Shown: piece by piece, positions 1-64,000 of the stretch
How the letters are laid out: every line of letters starts with the position of its first letter
Position numbering within the stretch: the first letter of the stretch is position 1
Source of the DNA: Oceanihabitans sp. IOP_32
GTDB lineage: Bacteria; Bacteroidota; Bacteroidia; Flavobacteriales; Flavobacteriaceae
Reading direction: 5' to 3'
DNA: 64,000 nt
NCBI RefSeq assembly: GCF_009498295.1
Contig: NZ_CP040813.1
Coordinates: 2,797,001 to 2,861,000 of the forward strand
Program-made: the position numbers and the translations under genes
Notes under the pieces: generated by a model
What the model was told of the DNA's origin: nothing
The model's input: only the letters and a program-made list of their open reading frames with translations
Database searches by the model: none

Positions 1-1
1 T

Positions 2-757
2 CAATTTGGTAATAATGCCTATGGCAAGCCAGCAACCGCTCTAAATATTTTGAGAGAAACTGTAATGGGACCCGAGTTGTTCGATTATGCCTTTAAAGTT
101 TATGCCCAGCGTTGGATGTTTAAACACCCTACACCTGAAGATTTTTTTAGAACCATGGAAGATGCGTCGGCATTCGATTTAGACTGGTTTTGGAGAGGCT
201 GGTTTTACACTACAGATTGGGTAGATATTGGGATTAAGGATGTTAAAAAATACTATGTATCGTCTAGCCCTAATCAATACATAAAAGATTATGTAAAAGA
301 ACAAGGAGAGTCTTTGAGTGATTTACCACCATTAGTTTATATGGTTGAAGAAGGAAGTGATGCGTTTAATAAAACCCAAATGAAAAATGGAACTCCAAAA
401 GAAAATTCAATACCACTTAAAACGTATCTCATGGATAATTTCTCGCCAGAGGAACGAAAAAACATGAAAAATCCTAAGTTTTTCTATAATATTACTTTCG
501 AAAAACCAGGCGGTTTGGTTATGCCTATACTCGTAGAGTATACCTATGCCGATGGTACAACTAAAACCGAAAAATATCCAGCGCAAATTTGGAGACTAAA
601 CGACAATGAAGTCAATAAAACGATTGCTTCAGATAAAGAGCTTGTTGGTATTAAAATCGACCCTAATTTACAAACAGCCGATGTCGATGTATCCAATAAT
701 TCTTGGCCAAGAGTTGTAGAAAAAAGTCAATTCGATAAATTTAAAGAAAGAAAATAA
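2..757 (+). CDS. M1 family metallopeptidase, C-terminal part (gene cut by window edge)
   Basis: The reading frame is open from the first bases of the window, so only the 3-prime end of a longer gene is present; an internal TTG near position 50 is not a real start. The visible 250 or so residues include a helical segment typical of the region after the zinc site in M1 gluzincin aminopeptidases ([16 protein letters not shown], then [18 protein letters not shown]), followed by a beta-rich tail with a beta-sandwich look. The HExxH zinc motif must lie upstream, outside the window. In Bacteroidota such proteins are usually exported and trim peptides in the periplasm. A strong hairpin terminator follows within 10 bases. 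The family assignment rests on overall resemblance and not on catalytic residues. Confidence 0.75.
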
Positions 758-765
758 AATCACTA

Positions 766-797
766 AAGCCAACTTTTTAATAGTTGGCTTTTTTTTT
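766..797 (+). terminator. Rho-independent terminator after the M1 peptidase gene
   Basis: An 8-bp perfect stem, AAGCCAAC (766-773) with GTTGGCTT (783-790), is followed by a run of T. It separates the peptidase gene from tatA. Confidence 0.85.
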
Positions 798-814
798 CTA
801 ACCAAAACACTTCC

Positions 815-822
815 TATATTTG
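815..822 (+). promoter_or_regulatory. Bacteroidota -7 promoter box TATATTTG in front of tatA
   Basis: The octamer matches the TAnnTTTG consensus exactly and ends four bases before the GTG taken as the tatA start. Transcription would begin at about the start codon, so the message would be leaderless or translation would start at the in-frame TTG at 848. No clear -33 TTG lies at the usual distance. Confidence 0.5.
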
Positions 823-826
823 TAAA

Positions 827-1114
827 GTGATATTTCAATCTACATATTTGTTTATAAGCGGTGCCGAAATAGCATTTATACTATTTATTGCTATAATGGT
901 TTTTGGTGCCGATAAATTACCTGAGATTGCTCGAGGTTTGGGTAAAGGTATGCGCACTCTTAAAGATGCAACCAATGATATTAAGCAAGAAATCACAAAA
1001 ACAGCCGAAAAAAACGGCATCGATTCTAGCATAACTTCCGATGTTAAAAAAGAAATCGATAAAGTAAAAGACGATTTAGAAGACTTTACAGGCTCCGTGA
1101 AACGTAAATTTTAA
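827..1114 (+). CDS. tatA: Sec-independent protein translocase subunit TatA/TatE family
   Basis: This is a 95-residue membrane protein with the standard TatA layout: a short N-terminus, one transmembrane helix (about residues 8-26), the FGADKLPEIARGLGKGM hinge and amphipathic helix, then a charged Lys/Glu-rich cytoplasmic tail. TatA forms the pore-like assembly that lets folded twin-arginine substrates cross the inner membrane together with TatC. No tatC is nearby, which is common in Bacteroidota, where tatA often stands alone. The start is uncertain: GTG at 827 gives the usual length, while TTG at 848 would leave more room for a leader behind the -7 box at 815. The gene is flanked by a terminator upstream and a sensor kinase gene downstream. 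Confidence 0.9.
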   Translation: MIFQSTYLFISGAEIAFILFIAIMVFGADKLPEIARGLGKGMRTLKDATNDIKQEITKTAEKNGIDSSITSDVKKEIDKVKDDLEDFTGSVKRKF

Positions 1115-1247
1115 GATTTCTGGGTATTATTTTTTTTATTTGTGAGAAATTTAGGCTTAAAAAATTATAATTCAAGTTAATAATAACATATCTTTAGCTG
1201 AATAAAATATAATTTGATAGAACCCCAAATCTAAGCCTGTCAAACAC

Positions 1248-3509
1248 ATGAGAAAAATCCTGCTTTTAAGTTTTCTTTTTGTTAACATATTTTCCTTTGC
1301 TCAGAACGACCGAGAGGTTATAAAAAAAATTGATGATTTAAATGCATCTGCTTTAATTCTCTACAACGACAAGCAGATAGTTGAGGCCTTTAAAGTGTTT
1401 AATAAAGCTAAAGCACTAGCAGATTCTATTGAAGACGATTATGGTGCGGCCACTGCAAATTTTAGTTTAGGTAATATTTATTATTTAATGCAAAATTATG
1501 AGTCTGCGAAAGTTCACTATGATTTAACCCTAGACGCTTTAAAAGGAATAAATGATTATTATTTAATTTCTGCTGCATATTTAAACCTAGCGAAGATTTT
1601 TAAAGAACAGAACAATTATGATGTAAGTGTTCGATATTTAAAAAAAGCACTTCAAAATTCTATTGTCGGTAGTGGTATGAGTGTTATCGATAAACAAAAC
1701 GTTCAAAATATCTATTTTGAGTCTGGAATTAATCTTTGCGAATTATACATTGAAAACAACAAGCTAGATGAAGCTTTAATTAAGCTTTTAGAGTATGGTA
1801 ATTACTTAAAAGTTAACGCTATAAAACCAAAATTAGAGAGTTATTATAACTTTGTTTACGGTATGTATTTTACAAAGAAAGCGTTTTATAATACCGCACG
1901 AGAAAAATTTGGTGAAGCCATTCTTTTATTAGAGCAAAATAATAAAGAAACGGATTTAGATTTAATGAGCAATATCTATATGCAATTATCCATTTCCTTC
2001 GCGAAATCGGGTAAAAACGAAGCAGCGTATACAGCTTTACTCGAACACATTAATTATCAAAATAAATTTTACAAAGAAGATAAAGATGCACGCGATTTAA
2101 TTATTAAATCACAATTTTTAATAGAAGATTATAAAAATGAAGCGGAAACGGCAAATTATCAGAGACTCCAGCAATTAGAAATTGCGAATAAATTCAAGAA
2201 AATTAATATTGTAATTTTTATATCCTTATTGCTATTGGTGATTTCACTTTTGGTTATTTATAAAGGAGCCTATTCTAAAATAAAATTAAGTGATACTTTA
2301 AAGCAAAAGAATTTAGAATTGGAAATTGCAAAAGACAACGCCTTAAAAGCCTCAGAACTTAAAACTAAATTCATCTCTAACGTGTCTCATGAATTGAGAA
2401 CACCGCTATACGGTGTAGTTGGTATAAGCACATTGTTGTTAAACGAGAAAAAAGACCTTAGTGAGCGCGATACAAAATACTTGGAATCACTTAAATATTC
2501 TGGCGACTATCTTTTAAATTTAGTTAACGACATCTTACAAATGAATAAAATAGAAGCTCAAAAAATAGAGTTAAAAAATGTCTCGGTTAATTTAAAAGCT
2601 TTGGCGCAGAGCATAACCGATTCTTTTGGTTATAAACTTCAAGAATCTGGCAATCAGATTAAAATTGCTATTGATGAAGGTGTTCCAGAATTCGTTAAAG
2701 TTGATAAAGTAAGAATCTCTCAGGTTCTAATTAATTTAATTGCAAATAGCATAAAGTTTACCCAGAGTGGTGTAATTAATTTAAGGATAAAATTATTAAA
2801 GTTGGGAGATAAAAAGGTGACCTTACGTTTTGAAGTTGAAGATGATGGCATAGGCGTTCCTAAAGATAAATTTAAAACTATTTTCAATAATTTTTCGCAA
2901 TTGGGTAATGAAACAAATACGAGCTATCAAGGCACAGGACTAGGGCTTTCTATTACCAAAAGTATTGTGCAGTTATTGGGAAGCAAAATTGAGCTTGAAA
3001 GTGAAGTAGGACAGGGGGCTAAGTTTAGTTTTAATGTAGAATTGGAAATAGATAAAAAAAAGAAATCAATTTTAGATGCCAATAGGTTTAAAAAGATAGA
3101 TGGCGATACCGACAGTAAGTTTAATATTTTGATTGCTGAAGATAATAAGATTAACCAGATTGTGACTAAAAATTTGTTAATTGGTCAAAATTACAGTTGT
3201 GAAGTTGTGAATAATGGTGCTGAAGCCGTCGAAAAGGTGAAATTAAATAATTATGATCTAATTTTAATGGATATAAATATGCCTAAAATGAATGGTTACG
3301 ATGCCACGGCTGCAATTAGAGAATTTGATAAAGAAATACCCATTATTGCATTAACCGCGGCAGATGTAGAAGAGGTAATGCATAATTTTAAAACCATTGG
3401 GTTTAACGATATTATCACAAAACCTTTTGATAATTACGAGTTTTTTCAAACCATTGCTTTTCATATTGAAATAACAAATTATCGAAGAGGAAAAGCCGGT
3501 TTTTTATAA
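1248..3509 (+). CDS. Hybrid sensor histidine kinase with TPR sensor region and receiver domain
   Basis: The order of parts is: a signal peptide (residues 1-18, ending FSFAQ), a helical periplasmic region of TPR-like repeats (about 25-290), one transmembrane helix (about 319-341), a HisKA dimerisation domain with the phospho-acceptor His381 in SHELRTP, a HATPase domain (N box near Asn500, then DDGIGVP and GTGLGLS), and a C-terminal receiver with the acidic pair after LIAED, Asp675 in LMDINMPKMNG and Lys in TKPF. Phosphate can therefore pass from His381 to Asp675 inside one protein. There is no DNA-binding or Hpt domain and no neighbouring response regulator, so the output partner is elsewhere. 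The signal sensed is unknown. The gene appears to stand alone; the next gene is convergent. Confidence 0.93.
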   Translation: MRKILLLSFLFVNIFSFAQNDREVIKKIDDLNASALILYNDKQIVEAFKVFNKAKALADSIEDDYGAATANFSLGNIYYLMQNYESAKVHYDLTLDALKGINDYYLISAAYLNLAKIFKEQNNYDVSVRYLKKALQNSIVGSGMSVIDKQNVQNIYFESGINLCELYIENNKLDEALIKLLEYGNYLKVNAIKPKLESYYNFVYGMYFTKKAFYNTAREKFGEAILLLEQNNKETDLDLMSNIYMQLSISFAKSGKNEAAYTALLEHINYQNKFYKEDKDARDLIIKSQFLIEDYKNEAETANYQRLQQLEIANKFKKINIVIFISLLLLVISLLVIYKGAYSKIKLSDTLKQKNLELEIAKDNALKASELKTKFISNVSHELRTPLYGVVGISTLLLNEKKDLSERDTKYLESLKYSGDYLLNLVNDILQMNKIEAQKIELKNVSVNLKALAQSITDSFGYKLQESGNQIKIAIDEGVPEFVKVDKVRISQVLINLIANSIKFTQSGVINLRIKLLKLGDKKVTLRFEVEDDGIGVPKDKFKTIFNNFSQLGNETNTSYQGTGLGLSITKSIVQLLGSKIELESEVGQGAKFSFNVELEIDKKKKSILDANRFKKIDGDTDSKFNILIAEDNKINQIVTKNLLIGQNYSCEVVNNGAEAVEKVKLNNYDLILMDINMPKMNGYDATAAIREFDKEIPIIALTAADVEEVMHNFKTIGFNDIITKPFDNYEFFQTIAFHIEITNYRRGKAGFL

Positions 3510-3536
3510 TGTCGGTCTGTTTTGTCCTGTATTTGC

Positions 3537-4181
3537 TTAGAGTTTTCTGCTTATGGTGAGACCATCTCTAATAGGTAGTAAAACAGTTTCTATTCTTTTA
3601 TCATTTTTAAGTAAAACATTGTATTCAATTAAAGCTGGAGTACAAGCGTCATTTTTTTTGAAAGAAGTTTCTAAAATTTTACCACTCCACAATACGTTAT
3701 CAGATAAAATGACACCTCCAGTATTAAGTTTATCAATTACGGCATGGAAGTAGTTGGAATAATTCTCTTTATCGGCGTCTATAAAAACTAAATCGAACAT
3801 TTTGTCCAATGTCGGTATAATATCTAAAGCATTGCCCAAATGCTGAAAAATTTGATGGCCGTAGTTAGATTTGTCAAAATATTTACGCTGAAAATCAACT
3901 AATTCTTCATTTTTATCAATGGTGTGTAATTCGCCGTTAGGCTGTATGCCTTCAGCTAAACACAATGCAGAATACCCTGTATAAGTACCAATTTCTAATA
4001 TGTTTTTAGGGTTCACCAATTTAGAAATCATACTTAATAAGCGACCCTGGTAATGACCACTTAGCATTCGAGGTACTAATATTTTTTGATTGGTTTCTCT
4101 GTTGAGTTGCTGTAACAATTCGGGTTCGTTTTCTGAATGGTTTACAACATATTTGTCTATATCTTCTGGTATAAAATGCAT
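3537..4181 (-). CDS. O-methyltransferase, caffeoyl-CoA/catechol type (Methyltransf_3 family)
   Basis: This 214-residue SAM-dependent enzyme has motif I ILEIGTYTGYSALCLA (about 62-77), the acidic ribose-binding residue in HTIDKN, and LVFIDADKENY and LSDNVLWSG, which in this family carry the divalent-metal and substrate-base residues. Such enzymes methylate one hydroxyl of catechol-like substrates using Mg. The gene lies 79 bases downstream of the ACMS decarboxylase gene on the same strand, so it may be the last gene of the kynurenine operon. A substrate such as a hydroxylated kynurenine or anthranilate derivative is inference only; a general small-molecule role is equally possible. Confidence 0.85.
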   Translation of the reverse strand: MHFIPEDIDKYVVNHSENEPELLQQLNRETNQKILVPRMLSGHYQGRLLSMISKLVNPKNILEIGTYTGYSALCLAEGIQPNGELHTIDKNEELVDFQRKYFDKSNYGHQIFQHLGNALDIIPTLDKMFDLVFIDADKENYSNYFHAVIDKLNTGGVILSDNVLWSGKILETSFKKNDACTPALIEYNVLLKNDKRIETVLLPIRDGLTISRKL

Positions 4182-4260
4182 ATTTCTGTGTATTAAAATA
4201 AAGTAAGTACAGTTGTTTTTGGTTTTAGTCTACTCCCAATACGTTCTTTCGAGTTAAGTT

Positions 4261-5343
4261 TTAATTTAAAATTAGATTAACTAATTTTTCCTTGGCTATA
4301 TCATCATCACCAAAGAGCCAACGCAAAACATTCGCTTCCCAAATGTCGTCATACTGTTCTTGGTTAATAATGTTTTTTTCTATGGCCAAATCTAATAATT
4401 TTCCTGGATAAGACGATTGGGCATCGCTTTCCATTTCTCCTAAAGGATAAGGGTCGTCTAATCCCATAATAACCTGATTTGAACCTTGTCGATCTATCAT
4501 TAATTTTAAAGAATCGGTATCGTGTACTAAGGTATCAAAATAAATATTTGGATGTCCAACGGCTTTTCTTGGATGGTGTTTACCTTCAAATAAATCTGGT
4601 CTGCCATCAAAGCCCTGGATACGTCTGCCTAAATTCATTTGTGCCAGTTGCCCACCATGCGCAAAACAGGTTCTAATATTTGGGTAACGTTCTTGCATGC
4701 CGTTTAAAGTGTAAAAATGATAAGCATCACCACATTGTGCTAGCATCCAAATAAGATGAAAGCGCCACGCCGTGTTTTCTAAATTAATCATTTTATCACC
4801 ATCGTAGGGGTGAATTTCTATGGCTAATTTGTATTTGTTTGCCAGTTCAAAAATGGCATCATTTTCTTTGTCGAAAACCGAACGCCATTGTCCGATGGAA
4901 TCCATAAAATGCGTTGGTAAACACAACACTTTCATATCTAATTGTTCAACACAGCGTTCTATCTCCCATAGTGCGCCATGAATAAAACCTGGGTGTACTA
5001 CAAAACCGCAGGTAAATTTAGCGGGATTGTCATGTTGCACTTTGGCGTTAAAATCATTTTGAAATCGCAAGGCTTTTTTCATATCTTCTAAACGTAATCC
5101 GTTGCCATAAAGCTGAGATAGATTTAAAACCACGGCATGGTCGAGCTTGTTTCTTTCCATCCATGCGATCTTTTCGTCTAGAAAAAAACTAGAGTGTGTC
5201 ACAGGTCGTTTCCATCCTTTTTGCCACATGTGTTTACGCTCATCGTCTACCCAAAATATGTCTTTCTCCTTCATAAATTGTGGAATTTGTTCTGGGTAAG
5301 GTAGTAAATGGGAATGACCGTTTATACGAAGTTTGCGTTTCAT
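4261..5343 (-). CDS. 2-amino-3-carboxymuconate-6-semialdehyde decarboxylase (ACMSD-type amidohydrolase)
   Basis: This is a metal-dependent amidohydrolase-fold decarboxylase that removes CO2 from ACMS to give 2-aminomuconate semialdehyde and so diverts the pathway from spontaneous quinolinate formation. The 360-residue protein has all expected zinc ligands and catalytic residues: His10 and His12 in GHSHLLP, His178 in EIHPYDG, His229 in CFAHGG and Asp296 in MGLDDPYP. These fall within one or two residues of the known Pseudomonas ACMSD positions (9, 11, 177, 228, 294). Its ATG shares a base with the stop codon of the dioxygenase gene upstream, so the two are translationally coupled, which fits enzymes that hand over an unstable intermediate. 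Confidence 0.92.
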   Translation of the reverse strand: MKRKLRINGHSHLLPYPEQIPQFMKEKDIFWVDDERKHMWQKGWKRPVTHSSFFLDEKIAWMERNKLDHAVVLNLSQLYGNGLRLEDMKKALRFQNDFNAKVQHDNPAKFTCGFVVHPGFIHGALWEIERCVEQLDMKVLCLPTHFMDSIGQWRSVFDKENDAIFELANKYKLAIEIHPYDGDKMINLENTAWRFHLIWMLAQCGDAYHFYTLNGMQERYPNIRTCFAHGGQLAQMNLGRRIQGFDGRPDLFEGKHHPRKAVGHPNIYFDTLVHDTDSLKLMIDRQGSNQVIMGLDDPYPLGEMESDAQSSYPGKLLDLAIEKNIINQEQYDDIWEANVLRWLFGDDDIAKEKLVNLILN

Positions 5344-5879
5344 TAATGTTCTAATTTAACTTGTTTTGGGGGTTGCATTACGGCACTGCAATTTGGGCAT
5401 GTACGTTTGTTTTGGTCACTGTAATAATTGTCGAAAATTTTTGGCATATCGGTTTCAATATTGTGTAGCGTAAAATCTTCTTCATACAATTTGGTTGAGC
5501 AATTTTCACAAAACCAAAGCAAAGCGTCTTTTACATCTTTTTCTCTAGGATATTCAATAACTAAACCTACAGTATTTGCACCACGTTGTGGTGAATGTGG
5601 TACTTTTGGAGGTAGAAGAAAAATATCACCTTCTTTAATATGAATATCTTTTGGTGTCCCATTATCAATAATTTTTAAAACCATATCGCCTTCTAATTGA
5701 TAGAAAAACTCTGGTGTTTCGTTATAATGATAATCTTTTCTGTTATTGGGGCCACCAACTACCATAACAATAAAATCGCCATCTTTCCAAACCACTTTAT
5801 TACCCACAGGTGGTTTTAGTAAATGTCTGTTTTCTTCAATCCAAGCTTTGAAATTTATTGGCGGATATACTTTACTCAT
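5343..5879 (-). CDS. nbaC: 3-hydroxyanthranilate 3,4-dioxygenase
   Basis: This 178-residue cupin dioxygenase opens the ring of 3-hydroxyanthranilate with O2 to give 2-amino-3-carboxymuconate semialdehyde. The catalytic iron ligands are visible as His51, Glu57 and His95, with Arg47 in the substrate site. The C-terminal part keeps the rubredoxin-like second iron site of the bacterial enzymes, Cys124/Cys127 (CENC) and Cys161/Cys164 (CPNC), which the animal enzymes lack. The stop codon overlaps the start of the decarboxylase gene by one base. The gene sits 135 bases downstream of the SDR gene in the kynurenine cluster. Both the family and the reaction are clear. Confidence 0.95.
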   Translation of the reverse strand: MSKVYPPINFKAWIEENRHLLKPPVGNKVVWKDGDFIVMVVGGPNNRKDYHYNETPEFFYQLEGDMVLKIIDNGTPKDIHIKEGDIFLLPPKVPHSPQRGANTVGLVIEYPREKDVKDALLWFCENCSTKLYEEDFTLHNIETDMPKIFDNYYSDQNKRTCPNCSAVMQPPKQVKLEH

Positions 5880-6014
5880 AAATAAACCCTACTTAAACTA
5901 CCAAAAGGGCAGAAACTTAAACGGGTATTTAAGTTTTATTAATCTATTGTCTCTGACTTAAAGATAAGATATTCTGAGTAATTTTTATGGTGTTTTATGA
6001 AGCTTAAGATATTT

Positions 6015-6797
6015 TTAAAGACTTTTAGTGCGACCACCATCAACAGGAAGGTTAATTCCGTTAACATAACCAGCTGTTTCACTAGCTAAAAAAGTTATAA
6101 CGTTTGCGGTTTCTTCAGGTTTGGCGAAACGTTTAGCAGGGGTGTAGTTTTTCATTATTTCTGTCATTTCCTCGATACTTCTTTCTTCTTGCGCCGCTTT
6201 AATTTTTATAATGTCATTTAAACGCTCGGTTTCTGTAAAGCCGGGTAATACATTGTTTACAGTAATGCCAAAAGCAGCAACTTCGCTAGCTAAAGTCTTA
6301 CTCCAATTGCCAACCGCTCCTCTTATGGTATTACTCACGCCTAAACCAGGAATGGGCTCTTTTACCGAAGTAGAGATGATATTAATAATTCTACCAAAAC
6401 CCACTTCTTTCATAAACGGAATAGTGGCTTGTGCTAAAACGTGATTGCATTTTAAATGCTGGGTAAAGGCATTGACAAATTCTTCGAGCGCGGCTGTTAA
6501 AATGGCACCACTTCTTGGCCCCCCAGTATTGTTAACGAGGATATGAAATCCGTGATTTTTTTCAATAAATTTTATAACTTTTTCTTGTAAATCTCGTGGG
6601 TTAGAGAAATCGGCAACAATATAACTGTGGTTTCCCTGTTGAGGTAACTCTGCTAAAACCGTTTTTAGTTTCTCTCTGTTTCTTGCTACTAAGGTGACAT
6701 TTGCACCTTGGGTGGCTAAGGCCATTGCGGTGGCCTTTCCAATGCCTTGTGTGCTACCGCAAACTAAGGCGTTTTTATTGTTTAAATTAAGGTTCAT
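6015..6797 (-). CDS. Short-chain dehydrogenase/reductase of the kynurenine cluster, with atypical active site
   Basis: This is a Rossmann-fold SDR of 260 residues. The cofactor motif is present (CGSTQGIGKA, residues 13-22), and VNNTGG replaces the usual NNAG. The catalytic region reads IINIISTSVKEP, but where classical SDRs have YxxxK this protein has Ser155 and Arg159 (SNTIR) in an ungapped alignment, so the Tyr/Lys pair is missing. The C-terminal PVDGG motif is normal. I use the ATG at 6797; a TTG 18 bases upstream would add six residues. The gene lies between the aldehyde dehydrogenase and dioxygenase genes on the same strand, so a role in kynurenine or 3-hydroxyanthranilate breakdown is likely, but no step of the textbook route needs an SDR. 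Substrate and activity are unknown. Confidence 0.85.
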   Translation of the reverse strand: MNLNLNNKNALVCGSTQGIGKATAMALATQGANVTLVARNREKLKTVLAELPQQGNHSYIVADFSNPRDLQEKVIKFIEKNHGFHILVNNTGGPRSGAILTAALEEFVNAFTQHLKCNHVLAQATIPFMKEVGFGRIINIISTSVKEPIPGLGVSNTIRGAVGNWSKTLASEVAAFGITVNNVLPGFTETERLNDIIKIKAAQEERSIEEMTEIMKNYTPAKRFAKPEETANVITFLASETAGYVNGINLPVDGGRTKSL

Positions 6798-6878
6798 ATT
6801 TTTTATGTCCCACAACGGTAGGAATCGTTTTAATTAATAATTGAGTTTCAATTTATAACATTCTCCGCTTTACGGAAA

Positions 6879-8318
6879 CTAGTATTTTATGCATATATTT
6901 TTAGCTTCAGTAAAAAAACGTAAAGCTTCAAATCCGCCTTCACGACCAAGTCCTGAGGCTTTAGTACCGCCAAAAGGCGTTCGTAAATCCCGAAGCATCC
7001 AAGTGTTTACCCAAACTAGTCCCACTTGTAGTTGGTTGCTTATTCGAATGCTGCGTTTTAAGTTGTTAGTCCACAATGTTGCCGATAAGCCGTACTTTGT
7101 CGTATTAGCCATTTGTAAAACCTCATCTTCTGTATTAAATGGCATAATACTAACAACAGGTCCAAATACTTCTTCTTGATTTATGGTGCATGTATTGGTT
7201 TTAACCTCAATAATGGTGGGTTCAAAGTAATATCCGTTTTCAAAATTCTCGACTGTAAATTCATTTCCGCCACATAAAACAACACCGTTTTCTTCTTTCG
7301 CAATGGTAATATAGTTTTTTATTTTTTCGAGCTGTGATTTAGAAACTAGGGCTCCAATTTGGGTGTCGCTTTTCGAGGGATGCCCTATTTTGAGCTGTTT
7401 GGTTTTTTCAACAAAATCTTTCTTAAATTTCTCATAAATTGAAGACTCAATAAAAATACGACTTCCACATAAACATATTTGGCCTTGATTTGCAAATGAG
7501 GAACGAATGGTAGTCTCTAACATATCGTTATAATCACAATCATCAAAGATGATATTAGGATTTTTACCGCCAAGTTCTAAGGATAACTTCTTAAACATGG
7601 GAGCCGCAATTTTTGCAATATGAGCCCCTGTTGTTGTGCCGCCCGTAAAACTAATGGCTTCAATATCTGGATGCTCAATAATGGCTTGTCCTGTTGTTTT
7701 TCCTAGACCGTGAACAATGTTTAGTACACCTTTTGGTAAGCCGGCCTCCTTACAAATTTCGCCTAATAAATAGGCTGTCATTGGAGTAATTTCGCTAGGT
7801 TTGGCCACTACACAATTTCCAGCAGCAATGGCTGGTGCGATTTTCCAAGTAAAAAGATAGAGTGGGAGATTCCAAGGAGAAATACAGCCCACAACCCCAA
7901 TAGGTTGTCGTAATGTATAGTTTATGGCTTGATGCCCAACGCTCTCGTGACTTTCACTAGAGTATTGCGTAATAGCATTTGCAAAAAATCTAAAATTGCT
8001 GGCCGCTCTTGGTATATCGACCGTTTGAGCTAAGTTAATAGGTTTGCCATTGTCTATGCTTTCGGCTTCTGCAAAGCGTTGTAAATGAGTTTCTAATAAC
8101 TCTGAGATTTTAATTAATATTCTACTGCGTTCCTCCAGTGTGGTTTGGGACCATGTTGGAAAAGCAGACTTTGCAGCGATGTATGCATTATCTACGTCTG
8201 CTTTTGTAGAATTTGGTAATTTTCCATAAACTTCTCCGTTTGCAGGATTGTAGTTGTCTAGCCACTTATTAGATACAGAGGGTAAAAACTGACCGTTTAT
8301 GAAGTTTTGGATTTCCAT
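6879..8318 (-). CDS. 2-aminomuconate-6-semialdehyde dehydrogenase (aldehyde dehydrogenase superfamily)
   Basis: This 479-residue NAD-dependent aldehyde dehydrogenase oxidises 2-aminomuconate semialdehyde to 2-aminomuconate. Visible features are Asn150 in SPWNLP, the nucleotide loop SFTGGTTTG, the general base Glu248 in LELGGKNPN and the nucleophile Cys282 in FANQGQICLCGSR. The closest family is 2-hydroxymuconic/2-aminomuconic semialdehyde dehydrogenase. The specific substrate is inferred from its position between the deaminase gene (28 bases upstream) and the ring-cleavage genes. A related hydroxymuconic semialdehyde activity cannot be excluded. No key residue is missing and the length is standard. 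Confidence 0.92.
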   Translation of the reverse strand: MEIQNFINGQFLPSVSNKWLDNYNPANGEVYGKLPNSTKADVDNAYIAAKSAFPTWSQTTLEERSRILIKISELLETHLQRFAEAESIDNGKPINLAQTVDIPRAASNFRFFANAITQYSSESHESVGHQAINYTLRQPIGVVGCISPWNLPLYLFTWKIAPAIAAGNCVVAKPSEITPMTAYLLGEICKEAGLPKGVLNIVHGLGKTTGQAIIEHPDIEAISFTGGTTTGAHIAKIAAPMFKKLSLELGGKNPNIIFDDCDYNDMLETTIRSSFANQGQICLCGSRIFIESSIYEKFKKDFVEKTKQLKIGHPSKSDTQIGALVSKSQLEKIKNYITIAKEENGVVLCGGNEFTVENFENGYYFEPTIIEVKTNTCTINQEEVFGPVVSIMPFNTEDEVLQMANTTKYGLSATLWTNNLKRSIRISNQLQVGLVWVNTWMLRDLRTPFGGTKASGLGREGGFEALRFFTEAKNICIKY

Positions 8319-8346
8319 GGGATCGATTTTGTTTTTACAAGTTATA

Positions 8347-8784
8347 TCATGATTTTGGCTTATAAGCCATTACTTTAATCTCCACAACCAAATCTGGATG
8401 TGGTAATTGGTGCACTGCAACCGTGGTTCTTGCAGGGCCAGTTTCGGCGTTAAAAAATTCAGCGTAAGCTTTGTTGTATCCCGCAAAATCGTTCATGTTT
8501 ACCAAAAAACTGGTAACATCGACAATATCTTTTAAGGTAGCGCCTTCTTGAGCTAGATTTTTTTCAATGTTGAGTATAACTTCACGAGTTTGTACTTCAA
8601 TATTTAAACGTTTGGTACCCATGTTGTCAATAATCTCTACACCAGCAATGGTATTATCTGCACGACGAGCACTAGTGCCCGATACAAATATAAAATCGCC
8701 CACGCGCTTGGTGTGTGGGTAAGCTCCTCTTGGGGTTACTTTAGTGCTTGTTGAAACTGGAATCTCATTTTTTTTTCTATTCAT
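8347..8784 (-). CDS. RidA/YjgF-family protein, probable 2-aminomuconate deaminase
   Basis: This 145-residue RidA-fold protein starts at the ATG at 8784; a TTG 54 bases upstream would add a Lys-rich stretch that is probably untranslated. It carries the family signatures: GTSARR near the middle, the Arg that binds carboxylates in [13 protein letters not shown], and VEIKVMAY at the C-terminus. RidA proteins hydrolyse imines and enamines. In 2-nitrobenzoate and 2-aminophenol degraders a member of this family (NbaF/AmnD) deaminates 2-aminomuconate to 4-oxalocrotonate. Its place between kmo and the semialdehyde dehydrogenase gene makes that role likely here, though the sequence alone fits a generic imine deaminase too. 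Confidence 0.85.
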
Positions 8785-8841
8785 TTTTAATGATTTTTTT
8801 AATGATTTTTTGCCTTGATACAAAACGAACCAAATCAACTT

Positions 8842-10242
8842 TTATCTTATTCTCGCAATTCTATCGTCCTCTAAAATCGCTTCGGTTTCTTGTTTTACTT
8901 GCTCTAAAATAATTTTTAAATCGTCTTTTAAGTTTATCTTCTTATCAGATAACAAATTCAAAATGGCCTTATCTTGGGCACGTCCTGTGAGCATGGCTTC
9001 ACGATATCCAATATTTTCATTAAAAGTTACTAAGGCATATTTAGACTCGTATTCATTCGGAAAATTTTCCTCTAAGGCAATTTCTAATTTACGCTTTTCT
9101 TGGAATATAGGGTTTGCGGTGTGCGCTTTCATTTCATGGAAATTATCAATGGCTAAATCTGCTATGGCATCGGTATCTTTTTTACGAATTTTCTCATAAG
9201 TTGAAAACACGGCTTCCCAAGTGTTTAAATTTTTGTCTAGAACCTTGTCAAATTCTACAACATCTTCAAAGGAGGCATTCATCCCTTGGCCGTAAAACGG
9301 TACAATGGCATGAGCCGCATCACCCATTAAAAGCGTGTTGCCTTTATAGTGCCATGGCGAACATTTTACAGTGCCTAAAGGTGCTGTTGGATTTTTAAAG
9401 AAATCGTCCACTAAATTTGGCATTAAAGCTAAGGCATCTGGAAATTCTTTTTTAAAAAACTCAAGTACAATAGCTTCGTTTGTTAAATTGTTAAAGTTAT
9501 ATGCGCCTTCACTATAACTTAAAAATAAGGTAACCGTAAAACTGCCATCTAAATTGGGTAGGGCGATGAGCATAAAATCACCACGAGGCCAAATGTGTAA
9601 AGCGTTTTTATAGGTTTTATAGTCGCCATCTTGAGTGGGAAGAATGCTTAGCTCTTTGTAGCCGTGTGTTAAATAATCTTGAGAAAAACTAAATAAAAAC
9701 TTTTTACTTAAATAATAGCTTTTGCGAAGTACAGAACCAGCGCCATCTGTCGCTAAGATGATGTTGGCATTTGCTGTAAACTCCTCTTTAGTGTAATAAT
9801 CTTGAAATAACGCCGAGGGGTTCTCAAAGTCAACCGACTTGCATTTTTTATTAAAATGAATGGAAACATTTTCATGTTTTTCAGCTTCGGTTAAAAGTAA
9901 AGCATTAAGGTCGCCACGAGAAATGGAGTTTATGTATTCGTGGTTTCGACCGCTATAATTAGATAAATGTGTATGTCCATCTTTATTGTGAATCATTCTG
10001 CCATACATAGGAATACAAAGTGCTTTGACTTGCGTTTCTAGACCCACTAATTTCATGGCTTTGTTACCGCGATCTGAAAATGCTAAATTTATAGATCGCC
10101 CTGCAGAAATATCGGTTTTACGTAAATCTGGGCGCATTTCATATACGGTAACTTTAAAACCTCTTTGCGCTAAGCGAAGGGCTAGGAGAGAACCACAGAG
10201 ACCGGCACCTATTATTAGTATGTTTTGTTGTTTGTCTTTCAT
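8842..10242 (-). CDS. kmo: Kynurenine 3-monooxygenase
   Basis: This FAD-dependent aromatic hydroxylase of 466 residues converts L-kynurenine to 3-hydroxykynurenine with NADPH and O2. The N-terminal dinucleotide motif is IGAGLCGSLLALRLAQRG, a second FAD motif is MGDAAHAIVPFYGQGMN near residue 310, and the Arg/Tyr-rich substrate side (SAGRSINLAFSDRG) matches the kynurenine hydroxylases. Unlike the eukaryotic enzyme it has no obvious membrane anchor at the C-terminus. It is followed after 57 bases by the deaminase gene. Upstream, 320 bases separate it from kynureninase, and that gap contains a small mobile-looking element, so kmo may be read from its own promoter (near-consensus -7 box AATATTTG about 15 bases before the ATG) as well as from the kynU promoter. 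Confidence 0.95.
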   Translation of the reverse strand: MKDKQQNILIIGAGLCGSLLALRLAQRGFKVTVYEMRPDLRKTDISAGRSINLAFSDRGNKAMKLVGLETQVKALCIPMYGRMIHNKDGHTHLSNYSGRNHEYINSISRGDLNALLLTEAEKHENVSIHFNKKCKSVDFENPSALFQDYYTKEEFTANANIILATDGAGSVLRKSYYLSKKFLFSFSQDYLTHGYKELSILPTQDGDYKTYKNALHIWPRGDFMLIALPNLDGSFTVTLFLSYSEGAYNFNNLTNEAIVLEFFKKEFPDALALMPNLVDDFFKNPTAPLGTVKCSPWHYKGNTLLMGDAAHAIVPFYGQGMNASFEDVVEFDKVLDKNLNTWEAVFSTYEKIRKKDTDAIADLAIDNFHEMKAHTANPIFQEKRKLEIALEENFPNEYESKYALVTFNENIGYREAMLTGRAQDKAILNLLSDKKINLKDDLKIILEQVKQETEAILEDDRIARIR

Positions 10243-10562
10243 TTTTTATTCCTGCAAATATTGGAGTCTTACAGTTTTAAGACTTTTAATTTTATTTTGA
10301 TGAAGCAGAAATTACGACTCTCGAATTTCTAAGCATTCAATTTTTTTTAAGATTTTTTGCTTTATATATGACAAAAACTTCAAATAAAAACACAAAACGG
10401 CCATATTCAATATGTTGCAGTTTGCACGTTATCCAGACCTAAAAATTCCATTTAGATTATTTTTCAAATTTAATTTTGTCATGTACTAAAGATTTTTTGT
10501 TTTGTTCAATTCTGCAAATTGATTTGCGACCAGACTTCTTTTAATTCGTTTTCTATCCAAAA
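10243..10562. other. Non-coding gap between kynU and kmo
   Basis: No credible gene is seen in these 320 bases. The centre is occupied by a family I repeat element (10360-10488) with its flanking direct repeats. The side next to kmo has a near-consensus -7 box on the minus strand at about 10249-10256. I see no hairpin terminator behind kynU, so read-through into kmo is possible. Confidence 0.7.
10349..10499. mobile_element. Family I short inverted-repeat element with 11-bp flanking direct repeats (MITE-like)
   Basis: The element body is about 10360-10488. Its ends are inverted: TATATGACAAAA (10365-10376) and TTTTGTCATGTA (10474-10485) pair at 11 of 12 bases, and the match continues weakly through TTTA outside. 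A perfect 11-bp direct repeat, AAGATTTTTTG, lies at 10349-10359 and 10489-10499, as expected for a target-site duplication. The body has no open frame. A second copy lies at 18757-18905, sharing CAGTTTGCA-GTTAT-CAGACCTAA and the end AATTTAATTTT-GTCATGT-CTAA. No transposase is in the window, so it would be non-autonomous. Confidence 0.65.
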
Positions 10563-11837
10563 TTATTTTGAGCTTAAAATCTTCTTTAACTTTTCAACCA
10601 ATCGATATACATCTTCAAACGAATTGTAAAGTGGTACAGGTGCACATCGAATAACATTAGGCGCTCTCCAATCGCTAACCACTCCGGCTTCGGTTAATTT
10701 ATGGTGTAAATTTTTGTCACCGTTTTTTACTTGAATGGATAATTGGCAGCCGCGTTGTTCAGGCTTGCTGGGTGTTATTATTTTTATGGTGTCCGTCCCG
10801 AGTTGCTTTAAAAGAAACTCGAAATACCCCGTTAATTTTTTAGATTTTTCGGTTAGTTTTTTCATACCAACTTCTTCAAACATATCCAGTGAAGCTTTAA
10901 TGGCTGCCATTGATAAAATTGGGGGATTGCTAAGTTGCCAACCTTCTGCTCCGGGAAGCACATCAAATTCATCGCGCATTTTAAAACGGGTTTTTTTATT
11001 GTGGCTCCACCAGCCGGTAAACCGGTTTAAATCTGTATTATAGGCATGACGCTCGTGTACAAAACATCCGGCTAAGCTTCCAGGGCCCGAGTTTAAGTAT
11101 TTGTAGGTACACCAAACGGCAAAATCGGCTCCAGAATCATGTAAATCTAAGTTCACATTACCAGCGCCGTGGGCACAATCGAACCCGACTAAACAGCCGT
11201 ATTTATGACCTAAAGTGGTGATTTGTTTTAAATTAAAAAATTGTCCTGTGTAGTAATTAACACCACCAATCATGATAAGCGCAATGTCGTTACCATGTGT
11301 TTTAAGAATGTTTTCTAAATCTTCGTAACGTAAAAGATCTTCATTTTTGCGGGGTTTCCAGAGAATTAAGCCGTCTTTATGGTCAAATCCGTGATGACGT
11401 AGTTGCGACTCTACCGCGTATTTATCAGAAGGAAAGGCGTCACTTTCAATAAGTATTTTATAACGGGTTTTTGTCGGTCTGTAAAAGGATACCATCATAA
11501 AATGAAGGTTAGCGGTTAAGGTATTCATTACCACTACTTCAATGGGTTTTGCGCCAACCACTTTGGCCATACTTTGGGTTAGCAGCGTATGGTAGTCTAA
11601 CCATGGGTTTTTAGCTTCAAAATGGCCTTCAACTCCCAAATTAGCCCAATCTTCGAGTTCTTGATTTACATATTTTTTAGTCGTCTTTGGTTGTAAACCA
11701 AGCGAGTTACCCGTCATATATATGAGATCACTACCTTGTTTGTTTTTGGGAATATGAAACTGATTTCTGTAATGAGACAAGGCATCGTTTAAATCGAGTT
11801 GTTTAGCAAAATCAGGTCCTAGTTTATAATCGTACAA
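10563..11837 (-). CDS. kynU: Kynureninase
   Basis: This PLP-dependent hydrolase of 424 residues splits kynurenine or 3-hydroxykynurenine into (3-hydroxy)anthranilate and alanine. It has the N-terminal YMTGNSLGLQP signature, the PLP-binding Asp in GFDCAHGAGN, and the Schiff-base Lys246 in WCTYKYLNSGPG. It is followed by GWWSHN and the C-terminal RCAPVPLYNSFEDV segment of the family. No ATG fits; the start is a TTG at 11837, about 20 bases behind a TATTTTTG promoter box. With kmo in the same cluster the physiological substrate is most likely 3-hydroxykynurenine. It is the first gene of the cluster. Confidence 0.95.
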   Translation of the reverse strand: MYDYKLGPDFAKQLDLNDALSHYRNQFHIPKNKQGSDLIYMTGNSLGLQPKTTKKYVNQELEDWANLGVEGHFEAKNPWLDYHTLLTQSMAKVVGAKPIEVVVMNTLTANLHFMMVSFYRPTKTRYKILIESDAFPSDKYAVESQLRHHGFDHKDGLILWKPRKNEDLLRYEDLENILKTHGNDIALIMIGGVNYYTGQFFNLKQITTLGHKYGCLVGFDCAHGAGNVNLDLHDSGADFAVWCTYKYLNSGPGSLAGCFVHERHAYNTDLNRFTGWWSHNKKTRFKMRDEFDVLPGAEGWQLSNPPILSMAAIKASLDMFEEVGMKKLTEKSKKLTGYFEFLLKQLGTDTIKIITPSKPEQRGCQLSIQVKNGDKNLHHKLTEAGVVSDWRAPNVIRCAPVPLYNSFEDVYRLVEKLKKILSSK

Positions 11838-11859
11838 AGTGAAACGTTTTGGTTTATAA

Positions 11860-11867
11860 CAAAAATA
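11860..11867 (-). promoter_or_regulatory. Bacteroidota -7 promoter box TATTTTTG of kynU
   Basis: On the minus strand the octamer matches TAnnTTTG exactly and ends 22 bases before the TTG start of kynU. A TTG lies 16 bases upstream (11884-11886), shorter than the usual spacing. It is the best candidate promoter for the whole kynurenine cluster. Confidence 0.45.
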
Positions 11868-11987
11868 ACAAGTATAAATTTAGCAATTAAAGCGCGAGTT
11901 TTATTAAAATATTGGTTTTATTTTAAAGAATTAGAAAAATTTGTGAGGTTAATTAATAATGAGCAATAAAAGTAAAGGTATAAAATG

Positions 11988-12022
11988 GAAAAGGGCTTCA
12001 ACCATAGGATGAAGCCCTTTTC
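11988..12022 (-). terminator. Terminator hairpin between the lipoprotein gene and kynU
   Basis: A perfect 13-bp stem, GAAAAGGGCTTCA with TGAAGCCCTTTTC, has a 9-base loop. It lies about 100 bases beyond the stop of the minus-strand lipoprotein gene at 12119 and insulates the kynurenine cluster from it. Confidence 0.75.
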
Positions 12023-12118
12023 ATTTATATAGACGCAAATCGCGGAAAAAACTATCTTTATTACATATACGTCCACAAAGGGGTTTTGGATGTTTTAACT
12101 GCCATTGCTTAAAAAATG

Positions 12119-12766
12119 CTATTCTAAAATTACCTGTATGTTAGTGAAATTGAGATTCCAATCTGAGTCTTGTTTTTTATGTTCTAAGGCAATTGTGATA
12201 CCATTAAAATTTTGATGATTCTCGAAAGTATTAACTATTGATGGTTCTTTTTGGTTTTCTTTTCTGTAAATCCATTCTTTTATTAAATAAGCATCGTCAA
12301 AATAAATGTCGTAGGCATCGCCTGGGGTATAACCACCATCGTTTGGGTAGCTAAGCGTAATTTTATTCATTTCAATTTTACTTATCGGTGCCTTTTCCTT
12401 TAGGGGCTCAGAAATGCTTGTACCGCTATCCCAGACCAATTGAAAGGGTATAAGGAGCCAAAATTTATCGTTTATAAAAGCTTGATCTGCTTTAATACTT
12501 GTGCTGTCAACCGTGGCTTTGTTGTATGAAACCACTTCATCATTTGTAGTCATAACCACATCGCCAGTTTTAGGTTTCCAGCGCCATGCTCTTTTAAAAT
12601 GACTATTACCTCGATCTACATTAAAAGTAAATTGAATTTCTGAGACATTTTTCCAATGTTCAAGACCATGTGCATTAGCTATCTTTTCGGCTATAGAAAC
12701 TTCGGGTTCGGCTTTACAGCCCATAAAAAATATGGTTATACAGGTGAAGTAAATTAAGTTTTTCAT
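12119..12766 (-). CDS. Lipoprotein of unknown function (possibly DUF6503-like)
   Basis: This 215-residue protein has a lipoprotein signal peptide, with the hydrophobic stretch ending FFMGC so that Cys17 would be lipidated. The mature part starts with a short helix (IANAHGLEHWKNVSEIQFTFNV) and is then mostly beta strands with many aromatic residues, resembling a single-domain LolA-like or DUF6503 beta sheet. The protein encoded at 44742-45488 has the same layout (lipobox, short helix with a Gly, then a Trp/Tyr-rich sheet) and may be a distant relative. It is transcribed divergently from a methyltransferase gene 34 bases away. Function is not recognised. Confidence 0.7.
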   Translation of the reverse strand: MKNLIYFTCITIFFMGCKAEPEVSIAEKIANAHGLEHWKNVSEIQFTFNVDRGNSHFKRAWRWKPKTGDVVMTTNDEVVSYNKATVDSTSIKADQAFINDKFWLLIPFQLVWDSGTSISEPLKEKAPISKIEMNKITLSYPNDGGYTPGDAYDIYFDDAYLIKEWIYRKENQKEPSIVNTFENHQNFNGITIALEHKKQDSDWNLNFTNIQVILE

Positions 12767-12800
12767 AAATTTAGATTTTTTGTAAAGATATGATTTGAAG

Positions 12801-13601
12801 ATGACATCAAATAACGATTATTTTAAAACCAATAAAGACACTTGGAACCAAAAGGTAAAAGTACATGCCAAAAGTGCGATGTATAATGTAGATGAATTTA
12901 AAAAGGGAAAATCGTCATTAATGCCTTATGAGCTCAATGCACTGGGTAGTGTAAACGGAAAATCATTATTGCATTTACAATGTCATTTTGGACAAGATAC
13001 ATTGAGTTGGTCTAGATTAGGAGCAATATGTACGGGTGTAGATTTGAGTGATGCTGGCATTAATATGGCGAAGCAATTAAATGATGAATTACAGCTTAAT
13101 GCTGAGTTTTTTTGCTGTAATGTTTTAGATACTTCTAGTGTTGTTAAGGCTACTTTTGATATTGTTTTTACCAGCTATGGTGTTATTGGATGGTTACCCA
13201 ATTTAAAACCTTGGGCAGCCATGATTGCAGAGCGTTTAAAAAAAGGCGGGACGTTTTACATGGTTGAATTTCATCCTATTGTTTGGATGTTTGATTATCT
13301 AGAAAGTCAACCCACCATAAAATATGGTTATATGCAAGACGAGGTGATTTATGAAGAATATGAAGGAACTTACGCCAACCAAGAGTCTAAAATGCTGAGT
13401 AAAGAATATAGTTGGAATCATGGTTTAGGCGAGGTGGTTACGGCCTTGACTGAAGCTGGTTTGCATATTGACTATTTAAAAGAGCAGCATGAAAGTCCTT
13501 ATGATGTTTTACCTGATTTAACCAAAACGGAAACCGGTATGTATGTTACAAAAGAAAAGTTATATCCTTTAATTTTTGAGCTGAAGGCGCGTAAATTGTA
13601 A
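12801..13601 (+). CDS. Class I SAM-dependent methyltransferase
   Basis: This 267-residue methyltransferase has a weak but recognisable SAM site: LLHLQCHFGQDTLSWSRLGA (motif I variant), the acidic residue in CTGVDLSDAGI, and FDIVFTSYGVIGWLPN (motif II). The C-terminal half carries MVEFHPIVWMFDYLESQP, seen in the Methyltransf_25/11 group of small-molecule methyltransferases. I take the ATG at 12801 over the TTG two codons upstream. The divergent neighbour is a lipoprotein gene and the downstream neighbour is convergent, so it is a single-gene unit. The substrate is unknown. Confidence 0.85.
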   Translation: MTSNNDYFKTNKDTWNQKVKVHAKSAMYNVDEFKKGKSSLMPYELNALGSVNGKSLLHLQCHFGQDTLSWSRLGAICTGVDLSDAGINMAKQLNDELQLNAEFFCCNVLDTSSVVKATFDIVFTSYGVIGWLPNLKPWAAMIAERLKKGGTFYMVEFHPIVWMFDYLESQPTIKYGYMQDEVIYEEYEGTYANQESKMLSKEYSWNHGLGEVVTALTEAGLHIDYLKEQHESPYDVLPDLTKTETGMYVTKEKLYPLIFELKARKL

Positions 13602-13620
13602 GGCGTATAAAGAGCAAAAC

Positions 13621-14985
13621 TTAATTTAACCTAATAATTTTTAACCGTTTATTTTTTCTCAAGTAGCCTTGAATAATATGTTGAGTATCTCTATTGTTCT
13701 CCATTGGGGTAATAATAGATTCTAATACCTCAATATTATTTATTTGATAATTCAAATTAAAATAGCCATAGCCTTTAAATACCCCGTTTTCAATTAGTAT
13801 GGCACTACGTTCGTCTATTGCTCTGCCTTTGTCCACAATAACCATATTCTTGTTTTTGTAGCTGTTTTTTTCAATTAAAGATTCTACACGTTGGTTGTAA
13901 ATTTCTGGAGTTTCTTTATTTATACACGCCCCATTACAGGTTTTAATCTCGTAGCCAAAACAACTGGTCTTGGTTTTGTAGAGTCCTACTAGTTTTTGGC
14001 AGAGCTTGTAATCTTCAACCGCTTTTGTAATAAAAGCTTTTCCGCTTTCGCGGTTAGTAAACGTTGTGATTGGTTTTTTTCTACCATCGGCCACATCAAT
14101 TTTTAAATTAATATAACCATTTTCATCTTTAAAATGATAGAGGGCATGAGTAAATACATGGCGTCTTAATGCTCTGTTATAAATGGGCTTATTGCTTTTA
14201 ATTTCTGCGCTTTCTTTTAATAGGGCTACCAATTCACTTCCAGTGGCATCGTAAGTTACCGTGGCCACATGTTGTTGAATTTTTTTAGATTTCTGATTGG
14301 TGTTTGTGAAATGCTGATTGATTCGTTTTTTAATATTGTTACTTTTGCCAATGTATATAATTTCTCCATCGGCTTTATGCATATAATACACACCAGTTAC
14401 AGATGGCATTTGCTCAATAATATCTAGAAGTCTTGGCTCTAGTTGAAACTTGGGATTTAAGCGGATAGATTGTTGAATAATATTTTTTGAGGTGTCTTTA
14501 TCCAACAACATTTTAAACAATTTCACGGTTGCTAAAGCATCGCCCGAAGCCCGATGCCTATCGGTAACCGGAATGCCAAGTGAGCGCACCAACTTACCCA
14601 GACTGTACGAGGCTTGCCCCGGTATTAAATCTTTTGCCAATTCTACGGTGCAGAGGGTTTTACGCTCAAAATCGAAACCCAAGCGTCTAAATTCGGTTTT
14701 TAAAATTCTGTTGTCAAATTGAGCGTTATGGGCTACCAGAATGCAATCTTCGGTAATTTCTACAATGCGCTTAGCGACCTCATAAAACTTAGGTGCATTT
14801 CGTAGCATTTTGCTATTTATACCGGTAAGATTTACTACAAAAGGTTGTATTTCGCGTTCTGGGTTTATAAGACTTATAAATTGGTCTACAACTTGGTGAC
14901 CATCGTATTTGTAAATGGCAATTTCTGTAATGCCTTCTTCATTATACTTGCCTCCAGTGGTTTCTATGTCTAATATTGCGTACAA
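13621..14985 (-). CDS. Fusion of a DnaQ-type 3-5 exonuclease and a GIY-YIG (UvrC/Cho-like) nuclease
   Basis: The 454-residue protein joins two nuclease modules. Residues 1-165 are a DEDDh exonuclease with Asp6 and Glu8 (LDIETTG), Asp91 (HNAQFDN), His144 and Asp149 (RHRASGDA), all catalytic residues present. Residues 195-275 are a GIY-YIG endonuclease with Gly198-Val-Tyr200, Tyr211-Ile-Gly213 and Arg221, as in the N-terminus of UvrC and in Cho. The rest carries a Cys cluster (CFGYEIKTCNGAC) seen in UvrC-like proteins. It is often annotated as a DNA polymerase III epsilon subunit, but the GIY-YIG part points to DNA repair: an incision followed by trimming. That role is inference. Confidence 0.88.
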   Translation of the reverse strand: MYAILDIETTGGKYNEEGITEIAIYKYDGHQVVDQFISLINPEREIQPFVVNLTGINSKMLRNAPKFYEVAKRIVEITEDCILVAHNAQFDNRILKTEFRRLGFDFERKTLCTVELAKDLIPGQASYSLGKLVRSLGIPVTDRHRASGDALATVKLFKMLLDKDTSKNIIQQSIRLNPKFQLEPRLLDIIEQMPSVTGVYYMHKADGEIIYIGKSNNIKKRINQHFTNTNQKSKKIQQHVATVTYDATGSELVALLKESAEIKSNKPIYNRALRRHVFTHALYHFKDENGYINLKIDVADGRKKPITTFTNRESGKAFITKAVEDYKLCQKLVGLYKTKTSCFGYEIKTCNGACINKETPEIYNQRVESLIEKNSYKNKNMVIVDKGRAIDERSAILIENGVFKGYGYFNLNYQINNIEVLESIITPMENNRDTQHIIQGYLRKNKRLKIIRLN

Positions 14986-15094
14986 AAAGTTAAGTTAAAA
15001 GTTAAAAACTAATAATTAAAAGTTATTTAAGTTTGAGTTTCATGGTATTGGTGGTAAATCGAAACTCATATTTGTTTCAATTCATGTTTAATTG

Positions 15095-15757
15095 TTAACT
15101 CCTAGCGCCAAATATACTGCTTCCAACGCGAATCATGTTGCTACCGCAATCAATAGCTAATTTATAATCACCACTCATGCCCATTGAAATAGTTTCTAGT
15201 TTGCAGTTTGTAGTTTCTATAGTTTTTAAATTATCGAAAGTATGTTTTAACGTCATGAATTCCTCTTTTACTTGATTCATATCATCGGTAAATGTAGACA
15301 TCCCCATGAGGCCAACCACTTTGATGTGTTGTAATTCTGAAAATTCTTTCGATTGAATAATTCGAGAGGCTTCTTCTGGTGCCATTCCAAATTTAGAATC
15401 TTCTGATGCTATTTTTATTTGAAGTAAGCATTCAATAATTCTATCGTGGTTCTTAGCTTGTTTGTTTATTTCTTTTAATAATTTTAAATTATCTACCCCA
15501 TGAATTAAACTAACAAACGAAGCCATGTATTTCACCTTATTACGCTGTACATGGCCAATCATGTGCCACGCGATATCTTTTGGCATGGCTTCAAATTTAT
15601 CAACCATGTCTTGAATTTTGTTTTCTCCAAAAATGCGTTGTCCAGCGTGATAAGCCTCCATTAAATCGCTTACAGGTTTTGTTTTCGATACCGCCACCAA
15701 TGTAACGTGTTCTGGTAATTGAGATTTTAGACTGTTAAGGTTTTTTGAAATGCTCAT
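15095..15757 (-). CDS. yggS: YggS-family pyridoxal 5-phosphate homeostasis protein
   Basis: This single-domain, alanine-racemase-like TIM barrel of 220 residues binds PLP without a known catalytic reaction and helps keep free PLP and amino-acid pools balanced. Lys25 in VAVSKTKP is the PLP lysine. IFGENKIQD, WHMIGHVQRNKVKY, GLMGMST and the C-terminal SMGMSGDYKLAI and IRVGSSIFG are the standard family motifs, so no key residue is missing. It is read in the same direction as the hydroxyacyl-CoA dehydrogenase gene upstream but with a 147-base gap, so it probably has its own promoter. Confidence 0.93.
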   Translation of the reverse strand: MSISKNLNSLKSQLPEHVTLVAVSKTKPVSDLMEAYHAGQRIFGENKIQDMVDKFEAMPKDIAWHMIGHVQRNKVKYMASFVSLIHGVDNLKLLKEINKQAKNHDRIIECLLQIKIASEDSKFGMAPEEASRIIQSKEFSELQHIKVVGLMGMSTFTDDMNQVKEEFMTLKHTFDNLKTIETTNCKLETISMGMSGDYKLAIDCGSNMIRVGSSIFGARS

Positions 15758-15829
15758 TGTTATTAAGATGTACTGTTTAATTGTTTTTTTATTCGTCTAT
15801 ATATAAAAGACTTAATAAAATATAATGTT

Positions 15830-15850
15830 GCCTCTAGCCTCTAGCCTCTA
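15830..15850. repeat. Three tandem copies of GCCTCTA
   Basis: The heptamer is repeated three times without mismatch and is followed by a related AACTCTAG. It lies in the gap between yggS and the hydroxyacyl-CoA dehydrogenase gene. No function is apparent. Confidence 0.6.
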
Positions 15851-15904
15851 AACTCTAGTTTCCATTTTCTAGCTTTTCTAGCCGAATAGTTAGCCGTATC
15901 AAGC

Positions 15905-16795
15905 TTACTTTAAAAACTGCTTAGAAACCTTCTCGGCTTTTCTATTTTCAGAATAATCATAAAAACCTTCGCCAGATTTTATACCGAGTTTACCGGCTTG
16001 AACCATATTTACTAATAGAGGACAAGGGGCGTATTTAGGATTTTTAAACCCGTCGTACATCACATTTAAAATAGATAAGCAAACATCTAAACCTATAAAA
16101 TCTGCGAGCTGTAAGGGCCCCATGGGATGTGCCATACCTAATTTCATTACGGTATCAATTTCTTCAACACCAGCTACGCCATTGTATAAGGCTTCAATCG
16201 ATTCGTTTAGCATAGGCATTAAAATTCTATTGGCTACAAAACCAGGATAATCGTTTACTTCTACAGGAACTTTACCTAAGGTTTTAGAGAGTTCCATAAT
16301 GGTATGTGTAACCTCGTTGCTTGTGTTGTAACCGCGAATTATTTCAACCAATTTCATGATGGGAACGGGATTCATAAAATGCATTCCAATAACCATTTCT
16401 GGTCGTTGGGTTACGGCTGCAATTTGAGTAATAGAAATTGAAGAGGTATTAGTAGCAAGAATGGTATGGCTTGGGCATGCTGCTTCTAATTGTTTAAATA
16501 TATTTAGTTTTAAATCGATGTTTTCGGTAGCAGCTTCAACTACTAAATCTGCCAATTTAACGCCTTCAGCTATAGTGGTAAAGGTCGAGATATTGGCAAG
16601 CGTTTTGTTTTTATCAGTTTCATTTATTTTTTCTTTGGCAACCATTCGATCTAAATTCTTAGAAATGGTTTCCATGCCTTTTTTTAGCGAAACCTCACTA
16701 ATATCGATAAGCTGAACTTTAAATCCGCTTTGTGCAAAGGTATGAGCAATGCCATTACCCATAGTTCCTGCTCCAATTACTGCGATGTTTTTCAT
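15905..16795 (-). CDS. 3-hydroxybutyryl-CoA (3-hydroxyacyl-CoA) dehydrogenase
   Basis: This 296-residue NAD-dependent enzyme oxidises the 3-hydroxy group of short-chain acyl-CoA, or works in reverse to make 3-hydroxybutyryl-CoA. The N-terminal Rossmann motif is VIGAGTMGNGIA. The catalytic His is in GMHFMNPVPIMKLVE, paired with Glu in that segment, and the C-terminal domain has VNDYPGFVANRILMPMLNE and GMAHPMGPLQLADFIGLD. Length and motifs match HbdH/PaaH proteins that lack the hydratase half of FadB. In this organism a role in fatty-acid, amino-acid or phenylacetate breakdown is likely. It has no obvious partner gene nearby. Confidence 0.93.
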   Translation of the reverse strand: MKNIAVIGAGTMGNGIAHTFAQSGFKVQLIDISEVSLKKGMETISKNLDRMVAKEKINETDKNKTLANISTFTTIAEGVKLADLVVEAATENIDLKLNIFKQLEAACPSHTILATNTSSISITQIAAVTQRPEMVIGMHFMNPVPIMKLVEIIRGYNTSNEVTHTIMELSKTLGKVPVEVNDYPGFVANRILMPMLNESIEALYNGVAGVEEIDTVMKLGMAHPMGPLQLADFIGLDVCLSILNVMYDGFKNPKYAPCPLLVNMVQAGKLGIKSGEGFYDYSENRKAEKVSKQFLK

Positions 16796-16811
16796 ATTAA
16801 GCTATTTTTTA

Positions 16812-16829
16812 TTTCCGCGAAAGCGAAAA
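16812..16829 (-). terminator. Short GAAA-loop hairpin between the Gfo/Idh and hydroxyacyl-CoA dehydrogenase genes
   Basis: A 7-base arm TTTCCGC (16812-16818) pairs with GCGAAAA (one mismatch) around a GAAA tetraloop. On the minus strand it is followed by a run rich in T and A. It could end the Gfo/Idh transcript, or be a remnant of a small dispersed hairpin repeat. Confidence 0.35.
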
Positions 16830-16888
16830 TTTTTATGTTATTATCTTTTAAATTGTTCTGGATTACAATAGTACAACCTTAAACGTTT

Positions 16889-17848
16889 TTAAAATTGATT
16901 GATAATCATGGTTGCTACACGTAAAGCTTCAGTACCGTCGTGCAAAGTCACCACAGGTGTGGTGTTATTATTAATGGCATCGGCAAAAGATTCTAGCTCG
17001 TCTAAAATAGCATTATTATTGGCAACTTCTGGGTTATCAAAATAGATTTGCTTTTTTACACCTTCGGCATTTTGAAGAATCATATCGAAATCACCAGGAT
17101 GCTCTGGGGCATCTTTCATTTTAACCACTTCGCATTTTTTTTCTAAAAAATCGACCGAGATATAGGCGTCTTTTTGAAAGAAGCGTGTTTTGCGCATATT
17201 TTTTAGTGATATTCTACTGGCTGTTAAATTGGCAACACAGCCATTTTCGAACTCAATACGGGCATTGGCAATATCTGGTGTTTCACTAATTACGGAAACC
17301 CCACTTGCAGAAATATTTTTTACTTTCGATTTTACGACGCTAAGAATAATATCAATATCATGAATCATTAAATCTAAGACTACAGGCACATCGGTTCCAC
17401 GCGGATTAAATTCGGCCAATCTATGCGTTTCAATAAACATGGGCGATTTAATATCGTTTTTTACCGCTGTAAACGCAGGATTAAAGCGTTCTACATGACC
17501 TACTTGGCCGCGAAGGTTGTGCTCGGCTAATAATTCTCTAATATGTTCGGCCTCTTCAACCGTGTTGGTTATTGGTTTTTCAATAAAAATGTGTTTGCCT
17601 TTGGCAATGGCTTGCTTTGCACATTCATAATGCGATAATGTAGGGGTTACTATATCGACCATATCTACGGCTTCGATAAGGGCTTCAATAGTATCGAAAA
17701 ATTTATAACCAAACTCTTCTTCAACTTTTTTACCATTCTCGGCATCTGCATCATAAAAACCAATAAGGTTGTATTTGTCAGACTGATTAAGAAGTCTTAA
17801 ATGAATTTTGCCTAGATGTCCAGCACCTAGTACTCCAGCTTTTAACAT
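16889..17848 (-). CDS. Gfo/Idh/MocA family oxidoreductase
   Basis: This NAD(P)-dependent oxidoreductase of 319 residues has an N-terminal Rossmann motif (VLGAGHLGKIHLRLL), the EKPIT signature (HIFIEKPITNTVEEA) at the cofactor-substrate junction, and a C-terminal alpha/beta substrate domain containing VLDLMIHDIDIILSV, in which the His-Asp pair is the usual catalytic region. Family members act on sugars, inositols and related polyols. The Bacteroidota members of this length are close to UDP-N-acetylglucosamine 3-dehydrogenase-like proteins, but the substrate cannot be read from the sequence. It is divergent from pcm. Confidence 0.85.
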   Translation of the reverse strand: MLKAGVLGAGHLGKIHLRLLNQSDKYNLIGFYDADAENGKKVEEEFGYKFFDTIEALIEAVDMVDIVTPTLSHYECAKQAIAKGKHIFIEKPITNTVEEAEHIRELLAEHNLRGQVGHVERFNPAFTAVKNDIKSPMFIETHRLAEFNPRGTDVPVVLDLMIHDIDIILSVVKSKVKNISASGVSVISETPDIANARIEFENGCVANLTASRISLKNMRKTRFFQKDAYISVDFLEKKCEVVKMKDAPEHPGDFDMILQNAEGVKKQIYFDNPEVANNNAILDELESFADAINNNTTPVVTLHDGTEALRVATMIINQF

Positions 17849-18003
17849 ACATATACGTTTTCAACAAAAATAATATATTTAACATTCGAAATAGATGATT
17901 TTTCTCTAATTTTTTGATTAATCGGTACTTAAAAGAAATTGTGTTTAAAATGACTTTTACTTAAAAATGTTTGTTAATTTTAGCCTTGAAAATAACCCAA
18001 CCA

Positions 18004-18645
18004 TTGAAAGATACATTTAAACACAAAGGCCTTCGCCAACAACTAGTTGAGTTGATAAAAAACAAAGGCATAACTAACGAAGCGGTTTTAAAAGCTATTG
18101 GTAATATACCAAGACACTTATTTATGGACTCTGGTTTTTTAGATCACGCGTACCAAGATAAGGCATTTCCTATTGCGGCAGATCAAACTATTTCGCAGCC
18201 ATATACCGTAGCTTTTCAAACGGAACTATTAGACGTAAAAAAAGGTGATAAAATTTTAGAAATTGGCACAGGTAGCGGCTATCAAACTGCTGTTTTGTGC
18301 GAATTGGGTACTCATGTTTACAGCATTGAACGCCAACAAGAATTGTTTAAAAAAACCAGTAAATTTTTACCAAAATTGGGGTATCGCGCTAAAAAACTTA
18401 TTTTTGGTGATGGTTATAAAGGTTTAGCAGAAGAAGCGCCTTTTGACGGTATTATTGTTACCGCTGGCGCACCATTTGTGCCAAAGCCATTACTGAGCCA
18501 GTTAAAAGTAGGCGGAAGGCTGGTTATTCCTGTGGGCGATGAGGTGCAAACCATGACGCTTTTTGTACGAAAAGGTCCAAAAGAATTTGAACAACACGAA
18601 TTTGGTGACTTTAGATTTGTACCCTTATTGGAAGATAAGAACTAG
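18004..18645 (+). CDS. pcm: Protein-L-isoaspartate O-methyltransferase
   Basis: The enzyme (about 213 residues from the start chosen) methylates isoaspartyl residues in ageing proteins so that they can revert to aspartate. It has the family core: IPRHLFMD, FPIAADQTISQPYTVA (the substrate-binding loop), ILEIGTGSGYQTAVL (SAM motif I) and FDGIIVTAGAP. No ATG is available. I choose the TTG at 18004 because the resulting MKDTFKHKGLRQQL N-terminus is typical of the family; TTGs at 17971 and 17986 are alternatives, but they lie on or next to a TAATTTTA -7-like box at about 17975, so they would be at or before the transcription start. Confidence 0.9.
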   Translation: MKDTFKHKGLRQQLVELIKNKGITNEAVLKAIGNIPRHLFMDSGFLDHAYQDKAFPIAADQTISQPYTVAFQTELLDVKKGDKILEIGTGSGYQTAVLCELGTHVYSIERQQELFKKTSKFLPKLGYRAKKLIFGDGYKGLAEEAPFDGIIVTAGAPFVPKPLLSQLKVGGRLVIPVGDEVQTMTLFVRKGPKEFEQHEFGDFRFVPLLEDKN

Positions 18646-18670
18646 TGGAGATTATTAGCTTCGTCTAGAT

Positions 18671-18947
18671 TGTCATTTCGACCTTAGGATAAATCTCATA
18701 GTTTTACTAGGCTTTGTTATTGTTTGAGCAGGATTATGCTAAGTAGATTGCAAAAATTTTATACAAAAACCCAAACCACACATATTCATTGTTTTTCAGT
18801 TTGCATGTTATACAGACCTAACAGGTTTCGAAACCTGTTAGGTCTTGGTTAACCTGAAAATTACATGTAGGAAATTTTTTAAATTTAATTTTTGTCATGT
18901 GCTAAGATATTATTATTGGTCTCAATAGTGCCTCATTTCGATATGAC
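18671..18947. repeat. REP-like repeat unit A, interrupted
   Basis: The left part begins TGTCATTTCGA-CTTAGGA-AAATCTCATA and the right part ends GTCTCAATAGTGCCTCATT then TCGATATGACA. Both halves match unit B at 18961-19064 (left about three quarters identical, right 27 of about 31 bases). The halves are separated by a family I element at 18757-18905 plus short flanks. Confidence 0.6.
18757..18905. mobile_element. Family I short element, second copy, carrying a 32-nt perfect palindrome
   Basis: It shares with the copy at 10360-10488 the blocks CACA-CATATTCA-TGTT, CAGTTTGCA-GTTAT-CAGACCTAA and AATTTAATTTTTGTCATGT-CTAA. The right end is intact; the left end (TTTTATACAAAAA) looks degraded. The centre, 18814-18845, is a perfect palindrome with arms AGACCTAACAGGTTTC and its exact complement, which the other copy keeps only as a remnant. 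Confidence 0.6.
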
Positions 18948-18960
18948 AATTTGTAGAGGA

Positions 18961-19064
18961 TGTCATTTCGAAGTTAGGAGAAATCTCATAATTTTATTTG
19001 GTTTCATTATTTTTTTAGTAGGATTGTGGGATGTCTCCATCGTGTCTCATTTCGACATGACAAA
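18961..19064. repeat. REP-like repeat unit B
   Basis: It starts TGTCATTTCGAAGTTAGGAG and ends with TCATTTCGACATGACA. The outer ends are inverted relative to each other (TGTCAT and ATGACA). It is the uninterrupted counterpart of unit A. Motifs of the form TGTCATTTCGA with AGAAATCTCA occur as dispersed repeats in flavobacterial genomes (general knowledge, not checked here). Confidence 0.6.
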
Positions 19065-19124
19065 TTTATTTTAATTTACAATTTCAAGAATAAACTAAAT
19101 AAATAATTGATTTAGCATGGCTAT

Positions 19125-19181
19125 AAAACTTAAAAAACTGTACCAAAAGCAATTAAATCTTGGTACAGTTTTTTAAGTTTT
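19125..19181 (-). terminator. Strong hairpin terminator of the S15 peptidase gene
   Basis: A perfect 21-bp stem (left arm 19125-19145, right arm 19161-19181, core ACTGTACCA with TGGTACAGT) has a 15-base loop and A/T-rich outer arms, so it can act on either strand. It lies just beyond the stop of the minus-strand gene at 19199. The 9-mer ATGGCTATA occurs on both sides, at 19117 and 19195. Confidence 0.75.
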
Positions 19182-19198
19182 ATGAAGAGCTGTTATGG

Positions 19199-21040
19199 CT
19201 ATAGAGCTGCCTTGAGTTCTTCAATCCCACCAACTACAGGAAGCATCAACTGTGTGCTATCCAAATCAATAGTTAATTCGGTACCTGGTTTAGGGTGTAA
19301 GGTAAATTCTTTATCGCTAGAGAATATCATTAAACCAATTTGTTGTCCTGCTTTTATAATCTGGTCATCAGGTTCTAAATTAAATGTGATGTCGTAAAAT
19401 TTGCCTGGTTTTAAAGGTTTGCTTTCGGTTAATGATTTATGGTTTTGGGGGTCTGCCCAACCACGAGTAATAATATTATCGGTTATTTTTGCTTTTCTGC
19501 TGTCATTCCACGGCAGTGAAACCAGCCAAACCGATAAATTTGCAGCAGGCTTACTACTCGCTAATTTTACTGTAATTTGGGGAATGCCCGAAATGTGAAC
19601 ATCTTGTGTTAGTTTAGGGGTTACATATAGTAAACGGTGGTCGGTAATTTCGGCTCGAGCCAAAGCTTCACCTGTAAACGAATAATTATCAACTAACGTT
19701 TCTTTACCTTGATTAGGGGTGTTTGTAAGGGTTAAACCACCCGTTTGTGGAGCACCAGAGGTTAAATATAAGGTTACATTTTTAGCATCGGGATTTGGGT
19801 AATCCTTATAAGGTGTTGGGGCATCTATTTCGTCTCCTTCACGAACAATCCAAGCTTTGTTGGTTTCGGCTTCTATATTGTTCTCAATGCCATGTAAGTA
19901 CTGAGTAAACCATTTGTTCATCATACTAACAGGTGGTGGTCCACCATGACCAAATTGGTGGTAATATATCTGTGTAGTTAAACCCATTTCTTTCGCTTTC
20001 TTATAAATACGGTAGCTGTGTTCTGGCATAACATTCCAATCGTTAAAGGCGTGGGCCATGAGCATGGCGGCTTTCATGGGAGCCATTTGGTTTAGGTAAT
20101 CACGTCCCGCCCAAAAGTCGTTATAATCGCCAGTAATTCTATCCATACCATTTTTCATTTCGGTATCTCTTACTTTAGCGTTGTTATGAGGGCGTTTAGA
20201 CACGTCGCCACTATGAATGTAATCGTATAAAACATCAATGTCTTCTCCTAAATAACCTCCTGGAGAACGCACTAGACCGTTAGCACGGTAATAGTGATAA
20301 TACGAGGTGTTTGGCGCTACAGGTATAATAACTTCTAAACCTTCTACACCAGTTGTCGCGGCTGCTAGGGGGATGGTGCCGTTATAAGATGTTCCAGTCA
20401 TGCCTACTTTTCCCGTACTCCAATAGGCGTTAACCTCCTCATTGCCCTCAGGTTCGGTATAGCCCTTTGCACGCCCATTTAGCCAGTCGATTACTGCTTT
20501 TGGGGCTAGGGATTCATTGCTGCCACCAACAGTTGGTGAGCCTTGGGAAAACCCAGTGCCAGGAGACGATGAATGTACAACAATATAACCTCTGGGTACC
20601 CAAGTTTTAATTTGAGAATTCGATATTATTGGGCGTTCACCCCTTCGCGTTACCTCTGGATGTGTGCGTTCTGGGCCCATTGCGCCCAACTCATGCTTCA
20701 CATTCCAAAACACGCCTTCCACATCTGGCGCAACACCAGCGTAATACGGACTAGACTCGTAGATAACCGGAAGTTTTAAACCTTCGGTATCGGTTTGATA
20801 GGGTCTTGTTACGCTCACATGCATGCGGTCTAATTTACCATCGCCATCGGTATCAAAAGAAGTTTCAACAAACAAATCGTGTCTTATCCATTTATCTGGC
20901 GTGTTAAAGGCTTCAACAATTTGTGCTTTACCATCTTTAAAAATAGGAGTTGCTTTTTCTTGAGCGACAGCATAAAAAGTTGTGATGATTGCAATAAAAA
21001 CTGAAAGAATAACAGGTTTTAATTTAAAAGAATTTTTCAT
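19199..21040 (-). CDS. Exported CocE/NonD-type hydrolase, Xaa-Pro dipeptidyl-peptidase (S15) family
   Basis: The 613-residue protein has a signal peptide (residues 1-26, ending FYAVAQ) and a serine-hydrolase core. The predicted triad is Ser218 in TGTSYNG, Asp334 in AFNDWNV and His365 in QFGHGGPPP, followed by the C-terminal jelly-roll domain of the S15/CocE group (ISGIPQITVKLASSKP and LEPDDQIIKAGQQIGLMI). A Ca-like loop DTDGDGKLDRM lies near residue 63. PepX-type enzymes release dipeptides from X-Pro N-termini, while CocE relatives cleave esters; the length and the triad spacing favour the PepX-like reading. It is second in a two-gene unit, with its start three bases after the stop of the small secreted protein gene upstream. 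Confidence 0.88.
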   Translation of the reverse strand: MKNSFKLKPVILSVFIAIITTFYAVAQEKATPIFKDGKAQIVEAFNTPDKWIRHDLFVETSFDTDGDGKLDRMHVSVTRPYQTDTEGLKLPVIYESSPYYAGVAPDVEGVFWNVKHELGAMGPERTHPEVTRRGERPIISNSQIKTWVPRGYIVVHSSSPGTGFSQGSPTVGGSNESLAPKAVIDWLNGRAKGYTEPEGNEEVNAYWSTGKVGMTGTSYNGTIPLAAATTGVEGLEVIIPVAPNTSYYHYYRANGLVRSPGGYLGEDIDVLYDYIHSGDVSKRPHNNAKVRDTEMKNGMDRITGDYNDFWAGRDYLNQMAPMKAAMLMAHAFNDWNVMPEHSYRIYKKAKEMGLTTQIYYHQFGHGGPPPVSMMNKWFTQYLHGIENNIEAETNKAWIVREGDEIDAPTPYKDYPNPDAKNVTLYLTSGAPQTGGLTLTNTPNQGKETLVDNYSFTGEALARAEITDHRLLYVTPKLTQDVHISGIPQITVKLASSKPAANLSVWLVSLPWNDSRKAKITDNIITRGWADPQNHKSLTESKPLKPGKFYDITFNLEPDDQIIKAGQQIGLMIFSSDKEFTLHPKPGTELTIDLDSTQLMLPVVGGIEELKAAL

Positions 21041-21043
21041 AAA

Positions 21044-21580
21044 TTATTGTTTTGGAAGGTATTCGCTTGGTATAAGTTTGTTTCTGGTTTCTTGAGTCCA
21101 ATACACATTAACAATCCACCAACGTTTACCGTCATTTAAAAGTTGAAAACTTATGATCCCACGTTTTTCTGGGGTTGTATCTGCGCTGGTTTTATAGGTT
21201 TCGTAAGTACTAAAAACTTGACTAATATTACTAAACGTATTTACCGCCCTGTTTATTTCTTTTTTAAAATAACCGTGGTCTACCAGCCATTTACCTGTTG
21301 TTTTTATATAATCATCTGGCGACAGGTAACCTACGGTGTAAAGACCTTTTTCATTTTTTATAGATGGAATTAATTTGGCATTGGTTTTAAACAAATATTT
21401 AAACAAGTCCCAATCTCTAGCTTCTCCTTTTTCACCAGAGATTACTTGGTAGTAGGTTTTAATAATGCTATCTATGGATAAAACATGACTCGTGTAATCT
21501 TTAGGTTCCTCCTTAGGTTCTTGTGCGTTTATTGAAAAGCTTAATAAACAGATAATTAGAGTTATAATGCTGTTTTTCAT
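21044..21580 (-). CDS. Small exported protein, NTF2/SnoaL-like
   Basis: This 178-residue protein has a clear signal peptide (MKNSIITLIICLLSFSINAQ). The mature part reads like an NTF2-like cone fold: a first helix with IDSIIKTYYQVISGEKGEARDW, a central helix region (YIKTTGKWLVDHGYFKK), then strands ending in ISFQLLNDGKRWWIVNVYW, the usual last strand pair. Catalytic function cannot be assigned; such proteins often bind small ligands. It is co-transcribed with the S15 hydrolase gene, which starts three bases after its stop, so a partner role in the envelope is possible. Confidence 0.7.
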   Translation of the reverse strand: MKNSIITLIICLLSFSINAQEPKEEPKDYTSHVLSIDSIIKTYYQVISGEKGEARDWDLFKYLFKTNAKLIPSIKNEKGLYTVGYLSPDDYIKTTGKWLVDHGYFKKEINRAVNTFSNISQVFSTYETYKTSADTTPEKRGIISFQLLNDGKRWWIVNVYWTQETRNKLIPSEYLPKQ

Positions 21581-21684
21581 GTTAAAAATTTTAAAACACT
21601 AGTTGAGTGAGTAGTAAAAAGTTAAATTATACCATGGCTAATATCATGTGGCGTGTTATCTAGAAAACTATTAAAAATTCAAAA

Positions 21685-22143
21685 TCAATTATAAGCTTTT
21701 TTAATGCGATCTAAATCACGCTTGTTATCACGGTCTTTAATGGTTTCGCGTTTATCGTAAAGTTTTTTACCTTTTGCTAAAGCAATAATGACTTTGGCGA
21801 ACCCTTTTTCATTTATAAACAAGCGTAAAGGGATAATGGTAAGACCTTTATTTTGCACGTCTTTTTGAAGTTTTTTTAATTCCTTTTTATTTAAAAGTAA
21901 TTTTCTTTCAGCCTTAGGCTTGTGATTGTAATAATTGCCAAACGCGTATTCTTCAATCGTAGCGTTAATTAAAAACAGTTCACCTTTATCGTTAAATTCA
22001 CAAAAACTTTCAGCAATAGAGGCTTTACTATGTCTTATAGATTTTATTTCGGTACCCCTTAATACTATTCCAGCGGTGTATTTGTCTAGTATTTCGTATT
22101 GAAAGTGCGCCTTTTTATTCTGTATGTTTATTTTTTTCTGCAT
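21685..22143 (-). CDS. smpB: SsrA-binding protein SmpB
   Basis: This 152-residue RNA-binding protein partners tmRNA in rescuing stalled ribosomes. All family motifs are present: [10 protein letters not shown] near the start, [52 protein letters not shown] and the basic tail [15 protein letters not shown] with a C-terminal helix DRIKKAYN. The start ATG gives the normal length. No tmRNA gene is nearby in the window. It is divergent from lpdA, with promoters for both in the 196-base gap. Confidence 0.96.
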
Positions 22144-22259
22144 GGTTTACAAAGCTAAACGATTTTGCTTTAAAGTTAAAAGATTACGTCAAAATTAAAT
22201 CTAAAAAGGCTATCAAAATTATAAAGAGTTAAGCCGTTTATTAAAAACAATAATTATTG

Positions 22260-22267
22260 TACTTTTG
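22260..22267 (+). promoter_or_regulatory. Bacteroidota -7 promoter box TACTTTTG of lpdA
   Basis: An exact match to TAnnTTTG lies 72 bases before the lpdA ATG. The upstream GTTTA (22236-22240) is only a weak -33 element. The leader contains a short imperfect hairpin around GCATG-TAAAG-CGCATG. Confidence 0.45.
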
Positions 22268-22339
22268 CCTTTTATTTTTGCTTGAGCATGTAAAGCGCAT
22301 GTTGAAGTTTTTTTTTGATAACTTAAACCAACATAATAT

Positions 22340-23740
22340 ATGAATTCATACGATGTAGCCATTATTGGTTCTGGTCCTGGAGGGTATGTTGCAGCAATAC
22401 GTTGTGCGCAGTTAGGCATGAAGACTGCTTTAATTGAGAAGTATCCAACACTTGGAGGTACCTGCTTAAATGTAGGCTGTATTCCAAGCAAAGCGCTTTT
22501 AGATTCATCGCATCACTACGAGCATGCGGTGAAAGATTTTGAAGCCCACGGTATTGAAATTCCTGGTGATGTTAAAGTGAATCTTGAAAAAATGATTGCT
22601 CGAAAGCAGGCCGTTGTCGATCAAACTACAGGTGGTATTGATTTTTTAATGAAGAAAAACAATATTGATGTTTATGAAGGTTTAGGAACTTTTAAAGATG
22701 CCACACATATTGTTATTAAAGGTGAAGAAACGACTGAAATTGAAGCCAAAAACACCATTATAGCAACAGGAAGTAAACCTGCAAATTTACCATTTATCAA
22801 CATCGATAAAGAGCGTATCATAACATCAACCGAAGCTTTAAAGCTTAAAGAAATTCCAAAACACATGATTGTAATTGGCGGTGGTGTTATTGGTTTAGAA
22901 CTTGGTCAAGTATACAAACGCTTAGGCGCAGAGGTAACGGTTTTAGAATATTTGGACAGAATTATACCGACAATGGATGCCGGCTTATCTAAAGAATTAA
23001 ACAAAGTTTTAAAGAAACAAAAAATTAAAATCAATACGTCTCATCAAGTAAAATCTGTTGAGAGAAAGGGTGATGAGGTTATCGTTAAAGCAAATAATAA
23101 AAAGGGGGAAGAAGTTGAGTTTAAGGGTGATTATTGTTTGGTTTCTGTTGGGCGTCGTCCATACACCGATGGTTTAAATGCTGAAGCTGCAGGCGTTAAG
23201 TTAAATGCTAAAGGTCAAGTTGAAGTAAATGATTATTTACAAACTTCAGCATCAAATATTTATGCTATTGGCGATGTTGTAAAAGGTGCTATGTTAGCGC
23301 ATAAAGCTGAAGAAGAAGGCGTGTTTGTGGCCGAAACCATTGCAGGACAAAAACCACATATCGATTATAATTTAATTCCTAACGTGGTTTACACCTGGCC
23401 AGAAGTGGCTGCTGTTGGTAAAACTGAAGAGCAATTAAAAGAAGCTGGAATAGACTATAAAACGGGACAATTTCCTATGCGTGCTTTAGGTAGAAGCAGA
23501 GCAAGTATGGATTTAGACGGATTTGTAAAAGTTTTAGCCGATAAAAAAACAGATGAAATTTTAGGCGTACACATGGTTGGTGCCCGTGCAGCAGATATGA
23601 TTGCCGAGGCCGTTGTGGCCATGGAATTCCGTGCATCGGCAGAAGATGTGTCACGCATGTCTCATGCCCACCCTACATTTACTGAAGCGATTAAAGAAGC
23701 TGCCTTAGCGGCAACAGACGATAGAGCATTACATATTTAG
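22340..23740 (+). CDS. lpdA: Dihydrolipoyl dehydrogenase
   Basis: The E3 component of the 2-oxoacid dehydrogenase complexes and the glycine cleavage system reoxidises dihydrolipoamide with FAD and NAD. The 466-residue protein has the FAD motif GSGPGGYVAAIRCAQLG, the redox disulfide Cys42/Cys47 in GGTCLNVGCIPSK, the NAD motif VIGGGVIGLELGQVYKRLG, the second FAD motif IYAIGDV and the C-terminal active-site His/Glu in HAHPTFTEAIKEA. It is followed after 10 bases by fabV, with which it seems to share a transcript ending in a strong terminator. Confidence 0.96.
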   Translation: MNSYDVAIIGSGPGGYVAAIRCAQLGMKTALIEKYPTLGGTCLNVGCIPSKALLDSSHHYEHAVKDFEAHGIEIPGDVKVNLEKMIARKQAVVDQTTGGIDFLMKKNNIDVYEGLGTFKDATHIVIKGEETTEIEAKNTIIATGSKPANLPFINIDKERIITSTEALKLKEIPKHMIVIGGGVIGLELGQVYKRLGAEVTVLEYLDRIIPTMDAGLSKELNKVLKKQKIKINTSHQVKSVERKGDEVIVKANNKKGEEVEFKGDYCLVSVGRRPYTDGLNAEAAGVKLNAKGQVEVNDYLQTSASNIYAIGDVVKGAMLAHKAEEEGVFVAETIAGQKPHIDYNLIPNVVYTWPEVAAVGKTEEQLKEAGIDYKTGQFPMRALGRSRASMDLDGFVKVLADKKTDEILGVHMVGARAADMIAEAVVAMEFRASAEDVSRMSHAHPTFTEAIKEAALAATDDRALHI

Positions 23741-23750
23741 AAACAATATT

Positions 23751-24941
23751 ATGATAATTGAACCAAAAACTAGAGGTTTTATATGTTTAACCGCTCACCC
23801 AGAAGGTTGTAAGCAAAACGTATTAAATCAAATAGCGTACATTAAAGAAAGACCAGTTAAAAATGGTCCTAAAAAAGTTTTAGTCATAGGAGCATCCACT
23901 GGGTTTGGTTTGGCTTCTAGAATTACAAGCGCCTACGGATCTGAGGCTGCAACGATTGGGGTTTTCTTCGAAAAACCGCCTGCCGAAGGTCGACCAGCAT
24001 CTGCGGGTTGGTACAATAGTGCCGCGTTCGAAGAGCAAGCACATAAGGATAATTTATATGCTAAAAGCATTAATGGCGATGCGTTTTCTCATGAAATAAA
24101 AGCACAAACTATTGATTTAATTAAGGAAGATTTAGGCGAAATTGATTTGCTAGTGTATAGTTTAGCCTCACCAGTGCGCACACATCCAGATACGGGAGAG
24201 CGCTTTAAATCGGTTTTAAAACCTATTGGAGAAACCTTTACAAATCGTACAGTAGATTTTCATACTGGCGAGGTTAAAGAGGTTTCAATAGAGCCTTGTA
24301 ATGAAGAGGATATTAGAAATACCGTTAAAGTCATGGGTGGTGAAGATTGGCAAATGTGGGTTGATCAACTTAAAGCAGCTGGCGTTTTATCTAAAGATTT
24401 TAAAACGGTGGCTTATTCATACATCGGACCAGCATTAACCAAAGCGGTTTACAGAAACGGCACCATTGGTCGTGCTAAAGATCATTTAGAAGCTACCGCC
24501 TTTAAAATTACAGACGATTTAAAGGGTATTGGCGGTCAAGCATACGTCTCTGTTAATAAAGCCTTAGTAACACAAGCGAGTTCTGCCATTCCTGTAATCC
24601 CTTTATATATTTCTTTATTGTATAAGGTCATGAAAGAAGAGGGCGTTCACGAAGGATGTATCGAGCAAATAGAGCGTTTGTTTAACCATCGTTTATATGG
24701 TGGAGATTTAGCATTAGATGAGGCAGGTAGAATACGGGTTGACGATTGGGAAATGCGTGAGGATATTCAAGAAAAAGTACAAGAACTTTGGGCAAATGTA
24801 ACGACTGAAACTCTACCAGAAATTGGCGATTTAGAAGGCTACAGAGCAGATTTCTTTAATTTGTTTGGATTTAAAGTGCCAGGTGTAGATTACGATAAAG
24901 ACGTGAATGAAATGGTTGAAATACCTTGTTTGCAAGAGTAA
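23751..24941 (+). CDS. fabV: Enoyl-[acyl-carrier-protein] / trans-2-enoyl-CoA reductase FabV
   Basis: This 396-residue NADH-dependent enoyl reductase of the FabV/TER type catalyses the last reduction of fatty-acid elongation and, unlike FabI, is typically insensitive to triclosan. The N-terminus (IIEPKTRGFICLTAHPEGC) and the cofactor loop VLVIGASTGFGLASRI are diagnostic. The catalytic pair Tyr234-x8-Lys243 sits in VYRNGTIGRAK, the extended Y-x8-K spacing that marks this family. C-terminal GGDLALDEAGRIRVDDWEM is also conserved. It lies directly behind lpdA, and a hairpin terminator follows 30 bases after its stop. Confidence 0.95.
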   Translation: MIIEPKTRGFICLTAHPEGCKQNVLNQIAYIKERPVKNGPKKVLVIGASTGFGLASRITSAYGSEAATIGVFFEKPPAEGRPASAGWYNSAAFEEQAHKDNLYAKSINGDAFSHEIKAQTIDLIKEDLGEIDLLVYSLASPVRTHPDTGERFKSVLKPIGETFTNRTVDFHTGEVKEVSIEPCNEEDIRNTVKVMGGEDWQMWVDQLKAAGVLSKDFKTVAYSYIGPALTKAVYRNGTIGRAKDHLEATAFKITDDLKGIGGQAYVSVNKALVTQASSAIPVIPLYISLLYKVMKEEGVHEGCIEQIERLFNHRLYGGDLALDEAGRIRVDDWEMREDIQEKVQELWANVTTETLPEIGDLEGYRADFFNLFGFKVPGVDYDKDVNEMVEIPCLQE

Positions 24942-24973
24942 GTTCAAAGGTTTTTTAAACTTAGCATAAAATA

Positions 24974-25006
24974 AAAACGAGGCACGCATTTAAGTGCCTC
25001 GTTTTT
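24974..25006 (+). terminator. Terminator of the lpdA-fabV unit
   Basis: A perfect 12-bp stem, AAAACGAGGCAC with GTGCCTCGTTTT, has an 8-base loop and ends in T. The rest of the gap to 25219 shows no gene or clear repeat. Confidence 0.9.
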
Positions 25007-25219
25007 GGTTTTAAAACATTTTTGTTTCGTTTATATTAAAAGACAAATAAGAATGTCGTGGTCACTTAATCTTACTTCATGCGTTGCGAAGACCTCACAG
25101 ATACTGTATTGAATCTTAAGAGATCTAACTTACAGTTGAAAACACCAGATTTCACTGCGAAAAATATTTTGTTGTTTTAAATCTTGCTATTAAACGGGGA
25201 GTTGTATTCTTTTAAGCTT

Positions 25220-26401
25220 TCAATTTGTTTTAGTACAAACAATTACAATCTTGTTATTTTCAACATCGGTGGTAAAAAACAAGTATAAATTCCCACCATC
25301 TTTAATATGGAGTTTTTTTCTAATATTTTGTACCGTTTCAGGGAAATTTCTGGTAGTAATATTGGCTTTTGTAATTCCTTCTTTTTTAAAGATTTTTTTA
25401 TTGAAGGGTAATACGTTTTCAATTTTAAAGCCTCTGCCAGGAAACTCTAAAAGGGTTTCACTCGTGTATAAATGCGAGTGTTGATGCAGTTTAAAAACAT
25501 GCAGTTTATTTGAAATGGTATCAAAGCCGCCAGCCTTTAAAATGGCACTATTGGGTTCGTACAAATAGGCGAGCGGTTTGTTGTAATTTGATTGAATACG
25601 GCTTTCTTCATCTATTAAAAAATCAAAATGAGTGCTTTTATCTTTTCTAATATTCACCGTTTTTATTGAAATATCTTCGGAAGAATCCCGTTTTAAAATC
25701 CACAGCAATTCTTTTACCTCGTTATTTACAGCCACCACATGAATGGTTTTTACCTGTTTTAACTCCTTAATACCTACCGTTAAATCTAGTAATGGCGAGG
25801 TTTTAATTAGTATATTCTCTGAATGTTTAAATAGCAAATCCAAATGCTCGGGAATATTAGGTAAACAGTCGTTTAAATAAAACACCTTGCCTTTGCTATC
25901 GTGACGCCTTGAAGGATCTACATAAATCCAATCATATAATCTGTTACTAGATTTTAAATATTCAATGCCATCGCTTTGTTGTGTCTTTATATTTTTAACC
26001 CCTAATTGCTCGTAATTATGAGCTACAATTTTAGAGAGTGTTGGGTTTATTTCACAGTGTTCAACGGCTTTAAAAAGTTTAGAAAAGTAGAAACAATCTA
26101 CACCAAAACCGCCTGTTAAATCTATAATAGATGTGCCCTTAATTAAAGTAGATTTGTAATGCGCTGTAATTTCTGAAGAGGTTTGCTCGATATTTAATTT
26201 ATTCGGGTAGTAAATATTTTTAGTATTAAACCAAGTAGGCAGTTTCTTTTGGCAACGCCGTTTGGCTTCAATTTGTTCAATGATTGCTTTGGTATCAACT
26301 AAAGCGAATGTGGTTCCTTTTAAAATGAGTTTAGAAACATTACTGTCTAAATTTTCATTTATAAAATTTTGAATTTCAGTATTTATAATAGAATGATTCA
26401 A
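25220..26401 (-). CDS. SAM-dependent methyltransferase with C-terminal THUMP-like domain
   Basis: The 393-residue protein has an N-terminal helical region with KRRCQKKLPTWF, a class I methyltransferase core (IIDLTGGFGVDCFYFS as motif I, VEHCEINPTLSKIV as motif II, and DWIYVDPSRRH as the NPPY-like motif IV) and a C-terminal THUMP-like domain ending with EGITKANITTRNFP. This architecture is widespread in Bacteroidota and is presumed to modify RNA. The exact target is unknown. It is six bases downstream of the AI-2E transporter gene in a tight minus-strand unit. Confidence 0.85.
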   Translation of the reverse strand: MNHSIINTEIQNFINENLDSNVSKLILKGTTFALVDTKAIIEQIEAKRRCQKKLPTWFNTKNIYYPNKLNIEQTSSEITAHYKSTLIKGTSIIDLTGGFGVDCFYFSKLFKAVEHCEINPTLSKIVAHNYEQLGVKNIKTQQSDGIEYLKSSNRLYDWIYVDPSRRHDSKGKVFYLNDCLPNIPEHLDLLFKHSENILIKTSPLLDLTVGIKELKQVKTIHVVAVNNEVKELLWILKRDSSEDISIKTVNIRKDKSTHFDFLIDEESRIQSNYNKPLAYLYEPNSAILKAGGFDTISNKLHVFKLHQHSHLYTSETLLEFPGRGFKIENVLPFNKKIFKKEGITKANITTRNFPETVQNIRKKLHIKDGGNLYLFFTTDVENNKIVIVCTKTN

Positions 26402-26407
26402 TAGAAA

Positions 26408-27496
26408 TTATAAGCCTTTAGTAAGATTTTTAACTATTTTGTTTTCAGATAAAAAAGTCTTTAAAATTACTTTTAAAGCGGTATAAGCGGGAATTGCAAT
26501 AATTAAACCCACAACTCCAAAAAGAATACCCGTTATTAGAATTACTAAAAATATTTCTAACGGATGCGATTTTACACTTTTAGAGAATATAATGGGTTGA
26601 CTGGCAAAATTATCGACCAATTGACCGATTAAAAATACAATTAGTACCCAGAAAGCCTTAGGTAATGTAACCTCGCTAAAAGATTCTGTGAGGTTGCTTG
26701 TCATCGTTAAAGTTACCATTAAAACTCCACCAATTAAGGGCCCTACATAAGGCACTAAATTTAATAAGGCACATAAAAAGGCGATAACCACGGCATTTTC
26801 TACACCAATAATGAGTAGTCCAATAGTGTAAATGATGAATAGAATTAATATTTGAAAAATGAGTCCGACAAAATATCGCGACAGGAGGTTCTTTATTTTC
26901 ATGGTAGATTGTTTCCAGCGCGACTCTTTGTTTTCTGGAATAAATGTAAGTATGCCATTTTCAAACAATTTACTGTCTTTTAAAAAGAAAAAAGAAATAA
27001 ATAAAACAGAAAATAAACCAATACTAAAATTTCCTAATCCACTTACAACAACATTTAAAAAATTAGGTATTATTGAATAGTCAATTTGAGATAAGGGATT
27101 ATAATTTTTGATAAATAGCTCTAAATCTATTCTGTTTAGCTGAAAATAAGAGGTTATTTGGGTGTATAAAGTTTCAATTTTAGTTTTTAGTAATTCTATA
27201 TCTAAAAGCGATAAATTTTGTCCTTGCTTAATAATTAAAGGTACAAATAAGCTTGCCAGTCCTAAAAACAATCCAATTAAAACAACCATTGTTACTATAA
27301 CAGCCAGAGTGTTTTTAAATTTTAGCTTGTGTTGTAAAAAAAGCACAATGGGTCTGCCAATTAACGAGATTACGGCGGCAATTGCGATATAAACGATTAC
27401 AGATTGTATTTGATACAAAAAATACAATAGCAACGCAATACCCACTACAATAGCTATTGCTTTTAAGATACCATGTGATATGGAGTTGGAAGTCAT
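26408..27496 (-). CDS. AI-2E family transporter (PerM-like), first copy
   Basis: This 362-residue polytopic inner-membrane protein has about seven or eight transmembrane segments in the AI-2E/PerM pattern: two helices and a loop at the N-terminus, a cytoplasmic or periplasmic middle part (residues about 85-150), then the conserved core with LVPYVGPLIGGVLM and VDNFASQPIIFSKSVKSHPLEIFLVI, and a final helix pair with LFGVVGLIIAIPAYTALKVIL. Despite the name, most members have unknown substrates; some are cation:proton antiporters. A second, diverged copy lies at 61647-62660. Confidence 0.92.
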   Translation of the reverse strand: MTSNSISHGILKAIAIVVGIALLLYFLYQIQSVIVYIAIAAVISLIGRPIVLFLQHKLKFKNTLAVIVTMVVLIGLFLGLASLFVPLIIKQGQNLSLLDIELLKTKIETLYTQITSYFQLNRIDLELFIKNYNPLSQIDYSIIPNFLNVVVSGLGNFSIGLFSVLFISFFFLKDSKLFENGILTFIPENKESRWKQSTMKIKNLLSRYFVGLIFQILILFIIYTIGLLIIGVENAVVIAFLCALLNLVPYVGPLIGGVLMVTLTMTSNLTESFSEVTLPKAFWVLIVFLIGQLVDNFASQPIIFSKSVKSHPLEIFLVILITGILFGVVGLIIAIPAYTALKVILKTFLSENKIVKNLTKGL

Positions 27497-27567
27497 GTTG
27501 TAAATATAGTATTATTTGTTGTTTTAGCTTGTGGGTACTTTTAAATTTTTAGATGAATTTAAAGTAT

Positions 27568-28068
27568 TTAACCAATCTGCTTGGTCATTTCGTAAAGTAC
27601 AATATTGGTGGCTTGTACCACGTTCATACTGCTATTTTGTCCAAACATATCAATATGAATTGTGGCATCCGATTGTTTTAAAATAGCATCAGATACGCCA
27701 AAATTCTCGTCGCCAATAACTAAAGCGATTGGTTGTTCTTTTGAAAATTTAAATTTGTGAACGGGGGTACTCGTTTGAGTTATTTCTAAAGCAATAATTT
27801 GATAGTTTTCGTTTTTTAAGTCTTCAACAATTTTTAAAGCCGACTCCGCAAGCTCAAAATTCACTGCCTTTTCGGTAGATCTTGAGGTTTTTTTCATTTT
27901 ACGACCCATAGGGATATGCTCACCACAAAGTATGAGCTTTTCAACACCAAAAGCATCGGCTATTCTAAATAAACTCCCAATGTTTGGTGCGTTGGAAACA
28001 TTATTACTAACCAAAATGATTGGGAATTTTTTTGGCGTGAAACTGGAGTTGTAATGATTGAGTTGCAA
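27568..28068 (-). CDS. TrmH/SpoU family RNA methyltransferase
   Basis: This short SPOUT methyltransferase of 166 residues has the three SpoU motifs: NVSNAPNIGSLFRIADAFG (motif 1, catalytic Asn/Arg region), ALVIGDENFGVSDAIL (motif 2) and IHIDMFGQNSSMNVVQATNIVLYE (motif 3), which form the knotted SAM pocket. It lacks an N-terminal substrate-binding domain, so the RNA target is probably the same class as TrmH-like or small 2-O-methyltransferases, but cannot be named. It is 71 bases downstream of the AI-2E gene boundary and reads in the same direction as its neighbours. Confidence 0.9.
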   Translation of the reverse strand: MQLNHYNSSFTPKKFPIILVSNNVSNAPNIGSLFRIADAFGVEKLILCGEHIPMGRKMKKTSRSTEKAVNFELAESALKIVEDLKNENYQIIALEITQTSTPVHKFKFSKEQPIALVIGDENFGVSDAILKQSDATIHIDMFGQNSSMNVVQATNIVLYEMTKQIG

Positions 28069-28166
28069 GTTTTGTTGATTTTTTTTTAGTATTCAGATAA
28101 AAATATCATATTTAATATTTAGGAGCTGTATTGCTTTGGGTCTTTCCTATTTTGAGAGAAAAAACA

Positions 28167-28811
28167 TTAATTCTCAAAAGCATACTTAACAATATTGGCA
28201 CCCATTTTCAGTGCCTTTTCTCTTACTTCGGCAGAGTTGTTGTGTATTTGGGCATCTTCCCAACCGTCGCCTAAATCACTTTCATAGGTAAACAGTACAA
28301 CCAGCCTAGCCTTATGAAAAAGGCCGAAGGCTTGCGGACGCTTACCATCATGTTCATGAATTTTAGGTAAGCCCTTCGGGAATTTATAGGCAGTATTAAA
28401 TAGGGTATGTGTTACGGGTAACTCCACTAAATCTTGATTGGGGAACACTTTTTTTAATTCTTTGGTAATATAAGGTTGCATGCCATAATTATCGTCAATA
28501 TGTAAAAAACCTCCAGAAATAAGGTAATTACGTAAATTTTCGACATCAGTTTCGCTAAAAAATACATGTCCATGTCCTGTCATGTGCAGTAACGGATATT
28601 GAAAAATATCTGTGCTACCCACCTCTACAGTCTCTGGTTTCTTATTAATTTTAGTGTTTATGTTGGCATTACAAAAAGCAATTAAATTTGGTAATGCCGT
28701 TGGGTTGCTATACCAATCGCCACCACCTTTGTATTTTAAAATAGCTAAATCTTGAGCATTTAAAATAAAAAGTGAAAAAGTAAAAACTGAAAATAATAGC
28801 GCTTTTTTCAT
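28167..28811 (-). CDS. Exported DUF4159 family protein
   Basis: This 214-residue protein has a signal peptide (MKKALLFSVFTFSLFILNAQ) followed by a single DUF4159 domain: LAILKYKGGGDWYSNPTALP, PLLHMTGHGHVFFSE, LRNYLISGGFLHIDDNYGMQ and AFGLFHKARLVVLFTYESDLGDGW. The domain resembles a class I glutamine-amidotransferase-like flavodoxin fold, but no catalytic triad is recognisable. Its start is two bases after the stop of rsmE, so the two genes are tightly coupled, an arrangement I recall as common in Bacteroidota. The function is unknown. Confidence 0.88.
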   Translation of the reverse strand: MKKALLFSVFTFSLFILNAQDLAILKYKGGGDWYSNPTALPNLIAFCNANINTKINKKPETVEVGSTDIFQYPLLHMTGHGHVFFSETDVENLRNYLISGGFLHIDDNYGMQPYITKELKKVFPNQDLVELPVTHTLFNTAYKFPKGLPKIHEHDGKRPQAFGLFHKARLVVLFTYESDLGDGWEDAQIHNNSAEVREKALKMGANIVKYAFEN

Positions 28812-28813
28812 AG

Positions 28814-29518
28814 TTATTCATTTATAAAGGCAACGGCGTGGCAGGAAACAATCGCTGCGGTTTCGGTGCGTAATCTAGTGTCTCCCAAAGTTACTGGAAT
28901 AAAATTATGAGCACGTGCGATTTCTATTTCTTTAACAGAAAAATCACCTTCTGGTCCTATTAAAATGGTAATGTCTGTATTTGGTTTTAATTCCTGTTTT
29001 AGTGATTTTCTATCGTTTTCTTCGCAATGCGCAATAAATAAATCGGATTTAAAATCTTGTTTTATAAAATCTTTAAAGGCGATAGCCTCATTTAGTTGGG
29101 GTAAATAACAACTTAAAGATTGTTTCATGGCCGCTTGTAAAACTTTTTGATAGCGTTCTGGTTTTATCACTTTTCGTTCGCTGTGTTTGCAAATAATAGG
29201 GGTAATACTATCGATACCTATTTCTGTAGCTTTTTCTAGAAACCACTCGTAGCGGTCGTTCATTTTTGTAGGGGCAACCGCTAAATGTAAGTGGTAATGT
29301 CTCTTTTTTTGTTTAGTTTTAGCAGTTACTGTAGCGTGACATTTATTTGTATTGGCGATGGTAATTTCAGCATTAAAGAGCCAGCCGTTGCCATTTGTAA
29401 TATGTAAAACATCAGCAACATTTTTACGTAGCACTTTTACAATATGTTTGCTTTCCTCTCTGCTAAACGTAAATTCTGTGGTATGTTCTGTAAGGTCTGG
29501 ATTATAAAAAAGTTGCAT
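28814..29518 (-). CDS. rsmE: 16S rRNA (uracil1498-N3)-methyltransferase RsmE
   Basis: This 234-residue SPOUT-type methyltransferase has an N-terminal PUA-like domain (residues 1-70, FSREESKHIVKVLRKNVAD) and a C-terminal knot. Diagnostic blocks are KMNDRYEWFLEKATEIGIDSI, ICKHSERKVIKPER, AAMKQSLSCYLPQL, ILIGPEGDFSVKEIE and TLGDTRLRTETAAI, which matches RsmE and carries the SAM site. It methylates U1498 of 16S rRNA in the assembled 30S subunit. It heads a pair with the DUF4159 gene. Confidence 0.95.
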   Translation of the reverse strand: MQLFYNPDLTEHTTEFTFSREESKHIVKVLRKNVADVLHITNGNGWLFNAEITIANTNKCHATVTAKTKQKKRHYHLHLAVAPTKMNDRYEWFLEKATEIGIDSITPIICKHSERKVIKPERYQKVLQAAMKQSLSCYLPQLNEAIAFKDFIKQDFKSDLFIAHCEENDRKSLKQELKPNTDITILIGPEGDFSVKEIEIARAHNFIPVTLGDTRLRTETAAIVSCHAVAFINE

Positions 29519-29751
29519 GAGGCTAATATTTTAATGAATTATGACTATCGATTTATAATTGGGTGTTTATTAAAAGAATTTACATTCAGTACAGGTCTAT
29601 TGTATCGTTTTGAGCGTCTTGTTGTTAGTTTACGGTGTTGATAATTTGTAGGATGCCATGGTTTTTAAGTGTAAACGAAAATTTAAAGTCATAAACATTA
29701 ATTTTTGAGGTGTACGCTGTAAAAAGTAAATGTCTGTGTAATAGCGAATCA

Positions 29752-30774
29752 TTAAATCTTCAATCGTGCCGAAGCCATAACATCTTGTTCTGCAAAATTG
29801 TTTTCTAAATATTTTAAATACCCAACAATAGCAATCATGGCGGCATTATCGGTAGTGAATTCAAATTTCGGGACATAGGTAGTCCATCCAAATTTCTGTT
29901 CGCCATCTTTTAAAGCTTGTCGAATTCCAGAATTTGCCGAAACACCACCACCAATAGCAATATGCTTTATCCCTGTTTGTTTACTGGCCAATTTTAGTTT
30001 ATCAATTAAAATACCAATAATCGTGTATTGAATAGAGGCGCAAATATCGTTTAGGTTTTCACGAATAAAATTAGGGTTAGCTTTTACTTCGCGTTGTATA
30101 AAGTATAAAATTGCTGTTTTTAGACCCGAGAAGCTAAAATTTAAACCTTCAACTTTTGGTTTGGTAAAGGAGAAGGCTTTGGGGTTACCCAGTTTTGCGC
30201 GTTTATCGATTTCTGGTCCAGCAGGATAGCCTAAACCTAAAATTTTCCCGCTTTTATCAAAGGCTTCGCCAACGGCATCGTCAATAGTTTCGCCAATTAC
30301 CTTCATATTAAAATGGCTTTCTACCTTCACAATTTGAGTATGGCCGCCAGAGATAGTCATCGCTAAAAAAGGGAGGGGTGGTTTTTTAAACCCCTCTTCG
30401 TCTATAAAATGCGCCAAAATATGTGCTTGCATGTGGTTTACATCAATTAGCGGAATGTTTAAACCATAGGCCAAAGATTTTGCGAACGATGTTCCTACCA
30501 AAAGCGAACCCATTAAACCAGGTCCGCGTGTAAAAGCAACGGCACTAAGCTGTTCTTTAGTGATTTTTGCTTTTTTTAGAGCTTGATCTACCACAGGCAC
30601 TATATTTTGTTGGTGGGCACGAGAGGCCAGTTCTGGCACAACACCGCCATAGGCTTCATGTATTTTTTGGTTGGCCACAACGTTGCTTAAAATCTTGCCA
30701 TTGTGTATAACTGAAGCCGCTGTATCGTCACAAGAAGACTCAATTCCTAAAATGTAAATATTTTGTGAAGACAT
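29752..30774 (-). CDS. tsaD: tRNA N6-adenosine threonylcarbamoyltransferase TsaD
   Basis: This catalytic subunit of the t6A37 modification system transfers the threonylcarbamoyl group onto tRNA. The 340-residue ASKHA-fold protein has ILGIESSCDDTAASV at the N-terminus, metal ligands His114 and His118 in NHMQAHILAH, TISGGHTQIV, DDAVGEAFDKSGK and AIGGGVSANSGIR. Its length is standard. It is divergently oriented to tamB, a pairing frequent in Bacteroidota. The 233-base gap toward rsmE holds no convincing gene. Confidence 0.96.
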   Translation of the reverse strand: MSSQNIYILGIESSCDDTAASVIHNGKILSNVVANQKIHEAYGGVVPELASRAHQQNIVPVVDQALKKAKITKEQLSAVAFTRGPGLMGSLLVGTSFAKSLAYGLNIPLIDVNHMQAHILAHFIDEEGFKKPPLPFLAMTISGGHTQIVKVESHFNMKVIGETIDDAVGEAFDKSGKILGLGYPAGPEIDKRAKLGNPKAFSFTKPKVEGLNFSFSGLKTAILYFIQREVKANPNFIRENLNDICASIQYTIIGILIDKLKLASKQTGIKHIAIGGGVSANSGIRQALKDGEQKFGWTTYVPKFEFTTDNAAMIAIVGYLKYLENNFAEQDVMASARLKI

Positions 30775-31022
30775 TAATAAAAATTAGGCATAATAATTGT
30801 TAATTTTGACGATGTATAAACATCTGTCGATCTTAATATAATCGTAACTACAAAATTACTCATTTATTTTTTTAATTGAATAATTATAATTTTTATTATT
30901 AGTTTTTAACTTTTAATTATTAGCAGATTCGTAGATAAAAAAACATGGTTTATTCTCATTAAAATTATAACTTTAGCCTTATTAAAACAGCCTTAAAAAT
31001 AGTATCTAAAATTGCCGGCATT

Positions 31023-34000
31023 TTGCTGTTGCTTTTCATCATTTTGGTGTTGGTACTTTCTATTCCTTTTGTTCAAACAGGCTTAGGTAATTATGCGACT
31101 AAACGCCTAAATGAGGAGTTTGGAACTCAGATAAATATTAATAAAGTGGGGTTGCGGTTTAATGGAGATGTCGCGCTAAAAGACGTGTATATTGAAGATT
31201 ATAAACAAGATACGCTTATTAATATAGCGGCACTTAATACTTCAATTTTAAATTTTAGAAATCTTTACCAAGGCAAATTGGTTTTTGGAGATATTGACAT
31301 TATCGATTTAGATTTCAATATTAAAACCTATAAAGATACTACCGATACGAATTTAGATATTTTTGTAGCCAAGTTCGACGACGATAACCCAAGGTCTGGC
31401 AAAAGTAGTTTCTTGTTGTCATCTAGCGACGTGTCTATCTACAACGGAAATTTTAGACTTATAGACGAAAATCGCGATACCGCTAAACGTTTAGATTTTA
31501 CAAATTTAAATATTAATGCTACCAATTTCTTAATTAATGGAAGTGATGTTAGTGCCAGAATAAATACACTAAATTTTGTAGATAGCAGAGGCCTTGAGAT
31601 GAAAAATATGATGACTAATTTTAGTTATACGCCTTCTCATATGTCTTTTAAAAATATTAATGCCAAAACGCCATTTTCTACTTTAATAGGTGATTTGGAG
31701 TTCGCCTATAAGCGTGAAGATTTGCAATATTTTGTCGATAAAGTACAGGTAAAGGCAAGCTTTGAAGATTCTAATATTGCCTTAAACGAACTCAATGTTT
31801 TCTATAACGAGTTTGGGGTGAATCAATATGCTAACTTTAGCGCAAACTTCTCTGGAACTCTAAATAATTTAAGCGCCACTAATTTAAGGCTAAGAAGTAG
31901 TAGAAATACAAGAATTGTTGGAGATATAAAGTTTAAAAACTTGTTTAGTAAAGCAGATGGTGATTTTTACATGAATGCCAATTTTAGAAACTTATCTTCT
32001 ACCTACCGAGATTTAACAGCATTATTGCCGAATGTTTTAGGAGAAGCTATTCCTTCGTCTTTCGACAGGTTGGGTAAATTTAAAATGGTTGGTAAGTCTA
32101 AAATCACGGCTTCAACAATACATGCAAATCTTGAGATTGATACCGATTTAGGTTTTGTAGATTCGGAGTTGGAAATCACCAAAATTGACGATATTGATAA
32201 TGCATCCTATAAAGGACGAATAATTTTTAATGAATTTGATTTGGGGACTTTAATCGACGACCCAAACGTTGGATTAACATCGCTTAATTTAATTGTAAAT
32301 GGCCACGGGTTTATTGCTGAAAATTTAGATACCCAAGTAGAGGGCAAAGTTTTTGAACTCATGTATAACAATTATAATTACTCACATATTGATGTAGCAG
32401 GTAATGTTAAAAACAAAATATTTGATGGTAACTTAGTGGTTAAGGATAAGAATTTAAAGTTAAACTTTAATGGGCTTATCGATTTCTCAGAAAAAGTTAA
32501 CAAATATGATTTTAAAGCCGATGTAGATTACGCGAATTTAAACGCCTTGAATTTTATTGCTAAAGATAGTGTTTCCATTTTTGTAAGCCATTTACAAATG
32601 AACGTAAACGCCAGTAATTACGACGATGCCTATGGGCGTGTTCTATTTAAAAACACTTCCTATAAAAATCAAAGAGAAACTTATTATTTTGACGAATTTG
32701 CCGTATCGTCTCGATTTGAAGACAACACGCGGTTTATTGAAATTGATTCTCCAGATATTATTGAAGGCAAACTTCAAGGAGAATTCGTTTTGAAAGATTT
32801 AAGGAAGCTATTCGAAAACTCTATTGGGTACATTTATACCAATTACATCCCGTATCAAGTAAAAGCAAATCAAAACATTAATTTTAATTTTAAAATATAC
32901 AACAAAATAATCGATGTCTTCTTTCCAGAAATTAAATTGGGTAAAAACACCTTTGTTCGAGGGCGAGTAGCGAGCGACGAAAAAGATTTTCGACTTACAT
33001 TTAAATCTCCCGAGATTAAAGTATTCGATTATTTCGCCAACCAAATAGAAATACAAGTAGATAATAACAATCCGTTATTTAATACCTATGTTGAAGTAGA
33101 TAGCATGAGTACTAAGCATTACAATGTGTCTAAATTTAATTTAATTAATGTAACGGTAAGTGACACCTTGTTTATGCGTTCTGAGTTTAGAGGCGGAAAG
33201 CAAAATAAAGACATTTTTAATTTGAGCTTTTATCATACCATTAATGAGAAAAACGAATCGGTAATTGGTTTTAAAAAATCTGATGTAACTATTAAAAATA
33301 ATAAGTGGTTTATTAACGAGGCTCAAAATAGATTTAATAAAATCTCTTTCGATAAAAAGTTTACAACCTTTAATATTGATAAATTTCATGTCAATCATAA
33401 TAACGAAGAGATAAAGCTTTCAGGGTTTTTAAAAGATTCTACCGAAAAAGATTTAAAACTTAATTTTAAAAATGTAGATCTGGCAAAAATTACGCCACAT
33501 ATCGATAGCTTATCTCTGGCGGGCAACGTTAATGGCAAGTTAGATGTTATTCAGAAAAGTGGAAATTATCTGCCTAACTCGTCCATTATTATTGATAATT
33601 TTAAAGTCAACGATTTTCCTTTGGGAGAATTTAATGCTGAAATTCAAGGCAATGAAGATTTAACCAAGTACAATGTAGAGGCCAGTATTAAAAACGAATT
33701 CACAAAATCTTTTAAAGCAGCAGGAGATATTATTGTTAAAGGTAAGCAGTCTAATATCGATATTAATTTAGATTTCGATGATTTTAATTTACAACCGTTA
33801 AACCCATTATTAGATGGAATTTTATCAAACATACGGGGACTTGTATCGGGCAAAGCTCAAGTTGTAGGTAATCTAAAAAAACCAGACATAAATGGCGATC
33901 TAATATTAAATAATTCTGGCTTAGGTGTGCCTTATTTGAATGTTGATTATAAGTTTAACGACAAAGCCGCAGTGAGCTTAGAAAACCAAAGTTTTATTTT

Positions 34001-35432
34001 TAAAAATTTAAGACTAACCGATACTAAATATAACTCTAAAGCCCGATTAAACGGGGTATTAAGTCATATTAATTTATCGAAATGGAGTTTAGATTTAAAT
34101 ATCGATACCAATAGACTATTAGTATTAGATACCAAAGAGAGTGAAGAATCGTTGTACTTTGGTACTGGTTTTATTGGAGGTAGTGCGAGTATAAAAGGTC
34201 CAGCCACCGAACTGGTTATTAATGTTAATGGCGAAACCAAAAAAGGTACAGTGTTTAAAATACCATTGAACGATACCGAGTCTTTTGGCGATAATTCTTT
34301 CATTCACTTTATTACCGATGAAGAAAAACGTGCTAAAGAGCAAGGTATAGATTTTGTTTTTAAAGAGATTAAAGGATTAGAATTAGATTTTGATTTAGAC
34401 ATTACTGAAGATGCCGAGGTTGAAATTATTATAGACAAAAATACAGGGCACGCTTTAAAAGGCCGCGGAGTAGGAGGTCTTTTAGTTGAGATTAACACCA
34501 ATGGTAAGTTTAATATGTGGGGAGATTTCTCGGTGTTCGAAGGGGTTTATAATTTTGCGTTTGCCGGCTTGGTTCAAAAAGAATTTATCGTACAACCCGG
34601 CGGAACATTAGCTTGGGATGGAGCACCGCTAAAGGCTAGAATAGACATGAATGCCATCCACAAAGCGCAAGCAAATCCGTCACCACTTCTCGATAACCCC
34701 ATTAACCGAAGTATTCCCGTAGAATTAAATATTAGTTTAACTGGCGAACTGGAGCAGCCAGAACCTGAATTCGAATTCGAATTCCCGAGTGTTAGTTCTA
34801 CAGTCAAATCAGAACTTCAATACAGATTAGAGTCTAAAGACGATAGGCAAAATCAGGCATTATATTTATTGTCAACCGGTGCCTTTTCGCGTAGTTTAAG
34901 TGATTTGAACTTTTCAGGCACCATAGCCGAGCGTCTAAATGGTATTGTTAATGGTATTTTTACGAGCGAAAACGGGAAGTTTGATTTCGGATTTAATTAC
35001 GAGGTTGGAGAAAATAGACCAGATTATAAAACAGACGATCGAGTGAGTGCAACGCTTCAAACCCAAATTAGCGATAAAATAAGTATTAATGGTAAAATAG
35101 GAGTGCCAATTGGTGGCGCTACAGGAACCGCAATTGCCGGTGATGTTGAAATAAATTTCCTCTTAAATGAAGATGGGACTCTTACAGCCAAAGTATTTAA
35201 CCGAGAAAATAGTATTCGAAATTTTGGTGAAGATATTGGTTATACCCAAGGTTTAGGTTTGTCTTACAACGTCGATTTTGATACCTTTAAGGAGTTGCTT
35301 AGAAAACTAGTTAAAAAAACATCAAGAAGAGAAGAGGAAGCTGTATTATCTCAAGACCCTACAGATGAAACCGATTCGAATACCGCGCCAAGTTTTATAA
35401 CACACAAATCGCAGTCCAATAAAAACAATTAA
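31023..35432 (+). CDS. tamB: Translocation and assembly module protein TamB (DUF490)
   Basis: This very long (about 1470 residues) AsmA/TamB-type protein has one N-terminal membrane anchor (LLLLFIILVLVLSIPFVQTG) followed by a beta-helical periplasmic rod and the C-terminal TamB domain (about residues 1090-1430, with GRGVGGLLVEINTNGKFNMW, YNFAFAGLVQKEFIVQPGG and TLQTQISDKISINGKIGVP). It bridges inner and outer membranes and is involved in outer-membrane protein assembly or lipid transport. The start is doubtful: the frame is open back to a TAA at 30960 with no ATG or GTG. TTG at 31023 gives an anchor without basic residues, while an ATT at 30981 would add IKTALKIVSKIAG and supply them. Confidence 0.9.
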   Translation: MLLLFIILVLVLSIPFVQTGLGNYATKRLNEEFGTQININKVGLRFNGDVALKDVYIEDYKQDTLINIAALNTSILNFRNLYQGKLVFGDIDIIDLDFNIKTYKDTTDTNLDIFVAKFDDDNPRSGKSSFLLSSSDVSIYNGNFRLIDENRDTAKRLDFTNLNINATNFLINGSDVSARINTLNFVDSRGLEMKNMMTNFSYTPSHMSFKNINAKTPFSTLIGDLEFAYKREDLQYFVDKVQVKASFEDSNIALNELNVFYNEFGVNQYANFSANFSGTLNNLSATNLRLRSSRNTRIVGDIKFKNLFSKADGDFYMNANFRNLSSTYRDLTALLPNVLGEAIPSSFDRLGKFKMVGKSKITASTIHANLEIDTDLGFVDSELEITKIDDIDNASYKGRIIFNEFDLGTLIDDPNVGLTSLNLIVNGHGFIAENLDTQVEGKVFELMYNNYNYSHIDVAGNVKNKIFDGNLVVKDKNLKLNFNGLIDFSEKVNKYDFKADVDYANLNALNFIAKDSVSIFVSHLQMNVNASNYDDAYGRVLFKNTSYKNQRETYYFDEFAVSSRFEDNTRFIEIDSPDIIEGKLQGEFVLKDLRKLFENSIGYIYTNYIPYQVKANQNINFNFKIYNKIIDVFFPEIKLGKNTFVRGRVASDEKDFRLTFKSPEIKVFDYFANQIEIQVDNNNPLFNTYVEVDSMSTKHYNVSKFNLINVTVSDTLFMRSEFRGGKQNKDIFNLSFYHTINEKNESVIGFKKSDVTIKNNKWFINEAQNRFNKISFDKKFTTFNIDKFHVNHNNEEIKLSGFLKDSTEKDLKLNFKNVDLAKITPHIDSLSLAGNVNGKLDVIQKSGNYLPNSSIIIDNFKVNDFPLGEFNAEIQGNEDLTKYNVEASIKNEFTKSFKAAGDIIVKGKQSNIDINLDFDDFNLQPLNPLLDGILSNIRGLVSGKAQVVGNLKKPDINGDLILNNSGLGVPYLNVDYKFNDKAAVSLENQSFIFKNLRLTDTKYNSKARLNGVLSHINLSKWSLDLNIDTNRLLVLDTKESEESLYFGTGFIGGSASIKGPATELVINVNGETKKGTVFKIPLNDTESFGDNSFIHFITDEEKRAKEQGIDFVFKEIKGLELDFDLDITEDAEVEIIIDKNTGHALKGRGVGGLLVEINTNGKFNMWGDFSVFEGVYNFAFAGLVQKEFIVQPGGTLAWDGAPLKARIDMNAIHKAQANPSPLLDNPINRSIPVELNISLTGELEQPEPEFEFEFPSVSSTVKSELQYRLESKDDRQNQALYLLSTGAFSRSLSDLNFSGTIAERLNGIVNGIFTSENGKFDFGFNYEVGENRPDYKTDDRVSATLQTQISDKISINGKIGVPIGGATGTAIAGDVEINFLLNEDGTLTAKVFNRENSIRNFGEDIGYTQGLGLSYNVDFDTFKELLRKLVKKTSRREEEAVLSQDPTDETDSNTAPSFITHKSQSNKNN

Positions 35433-35579
35433 TAATTGATTAAGTTTCGGTAAAAAACTTTGTGATTTGTTTTTTATATCCACGCAAACGTTTTAGTGTG
35501 TTAGAGGCATTAAATTGTGATATATGTTGTATTATTATGATTTTAGTTTAGTAAATTTACTTTCATAATAATAAAACTA

Positions 35580-37585
<2,006 letters not shown>

Positions 37586-37596
37586 TATTAATATAC

Positions 37597-37641
37597 TGCC
37601 GCAGAATTAAAGCTTAAAAACAAACCATTCTGCGGCATTTT
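37597..37641 (+). terminator. Terminator of the pfkA-gap unit
   Basis: A perfect 11-bp stem, TGCCGCAGAAT (37597-37607) with ATTCTGCGGCA (37627-37637), is followed by T residues and ends 14 bases before the next start codon. Confidence 0.85.
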
Positions 37642-37654
37642 TATCTCGAAATTT

Positions 37655-38515
37655 ATGATTTTAATTGTTGATAGTGGTTCTACAAAATGCGACTGGATTG
37701 CAGTAGATAATAACGGTAATCAGTTGTTAGAAAAAATGCGTACTAAAGGTTTAAACCCTGCGATACTGCCAGTTAAAAAATTAAAAAAAACTATAAAAAA
37801 AAATAAGGAGTTAATCGCTATCAGTGATCAAGTTACTAATATCTATTTTTATGGTGCTGGTTGTGGTACCGACAAACCCAAAGAACTCTTAAAAGGTGTT
37901 TTAGAGAAATTATTTAAAAAAGCCGCTGTCGAAGTTCAGGAAGATACTATGGCTGCAGTTTACGCTACGATTAACAGTCCAACCGAAGCCGCCGTGGTTT
38001 GCATTTTAGGTACAGGATCAAACTGTAGCTATTACGATGGTAAAATAGAACATAAACGGGTTAAATCTCTAGGGTATTCCATTATGGACGATGCCTCAGG
38101 AAATTACTATGGGCGTCAATTAATTAGAGACTATTACTTTAATAATATGCCTGAAGATGTTAAAATTGCTTTCGAAACCAAGTTTAATGTGGACGACGAC
38201 TATATTAAATATAATTTATACAAGCAGCCCAATCCGAATGCTTATTTAGCCAGTTTTGCTGAATTTATGTTTTTACATAAAGACTCAGCATACATTATAA
38301 ACCTTATAAAAACAGGTATTCGTCTATTTGCCACGACGATGATTATGCAGTTTAAGGAAGAAATTAAAACAGTTCCTGTTCATTTTGCCGGATCTATTGC
38401 TTTTTTCTCAAAACCAGAAATTGAACAAGTGGCACAAGAAATGGGATTTAAAGTTGGTAATATTGAGCGCAGACCAATTGAAGGTTTAGTGGCCTTTCAT
38501 ACTGGCAAATCTTAA
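37655..38515 (+). CDS. BadF/BadG-type ATPase, N-acetylglucosamine-kinase-like
   Basis: This 286-residue ASKHA-fold protein has the phosphate-1 motif ILIVDSGSTKCDW, a middle DTMAAVYA, the phosphate-2 loop CILGTGSNCSYYDG, LGYSIMDDASGNYYGRQLI and the adenosine motif VHFAGSIAFFS. The closest recognised group is N-acetylglucosamine kinase within the BadF/BadG/BcrA/BcrD family, which phosphorylates amino sugars for recycling or catabolism. The position just behind pfkA-gap fits sugar metabolism. The substrate is inference. Confidence 0.85.
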   Translation: MILIVDSGSTKCDWIAVDNNGNQLLEKMRTKGLNPAILPVKKLKKTIKKNKELIAISDQVTNIYFYGAGCGTDKPKELLKGVLEKLFKKAAVEVQEDTMAAVYATINSPTEAAVVCILGTGSNCSYYDGKIEHKRVKSLGYSIMDDASGNYYGRQLIRDYYFNNMPEDVKIAFETKFNVDDDYIKYNLYKQPNPNAYLASFAEFMFLHKDSAYIINLIKTGIRLFATTMIMQFKEEIKTVPVHFAGSIAFFSKPEIEQVAQEMGFKVGNIERRPIEGLVAFHTGKS

Positions 38516-38542
38516 GGTAATTTATTTTAAAACATCATCTCT

Positions 38543-39775
38543 GTGGTCTCTCACACTGCGCTTTATATCTCTAATAGCGAGGATAAGGAAAAACTTATCA
38601 AGCGTATTATTTGCGAAGATTTATTCGGGGAATTCTCAGGTTTAAATGGGGCACTTTTCTCAAAATCAACTTTAGATAAATTTATGCAAGACGAAGTGCG
38701 TCATGATAAATATGACGTACTTACCAAAACAAATAATAGCTTGGTTAACTCTTCTGAAGGTGAACGGAAAATTGCCCTATTAGAACATCTTATAAATCTG
38801 AATCCACAATATCTTGTAATCGATAATGTATTTGGTAATTTAGACACAAATGCTCAAAAGTCTATTGTAAAAACTCTAGAGGGTTTAGCGCAAAGCATAC
38901 CTATAATTCAAATAACAACTCGCAAACGAGATATTTTACCTTTTATAGATAAGTGTTACAAAATTGAAAATAATACTCCGGTGTTATGTAAAAAAGCAAC
39001 GCTTTTAGAAAAGCAAACAAACTCCATTTTTAATTTGCATTTACCCAAACCTTATATTGCTCATGTAAAGGAGTATGATACCTTGGTTAAGTTTAATCAG
39101 GTTACCATAAGTTATGAAAGTAAATGCATTGTTAAAAATATTAATTGGGAAATTAAACCGGGTGAGTTCTGGCAGCTATCAGGGCCAAACGGTTCAGGAA
39201 AAAGCACACTTTTAAGTCTCATTTCGGGAGATAATCCAAAGGCTTATAATCAAGATATTAGTTTGTTTGGAGTTAAAAAAGGCAGTGGTGAAAGTATTTG
39301 GGATATAAAAAGAAAAATAGGGTATTTCTCCTCAGAATACCTACGTGGATTTGAGCGTTCTCAAGCCATCGAAAAGATGATCATCTCTGGTTTTTTTGAT
39401 TCTGTAGGACTTTATAAAAAACCAAATGAAAGGCAAGTTGCAATAGCCCACCAATGGTTAAAAATTTTAAATATGTACCACTTAAAAGATAGTCCTTTTC
39501 TATCTTTATCTGTTGGGCACCAGCGCTTAGTTTTAATTGCAAGAGCCATGGTTAAGCAGCCACCACTGCTTATTTTAGACGAGCCCACCAATGGATTGGA
39601 TGATTTCGACGCTGCGTTGTTTACTACCTTAGTTAACAAAATTGCTACAGAAACCCAAACTGCCATGTTGTACGTTTCGCACCAAGTTGAAGAAAATTTA
39701 TTAAAACCAGATTTTATATATCAATTACAACCACACGAAACTGGGTCTACTGGTAAATACTTGAAATGTAATTGA
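38543..39775 (+). CDS. ABC transporter-type ATPase with a degenerate first nucleotide-binding domain
   Basis: The 410-residue soluble protein resembles ModF-like tandem ABC ATPases. The first half (1-160) lacks a Walker A motif and keeps only a signature-like SSEGERKIALLEHL and Walker B-like YLVIDNVFGNLD. The second half is complete: SGPNGSGKSTLLSLISG (Walker A, about residue 215), LSVGHQRLVLIARAM (signature) and LLILDEPTNGLDD (Walker B), then the H-loop SHQ. No permease gene adjoins, so it may act in a cytosolic role or with a distant partner. The start is a GTG at 38543, 28 bases after the kinase gene, suggesting co-transcription. Confidence 0.82.
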   Translation: MVSHTALYISNSEDKEKLIKRIICEDLFGEFSGLNGALFSKSTLDKFMQDEVRHDKYDVLTKTNNSLVNSSEGERKIALLEHLINLNPQYLVIDNVFGNLDTNAQKSIVKTLEGLAQSIPIIQITTRKRDILPFIDKCYKIENNTPVLCKKATLLEKQTNSIFNLHLPKPYIAHVKEYDTLVKFNQVTISYESKCIVKNINWEIKPGEFWQLSGPNGSGKSTLLSLISGDNPKAYNQDISLFGVKKGSGESIWDIKRKIGYFSSEYLRGFERSQAIEKMIISGFFDSVGLYKKPNERQVAIAHQWLKILNMYHLKDSPFLSLSVGHQRLVLIARAMVKQPPLLILDEPTNGLDDFDAALFTTLVNKIATETQTAMLYVSHQVEENLLKPDFIYQLQPHETGSTGKYLKCN

Positions 39776-40156
39776 TTTTAAATAGTCCATAAAATAATAT
39801 TATATCATTTTAATTTTGAAATGTGGTATGGTTAATTTGAACTATTTTTTGTTGAGATGAGATAGAAATCGCAGATTCACGAACGCGTTTTTTTACTGTA
39901 ATAGAAGCGTGAGCTAAAATCAAAGTATAGCCGGAGTTATGGTTTTATTTGATACCCAAATACGGGCGAAAAAGAACTGCGAAGCACATCAGGAACACCT
40001 ATTTATAAAATAGAAAGATGTGAGTAAACGAATTGTATACGACATTACATTGTTAATTTTTTTTTAAGCAAGTGTTCTAGTGTAATAGACCATTAAAAAC
40101 ATATTGTTTTATTAAAATTGAAACCATAACTTTAAAAATTTATAAACCCGTAAAAC
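39776..40156. other. 381-base gap between the ABC ATPase gene and the DUF2891 gene
   Basis: No gene is seen. Most of the gap is filled by a family II repeat element at 39801-40066. The remaining 90 bases before the next ATG are A/T-rich and probably hold its promoter. Confidence 0.7.
39801..40066. mobile_element. Family II short inverted-repeat element, longer copy
   Basis: It matches the copy at 55089-55254 in three blocks: TTTTGAAATGT-G-AT--TTAATTTGAA-TATTTTTTGTT-AGATGAGATAGAAA, then ATCAAAG-ATAGCC--AGTTATGGTTTTATTT-ATACC-AAATA-GGGCGAAAAAGAA, then ACGAATT-TAT-C--CAT-ACAT-G-TAATTT. Relative to that copy it has two extra segments of about 50 bases each (around 39870-39918 and 39979-40029). 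Its ends are worn compared with the other copy. It contains no open frame of note. Confidence 0.65.
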
Positions 40157-41290
40157 ATGATGAAATACCTTTTCGTATTCGTTCTAGCTTTAATCTTGAG
40201 CTGTAATTCTTCAAAAAAAGATAAAACTGTTTTAGAATCCCCTAAAGAAACGGTTGGTGTATCTCCGCGTATGGCTAAAACTCCTAAATTGGATTTAAAA
40301 GAGGCAAACATATTAGCACAACTACCTTTAAATTGTATTCAATTAGAATACCCGAATAAGTTGTCTCAAACATTAGGTAGTGCAGACGATTTAAAACCAC
40401 CTAGCGCATTACATCCGACGTTTTATGGTTGTTTTGACTGGCATTCGTCGGTTCATGGACATTGGACTTTAGTTAGTTTATTAAAACAGTTTCCAAACCT
40501 TGATAATGCTGATGTTATAAAAAAAGGTTTACTTGAAAACATTTCCAAAGAAAACATAGAAGCCGAATTACATTTTTTTAATAATAAGCACAACAAGTCT
40601 TTCGAGCGTACTTACGGTTGGGCGTGGTTACTAAAGCTTGCCGAAGAATTACATACTTGGAATGATAAAACGGCGAGAACTTTAGAATCTAATTTGCAGC
40701 CATTAACGCAATTAATAATCGATAAGTACTTGGAGTTTTTACCAAAATTAAATTATCCAATTCGTGTTGGTGAGCATACAAATACCGCTTTTGGGCTAAG
40801 TTTTGCTTGGGATTATGCAAACACCCTTAATAATCAAGAGCTAAAAAGTTTAATTGAACAACGCACCAAAGATTTTTATTTAAAAGATGCAGATTGCCCT
40901 ATAACTTGGGAACCTAGTGGTTTCGATTTTTTATCCCCGTGTTTGGAAGAGGCGGCTTTAATGAAACGCGTGTTGCCCTTAAAGGATTTTAAAATATGGT
41001 TAGCTGAATTTTTACCACAATTAAGTGATGAAAATTTTAAACTAGCCCCTGGTAAGGTATCCGATAGGGGCGATGGTAAACTAGTGCATTTAGACGGTGT
41101 TAATTTTTCTCGAGCTTGGAACTTAAACAAAATTGCTAAAGATTTACCCGATTATGAACATCTTAAAGATATAGCGAATTATCATCTAAATTATTCTTTA
41201 CCAAGCATCGTTGGCGATAGTTACGAGGGCGGGCATTGGTTAGGGAGTTTTGCCATTTATGCACTTAATGCGAGTAGTGCATTAGAGTAG
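40157..41290 (+). CDS. DUF2891 family lipoprotein
   Basis: The 377-residue protein has a lipobox (FVLALILSC, Cys at about residue 16) and a single DUF2891 domain that reads as an alpha/alpha barrel: LHPTFYGCFDWHSSVHGHW, FERTYGWAWLLKLAEELHTW, PIRVGEHTNTAFGLSFAWDY, WEPSGFDFLSPCLEEAALM and the C-terminal DSYEGGHWLGSFAIYAL. Conserved His, Trp and Glu residues in these blocks suggest an enzymatic pocket for a sugar or peptide, but no function is known for the family. It ends before a clear terminator. Confidence 0.9.
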   Translation: MMKYLFVFVLALILSCNSSKKDKTVLESPKETVGVSPRMAKTPKLDLKEANILAQLPLNCIQLEYPNKLSQTLGSADDLKPPSALHPTFYGCFDWHSSVHGHWTLVSLLKQFPNLDNADVIKKGLLENISKENIEAELHFFNNKHNKSFERTYGWAWLLKLAEELHTWNDKTARTLESNLQPLTQLIIDKYLEFLPKLNYPIRVGEHTNTAFGLSFAWDYANTLNNQELKSLIEQRTKDFYLKDADCPITWEPSGFDFLSPCLEEAALMKRVLPLKDFKIWLAEFLPQLSDENFKLAPGKVSDRGDGKLVHLDGVNFSRAWNLNKIAKDLPDYEHLKDIANYHLNYSLPSIVGDSYEGGHWLGSFAIYALNASSALE

Positions 41291-41348
41291 GTTTATTACC
41301 TAAATAGATTAAGGTCTTAAAATAAGTACTTGTCTAAATATTATGTTA

Positions 41349-41379
41349 AAAAACACAGGTTTAATATCTGTGTTTTTTA
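41349..41379 (+). terminator. Terminator of the DUF2891 gene
   Basis: A perfect 11-bp stem, AAAAAACACAG with CTGTGTTTTTT, has a 9-base loop. It lies 34 bases before the start of the tricorn-like protease gene. Confidence 0.8.
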
Positions 41380-41412
41380 TTTTAGTACATTAAAAACTAA
41401 TCCAACCCTTTT

Positions 41413-44400
41413 ATGAAACGACATTTACTACTAATAACAATAATATTACTGAATATTAATGTTAGTTTAGGTCAAAATCCCATAGTACATTTACCAGCAT
41501 TAAGTCCTAATGGCACACAAATAGCTTTTAATTATCAAGGCGATATCTGGACAGCAAATAGTAATGGTGAAAACGCAAAACGATTAACGGTTCACGAGGG
41601 TTACGATACCAATCCAATCTGGAGTGCAGACGGTCAATCTATAGCTTTTCAAAGTAATCGATTTGGCAATAACGATGTTTATATTATTCCATCGAATGGG
41701 GGGTTGTCTAAACGCCTAACACACCACTCTGCAAACGATATTTTAACAGATTATACAAAAAACGGAGATATTCTTTTCGCGACTCGACGAGATTTTGCCC
41801 AGGTAGAACGAGAATATGAAGTACATTTAGTTAGCGATAAAGGCGGTACACCAATGCGTTTTATGGACGCTTTAGGTTTCGATTTTAAGGTGTCTCCAAA
41901 TGGTCACTTTGTGGTCTTTGTTAAAGGCAGTTGTAGATTAGAGCGCGAGGCCTACCGTGGTTCGGCGAATCGAGATCTTTGGTTGTACAACATAAAAAAT
42001 GATACATACACCCAGTTAACCACTTTTAACGGAAACGATTTTTACCCGCAATGGGGCGATAATAACACCATATATTTTCAATCGTCTCGGAGTGGGAAAT
42101 ACAATGTGCATAAACTCAAAATTTCAGAGACGGGAGAAAAACAAGATCAAATTGAGCAAGTGAGTGCATTTAAAGATATGGGGCTTTTTTCGTTTAATGT
42201 GAGCAGAAATGGACAGGCCATAATCTTAGCTAAAGCCGATAAAATTTTTATTATTAATACAGCTACAAATTCTCAAAAAGAAGTAAATATTAATATCGCT
42301 GCCGATTATCGATTTGATCCTATCGAGCGCAAAACATACACGAGTAACATTAATGACATTGCAATATCGCCTAACGGAGCATATACCGCTTTAAACCTAA
42401 GAGGAGAAATATTTCTAAGAGGAAACTCAAAGGACGAAAATAGGACTGTAAATGTTTCGAAGTCACCTTACAGAGACAGAATGGCCTCGTGGATTAACGA
42501 TAGTACTCTAATCTTTATTTCCGATAGAGATGGTCAAAATAACATATATACCCTACGTTCTGGCGATAACAAAGAAAGTAATTTATTTAAAACCCTAAAG
42601 CACAAGATAGAAAGGATTACAAAAACCAATGAAGGCGAAAGTAATCTTGTTATCGCACCCAACGGAAAACAAATGGCATTTATTCGTGGTCGAGGAAAAC
42701 TTATTGTAGCAACTATTAGCAACACAGGAAAAATAGAAAACGAAAAAACCTTACTCGACGGTTGGGATACCCCTAGTGGTGTGTCTTGGTCTCCAGACTC
42801 TAAATGGTTGGCCTATAGTTTAAAAGATTTAGATTTTAATAGCGAAATTTATATTCATAAAGCAGATAATACTCTAGACCCTGTTAATATTTCTATGCAT
42901 CCTAAACAGGATTATGGGCCAATTTGGAGTAACGATGGAAAAAAATTAATGTTTTCATCAAACAGGAATAATAGCGATTATGATGTTTGGTTTACTTGGT
43001 TAAATAAAGCAGATTGGGAAAAAACACCTGAAGATTGGAAAGAAGAAGATAAGGAAGCCGATAAGAGTAAAAACAAAAACGGTAAAGATAAAAGCAGCAA
43101 CGGTAACCAAGAGAAAAAGGAAGAGATAAAGGATGTTATAATTGACTTTGAAGCCATTCACGAGCGACAAATACAAGTTACTTCCTTTACGGGAGGAGAA
43201 TTTGCTCAAGCATTTTCTAAAGATGGTAAAACAATTTATTACACTACCGGTAATGGAACTCGAGGAGATGCCGATACAGAATCCGATTTATTTAAAATTT
43301 CATGGGATGGTAAAGATAGAAAAGCAATAACAAAAGCGAACAAAAGACCATCTAATATTGTGGTCGATAAAAAATATCAAAATTTATTTATGACTCAGGG
43401 GACTGGTAGTCTTTCAAAAATTATTTTGGCCTCCGACAACATTGAAAGTTTACCAATTTCGGCAAGATTAAACGTGAATTATCACGAAGAATCTAATCAA
43501 ATATTTGAAGAAGCTTGGAAAGCCATTAATGATGGTTTTTACGACCCTAATTTCCATGGACAAGATTGGAATGTATTAAAGGAAATATACAAACCCTTAG
43601 CCATGCGAGCGTCTACTCGAATAGATTTTCAAAACATGTTTAATTGGATGTTGGGTCAGGTAAATGCCAGTCATATGGGCTTTCGCTCAAGAGAATTTCG
43701 AGAAGATTTGCAACGCCAGCGTACGGGCTTATTAGGTTTAGAGTTTGTGCCTAATACTAACGGTAGTTTAAGAGTGGAAACCGTTGTTGGTAATATGCCA
43801 AGCGATAGAATTAGCAGCAAAATACAGGTTGGCGACGTAATAACGGCTGTAAATGGAACAAAGTTAACAAAGAATTTAAATGTTTATAATGTATTAGAGG
43901 GTACAGCAAACGAGAAAATCTACCTGGATCTTAAACGCGGAAATAATTCTATTGAAGTGGTTATTAGACCAAAAATTAGCAACCGACTTGAAAATTATAC
44001 CGCTTGGGTTAAAGCGCGAAAACAATTAACAGAAAAATACTCAAACGGCCAATTGGGATACATCCATATTCAGGGCATGAATTGGACCAGTTTCGAGCGG
44101 TTTGAGCGTGAACTCACAGCGGCTGGTTTAGGAAAAAAAGGACTGGTAATTGATGTGCGTTTTAATGGTGGTGGTTGGACAACCGATTACTTAATGGCGG
44201 TATTAAACGTAAAACAACACGCTTATACCATACCACGTGGTGCCTCGAATAACTTAAATATTGGACATGACAAATTTAAGAATCATTATCCATTTAGCGA
44301 ACGACTACCATTAGCTTCTTGGACAAAACCTTCTATAGCGTTGTGTAATCATACAAGCTATTCCAATGCTGAGATTTTTTCGCATGCCTACAAAGCATTA

Positions 44401-44646
44401 GGTTTAGGAACTTTAGTAGGTGAGCCCACTTTTGGAGCGGTTATCTCCACAGGTTCTGCACGTTTAATTGACGGTTCTAGCGTTAGAATGCCGTTTAGAG
44501 GGTGGTTTGTAAAAGAAACCGGCGATAATATGGACTTCGTCCCAGCTGTTCCAGATATTTTTGTGCTCAATAATCCAGACGATAAAGCCAAAAATAAAGA
44601 CACACAATTAAAAAGAGCGGTAGATGAGTTGCTGAAGCAAATTTAG
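41413..44646 (+). CDS. Tricorn-like S41 family peptidase
   Basis: This 1077-residue exported protease has a signal peptide (residues 1-20, ending NVSLG). Residues 25-660 form WD40/TolB-type beta-propeller blades (repeated SPNGTQIAF, SADGQSIAFQS and SPDSKWLAYS units). A mixed domain follows, then a PDZ domain (about 785-860, LLGLEFVPNTNGSLRVETVV) and the S41 catalytic core. Candidate catalytic residues are Ser753-His754 (NASHMGF), Ser984 (SYSNAE) and Glu1035 (VKETGD), matching the tetrad of tricorn. A Lys/Glu/Asn-rich insert (about residues 545-575) splits the second propeller. Such proteins degrade peptides in the periplasm. The gene begins about 120 bases after the DUF2891 gene and behind a terminator. 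Confidence 0.93.
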   Translation: MKRHLLLITIILLNINVSLGQNPIVHLPALSPNGTQIAFNYQGDIWTANSNGENAKRLTVHEGYDTNPIWSADGQSIAFQSNRFGNNDVYIIPSNGGLSKRLTHHSANDILTDYTKNGDILFATRRDFAQVEREYEVHLVSDKGGTPMRFMDALGFDFKVSPNGHFVVFVKGSCRLEREAYRGSANRDLWLYNIKNDTYTQLTTFNGNDFYPQWGDNNTIYFQSSRSGKYNVHKLKISETGEKQDQIEQVSAFKDMGLFSFNVSRNGQAIILAKADKIFIINTATNSQKEVNINIAADYRFDPIERKTYTSNINDIAISPNGAYTALNLRGEIFLRGNSKDENRTVNVSKSPYRDRMASWINDSTLIFISDRDGQNNIYTLRSGDNKESNLFKTLKHKIERITKTNEGESNLVIAPNGKQMAFIRGRGKLIVATISNTGKIENEKTLLDGWDTPSGVSWSPDSKWLAYSLKDLDFNSEIYIHKADNTLDPVNISMHPKQDYGPIWSNDGKKLMFSSNRNNSDYDVWFTWLNKADWEKTPEDWKEEDKEADKSKNKNGKDKSSNGNQEKKEEIKDVIIDFEAIHERQIQVTSFTGGEFAQAFSKDGKTIYYTTGNGTRGDADTESDLFKISWDGKDRKAITKANKRPSNIVVDKKYQNLFMTQGTGSLSKIILASDNIESLPISARLNVNYHEESNQIFEEAWKAINDGFYDPNFHGQDWNVLKEIYKPLAMRASTRIDFQNMFNWMLGQVNASHMGFRSREFREDLQRQRTGLLGLEFVPNTNGSLRVETVVGNMPSDRISSKIQVGDVITAVNGTKLTKNLNVYNVLEGTANEKIYLDLKRGNNSIEVVIRPKISNRLENYTAWVKARKQLTEKYSNGQLGYIHIQGMNWTSFERFERELTAAGLGKKGLVIDVRFNGGGWTTDYLMAVLNVKQHAYTIPRGASNNLNIGHDKFKNHYPFSERLPLASWTKPSIALCNHTSYSNAEIFSHAYKALGLGTLVGEPTFGAVISTGSARLIDGSSVRMPFRGWFVKETGDNMDFVPAVPDIFVLNNPDDKAKNKDTQLKRAVDELLKQI

Positions 44647-44741
44647 GTTGTACATTAAACACACAGGCGCGAAATTGAATAGAATAGTTCGTTTTATTTG
44701 CATTTATGCCTAACTTAATACTTTGTACTAGAATGGTAAAT

Positions 44742-45488
44742 ATGAAAAAATGGATTCTAATCATCAGCGTTTTCGCTTTATTTTTAAGTTGTGAAAATAC
44801 GAAAGACAGCTCGGCTCAAGATGTGGTCGACAAATCGATCGCAATTTCAGGTGGCGCCATAATTGCAAATGCAACCCTGTCGTTTAACTTTAGAGACAAA
44901 TATTATAAAGCGACTCGAAATAACGGCATATTTCAGTTGGAGCGTCGATTTAAAGACTCCTTAAACACCGTTAGAGACCTCTTGTCAAATAATGGATTTG
45001 AGCGATTTATAAATAATAAGCTTACTGAAATTACTCCAACTGAAGTTAAGCGTTATTCGACCGCAGTAAATTCTGTTCATTATTTTTCAGTCTTGCCATT
45101 TGGTTTAAATGACAAGGCGGTAAATAAAGAATATTTAAAAAAGGTTGATCTGAAAGGAAAACCGTATCACAAAATTAAAATTACGTTTAATAAAGAAGGT
45201 GGAGGTGAAGATTTTGAAGATGTTTTCGTGTACTGGATTAATACTGAAGATTATAAAACAGAGTATCTTGCGTATTCGTTTAAAGAAAAACAGGGTATAG
45301 GATTACGCTTTCGAGCGGCGTATAACGAGCGGTATATAAAAGGGGTAAGAGTTGTAGATTATTATAATTATAAACCCAAAGACCACAATATTTCTTTATT
45401 AGACTTAGGGGAGTTATTTGAAAATAACCAATTGGAATTGCTATCTAAAATTGATTTAAAGAATGTTGAAATAGAACCATTAAAATAG
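44742..45488 (+). CDS. Lipoprotein, DUF6503-like
   Basis: The likely start is the ATG at 44742, which opens a clean lipoprotein signal peptide (MKKWILIISVFALFLSC, Cys17); the upstream in-frame ATG would put 12 odd residues in front. The mature protein of about 230 residues begins with a helix (SAQDVVDKSIAISGGAIIANA) and continues as an extended antiparallel sheet with many Tyr/Phe (NFRDKYYKATRNNGIFQLER and YWINTEDYKTEYLAYSFKEK), in the style of the DUF6503/LolA-like group. Its function is unknown; carriage of a lipid or lipoprotein is a guess from the fold. Confidence 0.75.
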   Translation: MKKWILIISVFALFLSCENTKDSSAQDVVDKSIAISGGAIIANATLSFNFRDKYYKATRNNGIFQLERRFKDSLNTVRDLLSNNGFERFINNKLTEITPTEVKRYSTAVNSVHYFSVLPFGLNDKAVNKEYLKKVDLKGKPYHKIKITFNKEGGGEDFEDVFVYWINTEDYKTEYLAYSFKEKQGIGLRFRAAYNERYIKGVRVVDYYNYKPKDHNISLLDLGELFENNQLELLSKIDLKNVEIEPLK

Positions 45489-45588
45489 TTCTAAACCCGG
45501 TAAAAATTGTTCTAAAACCACATAAATTATAAGATTAATCTTGCACACATATCTACTAGTGTGGTCTTACCGTTTATGCGTTTGTTTT

Positions 45589-46287
45589 TTAGGCCAGTTC
45601 CATCGCAATTTCTACCATTTCAGAAAATGTCGTTTCGCGTTCTTTACTTGTGGTGCGTTCACCTGTAACTAAAGAATCAGATATGGTTAAAATAGATAGG
45701 GCGTTAACATTGTGTTTGGCTGCAACAGTATATAAACCAGCACTTTCCATTTCTACACAAAGCACACCAAATTGCGACCATTTTTCGTACGACTCAAAAT
45801 CGTCGGCATAAAATTCATCTGAAGTAAAAACATTGCCTGCTTTAATTGGAATTTTCTTCTCTTTTGCAATTTCAACTGCTTTTTGAAACAATTCAAAATT
45901 TGCAGTAGGAGCGTAGTCTGCACCACTAAATCGCAAGGCATTAACACCAGAATTTGAAGAAGCCGACATGGCTAAAACAATATCTCTAATTTTAATATGC
46001 TTTTGGTACGAGCCTGCACTACCAACTCTAATCAGGTTTTTAACAGCATATTCTGTAATTAACTCGTGCGCATAAATAGATATTGAAGGTACCCCCATCC
46101 CAGTACCCATAACAGAAATAGGAGTGCCTTTATAAGTTCCAGTATAACCGAGCATGCCTCTTACTTGATTAAAACATATGGGGTTTTCAAAAAAGGTTTG
46201 GGCTATCCATTTTGCACGTAAAGGATCTCCAGGAAGTAAAATAGTTTCGGCAATATCGCCTTTTGCTGCTTCAATATGTACGCTCAT
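45589..46287 (-). CDS. deoD: Purine-nucleoside phosphorylase, DeoD type
   Basis: The enzyme splits purine (deoxy)nucleosides with phosphate. I start it at the ATG at 46287 (232 residues, [15 protein letters not shown]); the longer frame back to 46365 overlaps deoC and is not needed. Motifs are [14 protein letters not shown] (phosphate site), [39 protein letters not shown] (Glu at the ribose 2-OH) and [10 protein letters not shown] (catalytic Asp). The start is four bases beyond the deoC stop, giving a deoC-deoD nucleoside salvage operon. Confidence 0.94.
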
Positions 46288-46291
46288 GCTT

Positions 46292-46957
46292 TTAATAGTT
46301 TGAATTAGATGTTTTATCTGTAACAATGGCAATTCCAGATGATGTTCCAAGGCGTTCCACACCAAGGTTTATATATTCTAATGCCGTTTTTTTGTCTCTT
46401 ATCCCTCCAGAAGCTTTAATTTTAGCTGTGTTTTTCGCAACACTTTTCATAAGCTTTACGTCATTCATGGTAGCACCACCTGAACCAAACCCAGTAGATG
46501 TTTTAATAAAATCTGCTCCACTTTGTACCGCCAGTTCACTAGCTTTTATGATTTCTAAATGGTCTAAATAACATGTTTCTAAAATAACTTTTAATACATT
46601 TTTAGGCATTATTTTTTTTACGGCTTCAATATCTTGCCAAACGGCATCAAAATCTTTGCTTTTAAGAAAACCTAAGTTAATTACCATGTCAATCTCATCA
46701 GCACCATGACTTAATGCTGTTTTAGCCTCATCAACTTTAGCTTGAGTGGATGCAGCACCTAGCGGAAATCCTATAACGCTACAAACTTTAACATTAGTAT
46801 TTTTAAGTTGCTCTTTTGCTAAAGAGACATAACAACTATTCACACACACCGAAAAAAACTCATGAGCAATAGCTTCTTTGCAAAGTTCTATAATATCAAG
46901 ATTGGTTGCTGTTGGTTTTAAAAGGGTGTGATCTATGTAGGTGTTTAAAGGCTTCAT
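46292..46957 (-). CDS. deoC: Deoxyribose-phosphate aldolase
   Basis: This class I aldolase splits 2-deoxyribose 5-phosphate into acetaldehyde and glyceraldehyde 3-phosphate. The 221-residue TIM barrel has Asp9 in IDHTLLKPT, Asp90 in EIDMVIN, the Schiff-base Lys152 in FIKTSTGF, and the proton-relay Lys181 followed by the phosphate-site GGIR (KASGGIRD). These match the well-studied Bacillus enzyme almost residue for residue. It is the intact copy; a degenerate relative lies just upstream at 47097-47834. It is co-transcribed with deoD. Confidence 0.95.
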
Positions 46958-47040
46958 AATTAGTGTTTAGATACGTTTTTAAATTTAAATAGATTACGTA
47001 TTGTTATTAGCGCTAAAGTTAGTGTAAATATTAAGCTTAA

Positions 47041-47079
47041 AAAAAAGCTAAACAAATTTAAATGTGGTTTAGCTTTTTT
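47041..47079 (-). terminator. Terminator between the divergent deoC paralog and deoC
   Basis: A perfect 13-bp stem, AAAAAAGCTAAAC with GTTTAGCTTTTTT, has a 13-base loop. It lies directly behind the stop of the minus-strand gene at 47097, so the paralog is a separate transcript from deoC-deoD. Confidence 0.85.
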
Positions 47080-47096
47080 GGTGTTTACGTAGGATG

Positions 47097-47834
47097 TTAA
47101 ATATTATCTGAAAAATGTTTTGTTTCAAGAACATCTTCTTCTTTAAAAGTTTTAATGTATTGTTTAAATATTTTAGAGTTTTTCTTAGCGCGAGTTTTTC
47201 CAACAAGCTGTACGCCGTAATTAACTCCAATTCTGTCGGCACCAGCTTCTATATATTTAAGAGCCGTCTCATAATCTTCAATACCATCAAAAGCAGCTAT
47301 TTTAATGTGATTTCTTACTGTTTTTCGTATAATTTTTACGGTACTTAGGGTGGCTCCATTTTTAGAAAAACCACTAGATGTTTTTATATAGTCGATGTTA
47401 GCATCTAAACAAATTTCACAGATTCTAATAATTTCGTTTTTATTTAATTCAGAAATCTCAATGATGACCTTAAGTGGTGTATTTCCAATAGCCAATTTTA
47501 CGTCGGTGATATCTTTTAACACAGAAACGTAATTTTTACTTTTAAGCAAGCCTTGGTTGATTACCATATCAATCTCATTAGCGCCAAGCTGTCTCGCTTT
47601 TTCAGCTTCGTAAACTTTAACTTCTGAGGTTGTTGCACCTAACGGAAAACCAACGGGCGTGCAGATTTTAATATTGGTGTTTTTTAGCAATTGTTTAGCT
47701 AAGGTTAGGTAAGAGGTATGAATATTAATAAACTTATAATTGTGTGTCTGCGCATCTGCGCATAAATCTATAATGTTTCTTTCTGAAGTTGAAGGATGTA
47801 ATAACGCGTATTCTAAATAATCAGCAATTTGCAT
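47097..47834 (-). CDS. Divergent DeoC-like aldolase-fold protein with altered active site
   Basis: This 245-residue DeoC paralog aligns without gaps to deoC over the active-site region. It keeps Asp89 (NEIDMVIN) and the Schiff-base Lys151 (YIKTSSGF), but the relay lysine is Ala180, GGIR has become DGIE, the phosphate-binding TSSG has become VNYG, and the N-terminal DHTLLK has become EYALLH. The C-terminus is about 25 residues longer with a charged tail. It could be an aldolase for a non-phosphorylated or different substrate, or a binding protein. It has its own transcript, ended by a terminator. Fold assignment is firm; function is not. Confidence 0.85.
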   Translation of the reverse strand: MQIADYLEYALLHPSTSERNIIDLCADAQTHNYKFINIHTSYLTLAKQLLKNTNIKICTPVGFPLGATTSEVKVYEAEKARQLGANEIDMVINQGLLKSKNYVSVLKDITDVKLAIGNTPLKVIIEISELNKNEIIRICEICLDANIDYIKTSSGFSKNGATLSTVKIIRKTVRNHIKIAAFDGIEDYETALKYIEAGADRIGVNYGVQLVGKTRAKKNSKIFKQYIKTFKEEDVLETKHFSDNI

Positions 47835-47926
47835 ATAAATAAGTAGGCTTTAAATGTGTTTTATTTGGAAACGAATTGGGGTATTGGGTTTACAAATAAA
47901 AATATAATTTAACTGAAAGTAAATCT

Positions 47927-48070
47927 ATGAAATTAAATCTGTTTTGTATGAATTTTAACAAGTTTTTAATTAACAATCATCGGTTAATAATATTGTTGTC
48001 GGTAATATTTTTTGAGATTTTTTTTGTGATAAGTCCATGGTATTTTATGAAGGTACAGCGCATGTTATGA
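47927..48070 (+). CDS. Possible 47-residue membrane peptide
   Basis: A short plus-strand frame starts with ATG 11 bases behind a GAAAG stretch. It encodes a basic N-terminal half and one hydrophobic helix (RLIILLSVIFFEIFFVISPW), then a short MKVQRML tail. The amino-acid pattern would suit a single-pass membrane peptide, but frames this short arise by chance in A/T-rich sequence and there is no family match that I know of. It is read opposite to both neighbours. Confidence 0.25.
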   Translation: MKLNLFCMNFNKFLINNHRLIILLSVIFFEIFFVISPWYFMKVQRML

Positions 48071-48151
48071 GATACAGAAGTTTGGCTTCTATTGATCTAA
48101 TGCTCTATGTTGACCAAAAGGGTATTTGTGGATTGTTGAGTTATAATAGAA

Positions 48152-48193
48152 AAAAACCAACCCTATTCTAATTTTAGAACAAGGTTGGTTTTT
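48152..48193 (-). terminator. Terminator of clpB
   Basis: An 11-bp perfect stem, AAAAACCAACC with GGTTGGTTTTT, encloses an inner TTCTAA/TTAGAA pairing. It lies about 40 bases beyond the clpB stop on the minus strand and ends in T residues on that strand. Confidence 0.85.
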
Positions 48194-48232
48194 ATGACTA
48201 ATTATAGTTATTTATAAAATAAATTATAGAGT

Positions 48233-50839
48233 TTAAATCTCTTCACTAACTACTTTATTTTGGTTTCTAAAAACTAACTCATCATTAAAAGCATCTAAAA
48301 GTATAATACTATCTGTCGTTATTTTTCCAGCCAAAATTTCTTTACTTAGCGCGTTTAAAACTTCTTTTTGAATAACACGCTTTACAGGTCTTGCTCCGTA
48401 TTCTGGATTATAACCCTTGTTAGCTAAGTAGTTTATAGCTTCGGGAGTGGCATCGAAAGTTATACCTTGTTCTGCAATCATTTTACTTACATTTTTTAAC
48501 TGTAATCCTACAATATCTATAATGTTGTCTTTGCTTAAAGGCGTAAACATAATCGTGTCATCAATTCTATTTAAAAACTCGGGACGCACGTTTTGTTTCA
48601 ATAAACCTAAAACATCAACTTTTGCAGCTTCAATTGCAGATTCTATATCGTTTGTGGCCTCAAAACGTTCTTGAATTAAGTGGCTTCCCATGTTAGAGGT
48701 CATTATTATAATGGTGTTTTTAAAGTCTGCTACTCGTCCTTTATTATCGGTTAAACGACCTTCGTCTAGAACTTGAAGTAAGATGTTAAAAGTGTCTGGA
48801 TGTGCTTTTTCAATTTCATCTAAAAGCACTACAGAATAGGGTTTTCTTCGAACCGCTTCTGTAAGTTGTCCGCCTTCATCATACCCCACGTATCCTGGAG
48901 GCGCACCTACTAATCTACTAACGGCATGACGTTCTTGGTACTCACTCATATCAATTCTGGTCATGGCATTATCATCATCAAATAAATATTCGGCTAATGC
49001 TTTAGCCAGTTCGGTTTTTCCTACTCCAGTTGTTCCTAGAAAAAGAAATGTACCAATAGGTTTTTGCGGATTCTGTAATCCGGCTCTAGAGCGTCTTACG
49101 GCATCACTTACCGCGATAATGGCTTCCTCTTGACCAACAACACGTTTGTGTAATTCGTCTTCTAAATTTAAAAGCTTTTCGCGTTCACTTTGTAGCATTT
49201 TAGTTATAGGAATACCAGTCCATTTGGCCACTACTTCTGCAATATCATCATAGGTCACTTCTTCTTTTATTAAAGTGTTTTCAGCTTGTTCTTGCAATTG
49301 TTTTTGGTACTTCTCTAAGGTTTCTTGAGCTTCTTTTATTTTACCGTAGCGCAATTCGGCTACTTTGCCGTAATCGCCGTCACGTTCTGCACGCTCTGCT
49401 TCAAGTTTGTAGTTTTCAATATCTTGTTTAATGCTCTGTATATTATCAACAACCTCTTTCTCACTTTTCCATTTGGCATTTAATTCATTACGCTCCTCTT
49501 TTATATTAGCCAAGTCTAAGCGCAGTGATTTTAATTTGGCCTCGTCTTTTTCGCGTTTAATGGCTTCAATCTCAATTTCGAGTTGCATGATTTTTCGGTC
49601 TAAAACATCTAATTCTTCTGGTTTAGAGTTGATTTCCATTCGAAGTTTTGATGCGGCCTCATCCATTAAATCAATGGCTTTATCTGGTAAAAAACGGTTT
49701 GTTATATAACGTTGTGATAGCTCTACAGCTCCAATAATGGCCTCGTCTTTAATACGTACTTTATGGTGTGTTTCGTATTTTTCTTTAATACCTCTTAAAA
49801 TTGAGATCGCACTTTCTGTATCGGGTTCATCGACCATTACTTTTTGAAAACGTCGCTCTAAAGCCTTGTCTTTTTCAAAATATTTTTGATATTCATCTAA
49901 GGTGGTCGCACCAATAGCTCTAAGTTCTCCTCTAGCTAAGGCTGGCTTTAAAATATTTGCGGCATCCATAGCGCCTTGTCCGCCACCAGCGCCAACAAGT
50001 GTGTGGATCTCGTCTATAAATAGTACAATATCACCATCGCTAGTAGTCACTTCCTTAATAACAGCTTTTAAACGTTCTTCAAATTCGCCTTTGTATTTTG
50101 CTCCAGCAATTAGAGCTCCCATATCGAGTGCGAAAATTTGTTTGTTTTTTAAATTTTCTGGGATATCACCATCAATAATTCGGTGAGCTAAACCTTCGGC
50201 AATGGCAGTTTTTCCTGTGCCTGGTTCACCGATTAATATGGGATTGTTTTTGGTTCGACGTGTTAGAATTTGAAGAATTCTACGTATTTCTTCATCTCGA
50301 CCAATAACCGGGTCTAATTTTCCGTCTTTAGCTAATTGATTTAAGTTTTTAGCGTATTTATTTAATGAGTTGTAAGTGTCCTCTTGACTTTGTGATGTTA
50401 CATTTTGACCTTGACGTAATTCCTCAATAGCGGCTTTTAAGCCTTTTTCGGTTACGCTTTGGTCTTTTAGCATTTGAGCAATTTTACTATTAGATTTATA
50501 AACCGCTAATATTAAGTGCTCAATAGACACGTATTCGTCTTTCATGCTTTTGGCAATTATCGCAGCTTCGTTTAACGTTTTTCCAGCGTCGCGCGAAAGC
50601 ATAATTTCACCACCAGTAACTTTAGAAAAGCTTTCTAATTGCTTGTCTATGGTTTGTTTAAGTATGCCAATGTTAACGTTTAGCTTTTTTAATAGGAATG
50701 GTAATACATTTTCATCAACCTCAAAAATGCCTTTAAAAATATGCTCATTTTCTATTTGCTGATGCCCGTAACCCTGAGCAATTTGCTGTGCTTGCTGTAT
50801 GGCTTCCTGCGATTTTATTGTAAAGTTACTTAAATTCAT
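48233..50839 (-). CDS. clpB: ATP-dependent chaperone ClpB
   Basis: This AAA+ disaggregase works with DnaK to pull proteins out of aggregates after heat stress. I start at the ATG at 50839 (868 residues, MNLSNFTIKSQEAIQQ); the longer frame adds an untypical KKIKNH stretch. Order of parts: Clp N domain (1-145), first AAA with GEPGTGKTAIAEG and DEIHTLVGAG, the long coiled-coil middle domain (about 400-530, RLDLANIKEERNELNAKWKS), second AAA with GTTGVGKTELAKA and LLDEIEKAHPD, and the C-terminal domain. It is a single-gene unit with a terminator. No CIRCE operator is visible upstream. Confidence 0.96.
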   Translation of the reverse strand: MNLSNFTIKSQEAIQQAQQIAQGYGHQQIENEHIFKGIFEVDENVLPFLLKKLNVNIGILKQTIDKQLESFSKVTGGEIMLSRDAGKTLNEAAIIAKSMKDEYVSIEHLILAVYKSNSKIAQMLKDQSVTEKGLKAAIEELRQGQNVTSQSQEDTYNSLNKYAKNLNQLAKDGKLDPVIGRDEEIRRILQILTRRTKNNPILIGEPGTGKTAIAEGLAHRIIDGDIPENLKNKQIFALDMGALIAGAKYKGEFEERLKAVIKEVTTSDGDIVLFIDEIHTLVGAGGGQGAMDAANILKPALARGELRAIGATTLDEYQKYFEKDKALERRFQKVMVDEPDTESAISILRGIKEKYETHHKVRIKDEAIIGAVELSQRYITNRFLPDKAIDLMDEAASKLRMEINSKPEELDVLDRKIMQLEIEIEAIKREKDEAKLKSLRLDLANIKEERNELNAKWKSEKEVVDNIQSIKQDIENYKLEAERAERDGDYGKVAELRYGKIKEAQETLEKYQKQLQEQAENTLIKEEVTYDDIAEVVAKWTGIPITKMLQSEREKLLNLEDELHKRVVGQEEAIIAVSDAVRRSRAGLQNPQKPIGTFLFLGTTGVGKTELAKALAEYLFDDDNAMTRIDMSEYQERHAVSRLVGAPPGYVGYDEGGQLTEAVRRKPYSVVLLDEIEKAHPDTFNILLQVLDEGRLTDNKGRVADFKNTIIIMTSNMGSHLIQERFEATNDIESAIEAAKVDVLGLLKQNVRPEFLNRIDDTIMFTPLSKDNIIDIVGLQLKNVSKMIAEQGITFDATPEAINYLANKGYNPEYGARPVKRVIQKEVLNALSKEILAGKITTDSIILLDAFNDELVFRNQNKVVSEEI

Positions 50840-51136
50840 ATGGTTTTTTATTTTTTTGATTTTCTCTCTCGAGTAAATCATGTTAATATTTCCGTTTTGT
50901 CATTGTAAAACTATTTTCATTAGCTTTACTTTTACACAATGAGTCAATAACCTTACCAACTCAACTAGAGCGACAAAATGTCTGTAAAAAAATTTACGAT
51001 CACGACTTTTAGTCAGTTTGTAAGGTTGTTGAAAGGTTACGACTTATAAGGTTGTGAAATAAAGATTTCTAAACGCTTAGGAATTTATAAAATAAAAAAT
51101 CATCTATCCTTGTTTTCAAGGATTAATACGTTTGTT
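50840..51136. promoter_or_regulatory. Divergent clpB / ytxJ regulatory region with repeated TAAGGTT motifs
   Basis: In about 110 bases there are three plus-strand copies of a TAAGGTT-like motif (TAAGGTTGT at 51021 and 51047, AAAGGTTAC at 51033) and one inverted copy (AACCTTAC at 50949). A short inverted repeat GTAAA-AAAA-TTTAC lies at 50984-50997. They may be binding sites for a regulator of either gene; this is only a pattern seen in the sequence. Confidence 0.35.
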
Positions 51137-51523
51137 ATGGGAATATTAAAGAAATTATTTGGTAGTAGTGAGACAGAAAACAAGAAGGAACTCCCTTGGA
51201 TTGCTCTCAATGATTTGAATCAACTTAGTCTTATAGAAAAAAAATCGGCTACTAAAACTCAGGTGATTTTTAAGCACTCCACGCGTTGTGGTATTAGCTC
51301 TATGGTGATGAAACAGTTTGTTGCGACCTATAATTTTACCGAAAATGAAATGGATTTGTATTATTTAGATTTGTTAAGTTACCGTGATGTGTCTAACGAA
51401 GTGGGTTATAAATTTCAAGTCATGCATCAGTCTCCTCAACTTTTGGTAATAAGAAATGGTGTTGTAGTTGCGCATGCCTCTCATGGTGCGATTAACGATT
51501 TAGATTTGAATCGGTTTTTGTAA
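51137..51523 (+). CDS. ytxJ: Bacillithiol system redox-active protein YtxJ
   Basis: This small thioredoxin-fold protein of 128 residues is linked to bacillithiol metabolism. The start is the ATG at 51137 (MGILKKLFG); the upstream frame adds nine residues but has no better site. The active-site region is IFKHSTRCGISSM, with the single redox Cys and Ser, and the cis-Pro loop is HQSPQLLVIRNG. It probably acts as a monothiol bacilliredoxin. Its presence implies that the organism makes bacillithiol. It is divergent from clpB and convergent with the carotenoid operon. Confidence 0.9.
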   Translation: MGILKKLFGSSETENKKELPWIALNDLNQLSLIEKKSATKTQVIFKHSTRCGISSMVMKQFVATYNFTENEMDLYYLDLLSYRDVSNEVGYKFQVMHQSPQLLVIRNGVVVAHASHGAINDLDLNRFL

Positions 51524-51572
51524 AATACGAGGTGTAGCTTTCGTATTACAAAGAATAAACCAGTCCATATTG

Positions 51573-52721
51573 TTAATTCATTTTTAGTAAACGCCTTAGT
51601 AGAGTTTTGGTAAAGCGCCAAGAGGGTACAGCTGTAAGTATTTTTAAATCTTCTAATACATGAGTTTTTTCATCGAGAAACCTAAAAATGGTGGTGATTT
51701 TAGCCTTTTTAAATAAGCTTGAAAATAATTTTGAGCCATAAGCGTTATCTTGAGATAAAACATCGAGCATAAGCACATCGTAATACCAAAACTTATTGCG
51801 TTTATAGAATTTGGAAACATCGGTTTCAAATTTTAGAAATTCGACCAAAGCCTTGGTTTTTTTAGCCGTATTCATAAAGGTATAACCTGTGCTGGCCTTG
51901 GTCCAACCCCCAGCGGTACCAATATTTAAAATATGTTGAGAATTTTGTTTTGAAAACTCATAACAAGTCATGGGTATGGCACCTGTTTCGGTTTCAGTAA
52001 TACTGTAGTTTTCAATGCCTTTGTTCTGCAAATATTTTTTTATACCATTTTCGTAGTCTTTTTTTTCTAAGATATCTTTCGAAAATAAAGTGTACTCGAA
52101 TAGGGCTTCTGTTTTACTTGTTGGTAAGACATACATAAAGCGCGTATTGCCGTTTTGCGGAATTTTAAAATCCATAAATGTCGCAAAAGTATCGTCAAAT
52201 TGCGGCGTTTCTGTTTTTATAAACCATCCTATAAAATGTTGCTGTAAAACGGGGTATTGGGTTTGAGTTTTATAGTAATTAGTAAGTATTGAGCTATTAA
52301 ATACTTTTGAAGCCTCTAATATTTCAGAATCTGTAGTAACTAAAGCTTTGTTTTCAATAGTTTTAATACGGAGTACTTCGGCTTGAAGAAATGAAATGTT
52401 TGGTGTTTTGTCTATAATTTGCCATAATTTTTTATAAAATGAGGCACTTCGTATCATTTTGTACGTATAGGGTGCAATGTTTATTTGTTCTGAGTGATAA
52501 TCACTTCCAAAGTAAACTGTTTTCCAATCTTTATAAATGATATCTTCCCATTCGCCATTGCCTTTTTCCCAAAAACACCAGGTGCGATCGTTCTTTTTGT
52601 CTTTTATCTTATCGATTATAATAATAGATTTATCCCTAAAAAAAGGATCATTAGCCATGCGGTACGCCAATAACAATCCCGATGCTCCAGCACCTGCTAT
52701 GATATAATCTGATTTTATCAT
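51573..52721 (-). CDS. crtY: Lycopene beta-cyclase, CrtY type
   Basis: This flavoprotein of 382 residues forms beta-ionone rings at the ends of lycopene. The start at 52721 (MIKSDYIIAGAGASG) places the dinucleotide motif IIAGAGASGLLLAYRM at the N-terminus; the longer frame runs into the upstream gene. Other features are DRTWCFWEKG, the family block after the first sheet, FATFMDF, and GTAGGWTKASTGYTF, typical of CrtY. It starts two bases after the stop of the hydratase gene, so it is translationally linked to it. In this operon it probably makes monocyclic gamma-carotene derivatives. Confidence 0.92.
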   Translation of the reverse strand: MIKSDYIIAGAGASGLLLAYRMANDPFFRDKSIIIIDKIKDKKNDRTWCFWEKGNGEWEDIIYKDWKTVYFGSDYHSEQINIAPYTYKMIRSASFYKKLWQIIDKTPNISFLQAEVLRIKTIENKALVTTDSEILEASKVFNSSILTNYYKTQTQYPVLQQHFIGWFIKTETPQFDDTFATFMDFKIPQNGNTRFMYVLPTSKTEALFEYTLFSKDILEKKDYENGIKKYLQNKGIENYSITETETGAIPMTCYEFSKQNSQHILNIGTAGGWTKASTGYTFMNTAKKTKALVEFLKFETDVSKFYKRNKFWYYDVLMLDVLSQDNAYGSKLFSSLFKKAKITTIFRFLDEKTHVLEDLKILTAVPSWRFTKTLLRRLLKMN

Positions 52722-52723
52722 TT

Positions 52724-53362
52724 TTAAAAGAATAAAAATACGGTAAAAAATACGGCTATCGAAATCAAAATATGCCACGAAATAGCGGTGTCGGTTTTTA
52801 TTTTAAAATACTGATAACCCAGATGTGCAAAAAAAGCCGTTACCACCCAGCCTACGTAATTTTGAAGGGGTACCACACCATTTTCAAACTCCCAGAAGTC
52901 AAAACGCGGTGCAGACTGCTCTAAAAGCATATCTAAAGCCGTCATTATAACACCGCCAATTAAAGATGCTATAATTATATTTTTTGAGAACATACGTGCT
53001 ACATCGGCAGATGCGGCTGTTAATAACGCCCAATTAAAACAAATAATTATGGGGACGCCAGCTATTTTCCAGCCCAAGTTTTCTCCATATTGGTAGGTGC
53101 CAAAAATAAGTCCGTAATTTACACCTAAAGCTTCTGTTATAAAACCTAATGTAAACGGAATACTTAAAGCTATTATAGCTTTGGTTTTTAAGGCGTCTAT
53201 GTTTAGTAATAGGATGGCAAATGTGATTAATAAATTTAATGGGGTTAAACTTAAAAACCAATCAGAATACGTGTTTGATAAAATACCAAAAACCCCAGAG
53301 ATCGTAAATAACCAAAGGGTAAATATGGATAAGAATCTTTTAAGTTGTTTTAGTGTTATCAT
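52724..53362 (-). CDS. cruF: Carotenoid biosynthesis protein, CruF-type 1-prime,2-prime-hydratase family
   Basis: This 212-residue polytopic membrane protein of the carotenoid synthesis family (PF04240) has about six hydrophobic segments. Conserved parts are GFITEALGVNYGLIFGTYQYG, the IAGVPIIICFNWALL helix, and MLLEQSAPRFDFWEFENG with Glu and Asp residues thought to be catalytic. CruF adds water across the psi end of carotenoids such as gamma-carotene. It overlaps crtD by four bases (ATGA). Its place between crtD and crtY supports a saproxanthin or myxol type of pathway, as known from marine flavobacteria. Confidence 0.85.
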   Translation of the reverse strand: MITLKQLKRFLSIFTLWLFTISGVFGILSNTYSDWFLSLTPLNLLITFAILLLNIDALKTKAIIALSIPFTLGFITEALGVNYGLIFGTYQYGENLGWKIAGVPIIICFNWALLTAASADVARMFSKNIIIASLIGGVIMTALDMLLEQSAPRFDFWEFENGVVPLQNYVGWVVTAFFAHLGYQYFKIKTDTAISWHILISIAVFFTVFLFF

Positions 53363-54837
53363 TTGGAGTCGTTTTCAATGAGTTGAGATACTATTTTTCC
53401 TGAAAGCAGGCAGAGCGGAATACCACCACCAGGGTGTACACTGCCACCACAGAAATACAGATTTTTAATGTTACTTTTATAATTTGGATGTCTTAAAAAT
53501 GCTGCGTACTTGTTGTTACTAGAGGCTCCATAGAGTGCACCTTGATAACTTTGAGTGTTCGATTCTATACTTCTTGGGTCTAAAATGTCTTCAAAAGCAA
53601 TAAGATTAGAAATGTCTTCACCTAATAAGCGGCTAAGTTTTTTAATAATATTTTGTCGTGTTCTGTTAATAATTTCATCCCAATCTTGCCCTGTATTGCT
53701 CGGTACGTTTACCATGGTAAACCAGTTTTCACAGCTGTTGGGTGCATCGCTAGGCTCGTCTTTTGAGGTGATATTTATATAGACAGTAGGGTCGTTACAC
53801 ACATTTTTTTTATTAAAAATATATTCGAATTCCGTTTTGTAGTCTTTTGAAAAGAAAATGTTGTGCAAATCTAATTGATGAAACGCCTTAGTAATTCCCC
53901 AATAAAATATAAGAGCCGAGCTACTTCTTGGCTGCTGTAATATTTTTTCTGGTGCTTTTTGATCTTTTAACAGCTGGCGATAGGTGGGTACAATATCTGA
54001 GTTTGAAACTATAACATCTGCAAAAACTGTGGCATTACGATTTTGTATGCCTACCGCTTTTTTGTTTTGTATTACAATTTTATCAACTTTTTTGTCAAAT
54101 TGAAAAATGACTCCAATATCTTTAGCCAATTCGAACATACTCAGAGTAATTTGATGCATACCACCTTTTGGAAAATAGGTGCCAAAATGTTGTTCTAAAT
54201 GCGGGATCATAGACATAATACCCGGAGTTTGATAAGGAGAAGAACCATTGTAGGTTGCAAACCTATTATAAAATTGCGCCAATCGTTCGTCTTTAAAAAC
54301 TTTGGTATTATGGTCTGCAAGTGTTGTGTTTATATCTAAACTATTTACATTAAAAAGAGCTTTTAATGTATCTGTATTTAGATAAGTAGAAGTTTTATGC
54401 AGTGATTTTTCAAGGAATAAGGAGGCGGTTAAATCGTATTTTACTTTACTGCGTTCAAGGTAATTGCGTACAGTTTGGGCATCAACATTAAAGGTTTTAG
54501 AGGCGTTTTTTGCAAACTGTTCTTTATTGGCAACGGCAGAAAATGTTGTACCATCTTCGTAAAAGTAATTACACACCACTTCTTTTTTAATGTACTGAAA
54601 ATAATCTTTTATTGGTTTGTTTGCTAGCTCAAAAAGTTCCTCTATAAAATGAGGCATGGTAAATAAAGACGGTCCTTTGTCAAAGCGATAACCTTGTTTT
54701 GAGAAAGCACTTAACTTTCCTCCGGGATAGGAATTCGCCTCATAAACCGTAACCGCATAGCCTTGAGCTTGTAAGCGAATAGCAGTAGCAAGTCCTGCAA
54801 TACCAGCACCAATAATGATAACTTTTTTCTTTTTCAT
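53359..54837 (-). CDS. crtD: 1-hydroxycarotenoid 3,4-desaturase CrtD (phytoene-desaturase family)
   Basis: This 492-residue FAD-dependent carotenoid desaturase has the dinucleotide motif IIIGAGIAGLATAIRLQAQG, the CrtI-family YEANSYPGGKLS, FDKGPSLFTMP, and the C-terminal FAD block YFCGGSVHPGGGIPLCLLSG. The GPSLFTMP wording and the neighbouring cruF point to CrtD, which introduces the 3,4 double bond next to a tertiary hydroxyl, and not to CrtI; the alternative, CrtI, is less likely but not excluded. It leads a three-gene operon with cruF and crtY. A TATCTTTG -7 box on the minus strand ends eight bases before its ATG. Confidence 0.82.
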   Translation of the reverse strand: MKKKKVIIIGAGIAGLATAIRLQAQGYAVTVYEANSYPGGKLSAFSKQGYRFDKGPSLFTMPHFIEELFELANKPIKDYFQYIKKEVVCNYFYEDGTTFSAVANKEQFAKNASKTFNVDAQTVRNYLERSKVKYDLTASLFLEKSLHKTSTYLNTDTLKALFNVNSLDINTTLADHNTKVFKDERLAQFYNRFATYNGSSPYQTPGIMSMIPHLEQHFGTYFPKGGMHQITLSMFELAKDIGVIFQFDKKVDKIVIQNKKAVGIQNRNATVFADVIVSNSDIVPTYRQLLKDQKAPEKILQQPRSSSALIFYWGITKAFHQLDLHNIFFSKDYKTEFEYIFNKKNVCNDPTVYINITSKDEPSDAPNSCENWFTMVNVPSNTGQDWDEIINRTRQNIIKKLSRLLGEDISNLIAFEDILDPRSIESNTQSYQGALYGASSNNKYAAFLRHPNYKSNIKNLYFCGGSVHPGGGIPLCLLSGKIVSQLIENDSK

Positions 54838-54845
54838 AAGCCTTA

Positions 54846-54853
54846 CAAAGATA
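54846..54853 (-). promoter_or_regulatory. Bacteroidota -7 promoter box TATCTTTG of the crtD operon
   Basis: An exact TAnnTTTG match on the minus strand leaves eight bases between its last base and the crtD ATG, so the leader of the crtD-cruF-crtY mRNA would be only a few bases long. The -33 TTG is not clear. Confidence 0.45.
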
Positions 54854-55069
54854 CAATGAAATCCAAAAAAGTGTTCTAATAAAGCAGAATAAAACTCCTT
54901 GTTTTGGAGCTAAATTAATTTTTTCTAAACAGGATTGAAGGAAGCTTAGGGGAAAAGAGTATTAAAAAGCGAATACGTCTTGCGTTTTAGTTTTGATGGA
55001 ATTTGACGAGCTTTGCTTAGTTTATTTGGAATAATTTACAGCGCATCATATTTAATCATCAAAAAAAAT

Positions 55070-55269
55070 AAGAGTGTTACTAGCTAAGTAATACCAATTT
55101 AGTTTTGAAATGTAGCATTATTAATTTGAATTATTTTTTGTTCAGATGAGATAGAAAATCAAAGCATAGCCTAAGTTATGGTTTTATTTTATACCGAAAT
55201 ATGGGCGAAAAAGAAACGAATTATATGCGGCATGACATGGCTAATTTGGTATTAAACAGCAACACTCTT
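55070..55269 (-). terminator. Apparent fahA terminator stem with a mobile-looking element in its loop
   Basis: The outer arms AAGAGTGTTACT (55070-55081) and AGCAACACTCTT (55258-55269) pair at 11 of 12 bases, and on the minus strand, the direction of fahA, the stem is followed by ATTTTTTTT. The loop is almost entirely the 166-bp family II element. Whether it still works as a terminator is unknown. Confidence 0.45.
55089..55254. mobile_element. Family II short inverted-repeat element, compact copy
   Basis: The 14-base ends TAATACCAATTTAG and CTAATTTGGTATTA are inverted repeats with one mismatch. The 166-bp body matches the longer copy at 39801-40066 but lacks two internal segments. It has no open frame and no clear target-site duplication. 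It has the form of a MITE derived from a larger transposon not present here. Confidence 0.7.
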
Positions 55270-55287
55270 ACTTAAGATGTCATAATT

Positions 55288-56571
55288 TTATTTTTTCTTA
55301 TAAATAGGTAATAATTTGGTGGAAACTTCGCCAAAACCAATTCGAGTTCCATCTTTTTCACAATAGCCACGCATTATAACGGTATCGTTGTCGTTAATAA
55401 ATTTGCGTTCAGAGCCATCTTTTAATTTAATGGGTTTTTCGCCACGCCAAGTGAGTTCTAACATCGAGCCGTAAGAATCTGGTGTTGGTCCAGAAATAGT
55501 ACCGCTTCCCATCATGTCCCCAGAGTTTACGGGACAACCATTTACGGTGTGATGCGCCAATTGTTGCGACATGTTCCAGTACATGTGTTTAAAGTTTGAT
55601 TTACTCACAACGGTTTCTTTTGCGCCGTTTGGTTGAATGGATACTTCTAGGTTTATATCGTAACTTTTCTTTCCTTTAGACTGCAAATATTCTAATTGTG
55701 GTTTTAATGGTTTCGGACCATGGACTCTAAAAGGTTCTAAGGCATCTAAAGTTACAATCCAAGGTGAAATGGATGAGGCAAAACTCTTTGATAAAAAGGG
55801 GCCTAAGGGTACGTATTCCCATTTTTGAATATCGCGTGCACTCCAATCGTTAAATAGTACAAGTCCGAAAATATATTCTTCAGCTTCATTTACGGGGATA
55901 GGTTCGCCTAAATCGTTTGCATCGGTTGTAATAAAAGCCATTTCAAGCTCAAAATCTACTAATTTGCTCGGTCCAAAAACAGGCTCTGAAGCTCCGTTTG
56001 GAAGGGTTTGACCTTGAGGTCTGTGAATTGGAATTCCAGATGGTATAATGGAAGAGCTTCGACCATGGTATCCAACAGGTATATGCAACCAATTAGTTAA
56101 CAAGGCGTTGTCTGGATCTCTAAACATGGTGCCTACATTGGTGGCGTGCTCAATACTAGAATAAAAATCGGTATAATCACCAATTAACACTGGTAATTGC
56201 ATTTCAATTTCATCTAAACGAAAAAGTACAATTTCTTTGTGTTTAATATTGTTTTTTAAGGTGGTATTTTCAGCATCAAAAATTTCGGCAATTCTATTTC
56301 TTACCAAACGCCAAGTTTTTCTTCCGTCGGCAATAAAATCATTTAAAGTATCTTGAAGAAAAATATCGTCGGTTAATGGAATACCATCAAAATACCCCAA
56401 TTGATGCAGAGCGCCAAGGTCTATGGCGGTATCACCTATACGAGTACCAATAGTGATAATATCGTCACGGGTAAGAAATACGCCGAAAGGAATGTTTTGA
56501 ATTGGAAAATCTGAGTTTTTGTCGACGTGCAACCACGATTTTCTATCTGGATTGTTAGCTGATAAGGACAT
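55288..56571 (-). CDS. fahA: Fumarylacetoacetase
   Basis: This last enzyme of tyrosine and phenylalanine breakdown splits 4-fumarylacetoacetate into fumarate and acetoacetate. The 427-residue protein has the N-terminal SH3-like domain (1-120) with FGVFLTRDDIITIGTRIGD, then the FAH hydrolase domain with the catalytic His in IPVGYHGRSSSI, metal ligands in DFELEMAF, the Lys/Asp pair in FNDWSARDIQKWEYVPLGP, and GSGTISGPTPDSYGSML. Length and motifs match the family. No other tyrosine-pathway gene is in the window; acetoacetate made here would feed the same pool as the hydroxyacyl-CoA dehydrogenase at 15905. Confidence 0.95.
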   Translation of the reverse strand: MSLSANNPDRKSWLHVDKNSDFPIQNIPFGVFLTRDDIITIGTRIGDTAIDLGALHQLGYFDGIPLTDDIFLQDTLNDFIADGRKTWRLVRNRIAEIFDAENTTLKNNIKHKEIVLFRLDEIEMQLPVLIGDYTDFYSSIEHATNVGTMFRDPDNALLTNWLHIPVGYHGRSSSIIPSGIPIHRPQGQTLPNGASEPVFGPSKLVDFELEMAFITTDANDLGEPIPVNEAEEYIFGLVLFNDWSARDIQKWEYVPLGPFLSKSFASSISPWIVTLDALEPFRVHGPKPLKPQLEYLQSKGKKSYDINLEVSIQPNGAKETVVSKSNFKHMYWNMSQQLAHHTVNGCPVNSGDMMGSGTISGPTPDSYGSMLELTWRGEKPIKLKDGSERKFINDNDTVIMRGYCEKDGTRIGFGEVSTKLLPIYKKK

Positions 56572-56725
56572 AGCTATTTTTTTTATGTTTAAAATTTCAT
56601 ACCAAACCTACATAATTTTTTTTATTTCAATACCCAAAATAAGATTTATTTATAATCGTTAACAAAGCTGTTCAAAACTAAAGTTTTAAAGTGTTTTTTT
56701 TCCTTTAAATAAGGAATCTATTTGC

Positions 56726-56733
56726 TATTTTTG
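56726..56733 (+). promoter_or_regulatory. Bacteroidota -7 promoter box TATTTTTG of glyA
   Basis: An exact TAnnTTTG match lies 28 bases before the glyA ATG, giving a leader of about 20 bases. The T-rich run around 56695 is only a weak -33 element. Confidence 0.5.
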
Positions 56734-56761
56734 CTTAATTTTTAATTTCAATTTAAACACT

Positions 56762-58033
56762 ATGCAACGCGACGAAATAATTTTTGAACTTATACAAGAC
56801 GAAAAAGAACGCCAATTAAAAGGCTTAGAACTTATTGCATCAGAAAATTTTGTAAGCGACCAGGTTATGGAAGCTGCAGGATCTGTATTAACCAATAAAT
56901 ATGCCGAGGGTTACCCAGGAAAGCGTTATTACGGCGGTTGTGAAGTTGTGGATAAAGTGGAGCAAATTGCTATCGATAGAGCTAAAGCCTTGTTTGGTGC
57001 CGCTTATGTAAATGTTCAGCCACACTCCGGAAGTCAAGCCAATACAGCTGTTTATCATGCGTGTTTAAATCCAGGTGATAAAATTTTAGGATTCGATTTA
57101 TCTCATGGCGGTCATTTAACCCATGGATCACCAGTAAATTTTTCAGGAAAATTATACAAACCTTCTTTTTATGGTGTAGAGAAAGAAACCGGGGTTTTAA
57201 ATTATGATAAAATACAAGATATCGCAACTAAAGAGCAACCAAAACTTATTATTGCTGGTGCTTCGGCTTACTCTCGTGATATGGATTTTAAACGTTTTAG
57301 AGAGATTGCAGATAGTGTAGGCGCTATTTTACTTGCAGATATTTCTCACCCTGCAGGATTAATTGCAAAGGGTATTTTAAACGATCCTTTACCACACTGT
57401 CATATTGTTACCACTACAACGCATAAAACACTACGTGGCCCAAGAGGTGGATTAATAATGATGGGGCAAGATTTTGACAATCCCTTTGGTATCACTTTAA
57501 AAAACGGAAGTTTACGAAAAATGTCATCCTTACTTGATTCTGCTGTTTTTCCAGGTAACCAAGGTGGACCATTAGAGCATATTATTGCTGCTAAAGCCAT
57601 TGCTTTTGGGGAAGCCCTAACCGATGATTTTTTACATTATCAGTTACAAGTTAAGGCAAACGCCAACGCTATGGCAAATGCATTTGTTTCTAAAGGTTAC
57701 CATATTATTTCTGGAGGAACAGATAATCACTGTATGTTAATCGATTTACGTAACAAGGACATTTCTGGTAAAGATGCTGAAAATGCTTTAGGTAAAGCCG
57801 ATATCACAGTGAATAAAAACATGGTGCCTTTTGATGATAAATCACCATTTGTAACCTCGGGTATAAGGATTGGAACATCGGCCATAACAACCCGCGGGTT
57901 AAAAGAAGACCAGATGCAAATTATTGTTGATTTAATAGACGAAGTTATCACTAATCACGATAATGATGCGGTTTTAGAAACTGTTAAAGATAAAGTAAAT
58001 ACGATGATGGAAGTTAAACCATTGTTTGTATAA
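56762..58033 (+). CDS. glyA: Serine hydroxymethyltransferase
   Basis: This PLP enzyme interconverts serine and glycine and loads one-carbon units onto tetrahydrofolate. The 423-residue protein has the N-terminal [59 protein letters not shown], the Schiff-base Lys222 in [14 protein letters not shown], and [12 protein letters not shown]. It is a stand-alone gene with a promoter box 28 bases upstream and a terminator 22 bases after its stop. Confidence 0.96.
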
Positions 58034-58368
58034 AAATTAAGTATAATTATGTGTTAAAAAATCCTGCTGAATGCAGGATTTTTTTTTGGAACCCCATTTG
58101 TAAGGTCTTTAAATACGCTCGAATTTTAAAACAAAAAGTATATCATAACAAGTTTTCGATGGATAATCGATAAGTTGGGGTCTTTTGCATATTGTTTTCT
58201 CAGTGTTTGAAAGAATGTGGTGTAGACTAGGCTAAAATTATAAGAGCATGTTTTAGGGTTATTCTACTTAACATTTTATTTTTTGTAGTTTCTTTTAAAA
58301 TTTAAGTACTAGTAGTTTGTTCATCTACAGATTAAGCTTAAATTTGAGGCTTCAAAAACCAATCGATT
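58034..58368. other. 335-base gap between glyA and the SulP transporter gene
   Basis: Apart from the glyA terminator at 58056-58087 I see no gene and no repeat shared with the rest of the window. The A/T-rich right part presumably carries the SulP promoter, but no exact -7 box was recognised. Confidence 0.6.
58056..58087 (+). terminator. Terminator of glyA
   Basis: A perfect stem, AAAAATCCTGC with GCAGGATTTTT, has a 5-base loop and is followed by further T residues. Confidence 0.9.
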
Positions 58369-60024
58369 ATGACCAATTTTATTAGAAAAATCACTCCGAA
58401 TGCTAAAGATGATGTCCTCGCGGGTATAACAACCTCGTTCGCCATGGTGCCAGAAGTTGTAGCTTTTGCATTCGTAGCGCAAATAGACCCCTTAGTAGCC
58501 CTTTCTGGTGCATTTATAGTGGGATTAATTGCTGCTATCTTTGGAGGAAGACCCGGACTAATTACTGGTGCTGCTGGCGCTGTAGCTGTAATTTTTGTAA
58601 CCATGATTTCAGAAGGCCATACTAAAGGTATGCTTTTCGATAATCCTGTTGAAAATATGGGCTTTTTCTATTTGTTCGCTTGTGTTATTTTAATGGGAAT
58701 TATTCAGGTTTTTGCAGGGGTTTTTAAACTTGGTAAATTTGTTAGACTTATTCCGCACCCAGTAATGATGGGGTTTGTTAACGGATTAGCGATAATTATT
58801 TTTTGGGCTCAGGTAAAAATGTTTTCTCATAAATCCTTAGTAGTTTCTAGCGATGGTGTAAAAGAATATGTTACAACATTCATGACAGGAACAGAATTGT
58901 ACATTATGATAGCTTTAGTGGCTTTTACCATGGCAATAATATGGATTCTACCAAAAATTACCACAAAACTACCGGCTTCACTAACTGCAATTTTAATAAC
59001 AACCTTTTTAGTTGTCTTTACCGGAATGGAGGTCAGTACCGTTGGATCTTATATAATTGAAGGTGGGGGAACCGGACTAAAAGGTGAATTTCCAACTCCT
59101 AATTTAGAGTTATGGCAAAATTTACCAATTAATCTGGACACTTTTGCTTTTATATTACCCTATGCGTTTTTAGCGGCTTCGGTTGGATTAATTGAGTCGT
59201 TAATGACCATGAATTTAGTAGATGAATTAACCGAAACTCGAGGCGACGGAAATAGAGAATGTATTGCCCAAGGCGCTGGGAATATTGTAAGTGGCCTTTT
59301 TGGGGGAACTGGCGGTTGTGGTATGATTGGCCAGACCGTAATTAATATTAAAGCAGGAGGACGTGGACGCCTCTCTGGAGTTGTAATGGCTGTATCTCTA
59401 TTAACATTTATTCTATTCACAGATAAACTTATTGAGCAAGTACCTATCGCAGCTTTAATTGGTGTTATGTTTGTTATGGTAATTCAAACGTTTGCCTGGT
59501 CGAGTTTCAGAATTTTAAAGAAAATACCGAAATCTGACGCCTTTGTACTAATTACAGTTTCGGCAGTAACGGTTATTTACGATTTGGCTATTGCTGTTTT
59601 TGTTGGGGTTATTATTTCGGCATTATCTTTTGCTTGGGAAAGTGCTAAACGTATTCGTGCTCGTAAAATGACCCTTGAAGATGGCACGCGAGTTTATGAG
59701 GTATGGGGACCTTTATTCTTTGGTTCTATTACAGAGTTTAACGACAAATTTGATATTAAAAATGACCCCAAAAATGTGGTTATAGACTTTATTGAGTCTC
59801 GTGTAAGTGACCATTCTGCAATCGAAGCCATATATAATTTGGTGAATAAATATGAGGCCGAAGGCAAGACCGTTAAGCTAAAGCATTTAAATGAAGACTC
59901 TAAAATATTACTGTATAAATCGAACCCTAAATTTAGAGATATTGTTATTGATGATGTTGATGATCCGCGTTACAACTTAGCCAACGATCCAGATGCTTTT
60001 ACGAAAGGGCTTTCAGACATATAA
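58369..60024 (+). CDS. SulP family inorganic anion transporter
   Basis: This SLC26/SulP membrane transporter of 551 residues has about 12-14 hydrophobic segments (residues 1-420) and a C-terminal STAS domain (about 430-540, VYEVWGPLFFGSITEFNDKF and VVIDFIESRVSDHSAIEAI). The family signature region is visible as FAMVPEVVAFAFVAQIDPLV at the N-terminus, with ALSGAFIVGLIAAIFGGRPGLI after it. SulP proteins carry sulfate, bicarbonate or other anions, often with sodium or protons. The STAS half keeps the Ser/Asp region found in regulated members. The substrate cannot be told, and no carbonic anhydrase or sulfate gene adjoins. Confidence 0.93.
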   Translation: MTNFIRKITPNAKDDVLAGITTSFAMVPEVVAFAFVAQIDPLVALSGAFIVGLIAAIFGGRPGLITGAAGAVAVIFVTMISEGHTKGMLFDNPVENMGFFYLFACVILMGIIQVFAGVFKLGKFVRLIPHPVMMGFVNGLAIIIFWAQVKMFSHKSLVVSSDGVKEYVTTFMTGTELYIMIALVAFTMAIIWILPKITTKLPASLTAILITTFLVVFTGMEVSTVGSYIIEGGGTGLKGEFPTPNLELWQNLPINLDTFAFILPYAFLAASVGLIESLMTMNLVDELTETRGDGNRECIAQGAGNIVSGLFGGTGGCGMIGQTVINIKAGGRGRLSGVVMAVSLLTFILFTDKLIEQVPIAALIGVMFVMVIQTFAWSSFRILKKIPKSDAFVLITVSAVTVIYDLAIAVFVGVIISALSFAWESAKRIRARKMTLEDGTRVYEVWGPLFFGSITEFNDKFDIKNDPKNVVIDFIESRVSDHSAIEAIYNLVNKYEAEGKTVKLKHLNEDSKILLYKSNPKFRDIVIDDVDDPRYNLANDPDAFTKGLSDI

Positions 60025-60168
60025 ATTTTTAAACTGTAGTGCTGTGTTATGTTTTTGTATACACCAACTAATTAAATTATTTTAAAGCTTAGATATTGAT
60101 ACATCCAGACTTATAAATATGTTACAGTGTATCCTGGATTATTTGCTTTACAGCTGAAGTTTTATGTG

Positions 60169-60176
60169 TATATTTG
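60169..60176 (+). promoter_or_regulatory. Bacteroidota -7 promoter box TATATTTG of the toxin-antitoxin operon
   Basis: An exact TAnnTTTG match lies 17 bases before the antitoxin ATG. A TTTG at 60142-60145 is a possible -33 element with a 23-base spacer. Confidence 0.5.
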
Positions 60177-60193
60177 ATTAAATTTTGAGTGTT

Positions 60194-60448
60194 ATGAGAA
60201 AAAATATCGATATAGACGAGTCAACCCTAACAAAACTGAAAATACTTTCGGCGTTTGAAGGGATGAGTGTAAAATCACTTATGGAAAAGGCAGTGTCTTT
60301 TTATGTGGCCTATAAAGAGCAGGAGAAATTCGAAAATATGACGGAAGAAGAAAAACACGATGCAGGGCTTTTATTTTTAATGCAGCAGTCTGATAAAGAA
60401 GATGTGGTTGGATTAAATGAAATTTTATATATTCTTGATAATAAATGA
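60194..60448 (+). CDS. Type II antitoxin-like protein
   Basis: The 84-residue protein starts at the ATG at 60194 (a TTG nine bases upstream is less likely). The N-terminal half (MRKNIDIDESTLTKLKILSA followed by EGMSVKSLMEKAVSFYV) has the strand-helix-helix pattern of a ribbon-helix-helix DNA-binding domain; the acidic C-terminal half (FENMTEEEKHDAGLLFLMQQ) would wrap the toxin. It overlaps the toxin gene by four bases (ATGA), the usual coupling of such pairs. It probably also represses its own promoter. Confidence 0.8.
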   Translation: MRKNIDIDESTLTKLKILSAFEGMSVKSLMEKAVSFYVAYKEQEKFENMTEEEKHDAGLLFLMQQSDKEDVVGLNEILYILDNK

Positions 60449-60741
60449 AAGTGGTCTTTTTAAAAACCCTCAAAAAAGATATTGAGAAGTTAAAAGACAA
60501 CAATATCAAGATTGAGTTAAAGCAGGTTATTCAAGGTATAGAGCAAGCAAATACTTTGCAGAGTATCGATAATTTAAATAAGTTACGTGGGTATTACTCT
60601 ATGACGTATCGCATAAAAATACGGGAGTATAGGCTTGGACTCTACCATCAAAATAATATAGTATATTTAGCTAGATTTGTTAAAAAGGAAGATGTACATC
60701 AAGTTTTTCCTGATAAAAGATTAAAAAAAACAGAAGTTTAG
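60445..60741 (+). CDS. RelE/ParE family toxin
   Basis: This basic 98-residue protein has the RelE/ParE fold pattern: two N-terminal helices (FLKTLKKDIEKLKDNNIKIE), then the strand block LRGYYSMTYRIKIREYRLGL and a last strand NIVYLARFVKKEDVHQVFP. RelE members cut mRNA on the ribosome and ParE members poison gyrase; the Arg/Lys/Tyr content of the central strands fits an mRNA interferase somewhat better, but the assignment is open. The paired antitoxin gene overlaps upstream and a strong terminator follows. Confidence 0.85.
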   Translation: MKVVFLKTLKKDIEKLKDNNIKIELKQVIQGIEQANTLQSIDNLNKLRGYYSMTYRIKIREYRLGLYHQNNIVYLARFVKKEDVHQVFPDKRLKKTEV

Positions 60742-60765
60742 AAGATTAAAAGATAGTGATGTCAT

Positions 60766-60805
60766 AATTAAAAACCTCGAGCTGTAAAGCTTGAGGTTTT
60801 TAATT
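60766..60805. terminator. Bidirectional terminator between the toxin gene and the SDR gene
   Basis: A perfect 13-bp stem, AATTAAAAACCTC with GAGGTTTTTAATT, extends further through GAGCT/AGCTT with one mismatch. A and T runs on both sides suit the two convergent genes. Confidence 0.9.
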
Positions 60806-60816
60806 ATTATTAGGCG

Positions 60817-61536
60817 CTACGGATTTGTAGACCACAATGCAGCACTTTTTAGCATAGCTCTTCTTGGTAACTTTAAACCAGCCACAATAAGTTCTGCGAA
60901 GTCTTCAGGTTGCAAGACGCTGTCTTGACTGTCTTTATTAGCGATACCAAGTTCAAAAGACATATCGGTCGCTATGGTACTAGGGGTTAAAGTACACACT
61001 CTAATGTTGTTTTTACGAACTTCTTTCATTAAGGCTTCAGACATGCCGATAACCGCAAATTTTGAGGCCGAATAAGCCGATGTGTTGGCGTTGCCACTTA
61101 AGCCTGCCGTAGAAGATACATTAATTATATCGCCTTCGTTTTTAGCGATTAAGTAAGGGAGTACTTCTTTGGTGACATAATACATACCCATGACATTGGT
61201 TTGAATAATTTTATTCCATTGGCTAACCTCCATGTCATTAAAAGTTCCAAAAGCGGCAATTCCAGCGTTGTTTACAAGAATGTCGATGCTGCCAAAAGTA
61301 TCTACAATGCCTTTAATACCAGTTTTTACGTCTTCATAGTTGCTAACATCAAAAACAGAATAGATGGCTTGTACACCAAGTGCTTCTATTTCAGATACCG
61401 TTTCTTTTAAAACAGTTTCATTTCTTCCCGTTATAGCAATTTTAATGCCTTCTTTAGCAAATGCGAGAGCGGTTGCTTTACCTAAGCCTCTACCTCCTCC
61501 AGTTATTATCGCTGTTTTGTTTTTTAAAGTTGTCAT
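60817..61536 (-). CDS. Short-chain dehydrogenase, FabG-like 3-ketoacyl reductase
   Basis: This classical SDR of 239 residues has the cofactor loop ITGGGRGLGKATALAFA, an NADPH-type Arg in TGRNETV, NNAGIAAFG, the catalytic Ser in INVSSTAGLSG and the Tyr/Lys pair in AYSASKFAV, all present (unlike the SDR at 6015). It resembles 3-ketoacyl-ACP reductases but stands apart from any fatty-acid gene cluster, so a general carbonyl reductase role is equally likely. It is read toward the toxin gene and separated from it by a bidirectional terminator. Confidence 0.9.
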   Translation of the reverse strand: MTTLKNKTAIITGGGRGLGKATALAFAKEGIKIAITGRNETVLKETVSEIEALGVQAIYSVFDVSNYEDVKTGIKGIVDTFGSIDILVNNAGIAAFGTFNDMEVSQWNKIIQTNVMGMYYVTKEVLPYLIAKNEGDIINVSSTAGLSGNANTSAYSASKFAVIGMSEALMKEVRKNNIRVCTLTPSTIATDMSFELGIANKDSQDSVLQPEDFAELIVAGLKLPRRAMLKSAALWSTNP

Positions 61537-61646
61537 AATTTGTGTTTAGAAGTAAATATTTATGGTTTGTTAAGATTCTAGTTTTTTAATTGATATTATG
61601 TAGGTAGAATTAATTCGCGCTTTTAATTCTATAATAATTTAAAATT

Positions 61647-62660
61647 TTAATATGATTGGCCATATTCATTTTTATAAATTTTAACCAAGACAATAAAGAC
61701 ACTTATTAATAACGGACCAAAAATTAAACCGATAAATCCAAATAGCGGTACACCAACAATAACGCCAACTAAAGTTACTAGCGGGTGTACATTATCTAAT
61801 TTTTTTAATATTAATAGCCTAATAACATTATCGGTAGAAGTAACCACCACGATACCGTAAATGAGAATGCCCCAGGCCTGGAAAGATTGTCCAGTGGACA
61901 GGGTTAATATAAACACAGGAATAATACCTACAAATGTACCTACAAAAGGAATCATAGAACCAATGGTGACAATTACAAACCAAAATAACGGATCTTTTAT
62001 TCCAAAAATTAAAAAACCAACTAAAGCTATAATGCCTTGAGATAGGGCAACTAATGGAATTCCGATTGCGTTAGATTTTACCATGTTTTGAATTTCACGT
62101 CCTATTTTATTTAAGTTGTCTGTGTCCATAGGTATATAATCACGTAAGGTTTGCTTTAATTCGAAGCGATTTAAAAGCATGTAATGCAACAGAAAATACA
62201 TTAAACCAATGGCTATTAGTACATTAAAAGTGTTTCCAGCCATACTCTGTAAATTAGTTGAAAGCCATGTGGTGATAGCTTGTGTATCAATTTGAGAATT
62301 GACATCAATACCAGTTTTACTTTCTATATGGCTCACTTGTTCTTTAAAAGCATTAATAACACGTTCACTATTCCTCACAGCTTCAGAGACCTTGTTACCA
62401 AGCATAAAACCAAAACCGGTTAAGGGAATAAGAACAATTACAAAAGAACCAAGCATAAGGGTTAAGGACGCAAGAACGGGTTTCCATTTGTGCACTACTA
62501 TTAATTTTGTCATCAAACCTTTTAATAGAATATAAAAGGTAACGGCACCTAACACGCCACTTAAATAAGGACGCATCTCAATAAAAATTAAGCTACCCAC
62601 CAGTAATATTAACAATAAAACAAAAATCTGACGAATTATTTTTGGTGCAATTTGTATCAT
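61647..62660 (-). CDS. AI-2E family transporter, second copy
   Basis: This 337-residue polytopic membrane protein has the same overall plan as the protein at 26408-27496: N-terminal hydrophobic pairs (FVLLLILLVGSLIFIEMRPY), a periplasmic or cytoplasmic helical segment (about 85-140), and a C-terminal core with IGSMIPFVGTFVGIIPVFIL and a DNVIRLLILKKLDNVHPLVT segment, ending in GLIFGPLLISVFIVLVKIY. Identity to the first copy is low, so they probably carry different substrates. Function within the family is largely unknown. Confidence 0.9.
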   Translation of the reverse strand: MIQIAPKIIRQIFVLLLILLVGSLIFIEMRPYLSGVLGAVTFYILLKGLMTKLIVVHKWKPVLASLTLMLGSFVIVLIPLTGFGFMLGNKVSEAVRNSERVINAFKEQVSHIESKTGIDVNSQIDTQAITTWLSTNLQSMAGNTFNVLIAIGLMYFLLHYMLLNRFELKQTLRDYIPMDTDNLNKIGREIQNMVKSNAIGIPLVALSQGIIALVGFLIFGIKDPLFWFVIVTIGSMIPFVGTFVGIIPVFILTLSTGQSFQAWGILIYGIVVVTSTDNVIRLLILKKLDNVHPLVTLVGVIVGVPLFGFIGLIFGPLLISVFIVLVKIYKNEYGQSY

Positions 62661-62737
62661 GAGTAAATCTTATAGCCAATAGAAGCTAAATGTAAGCATT
62701 AATGAGGAGTTTACTGTACAGACACCCTGTTTTTAAG

Positions 62738-63466
62738 TTATCTGTGACTCTTGTACAGTGGTATGCGATAAGCAATAGTATAGCCATATCCAACGCCAAT
62801 GCGGCTACTATCGAAAGTTTTATGAAACCCAGGAATGTATATGTTTTGAAAATTATCGGGTTGATTTTCGTTTGCTAAAAATTTAAGCTGCACGTTAAGC
62901 CCCATATAGAGGTTATTAAAAAGTTCGGCTTTTAATCCCAGAATAATTTCACCCCATATAGCGGTTAAACCTTCAAATTTTTCAGAGGTATTCGAAGCAA
63001 ATTGATCTCCCCAGTATTGGCTGGTATTATAGGTTTTAAAACTATTTAACGTATGGTTAAAACTGCTTGCACCAACACGAAACCCAAAGTAAATCATGTT
63101 GTCCATGTCTAACCAATTTTGATAGGAGTTATAATCTATTCCAGCTTTAAAATAACTCCCACTTGTTGTAACGTTTAAATAATCTGTAACATTATCCTTT
63201 TCATCAAAACCAATTTCTCCAGCTAAGTATATGTTTTTTTTAAGGCGGTAATCGGCAGCTATTTCGAAACCCGTGTATTCGTCGTCGATAGCTGTTCTAA
63301 TAAGCTTTCCAATATCACCACCAATGCGCAGTCCATATTTACGCTCAATTTTTAGCGAATCGGCATTATTACTTTTAACCGTTTCGTTTTGAGCACTTAA
63401 AGACATGCAAAAAAGTATTAAAAACGTGCTGTTAATGAAATAATTTAAAATGAGTCGCTTTTTCAT
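62738..63466 (-). CDS. DUF6048 family outer-membrane-like protein
   Basis: This 242-residue exported protein has a signal peptide (about residues 1-25, ending FCMSLSAQ). The mature part is a run of amphipathic beta strands (YGLRIGGDIGKLIRTAI, GFEIAADYRLKKNIYLAGEI, MIYFGFRVGASSF, IWGEIILGLKAELF, RIGVGYGYTIAYRIPLY), a layout typical of an 8-stranded outer-membrane barrel. Its start lies 35 bases inside the upstream DUF6452 gene. The family is restricted to Bacteroidota as far as I know and has no known function. Confidence 0.8.
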   Translation of the reverse strand: MKKRLILNYFINSTFLILFCMSLSAQNETVKSNNADSLKIERKYGLRIGGDIGKLIRTAIDDEYTGFEIAADYRLKKNIYLAGEIGFDEKDNVTDYLNVTTSGSYFKAGIDYNSYQNWLDMDNMIYFGFRVGASSFNHTLNSFKTYNTSQYWGDQFASNTSEKFEGLTAIWGEIILGLKAELFNNLYMGLNVQLKFLANENQPDNFQNIYIPGFHKTFDSSRIGVGYGYTIAYRIPLYKSHR

Positions 63467-63977
63467 CTTCTACAGATTGTGGGTTGTTTACAGGTTGGAT
63501 AAATTGTATCCAATTATTAGTATCTACGGTAATTGAAACATCTTTAAAAACGGTTTTATAACCACAAGCTCGAGATACATAAACTTGTTCGGTGGTATAA
63601 TTTACGGTAACGGTGTCTAGATTCCCAGTTACAATATCGTCACTCTCATCGGCTGGTGTGCCATTGTTGTCTATGGTAGAATTGGTATAAATCTTATAAA
63701 CAACACTATTAGTTGCCGTATTTAAAGGTAAAACTATAGAGTCTGTGGTTACTTTTTTATAGTCTTCTAAAAACTGATCTACACCTTCTCCTTTTATGGT
63801 GACATCGAACATATTCTTTTTGTTTTCTTGTATCGAAACATCAAACGAGGTAATAATTAAATTCGGCGTAGTTGGTGTACTTTCTGGACATATGTCGTCG
63901 CGTTCGCAATTTACCAAAAGCATGCACGCGAATACCAGAAAGGGCAAAAAAAGATATTTGAAATTTTTCATTTTCAT
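63432..63977 (-). CDS. DUF6452 family lipoprotein
   Basis: This 181-residue protein has a lipobox (hydrophobic run ending in LLVNCERDD, with the lipidated Cys at about residue 24). The mature part is an immunoglobulin-like or beta-sandwich domain with a Cys near the end of the second half (VSRACGYKTVF). It overlaps the DUF6048 barrel gene by 35 bases, so the two are surely co-expressed and may form an outer-membrane pair. The function is unknown. Confidence 0.8.
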   Translation of the reverse strand: MKMKNFKYLFLPFLVFACMLLVNCERDDICPESTPTTPNLIITSFDVSIQENKKNMFDVTIKGEGVDQFLEDYKKVTTDSIVLPLNTATNSVVYKIYTNSTIDNNGTPADESDDIVTGNLDTVTVNYTTEQVYVSRACGYKTVFKDVSITVDTNNWIQFIQPVNNPQSVEDEKATHFKLFH

Positions 63978-64000
63978 CGTATAAAAATAAATGAATTTAC

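Follow-up and report, generated by a model that had tools for sequence, protein, structure and literature searches.

Genes and Features of the Locus

The window, that is, the whole stretch of 64,000 nucleotides that was analysed, comes from a marine flavobacterium which carries side by side an intact deoC gene (hereafter C) and a paralogue of it (hereafter P) with 42% identity in alignment. The open reading frame of P starts at an ATG, and each residue of P bears the number of the corresponding C residue minus 1. The features of the locus, all on the minus strand, are the following.

45589..46287 (-): DeoD-type purine nucleoside phosphorylase, counted from an inner ATG (open reading frame, family scan)
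46292..46957 (-): canonical deoC, C, with the full catalytic residue set (open reading frame, alignment, TIGR00126)
47041..47079 (-): 13-bp hairpin followed by a U run, probable terminator between P and deoC (z -3.6)
47097..47834 (-): paralogue P, 245 aa, DeoC fold with an altered active site (open reading frame, alignment, TIGR00126, structure prediction)
47097..47201 (-): C-terminal tail of P, residues 212-245 and stop, in place of the short end with a terminal Tyr
47154..47183 (-): tail motif KNSKIFKQYI (comparison of tailed P)
47214..47225 (-): VNYG for TSSG, phosphate-site loop (alignment)
47277..47288 (-): DGIE for GGIR, phosphate-site loop (alignment)
47295..47297 (-): codon of Ala180 at the relay lysine position, Lys201 of E. 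coli (alignment)
47316..47348 (-): helix alpha6, P residues 163-173, better conserved in P than in the accompanying C
47382..47384 (-): codon of Lys151 at the Schiff-base lysine position, Lys167 of E. coli (alignment)
47490..47534 (-): helix alpha4, P residues 101-115, likewise better conserved in P than in the accompanying C
47568..47570 (-): codon of Asp89, aligned with Asp102 of E. coli DeoC; the five nearest relatives have Glu
47796..47813 (-): EYALLH for canonical DHTLLK (alignment)
48152..48193 (-): hairpin followed by a U run, probable clpB terminator upstream of P (z -7.5)
48233..50881 (-): clpB-like gene, the usual upstream neighbour of P (open reading frame)

The gene at 48233..50881 is named clpB-like from its sequence and is presumably clpB. 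The mechanically called deoD frame (45589-46365, minus strand) begins at a TTG within deoC; since the family match starts at residue 27, the start is likely the ATG at 46287, which lies a few bases past the deoC stop and makes deoC and deoD a tight pair. Three further genes of the window, at 51573-54837 on the minus strand, look to us like a carotenoid cyclase, a membrane protein and a phytoene desaturase.

The sequence-only reading had assigned P a transcript of its own, and the hairpins with U runs on both of its sides agree: P is probably its own transcription unit, set apart from the salvage pair deoC-deoD, and a P-C operon is disfavoured by the hairpin lying between the two genes. A terminator consensus scan listed the clpB hairpin only, as the one between P and deoC was missed because of its 13-base loop. 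Sigma-70-like promoter sites numbered 10, no more than the 12.5 expected by chance, and TANNTTTG, which we took as the promoter motif for the scan, did not exceed chance in the window either (104 occurrences, 106.7 expected), with no match between 47060 and 49881 and thus none upstream of P.

Fold and Active Site of P

P scores 232.6 bits on the DeoC/DERA model TIGR00126 (cut-off 117.3), and model-based annotation would therefore still call it DeoC. The AlphaFold2 model of P (pLDDT 87.8) is a DeoC-type TIM barrel whose best PDB matches are DERA chains; against 5dbu, Z is 34.1 and the rmsd 1.2 over 211 residues at 39% identity. P thus resembles the DeoC/DERA family (TIGR00126; Pfam PF01791) in its fold, its Schiff-base lysine, its Asp and its score, while it differs in that the relay lysine, the GGIR and TSSG loops and the terminal Tyr are replaced and a tail is added, and some relatives of P have lost even the Schiff-base lysine.

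In E. coli DeoC, the equivalent residues are Lys167 (Schiff base), Lys201, Asp102 and, for phosphate, Ser238/Ser239, and the C-terminal Tyr participates in catalysis (PMC8403123, PMC6244999). In C numbering, the changes of the window P are Asp9Glu, His10Tyr, Lys14His, Lys181Ala, Gly184Asp, Arg187Glu and the replacement of TSSG (205-208) by VNYG, while Lys152 and Asp90 are present. All differences that had been named before from the letters (those in DHTLLK, Lys181, GGIR and TSSG) are found in the alignment, and the loss of the relay lysine (Ala180) and of the phosphate site (DGIE, VNYG) is borne out, as is the retention of Lys151 and Asp89 in the window copy. Within its subclade, the retention of Asp89 is confined to that copy, all five other members having Glu at the site. 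The sequence of P ends in FSDNI, without the terminal Tyr. Compared with its presumably active paralogue, the window P has thus undergone a loss of catalytic residues of the kind expected of a pseudoenzyme, the relay lysine being gone; by the same Ala180, it departs from DERA forms for non-phosphorylated substrates, in which the Asp/Lys/Lys set is kept and only the phosphate site is altered.

Comparative Sample

The search covered 99 relatives (62 with any match) and then 397 genomes of the family (at least 258 with any match), with at most six candidates scored per genome. Loci were taken from 101 genomes, and the final set comprised 143 of 145 proteins from 100 genomes, namely 89 of the P lineage and 54 canonical C proteins; 43 genomes carry P and C, 46 P only and 11 C only. 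Left out were G376 (an open reading frame of 7 aa, not extended) and the second, long-form DeoC of G005. Matches weaker than about E 1e-67 were only partly taken in, so that the set may miss very diverged P. Proteins were assigned to P or C by 50% identity to the window P, apart from G105_1 (placed by hand in P) and G028_1 and G293_1 (placed by hand in C). The matched comparison of P and C used 41 of the 43 two-copy genomes, G028 and G293 being left out because their second copy belongs to another lineage; in these two (L010, L155), each DeoC copy has an intact site and the second falls in a different lineage on the tree. Five C sequences end at the edge of the locus, and their phosphate loops were not counted. 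The tree came from a quick search, and several of its nodes are unsupported. The genus of the window contributes one genome and that of G017 two, which were already in the set; the named close relatives, at 69-74% identity, are Wocania, Flaviramulus and Gaetbulibacter.

TIGR00126 was also used to recheck second copies, in 61 and 22 genomes. These include all 46 P-only genomes, 44 of which gave one match; G005 and G406 have a second, long-form DeoC. The long form is an open frame of 336-340 aa, scores about 133 bits on the model and is located within a few kilobases of an altered P (L192 of G005, 8535-9068; G406:C36:140777-141457).

In all 42 genomes with both genes on one fetched stretch, C follows P in the same direction, with a gap of 75-254 bp in 33, of 862-911 bp in G278 and five others and of about 8.2 kb in two. 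In several two-copy genomes (L002, L031, L032, L034 and others), an OmpW-like gene on the opposite strand lies between P and C, and its insertion accounts for the gaps of about 900 bp. P adjoins clpB, and P-only as well as C-only genomes carry deoC at the same clpB-side position. This fits an old tandem duplication with reciprocal loss, and C may alternatively have been transferred to beside P. Across genomes, clpB precedes, and deoD or a carboxyltransferase pair and other genes follow; as the same genes also flank an intact-site P or C, the conserved neighbours suggest no partner. In many genomes, a TetR-like regulator and a thioesterase-like gene stand between clpB and P (L186, 2010-3214, and similar loci); both are absent from this place in the window.

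Loss of Catalytic Residues among Relatives

C keeps Asp90, Lys152 and Lys181 in all 54 proteins, including those of all 43 two-copy genomes. For P in two-copy genomes, Asp90 is present in 19/43, Lys152 in 36/43, Lys181 in 15/43 and all three in 6/43; the corresponding counts for P-only genomes are 43/46, 45/46, 40/46 and 38/46. Altogether, Lys152 is lost in 8, Lys181 in 34 and Asp90 in 27 of the 89 P, and at least one of the three in 45. A strict rule demands the phosphate loops in addition to Asp90, Lys152 and Lys181. By this rule 32 P count as intact, 30 of which belong to P-only genomes; the other 57 are altered, 41 from two-copy genomes and 16 from P-only ones. The terminal Tyr is kept in 19 of the 32 intact-site P, in 2 of the 57 altered P and in 43 of 49 complete C.

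Lys152 is replaced by Glu in G017, G123, G184, G208, G284 and G329, by Thr in G373 and by Gln in G005, and all eight genomes have a second DeoC. The fewest changes on the tree were 4 for Lys152, 7 for Lys181 and 11 for Asp90. Most altered P fall in one large clade (support 99), and many inner nodes are weak. A statistical association on the tree between a second copy and erosion was therefore set aside, with only three supported independent pairs.

These counts bear on the simplest view, that P is an ordinary deoxyribose-phosphate aldolase which tolerates unusual residues. P lies well over the TIGR00126 cut-off, and in 30 of 46 P-only genomes it passes the strict rule for an intact site. The window P, however, lacks the relay lysine, the phosphate loops and the terminal Tyr beside an intact C, and we regard this view as highly improbable.

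Both pocket lysines are lost in none of the 89 P (chance 0.017, phylogeny ignored), and the presence of at least one in every P hints at residual chemistry. With Lys151 in place, residual chemistry is possible in the window P as well.

Selection and Conserved Surfaces

All 89 open reading frames of P are complete, the shortest being 214 aa. Among 11 close two-copy pairs with a finite value, dN/dS of the P core was 0.008-0.167, and that of C, where finite, 0.043-0.094; the values come from a simple count method, and dS was mostly close to 1 or higher. Examples are G278/G430 (P 0.058, C 0.048), G006/G248 (0.083, 0.059), G000/G278 (0.167, 0.094), G019/G435 (0.066, 0.085) and the Glu152 pair G123/G329 (0.039, 0.057); for G212/G386, which lack C, P gave 0.060. 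In the pairs of the window itself, P has 0.086-0.167 against 0.066-0.094 for C, so that purifying selection is somewhat weaker in P.

In the 41 matched genomes, the mean pairwise difference was 0.367 for P and 0.267 for C overall, and 0.37 against 0.10 in the barrel strands. The outer helices alpha4 (P 0.19, C 0.35) and alpha6 (P 0.27, C 0.42) go the other way. For each of the two, 4 of 212 equal windows were as low, and the direction of both differences was the same in each of 200 random half-samples; alpha5 did not differ (0.22 and 0.21). In P-only genomes, alpha6 and alpha5 are conserved too (0.16 and 0.19 in intact P, 0.16 and 0.15 in altered P), while alpha4 is not unusually conserved (0.29 in intact P, 0.33 in the altered P of 16 genomes). 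The constraint on alpha4 and alpha6 points to a putative binding face.

Open frames, low dN/dS and helix constraint together show P retained by selection, the second trait expected of a pseudoenzyme. It had been argued beforehand that, if orthologues did not conserve Lys151 and Asp89, P would be decaying. Half of this came about, the two residues being lost in 8/89 and 27/89, but decay does not follow here, because the frames are open and close pairs are under purifying selection. A redundant copy in slow decay could account for the faster overall change of P and for the drift of pocket sites in three altered clades; the complete frames, the low dN/dS, the outer helices which are better conserved in P than in C, and a Glu152 clade covering four sampled genera (G208, G184, G017/G284, G123/G329) speak against it and leave it barely credible.

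The C-Terminal Tail

The long tail of P reported earlier is real. Its 34 residues (212-245) replace the short canonical end, with a helix predicted at 221-239 and pLDDT below 50 for the final nine residues in the AlphaFold2 model. Among the 89 P compared, 32 have at least 238 aa, and all 32 carry a loose form of the tail motif, with the consensus RN(S/T)KI(Y/F)K(Q)Y(I/L) and counts of R29/K3, N30, K27, I26, Y17/F15, K28 and Y31. None of these tailed P has an intact site by the strict rule; Asp90, Lys152 and Lys181 are kept in 10 of the 32, which hence combine the full Asp/Lys/Lys set with an altered phosphate site. Outside the motif the tail varies, with dN/dS of up to 0.58, and 57 of the 89 P have no long tail; the tail is therefore a lineage addition and cannot hold a function common to all P. 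The idea that further proteins encoded in the genome share the tail was discarded, since only P matched well (E 4.5e-18; next 0.25 and 0.85).

P without C

In six genomes (G160, G361, G212, G386, G201 and G051), an altered P is the only DeoC, with a single TIGR00126 match each, and a DeoD-type phosphorylase over the cut-off is likewise lacking. Completeness is 99% for five of them and 88% for G051. Lys152 is present in all six, and Lys181 is lost in five. That these altered P lack both C and DeoD argues that P is not there for finishing deoxynucleoside breakdown or for serving C. The loss of DeoD was considered as a marker of altered P and dropped, as 19 of 38 scanned genomes are without DeoD, seven of them with an intact-site P. 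Phosphopentomutase (TIGR01696) was over the cut-off in none of 20 genomes, that of the window included, and is therefore uninformative.

The same six genomes bear on the possibility that P, like a prozyme, assembles with C into a heteromer and governs the activity or stability of C. P stands upstream of C in the same direction wherever both were fetched together, mostly at a short distance, and trypanosomes offer known cases of catalytically dead paralogues activating their enzyme (PMC5201418, PMC3663545). P shares with these systems (reviewed in PMC10211241) that it is a paralogue of an active enzyme, has catalytic residues gone and is kept by selection. Co-occurrence with an active counterpart, however, holds for the window and the 43 two-copy genomes and breaks down in the six, where P persists alone. 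Moreover, G373 has its C elsewhere on the chromosome, a probable terminator separates P from deoC in the window, and the distances of 862-911 bp and about 8.2 kb noted above loosen the pairing further. We consider such a partnership improbable.

The Pocket of the Window Subclade

The subclade of the window (G000, G006, G248, G278, G430 and G366) keeps Lys152 in 6/6. Nine of its 13 changed pocket sites are invariant, which does not differ significantly from the 98 of 187 (52%) among its other sites (p 0.27). Three further altered clades, about as deep and picked like this one after inspection of the tree, have just 4 invariant sites among 32 changed ones (p 0.0004 when compared with the subclade of the window). 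The comparison of 9/13 with 4/32 suggests a pocket that was rebuilt around Lys151 and partly re-fixed, and not merely abandoned. This subclade may thus have an altered chemistry or sense a ligand.

The sequence-only reading had suggested for P a class I aldolase, with Lys151 forming the Schiff base and a substrate that is bulkier or carries no phosphate, or else a sensor protein, which P may also be. For the family as a whole the aldolase is not supported, in view of the losses of Lys152 and Asp90; it stays tenable for the window subclade, with its constant lysine and largely invariant changed sites. In its favour, 81 of 89 P keep Lys152, no P has lost both lysines and the changed pocket is partly re-fixed. 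In E. coli DERA, moreover, Ser238Asp makes activity on deoxyribose 2.5 times higher and lowers kcat on the phosphate by more than 100-fold, and improved variants include removal of Tyr259 or a C-terminal extension (PMC8403123). Like those engineered forms (S238D, F200I/dY259, C-terminal extension), P is changed at the phosphate loop and the C-terminal Tyr; the natural window P, unlike them, has also lost the relay lysine, and the engineered variants named in PMC8403123 appear to keep both lysines. Lys167 and Lys201 are each called critical in E. coli (PMC6244999). With Lys152 turned into Glu in a clade of six genomes and into Thr or Gln in two others, and with Asp90 lost in 27 of 89 P, we hold an altered-substrate aldolase to be an unlikely explanation of P, though one of some weight.

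Proposed Role of P

The reading we prefer, with a probability of about one half, is that P is a DeoC paralogue kept by selection whose family-wide role is not the cleavage of deoxyribose phosphate and which probably acts by binding, with the outer face and, in tailed forms, also with the tail. Against it weigh the lack of a P-C difference in alpha5, the ordinary conservation of alpha4 in altered P of P-only genomes, the 57 P that have no long tail, the pocket lysine kept by every P and the somewhat weaker selection on P in the window's pairs. Where an intact C exists, C would do the catalysis, while P would have kept or gained a binding role via alpha4, alpha6 and, in tailed forms, the tail. 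In the window subclade only, the pocket might accommodate a ligand that carries no phosphate, perhaps through a reversible Schiff base, with Glu9, Tyr10, His14, Tyr150, Ser155, Phe183, Asp184, Glu187 and Tyr207 (C numbering) rebuilt around Lys152, and P might report this ligand to a partner.

A wider account, which we offer tentatively and put below even odds, would see in P a flavobacterial barrel lineage under the DeoC name, recruited to non-metabolic binding on the alpha4-alpha6 face, in many species with an RN(S/T)KI(Y/F)KxY helix. The role would have outlived the chemistry, with the Schiff-base lysine, the relay lysine or the phosphate site dropped separately, some lineages left without other DeoC and DeoD, and P always kept; the pocket of the window subclade would have been refitted about Lys151 to take a new ligand, an aldehyde or a carbonyl, and in the Glu152 clade the relay lysine could have become the nucleophile, given that no P lacks both lysines.

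If the preferred reading is true, a salvage-enzyme family as annotated includes many members unable to carry out that reaction: 57 of 89 P fail the strict rule, yet each matched P in 83 scanned genomes exceeds the TIGR00126 cut-off. P would then also be a natural series in which one site was dismantled in different orders with the fold kept, and its second function could be tested directly, with close species pairs, a matched active paralogue and the six genomes with a stand-alone P.

A literature search for a DeoC pseudoenzyme or a flavobacterial DeoC paralogue, with subscription journals mostly outside its scope, returned none (PMC4207490 was unrelated); within the same scope, four papers mention BH1352 and none the term K184L. 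The BH1352 K184L structure (PDB 6msw) resembles P in a lysine lost in the laboratory, which by its position would be the relay lysine, and differs from P in being one engineered change and not an evolved set.
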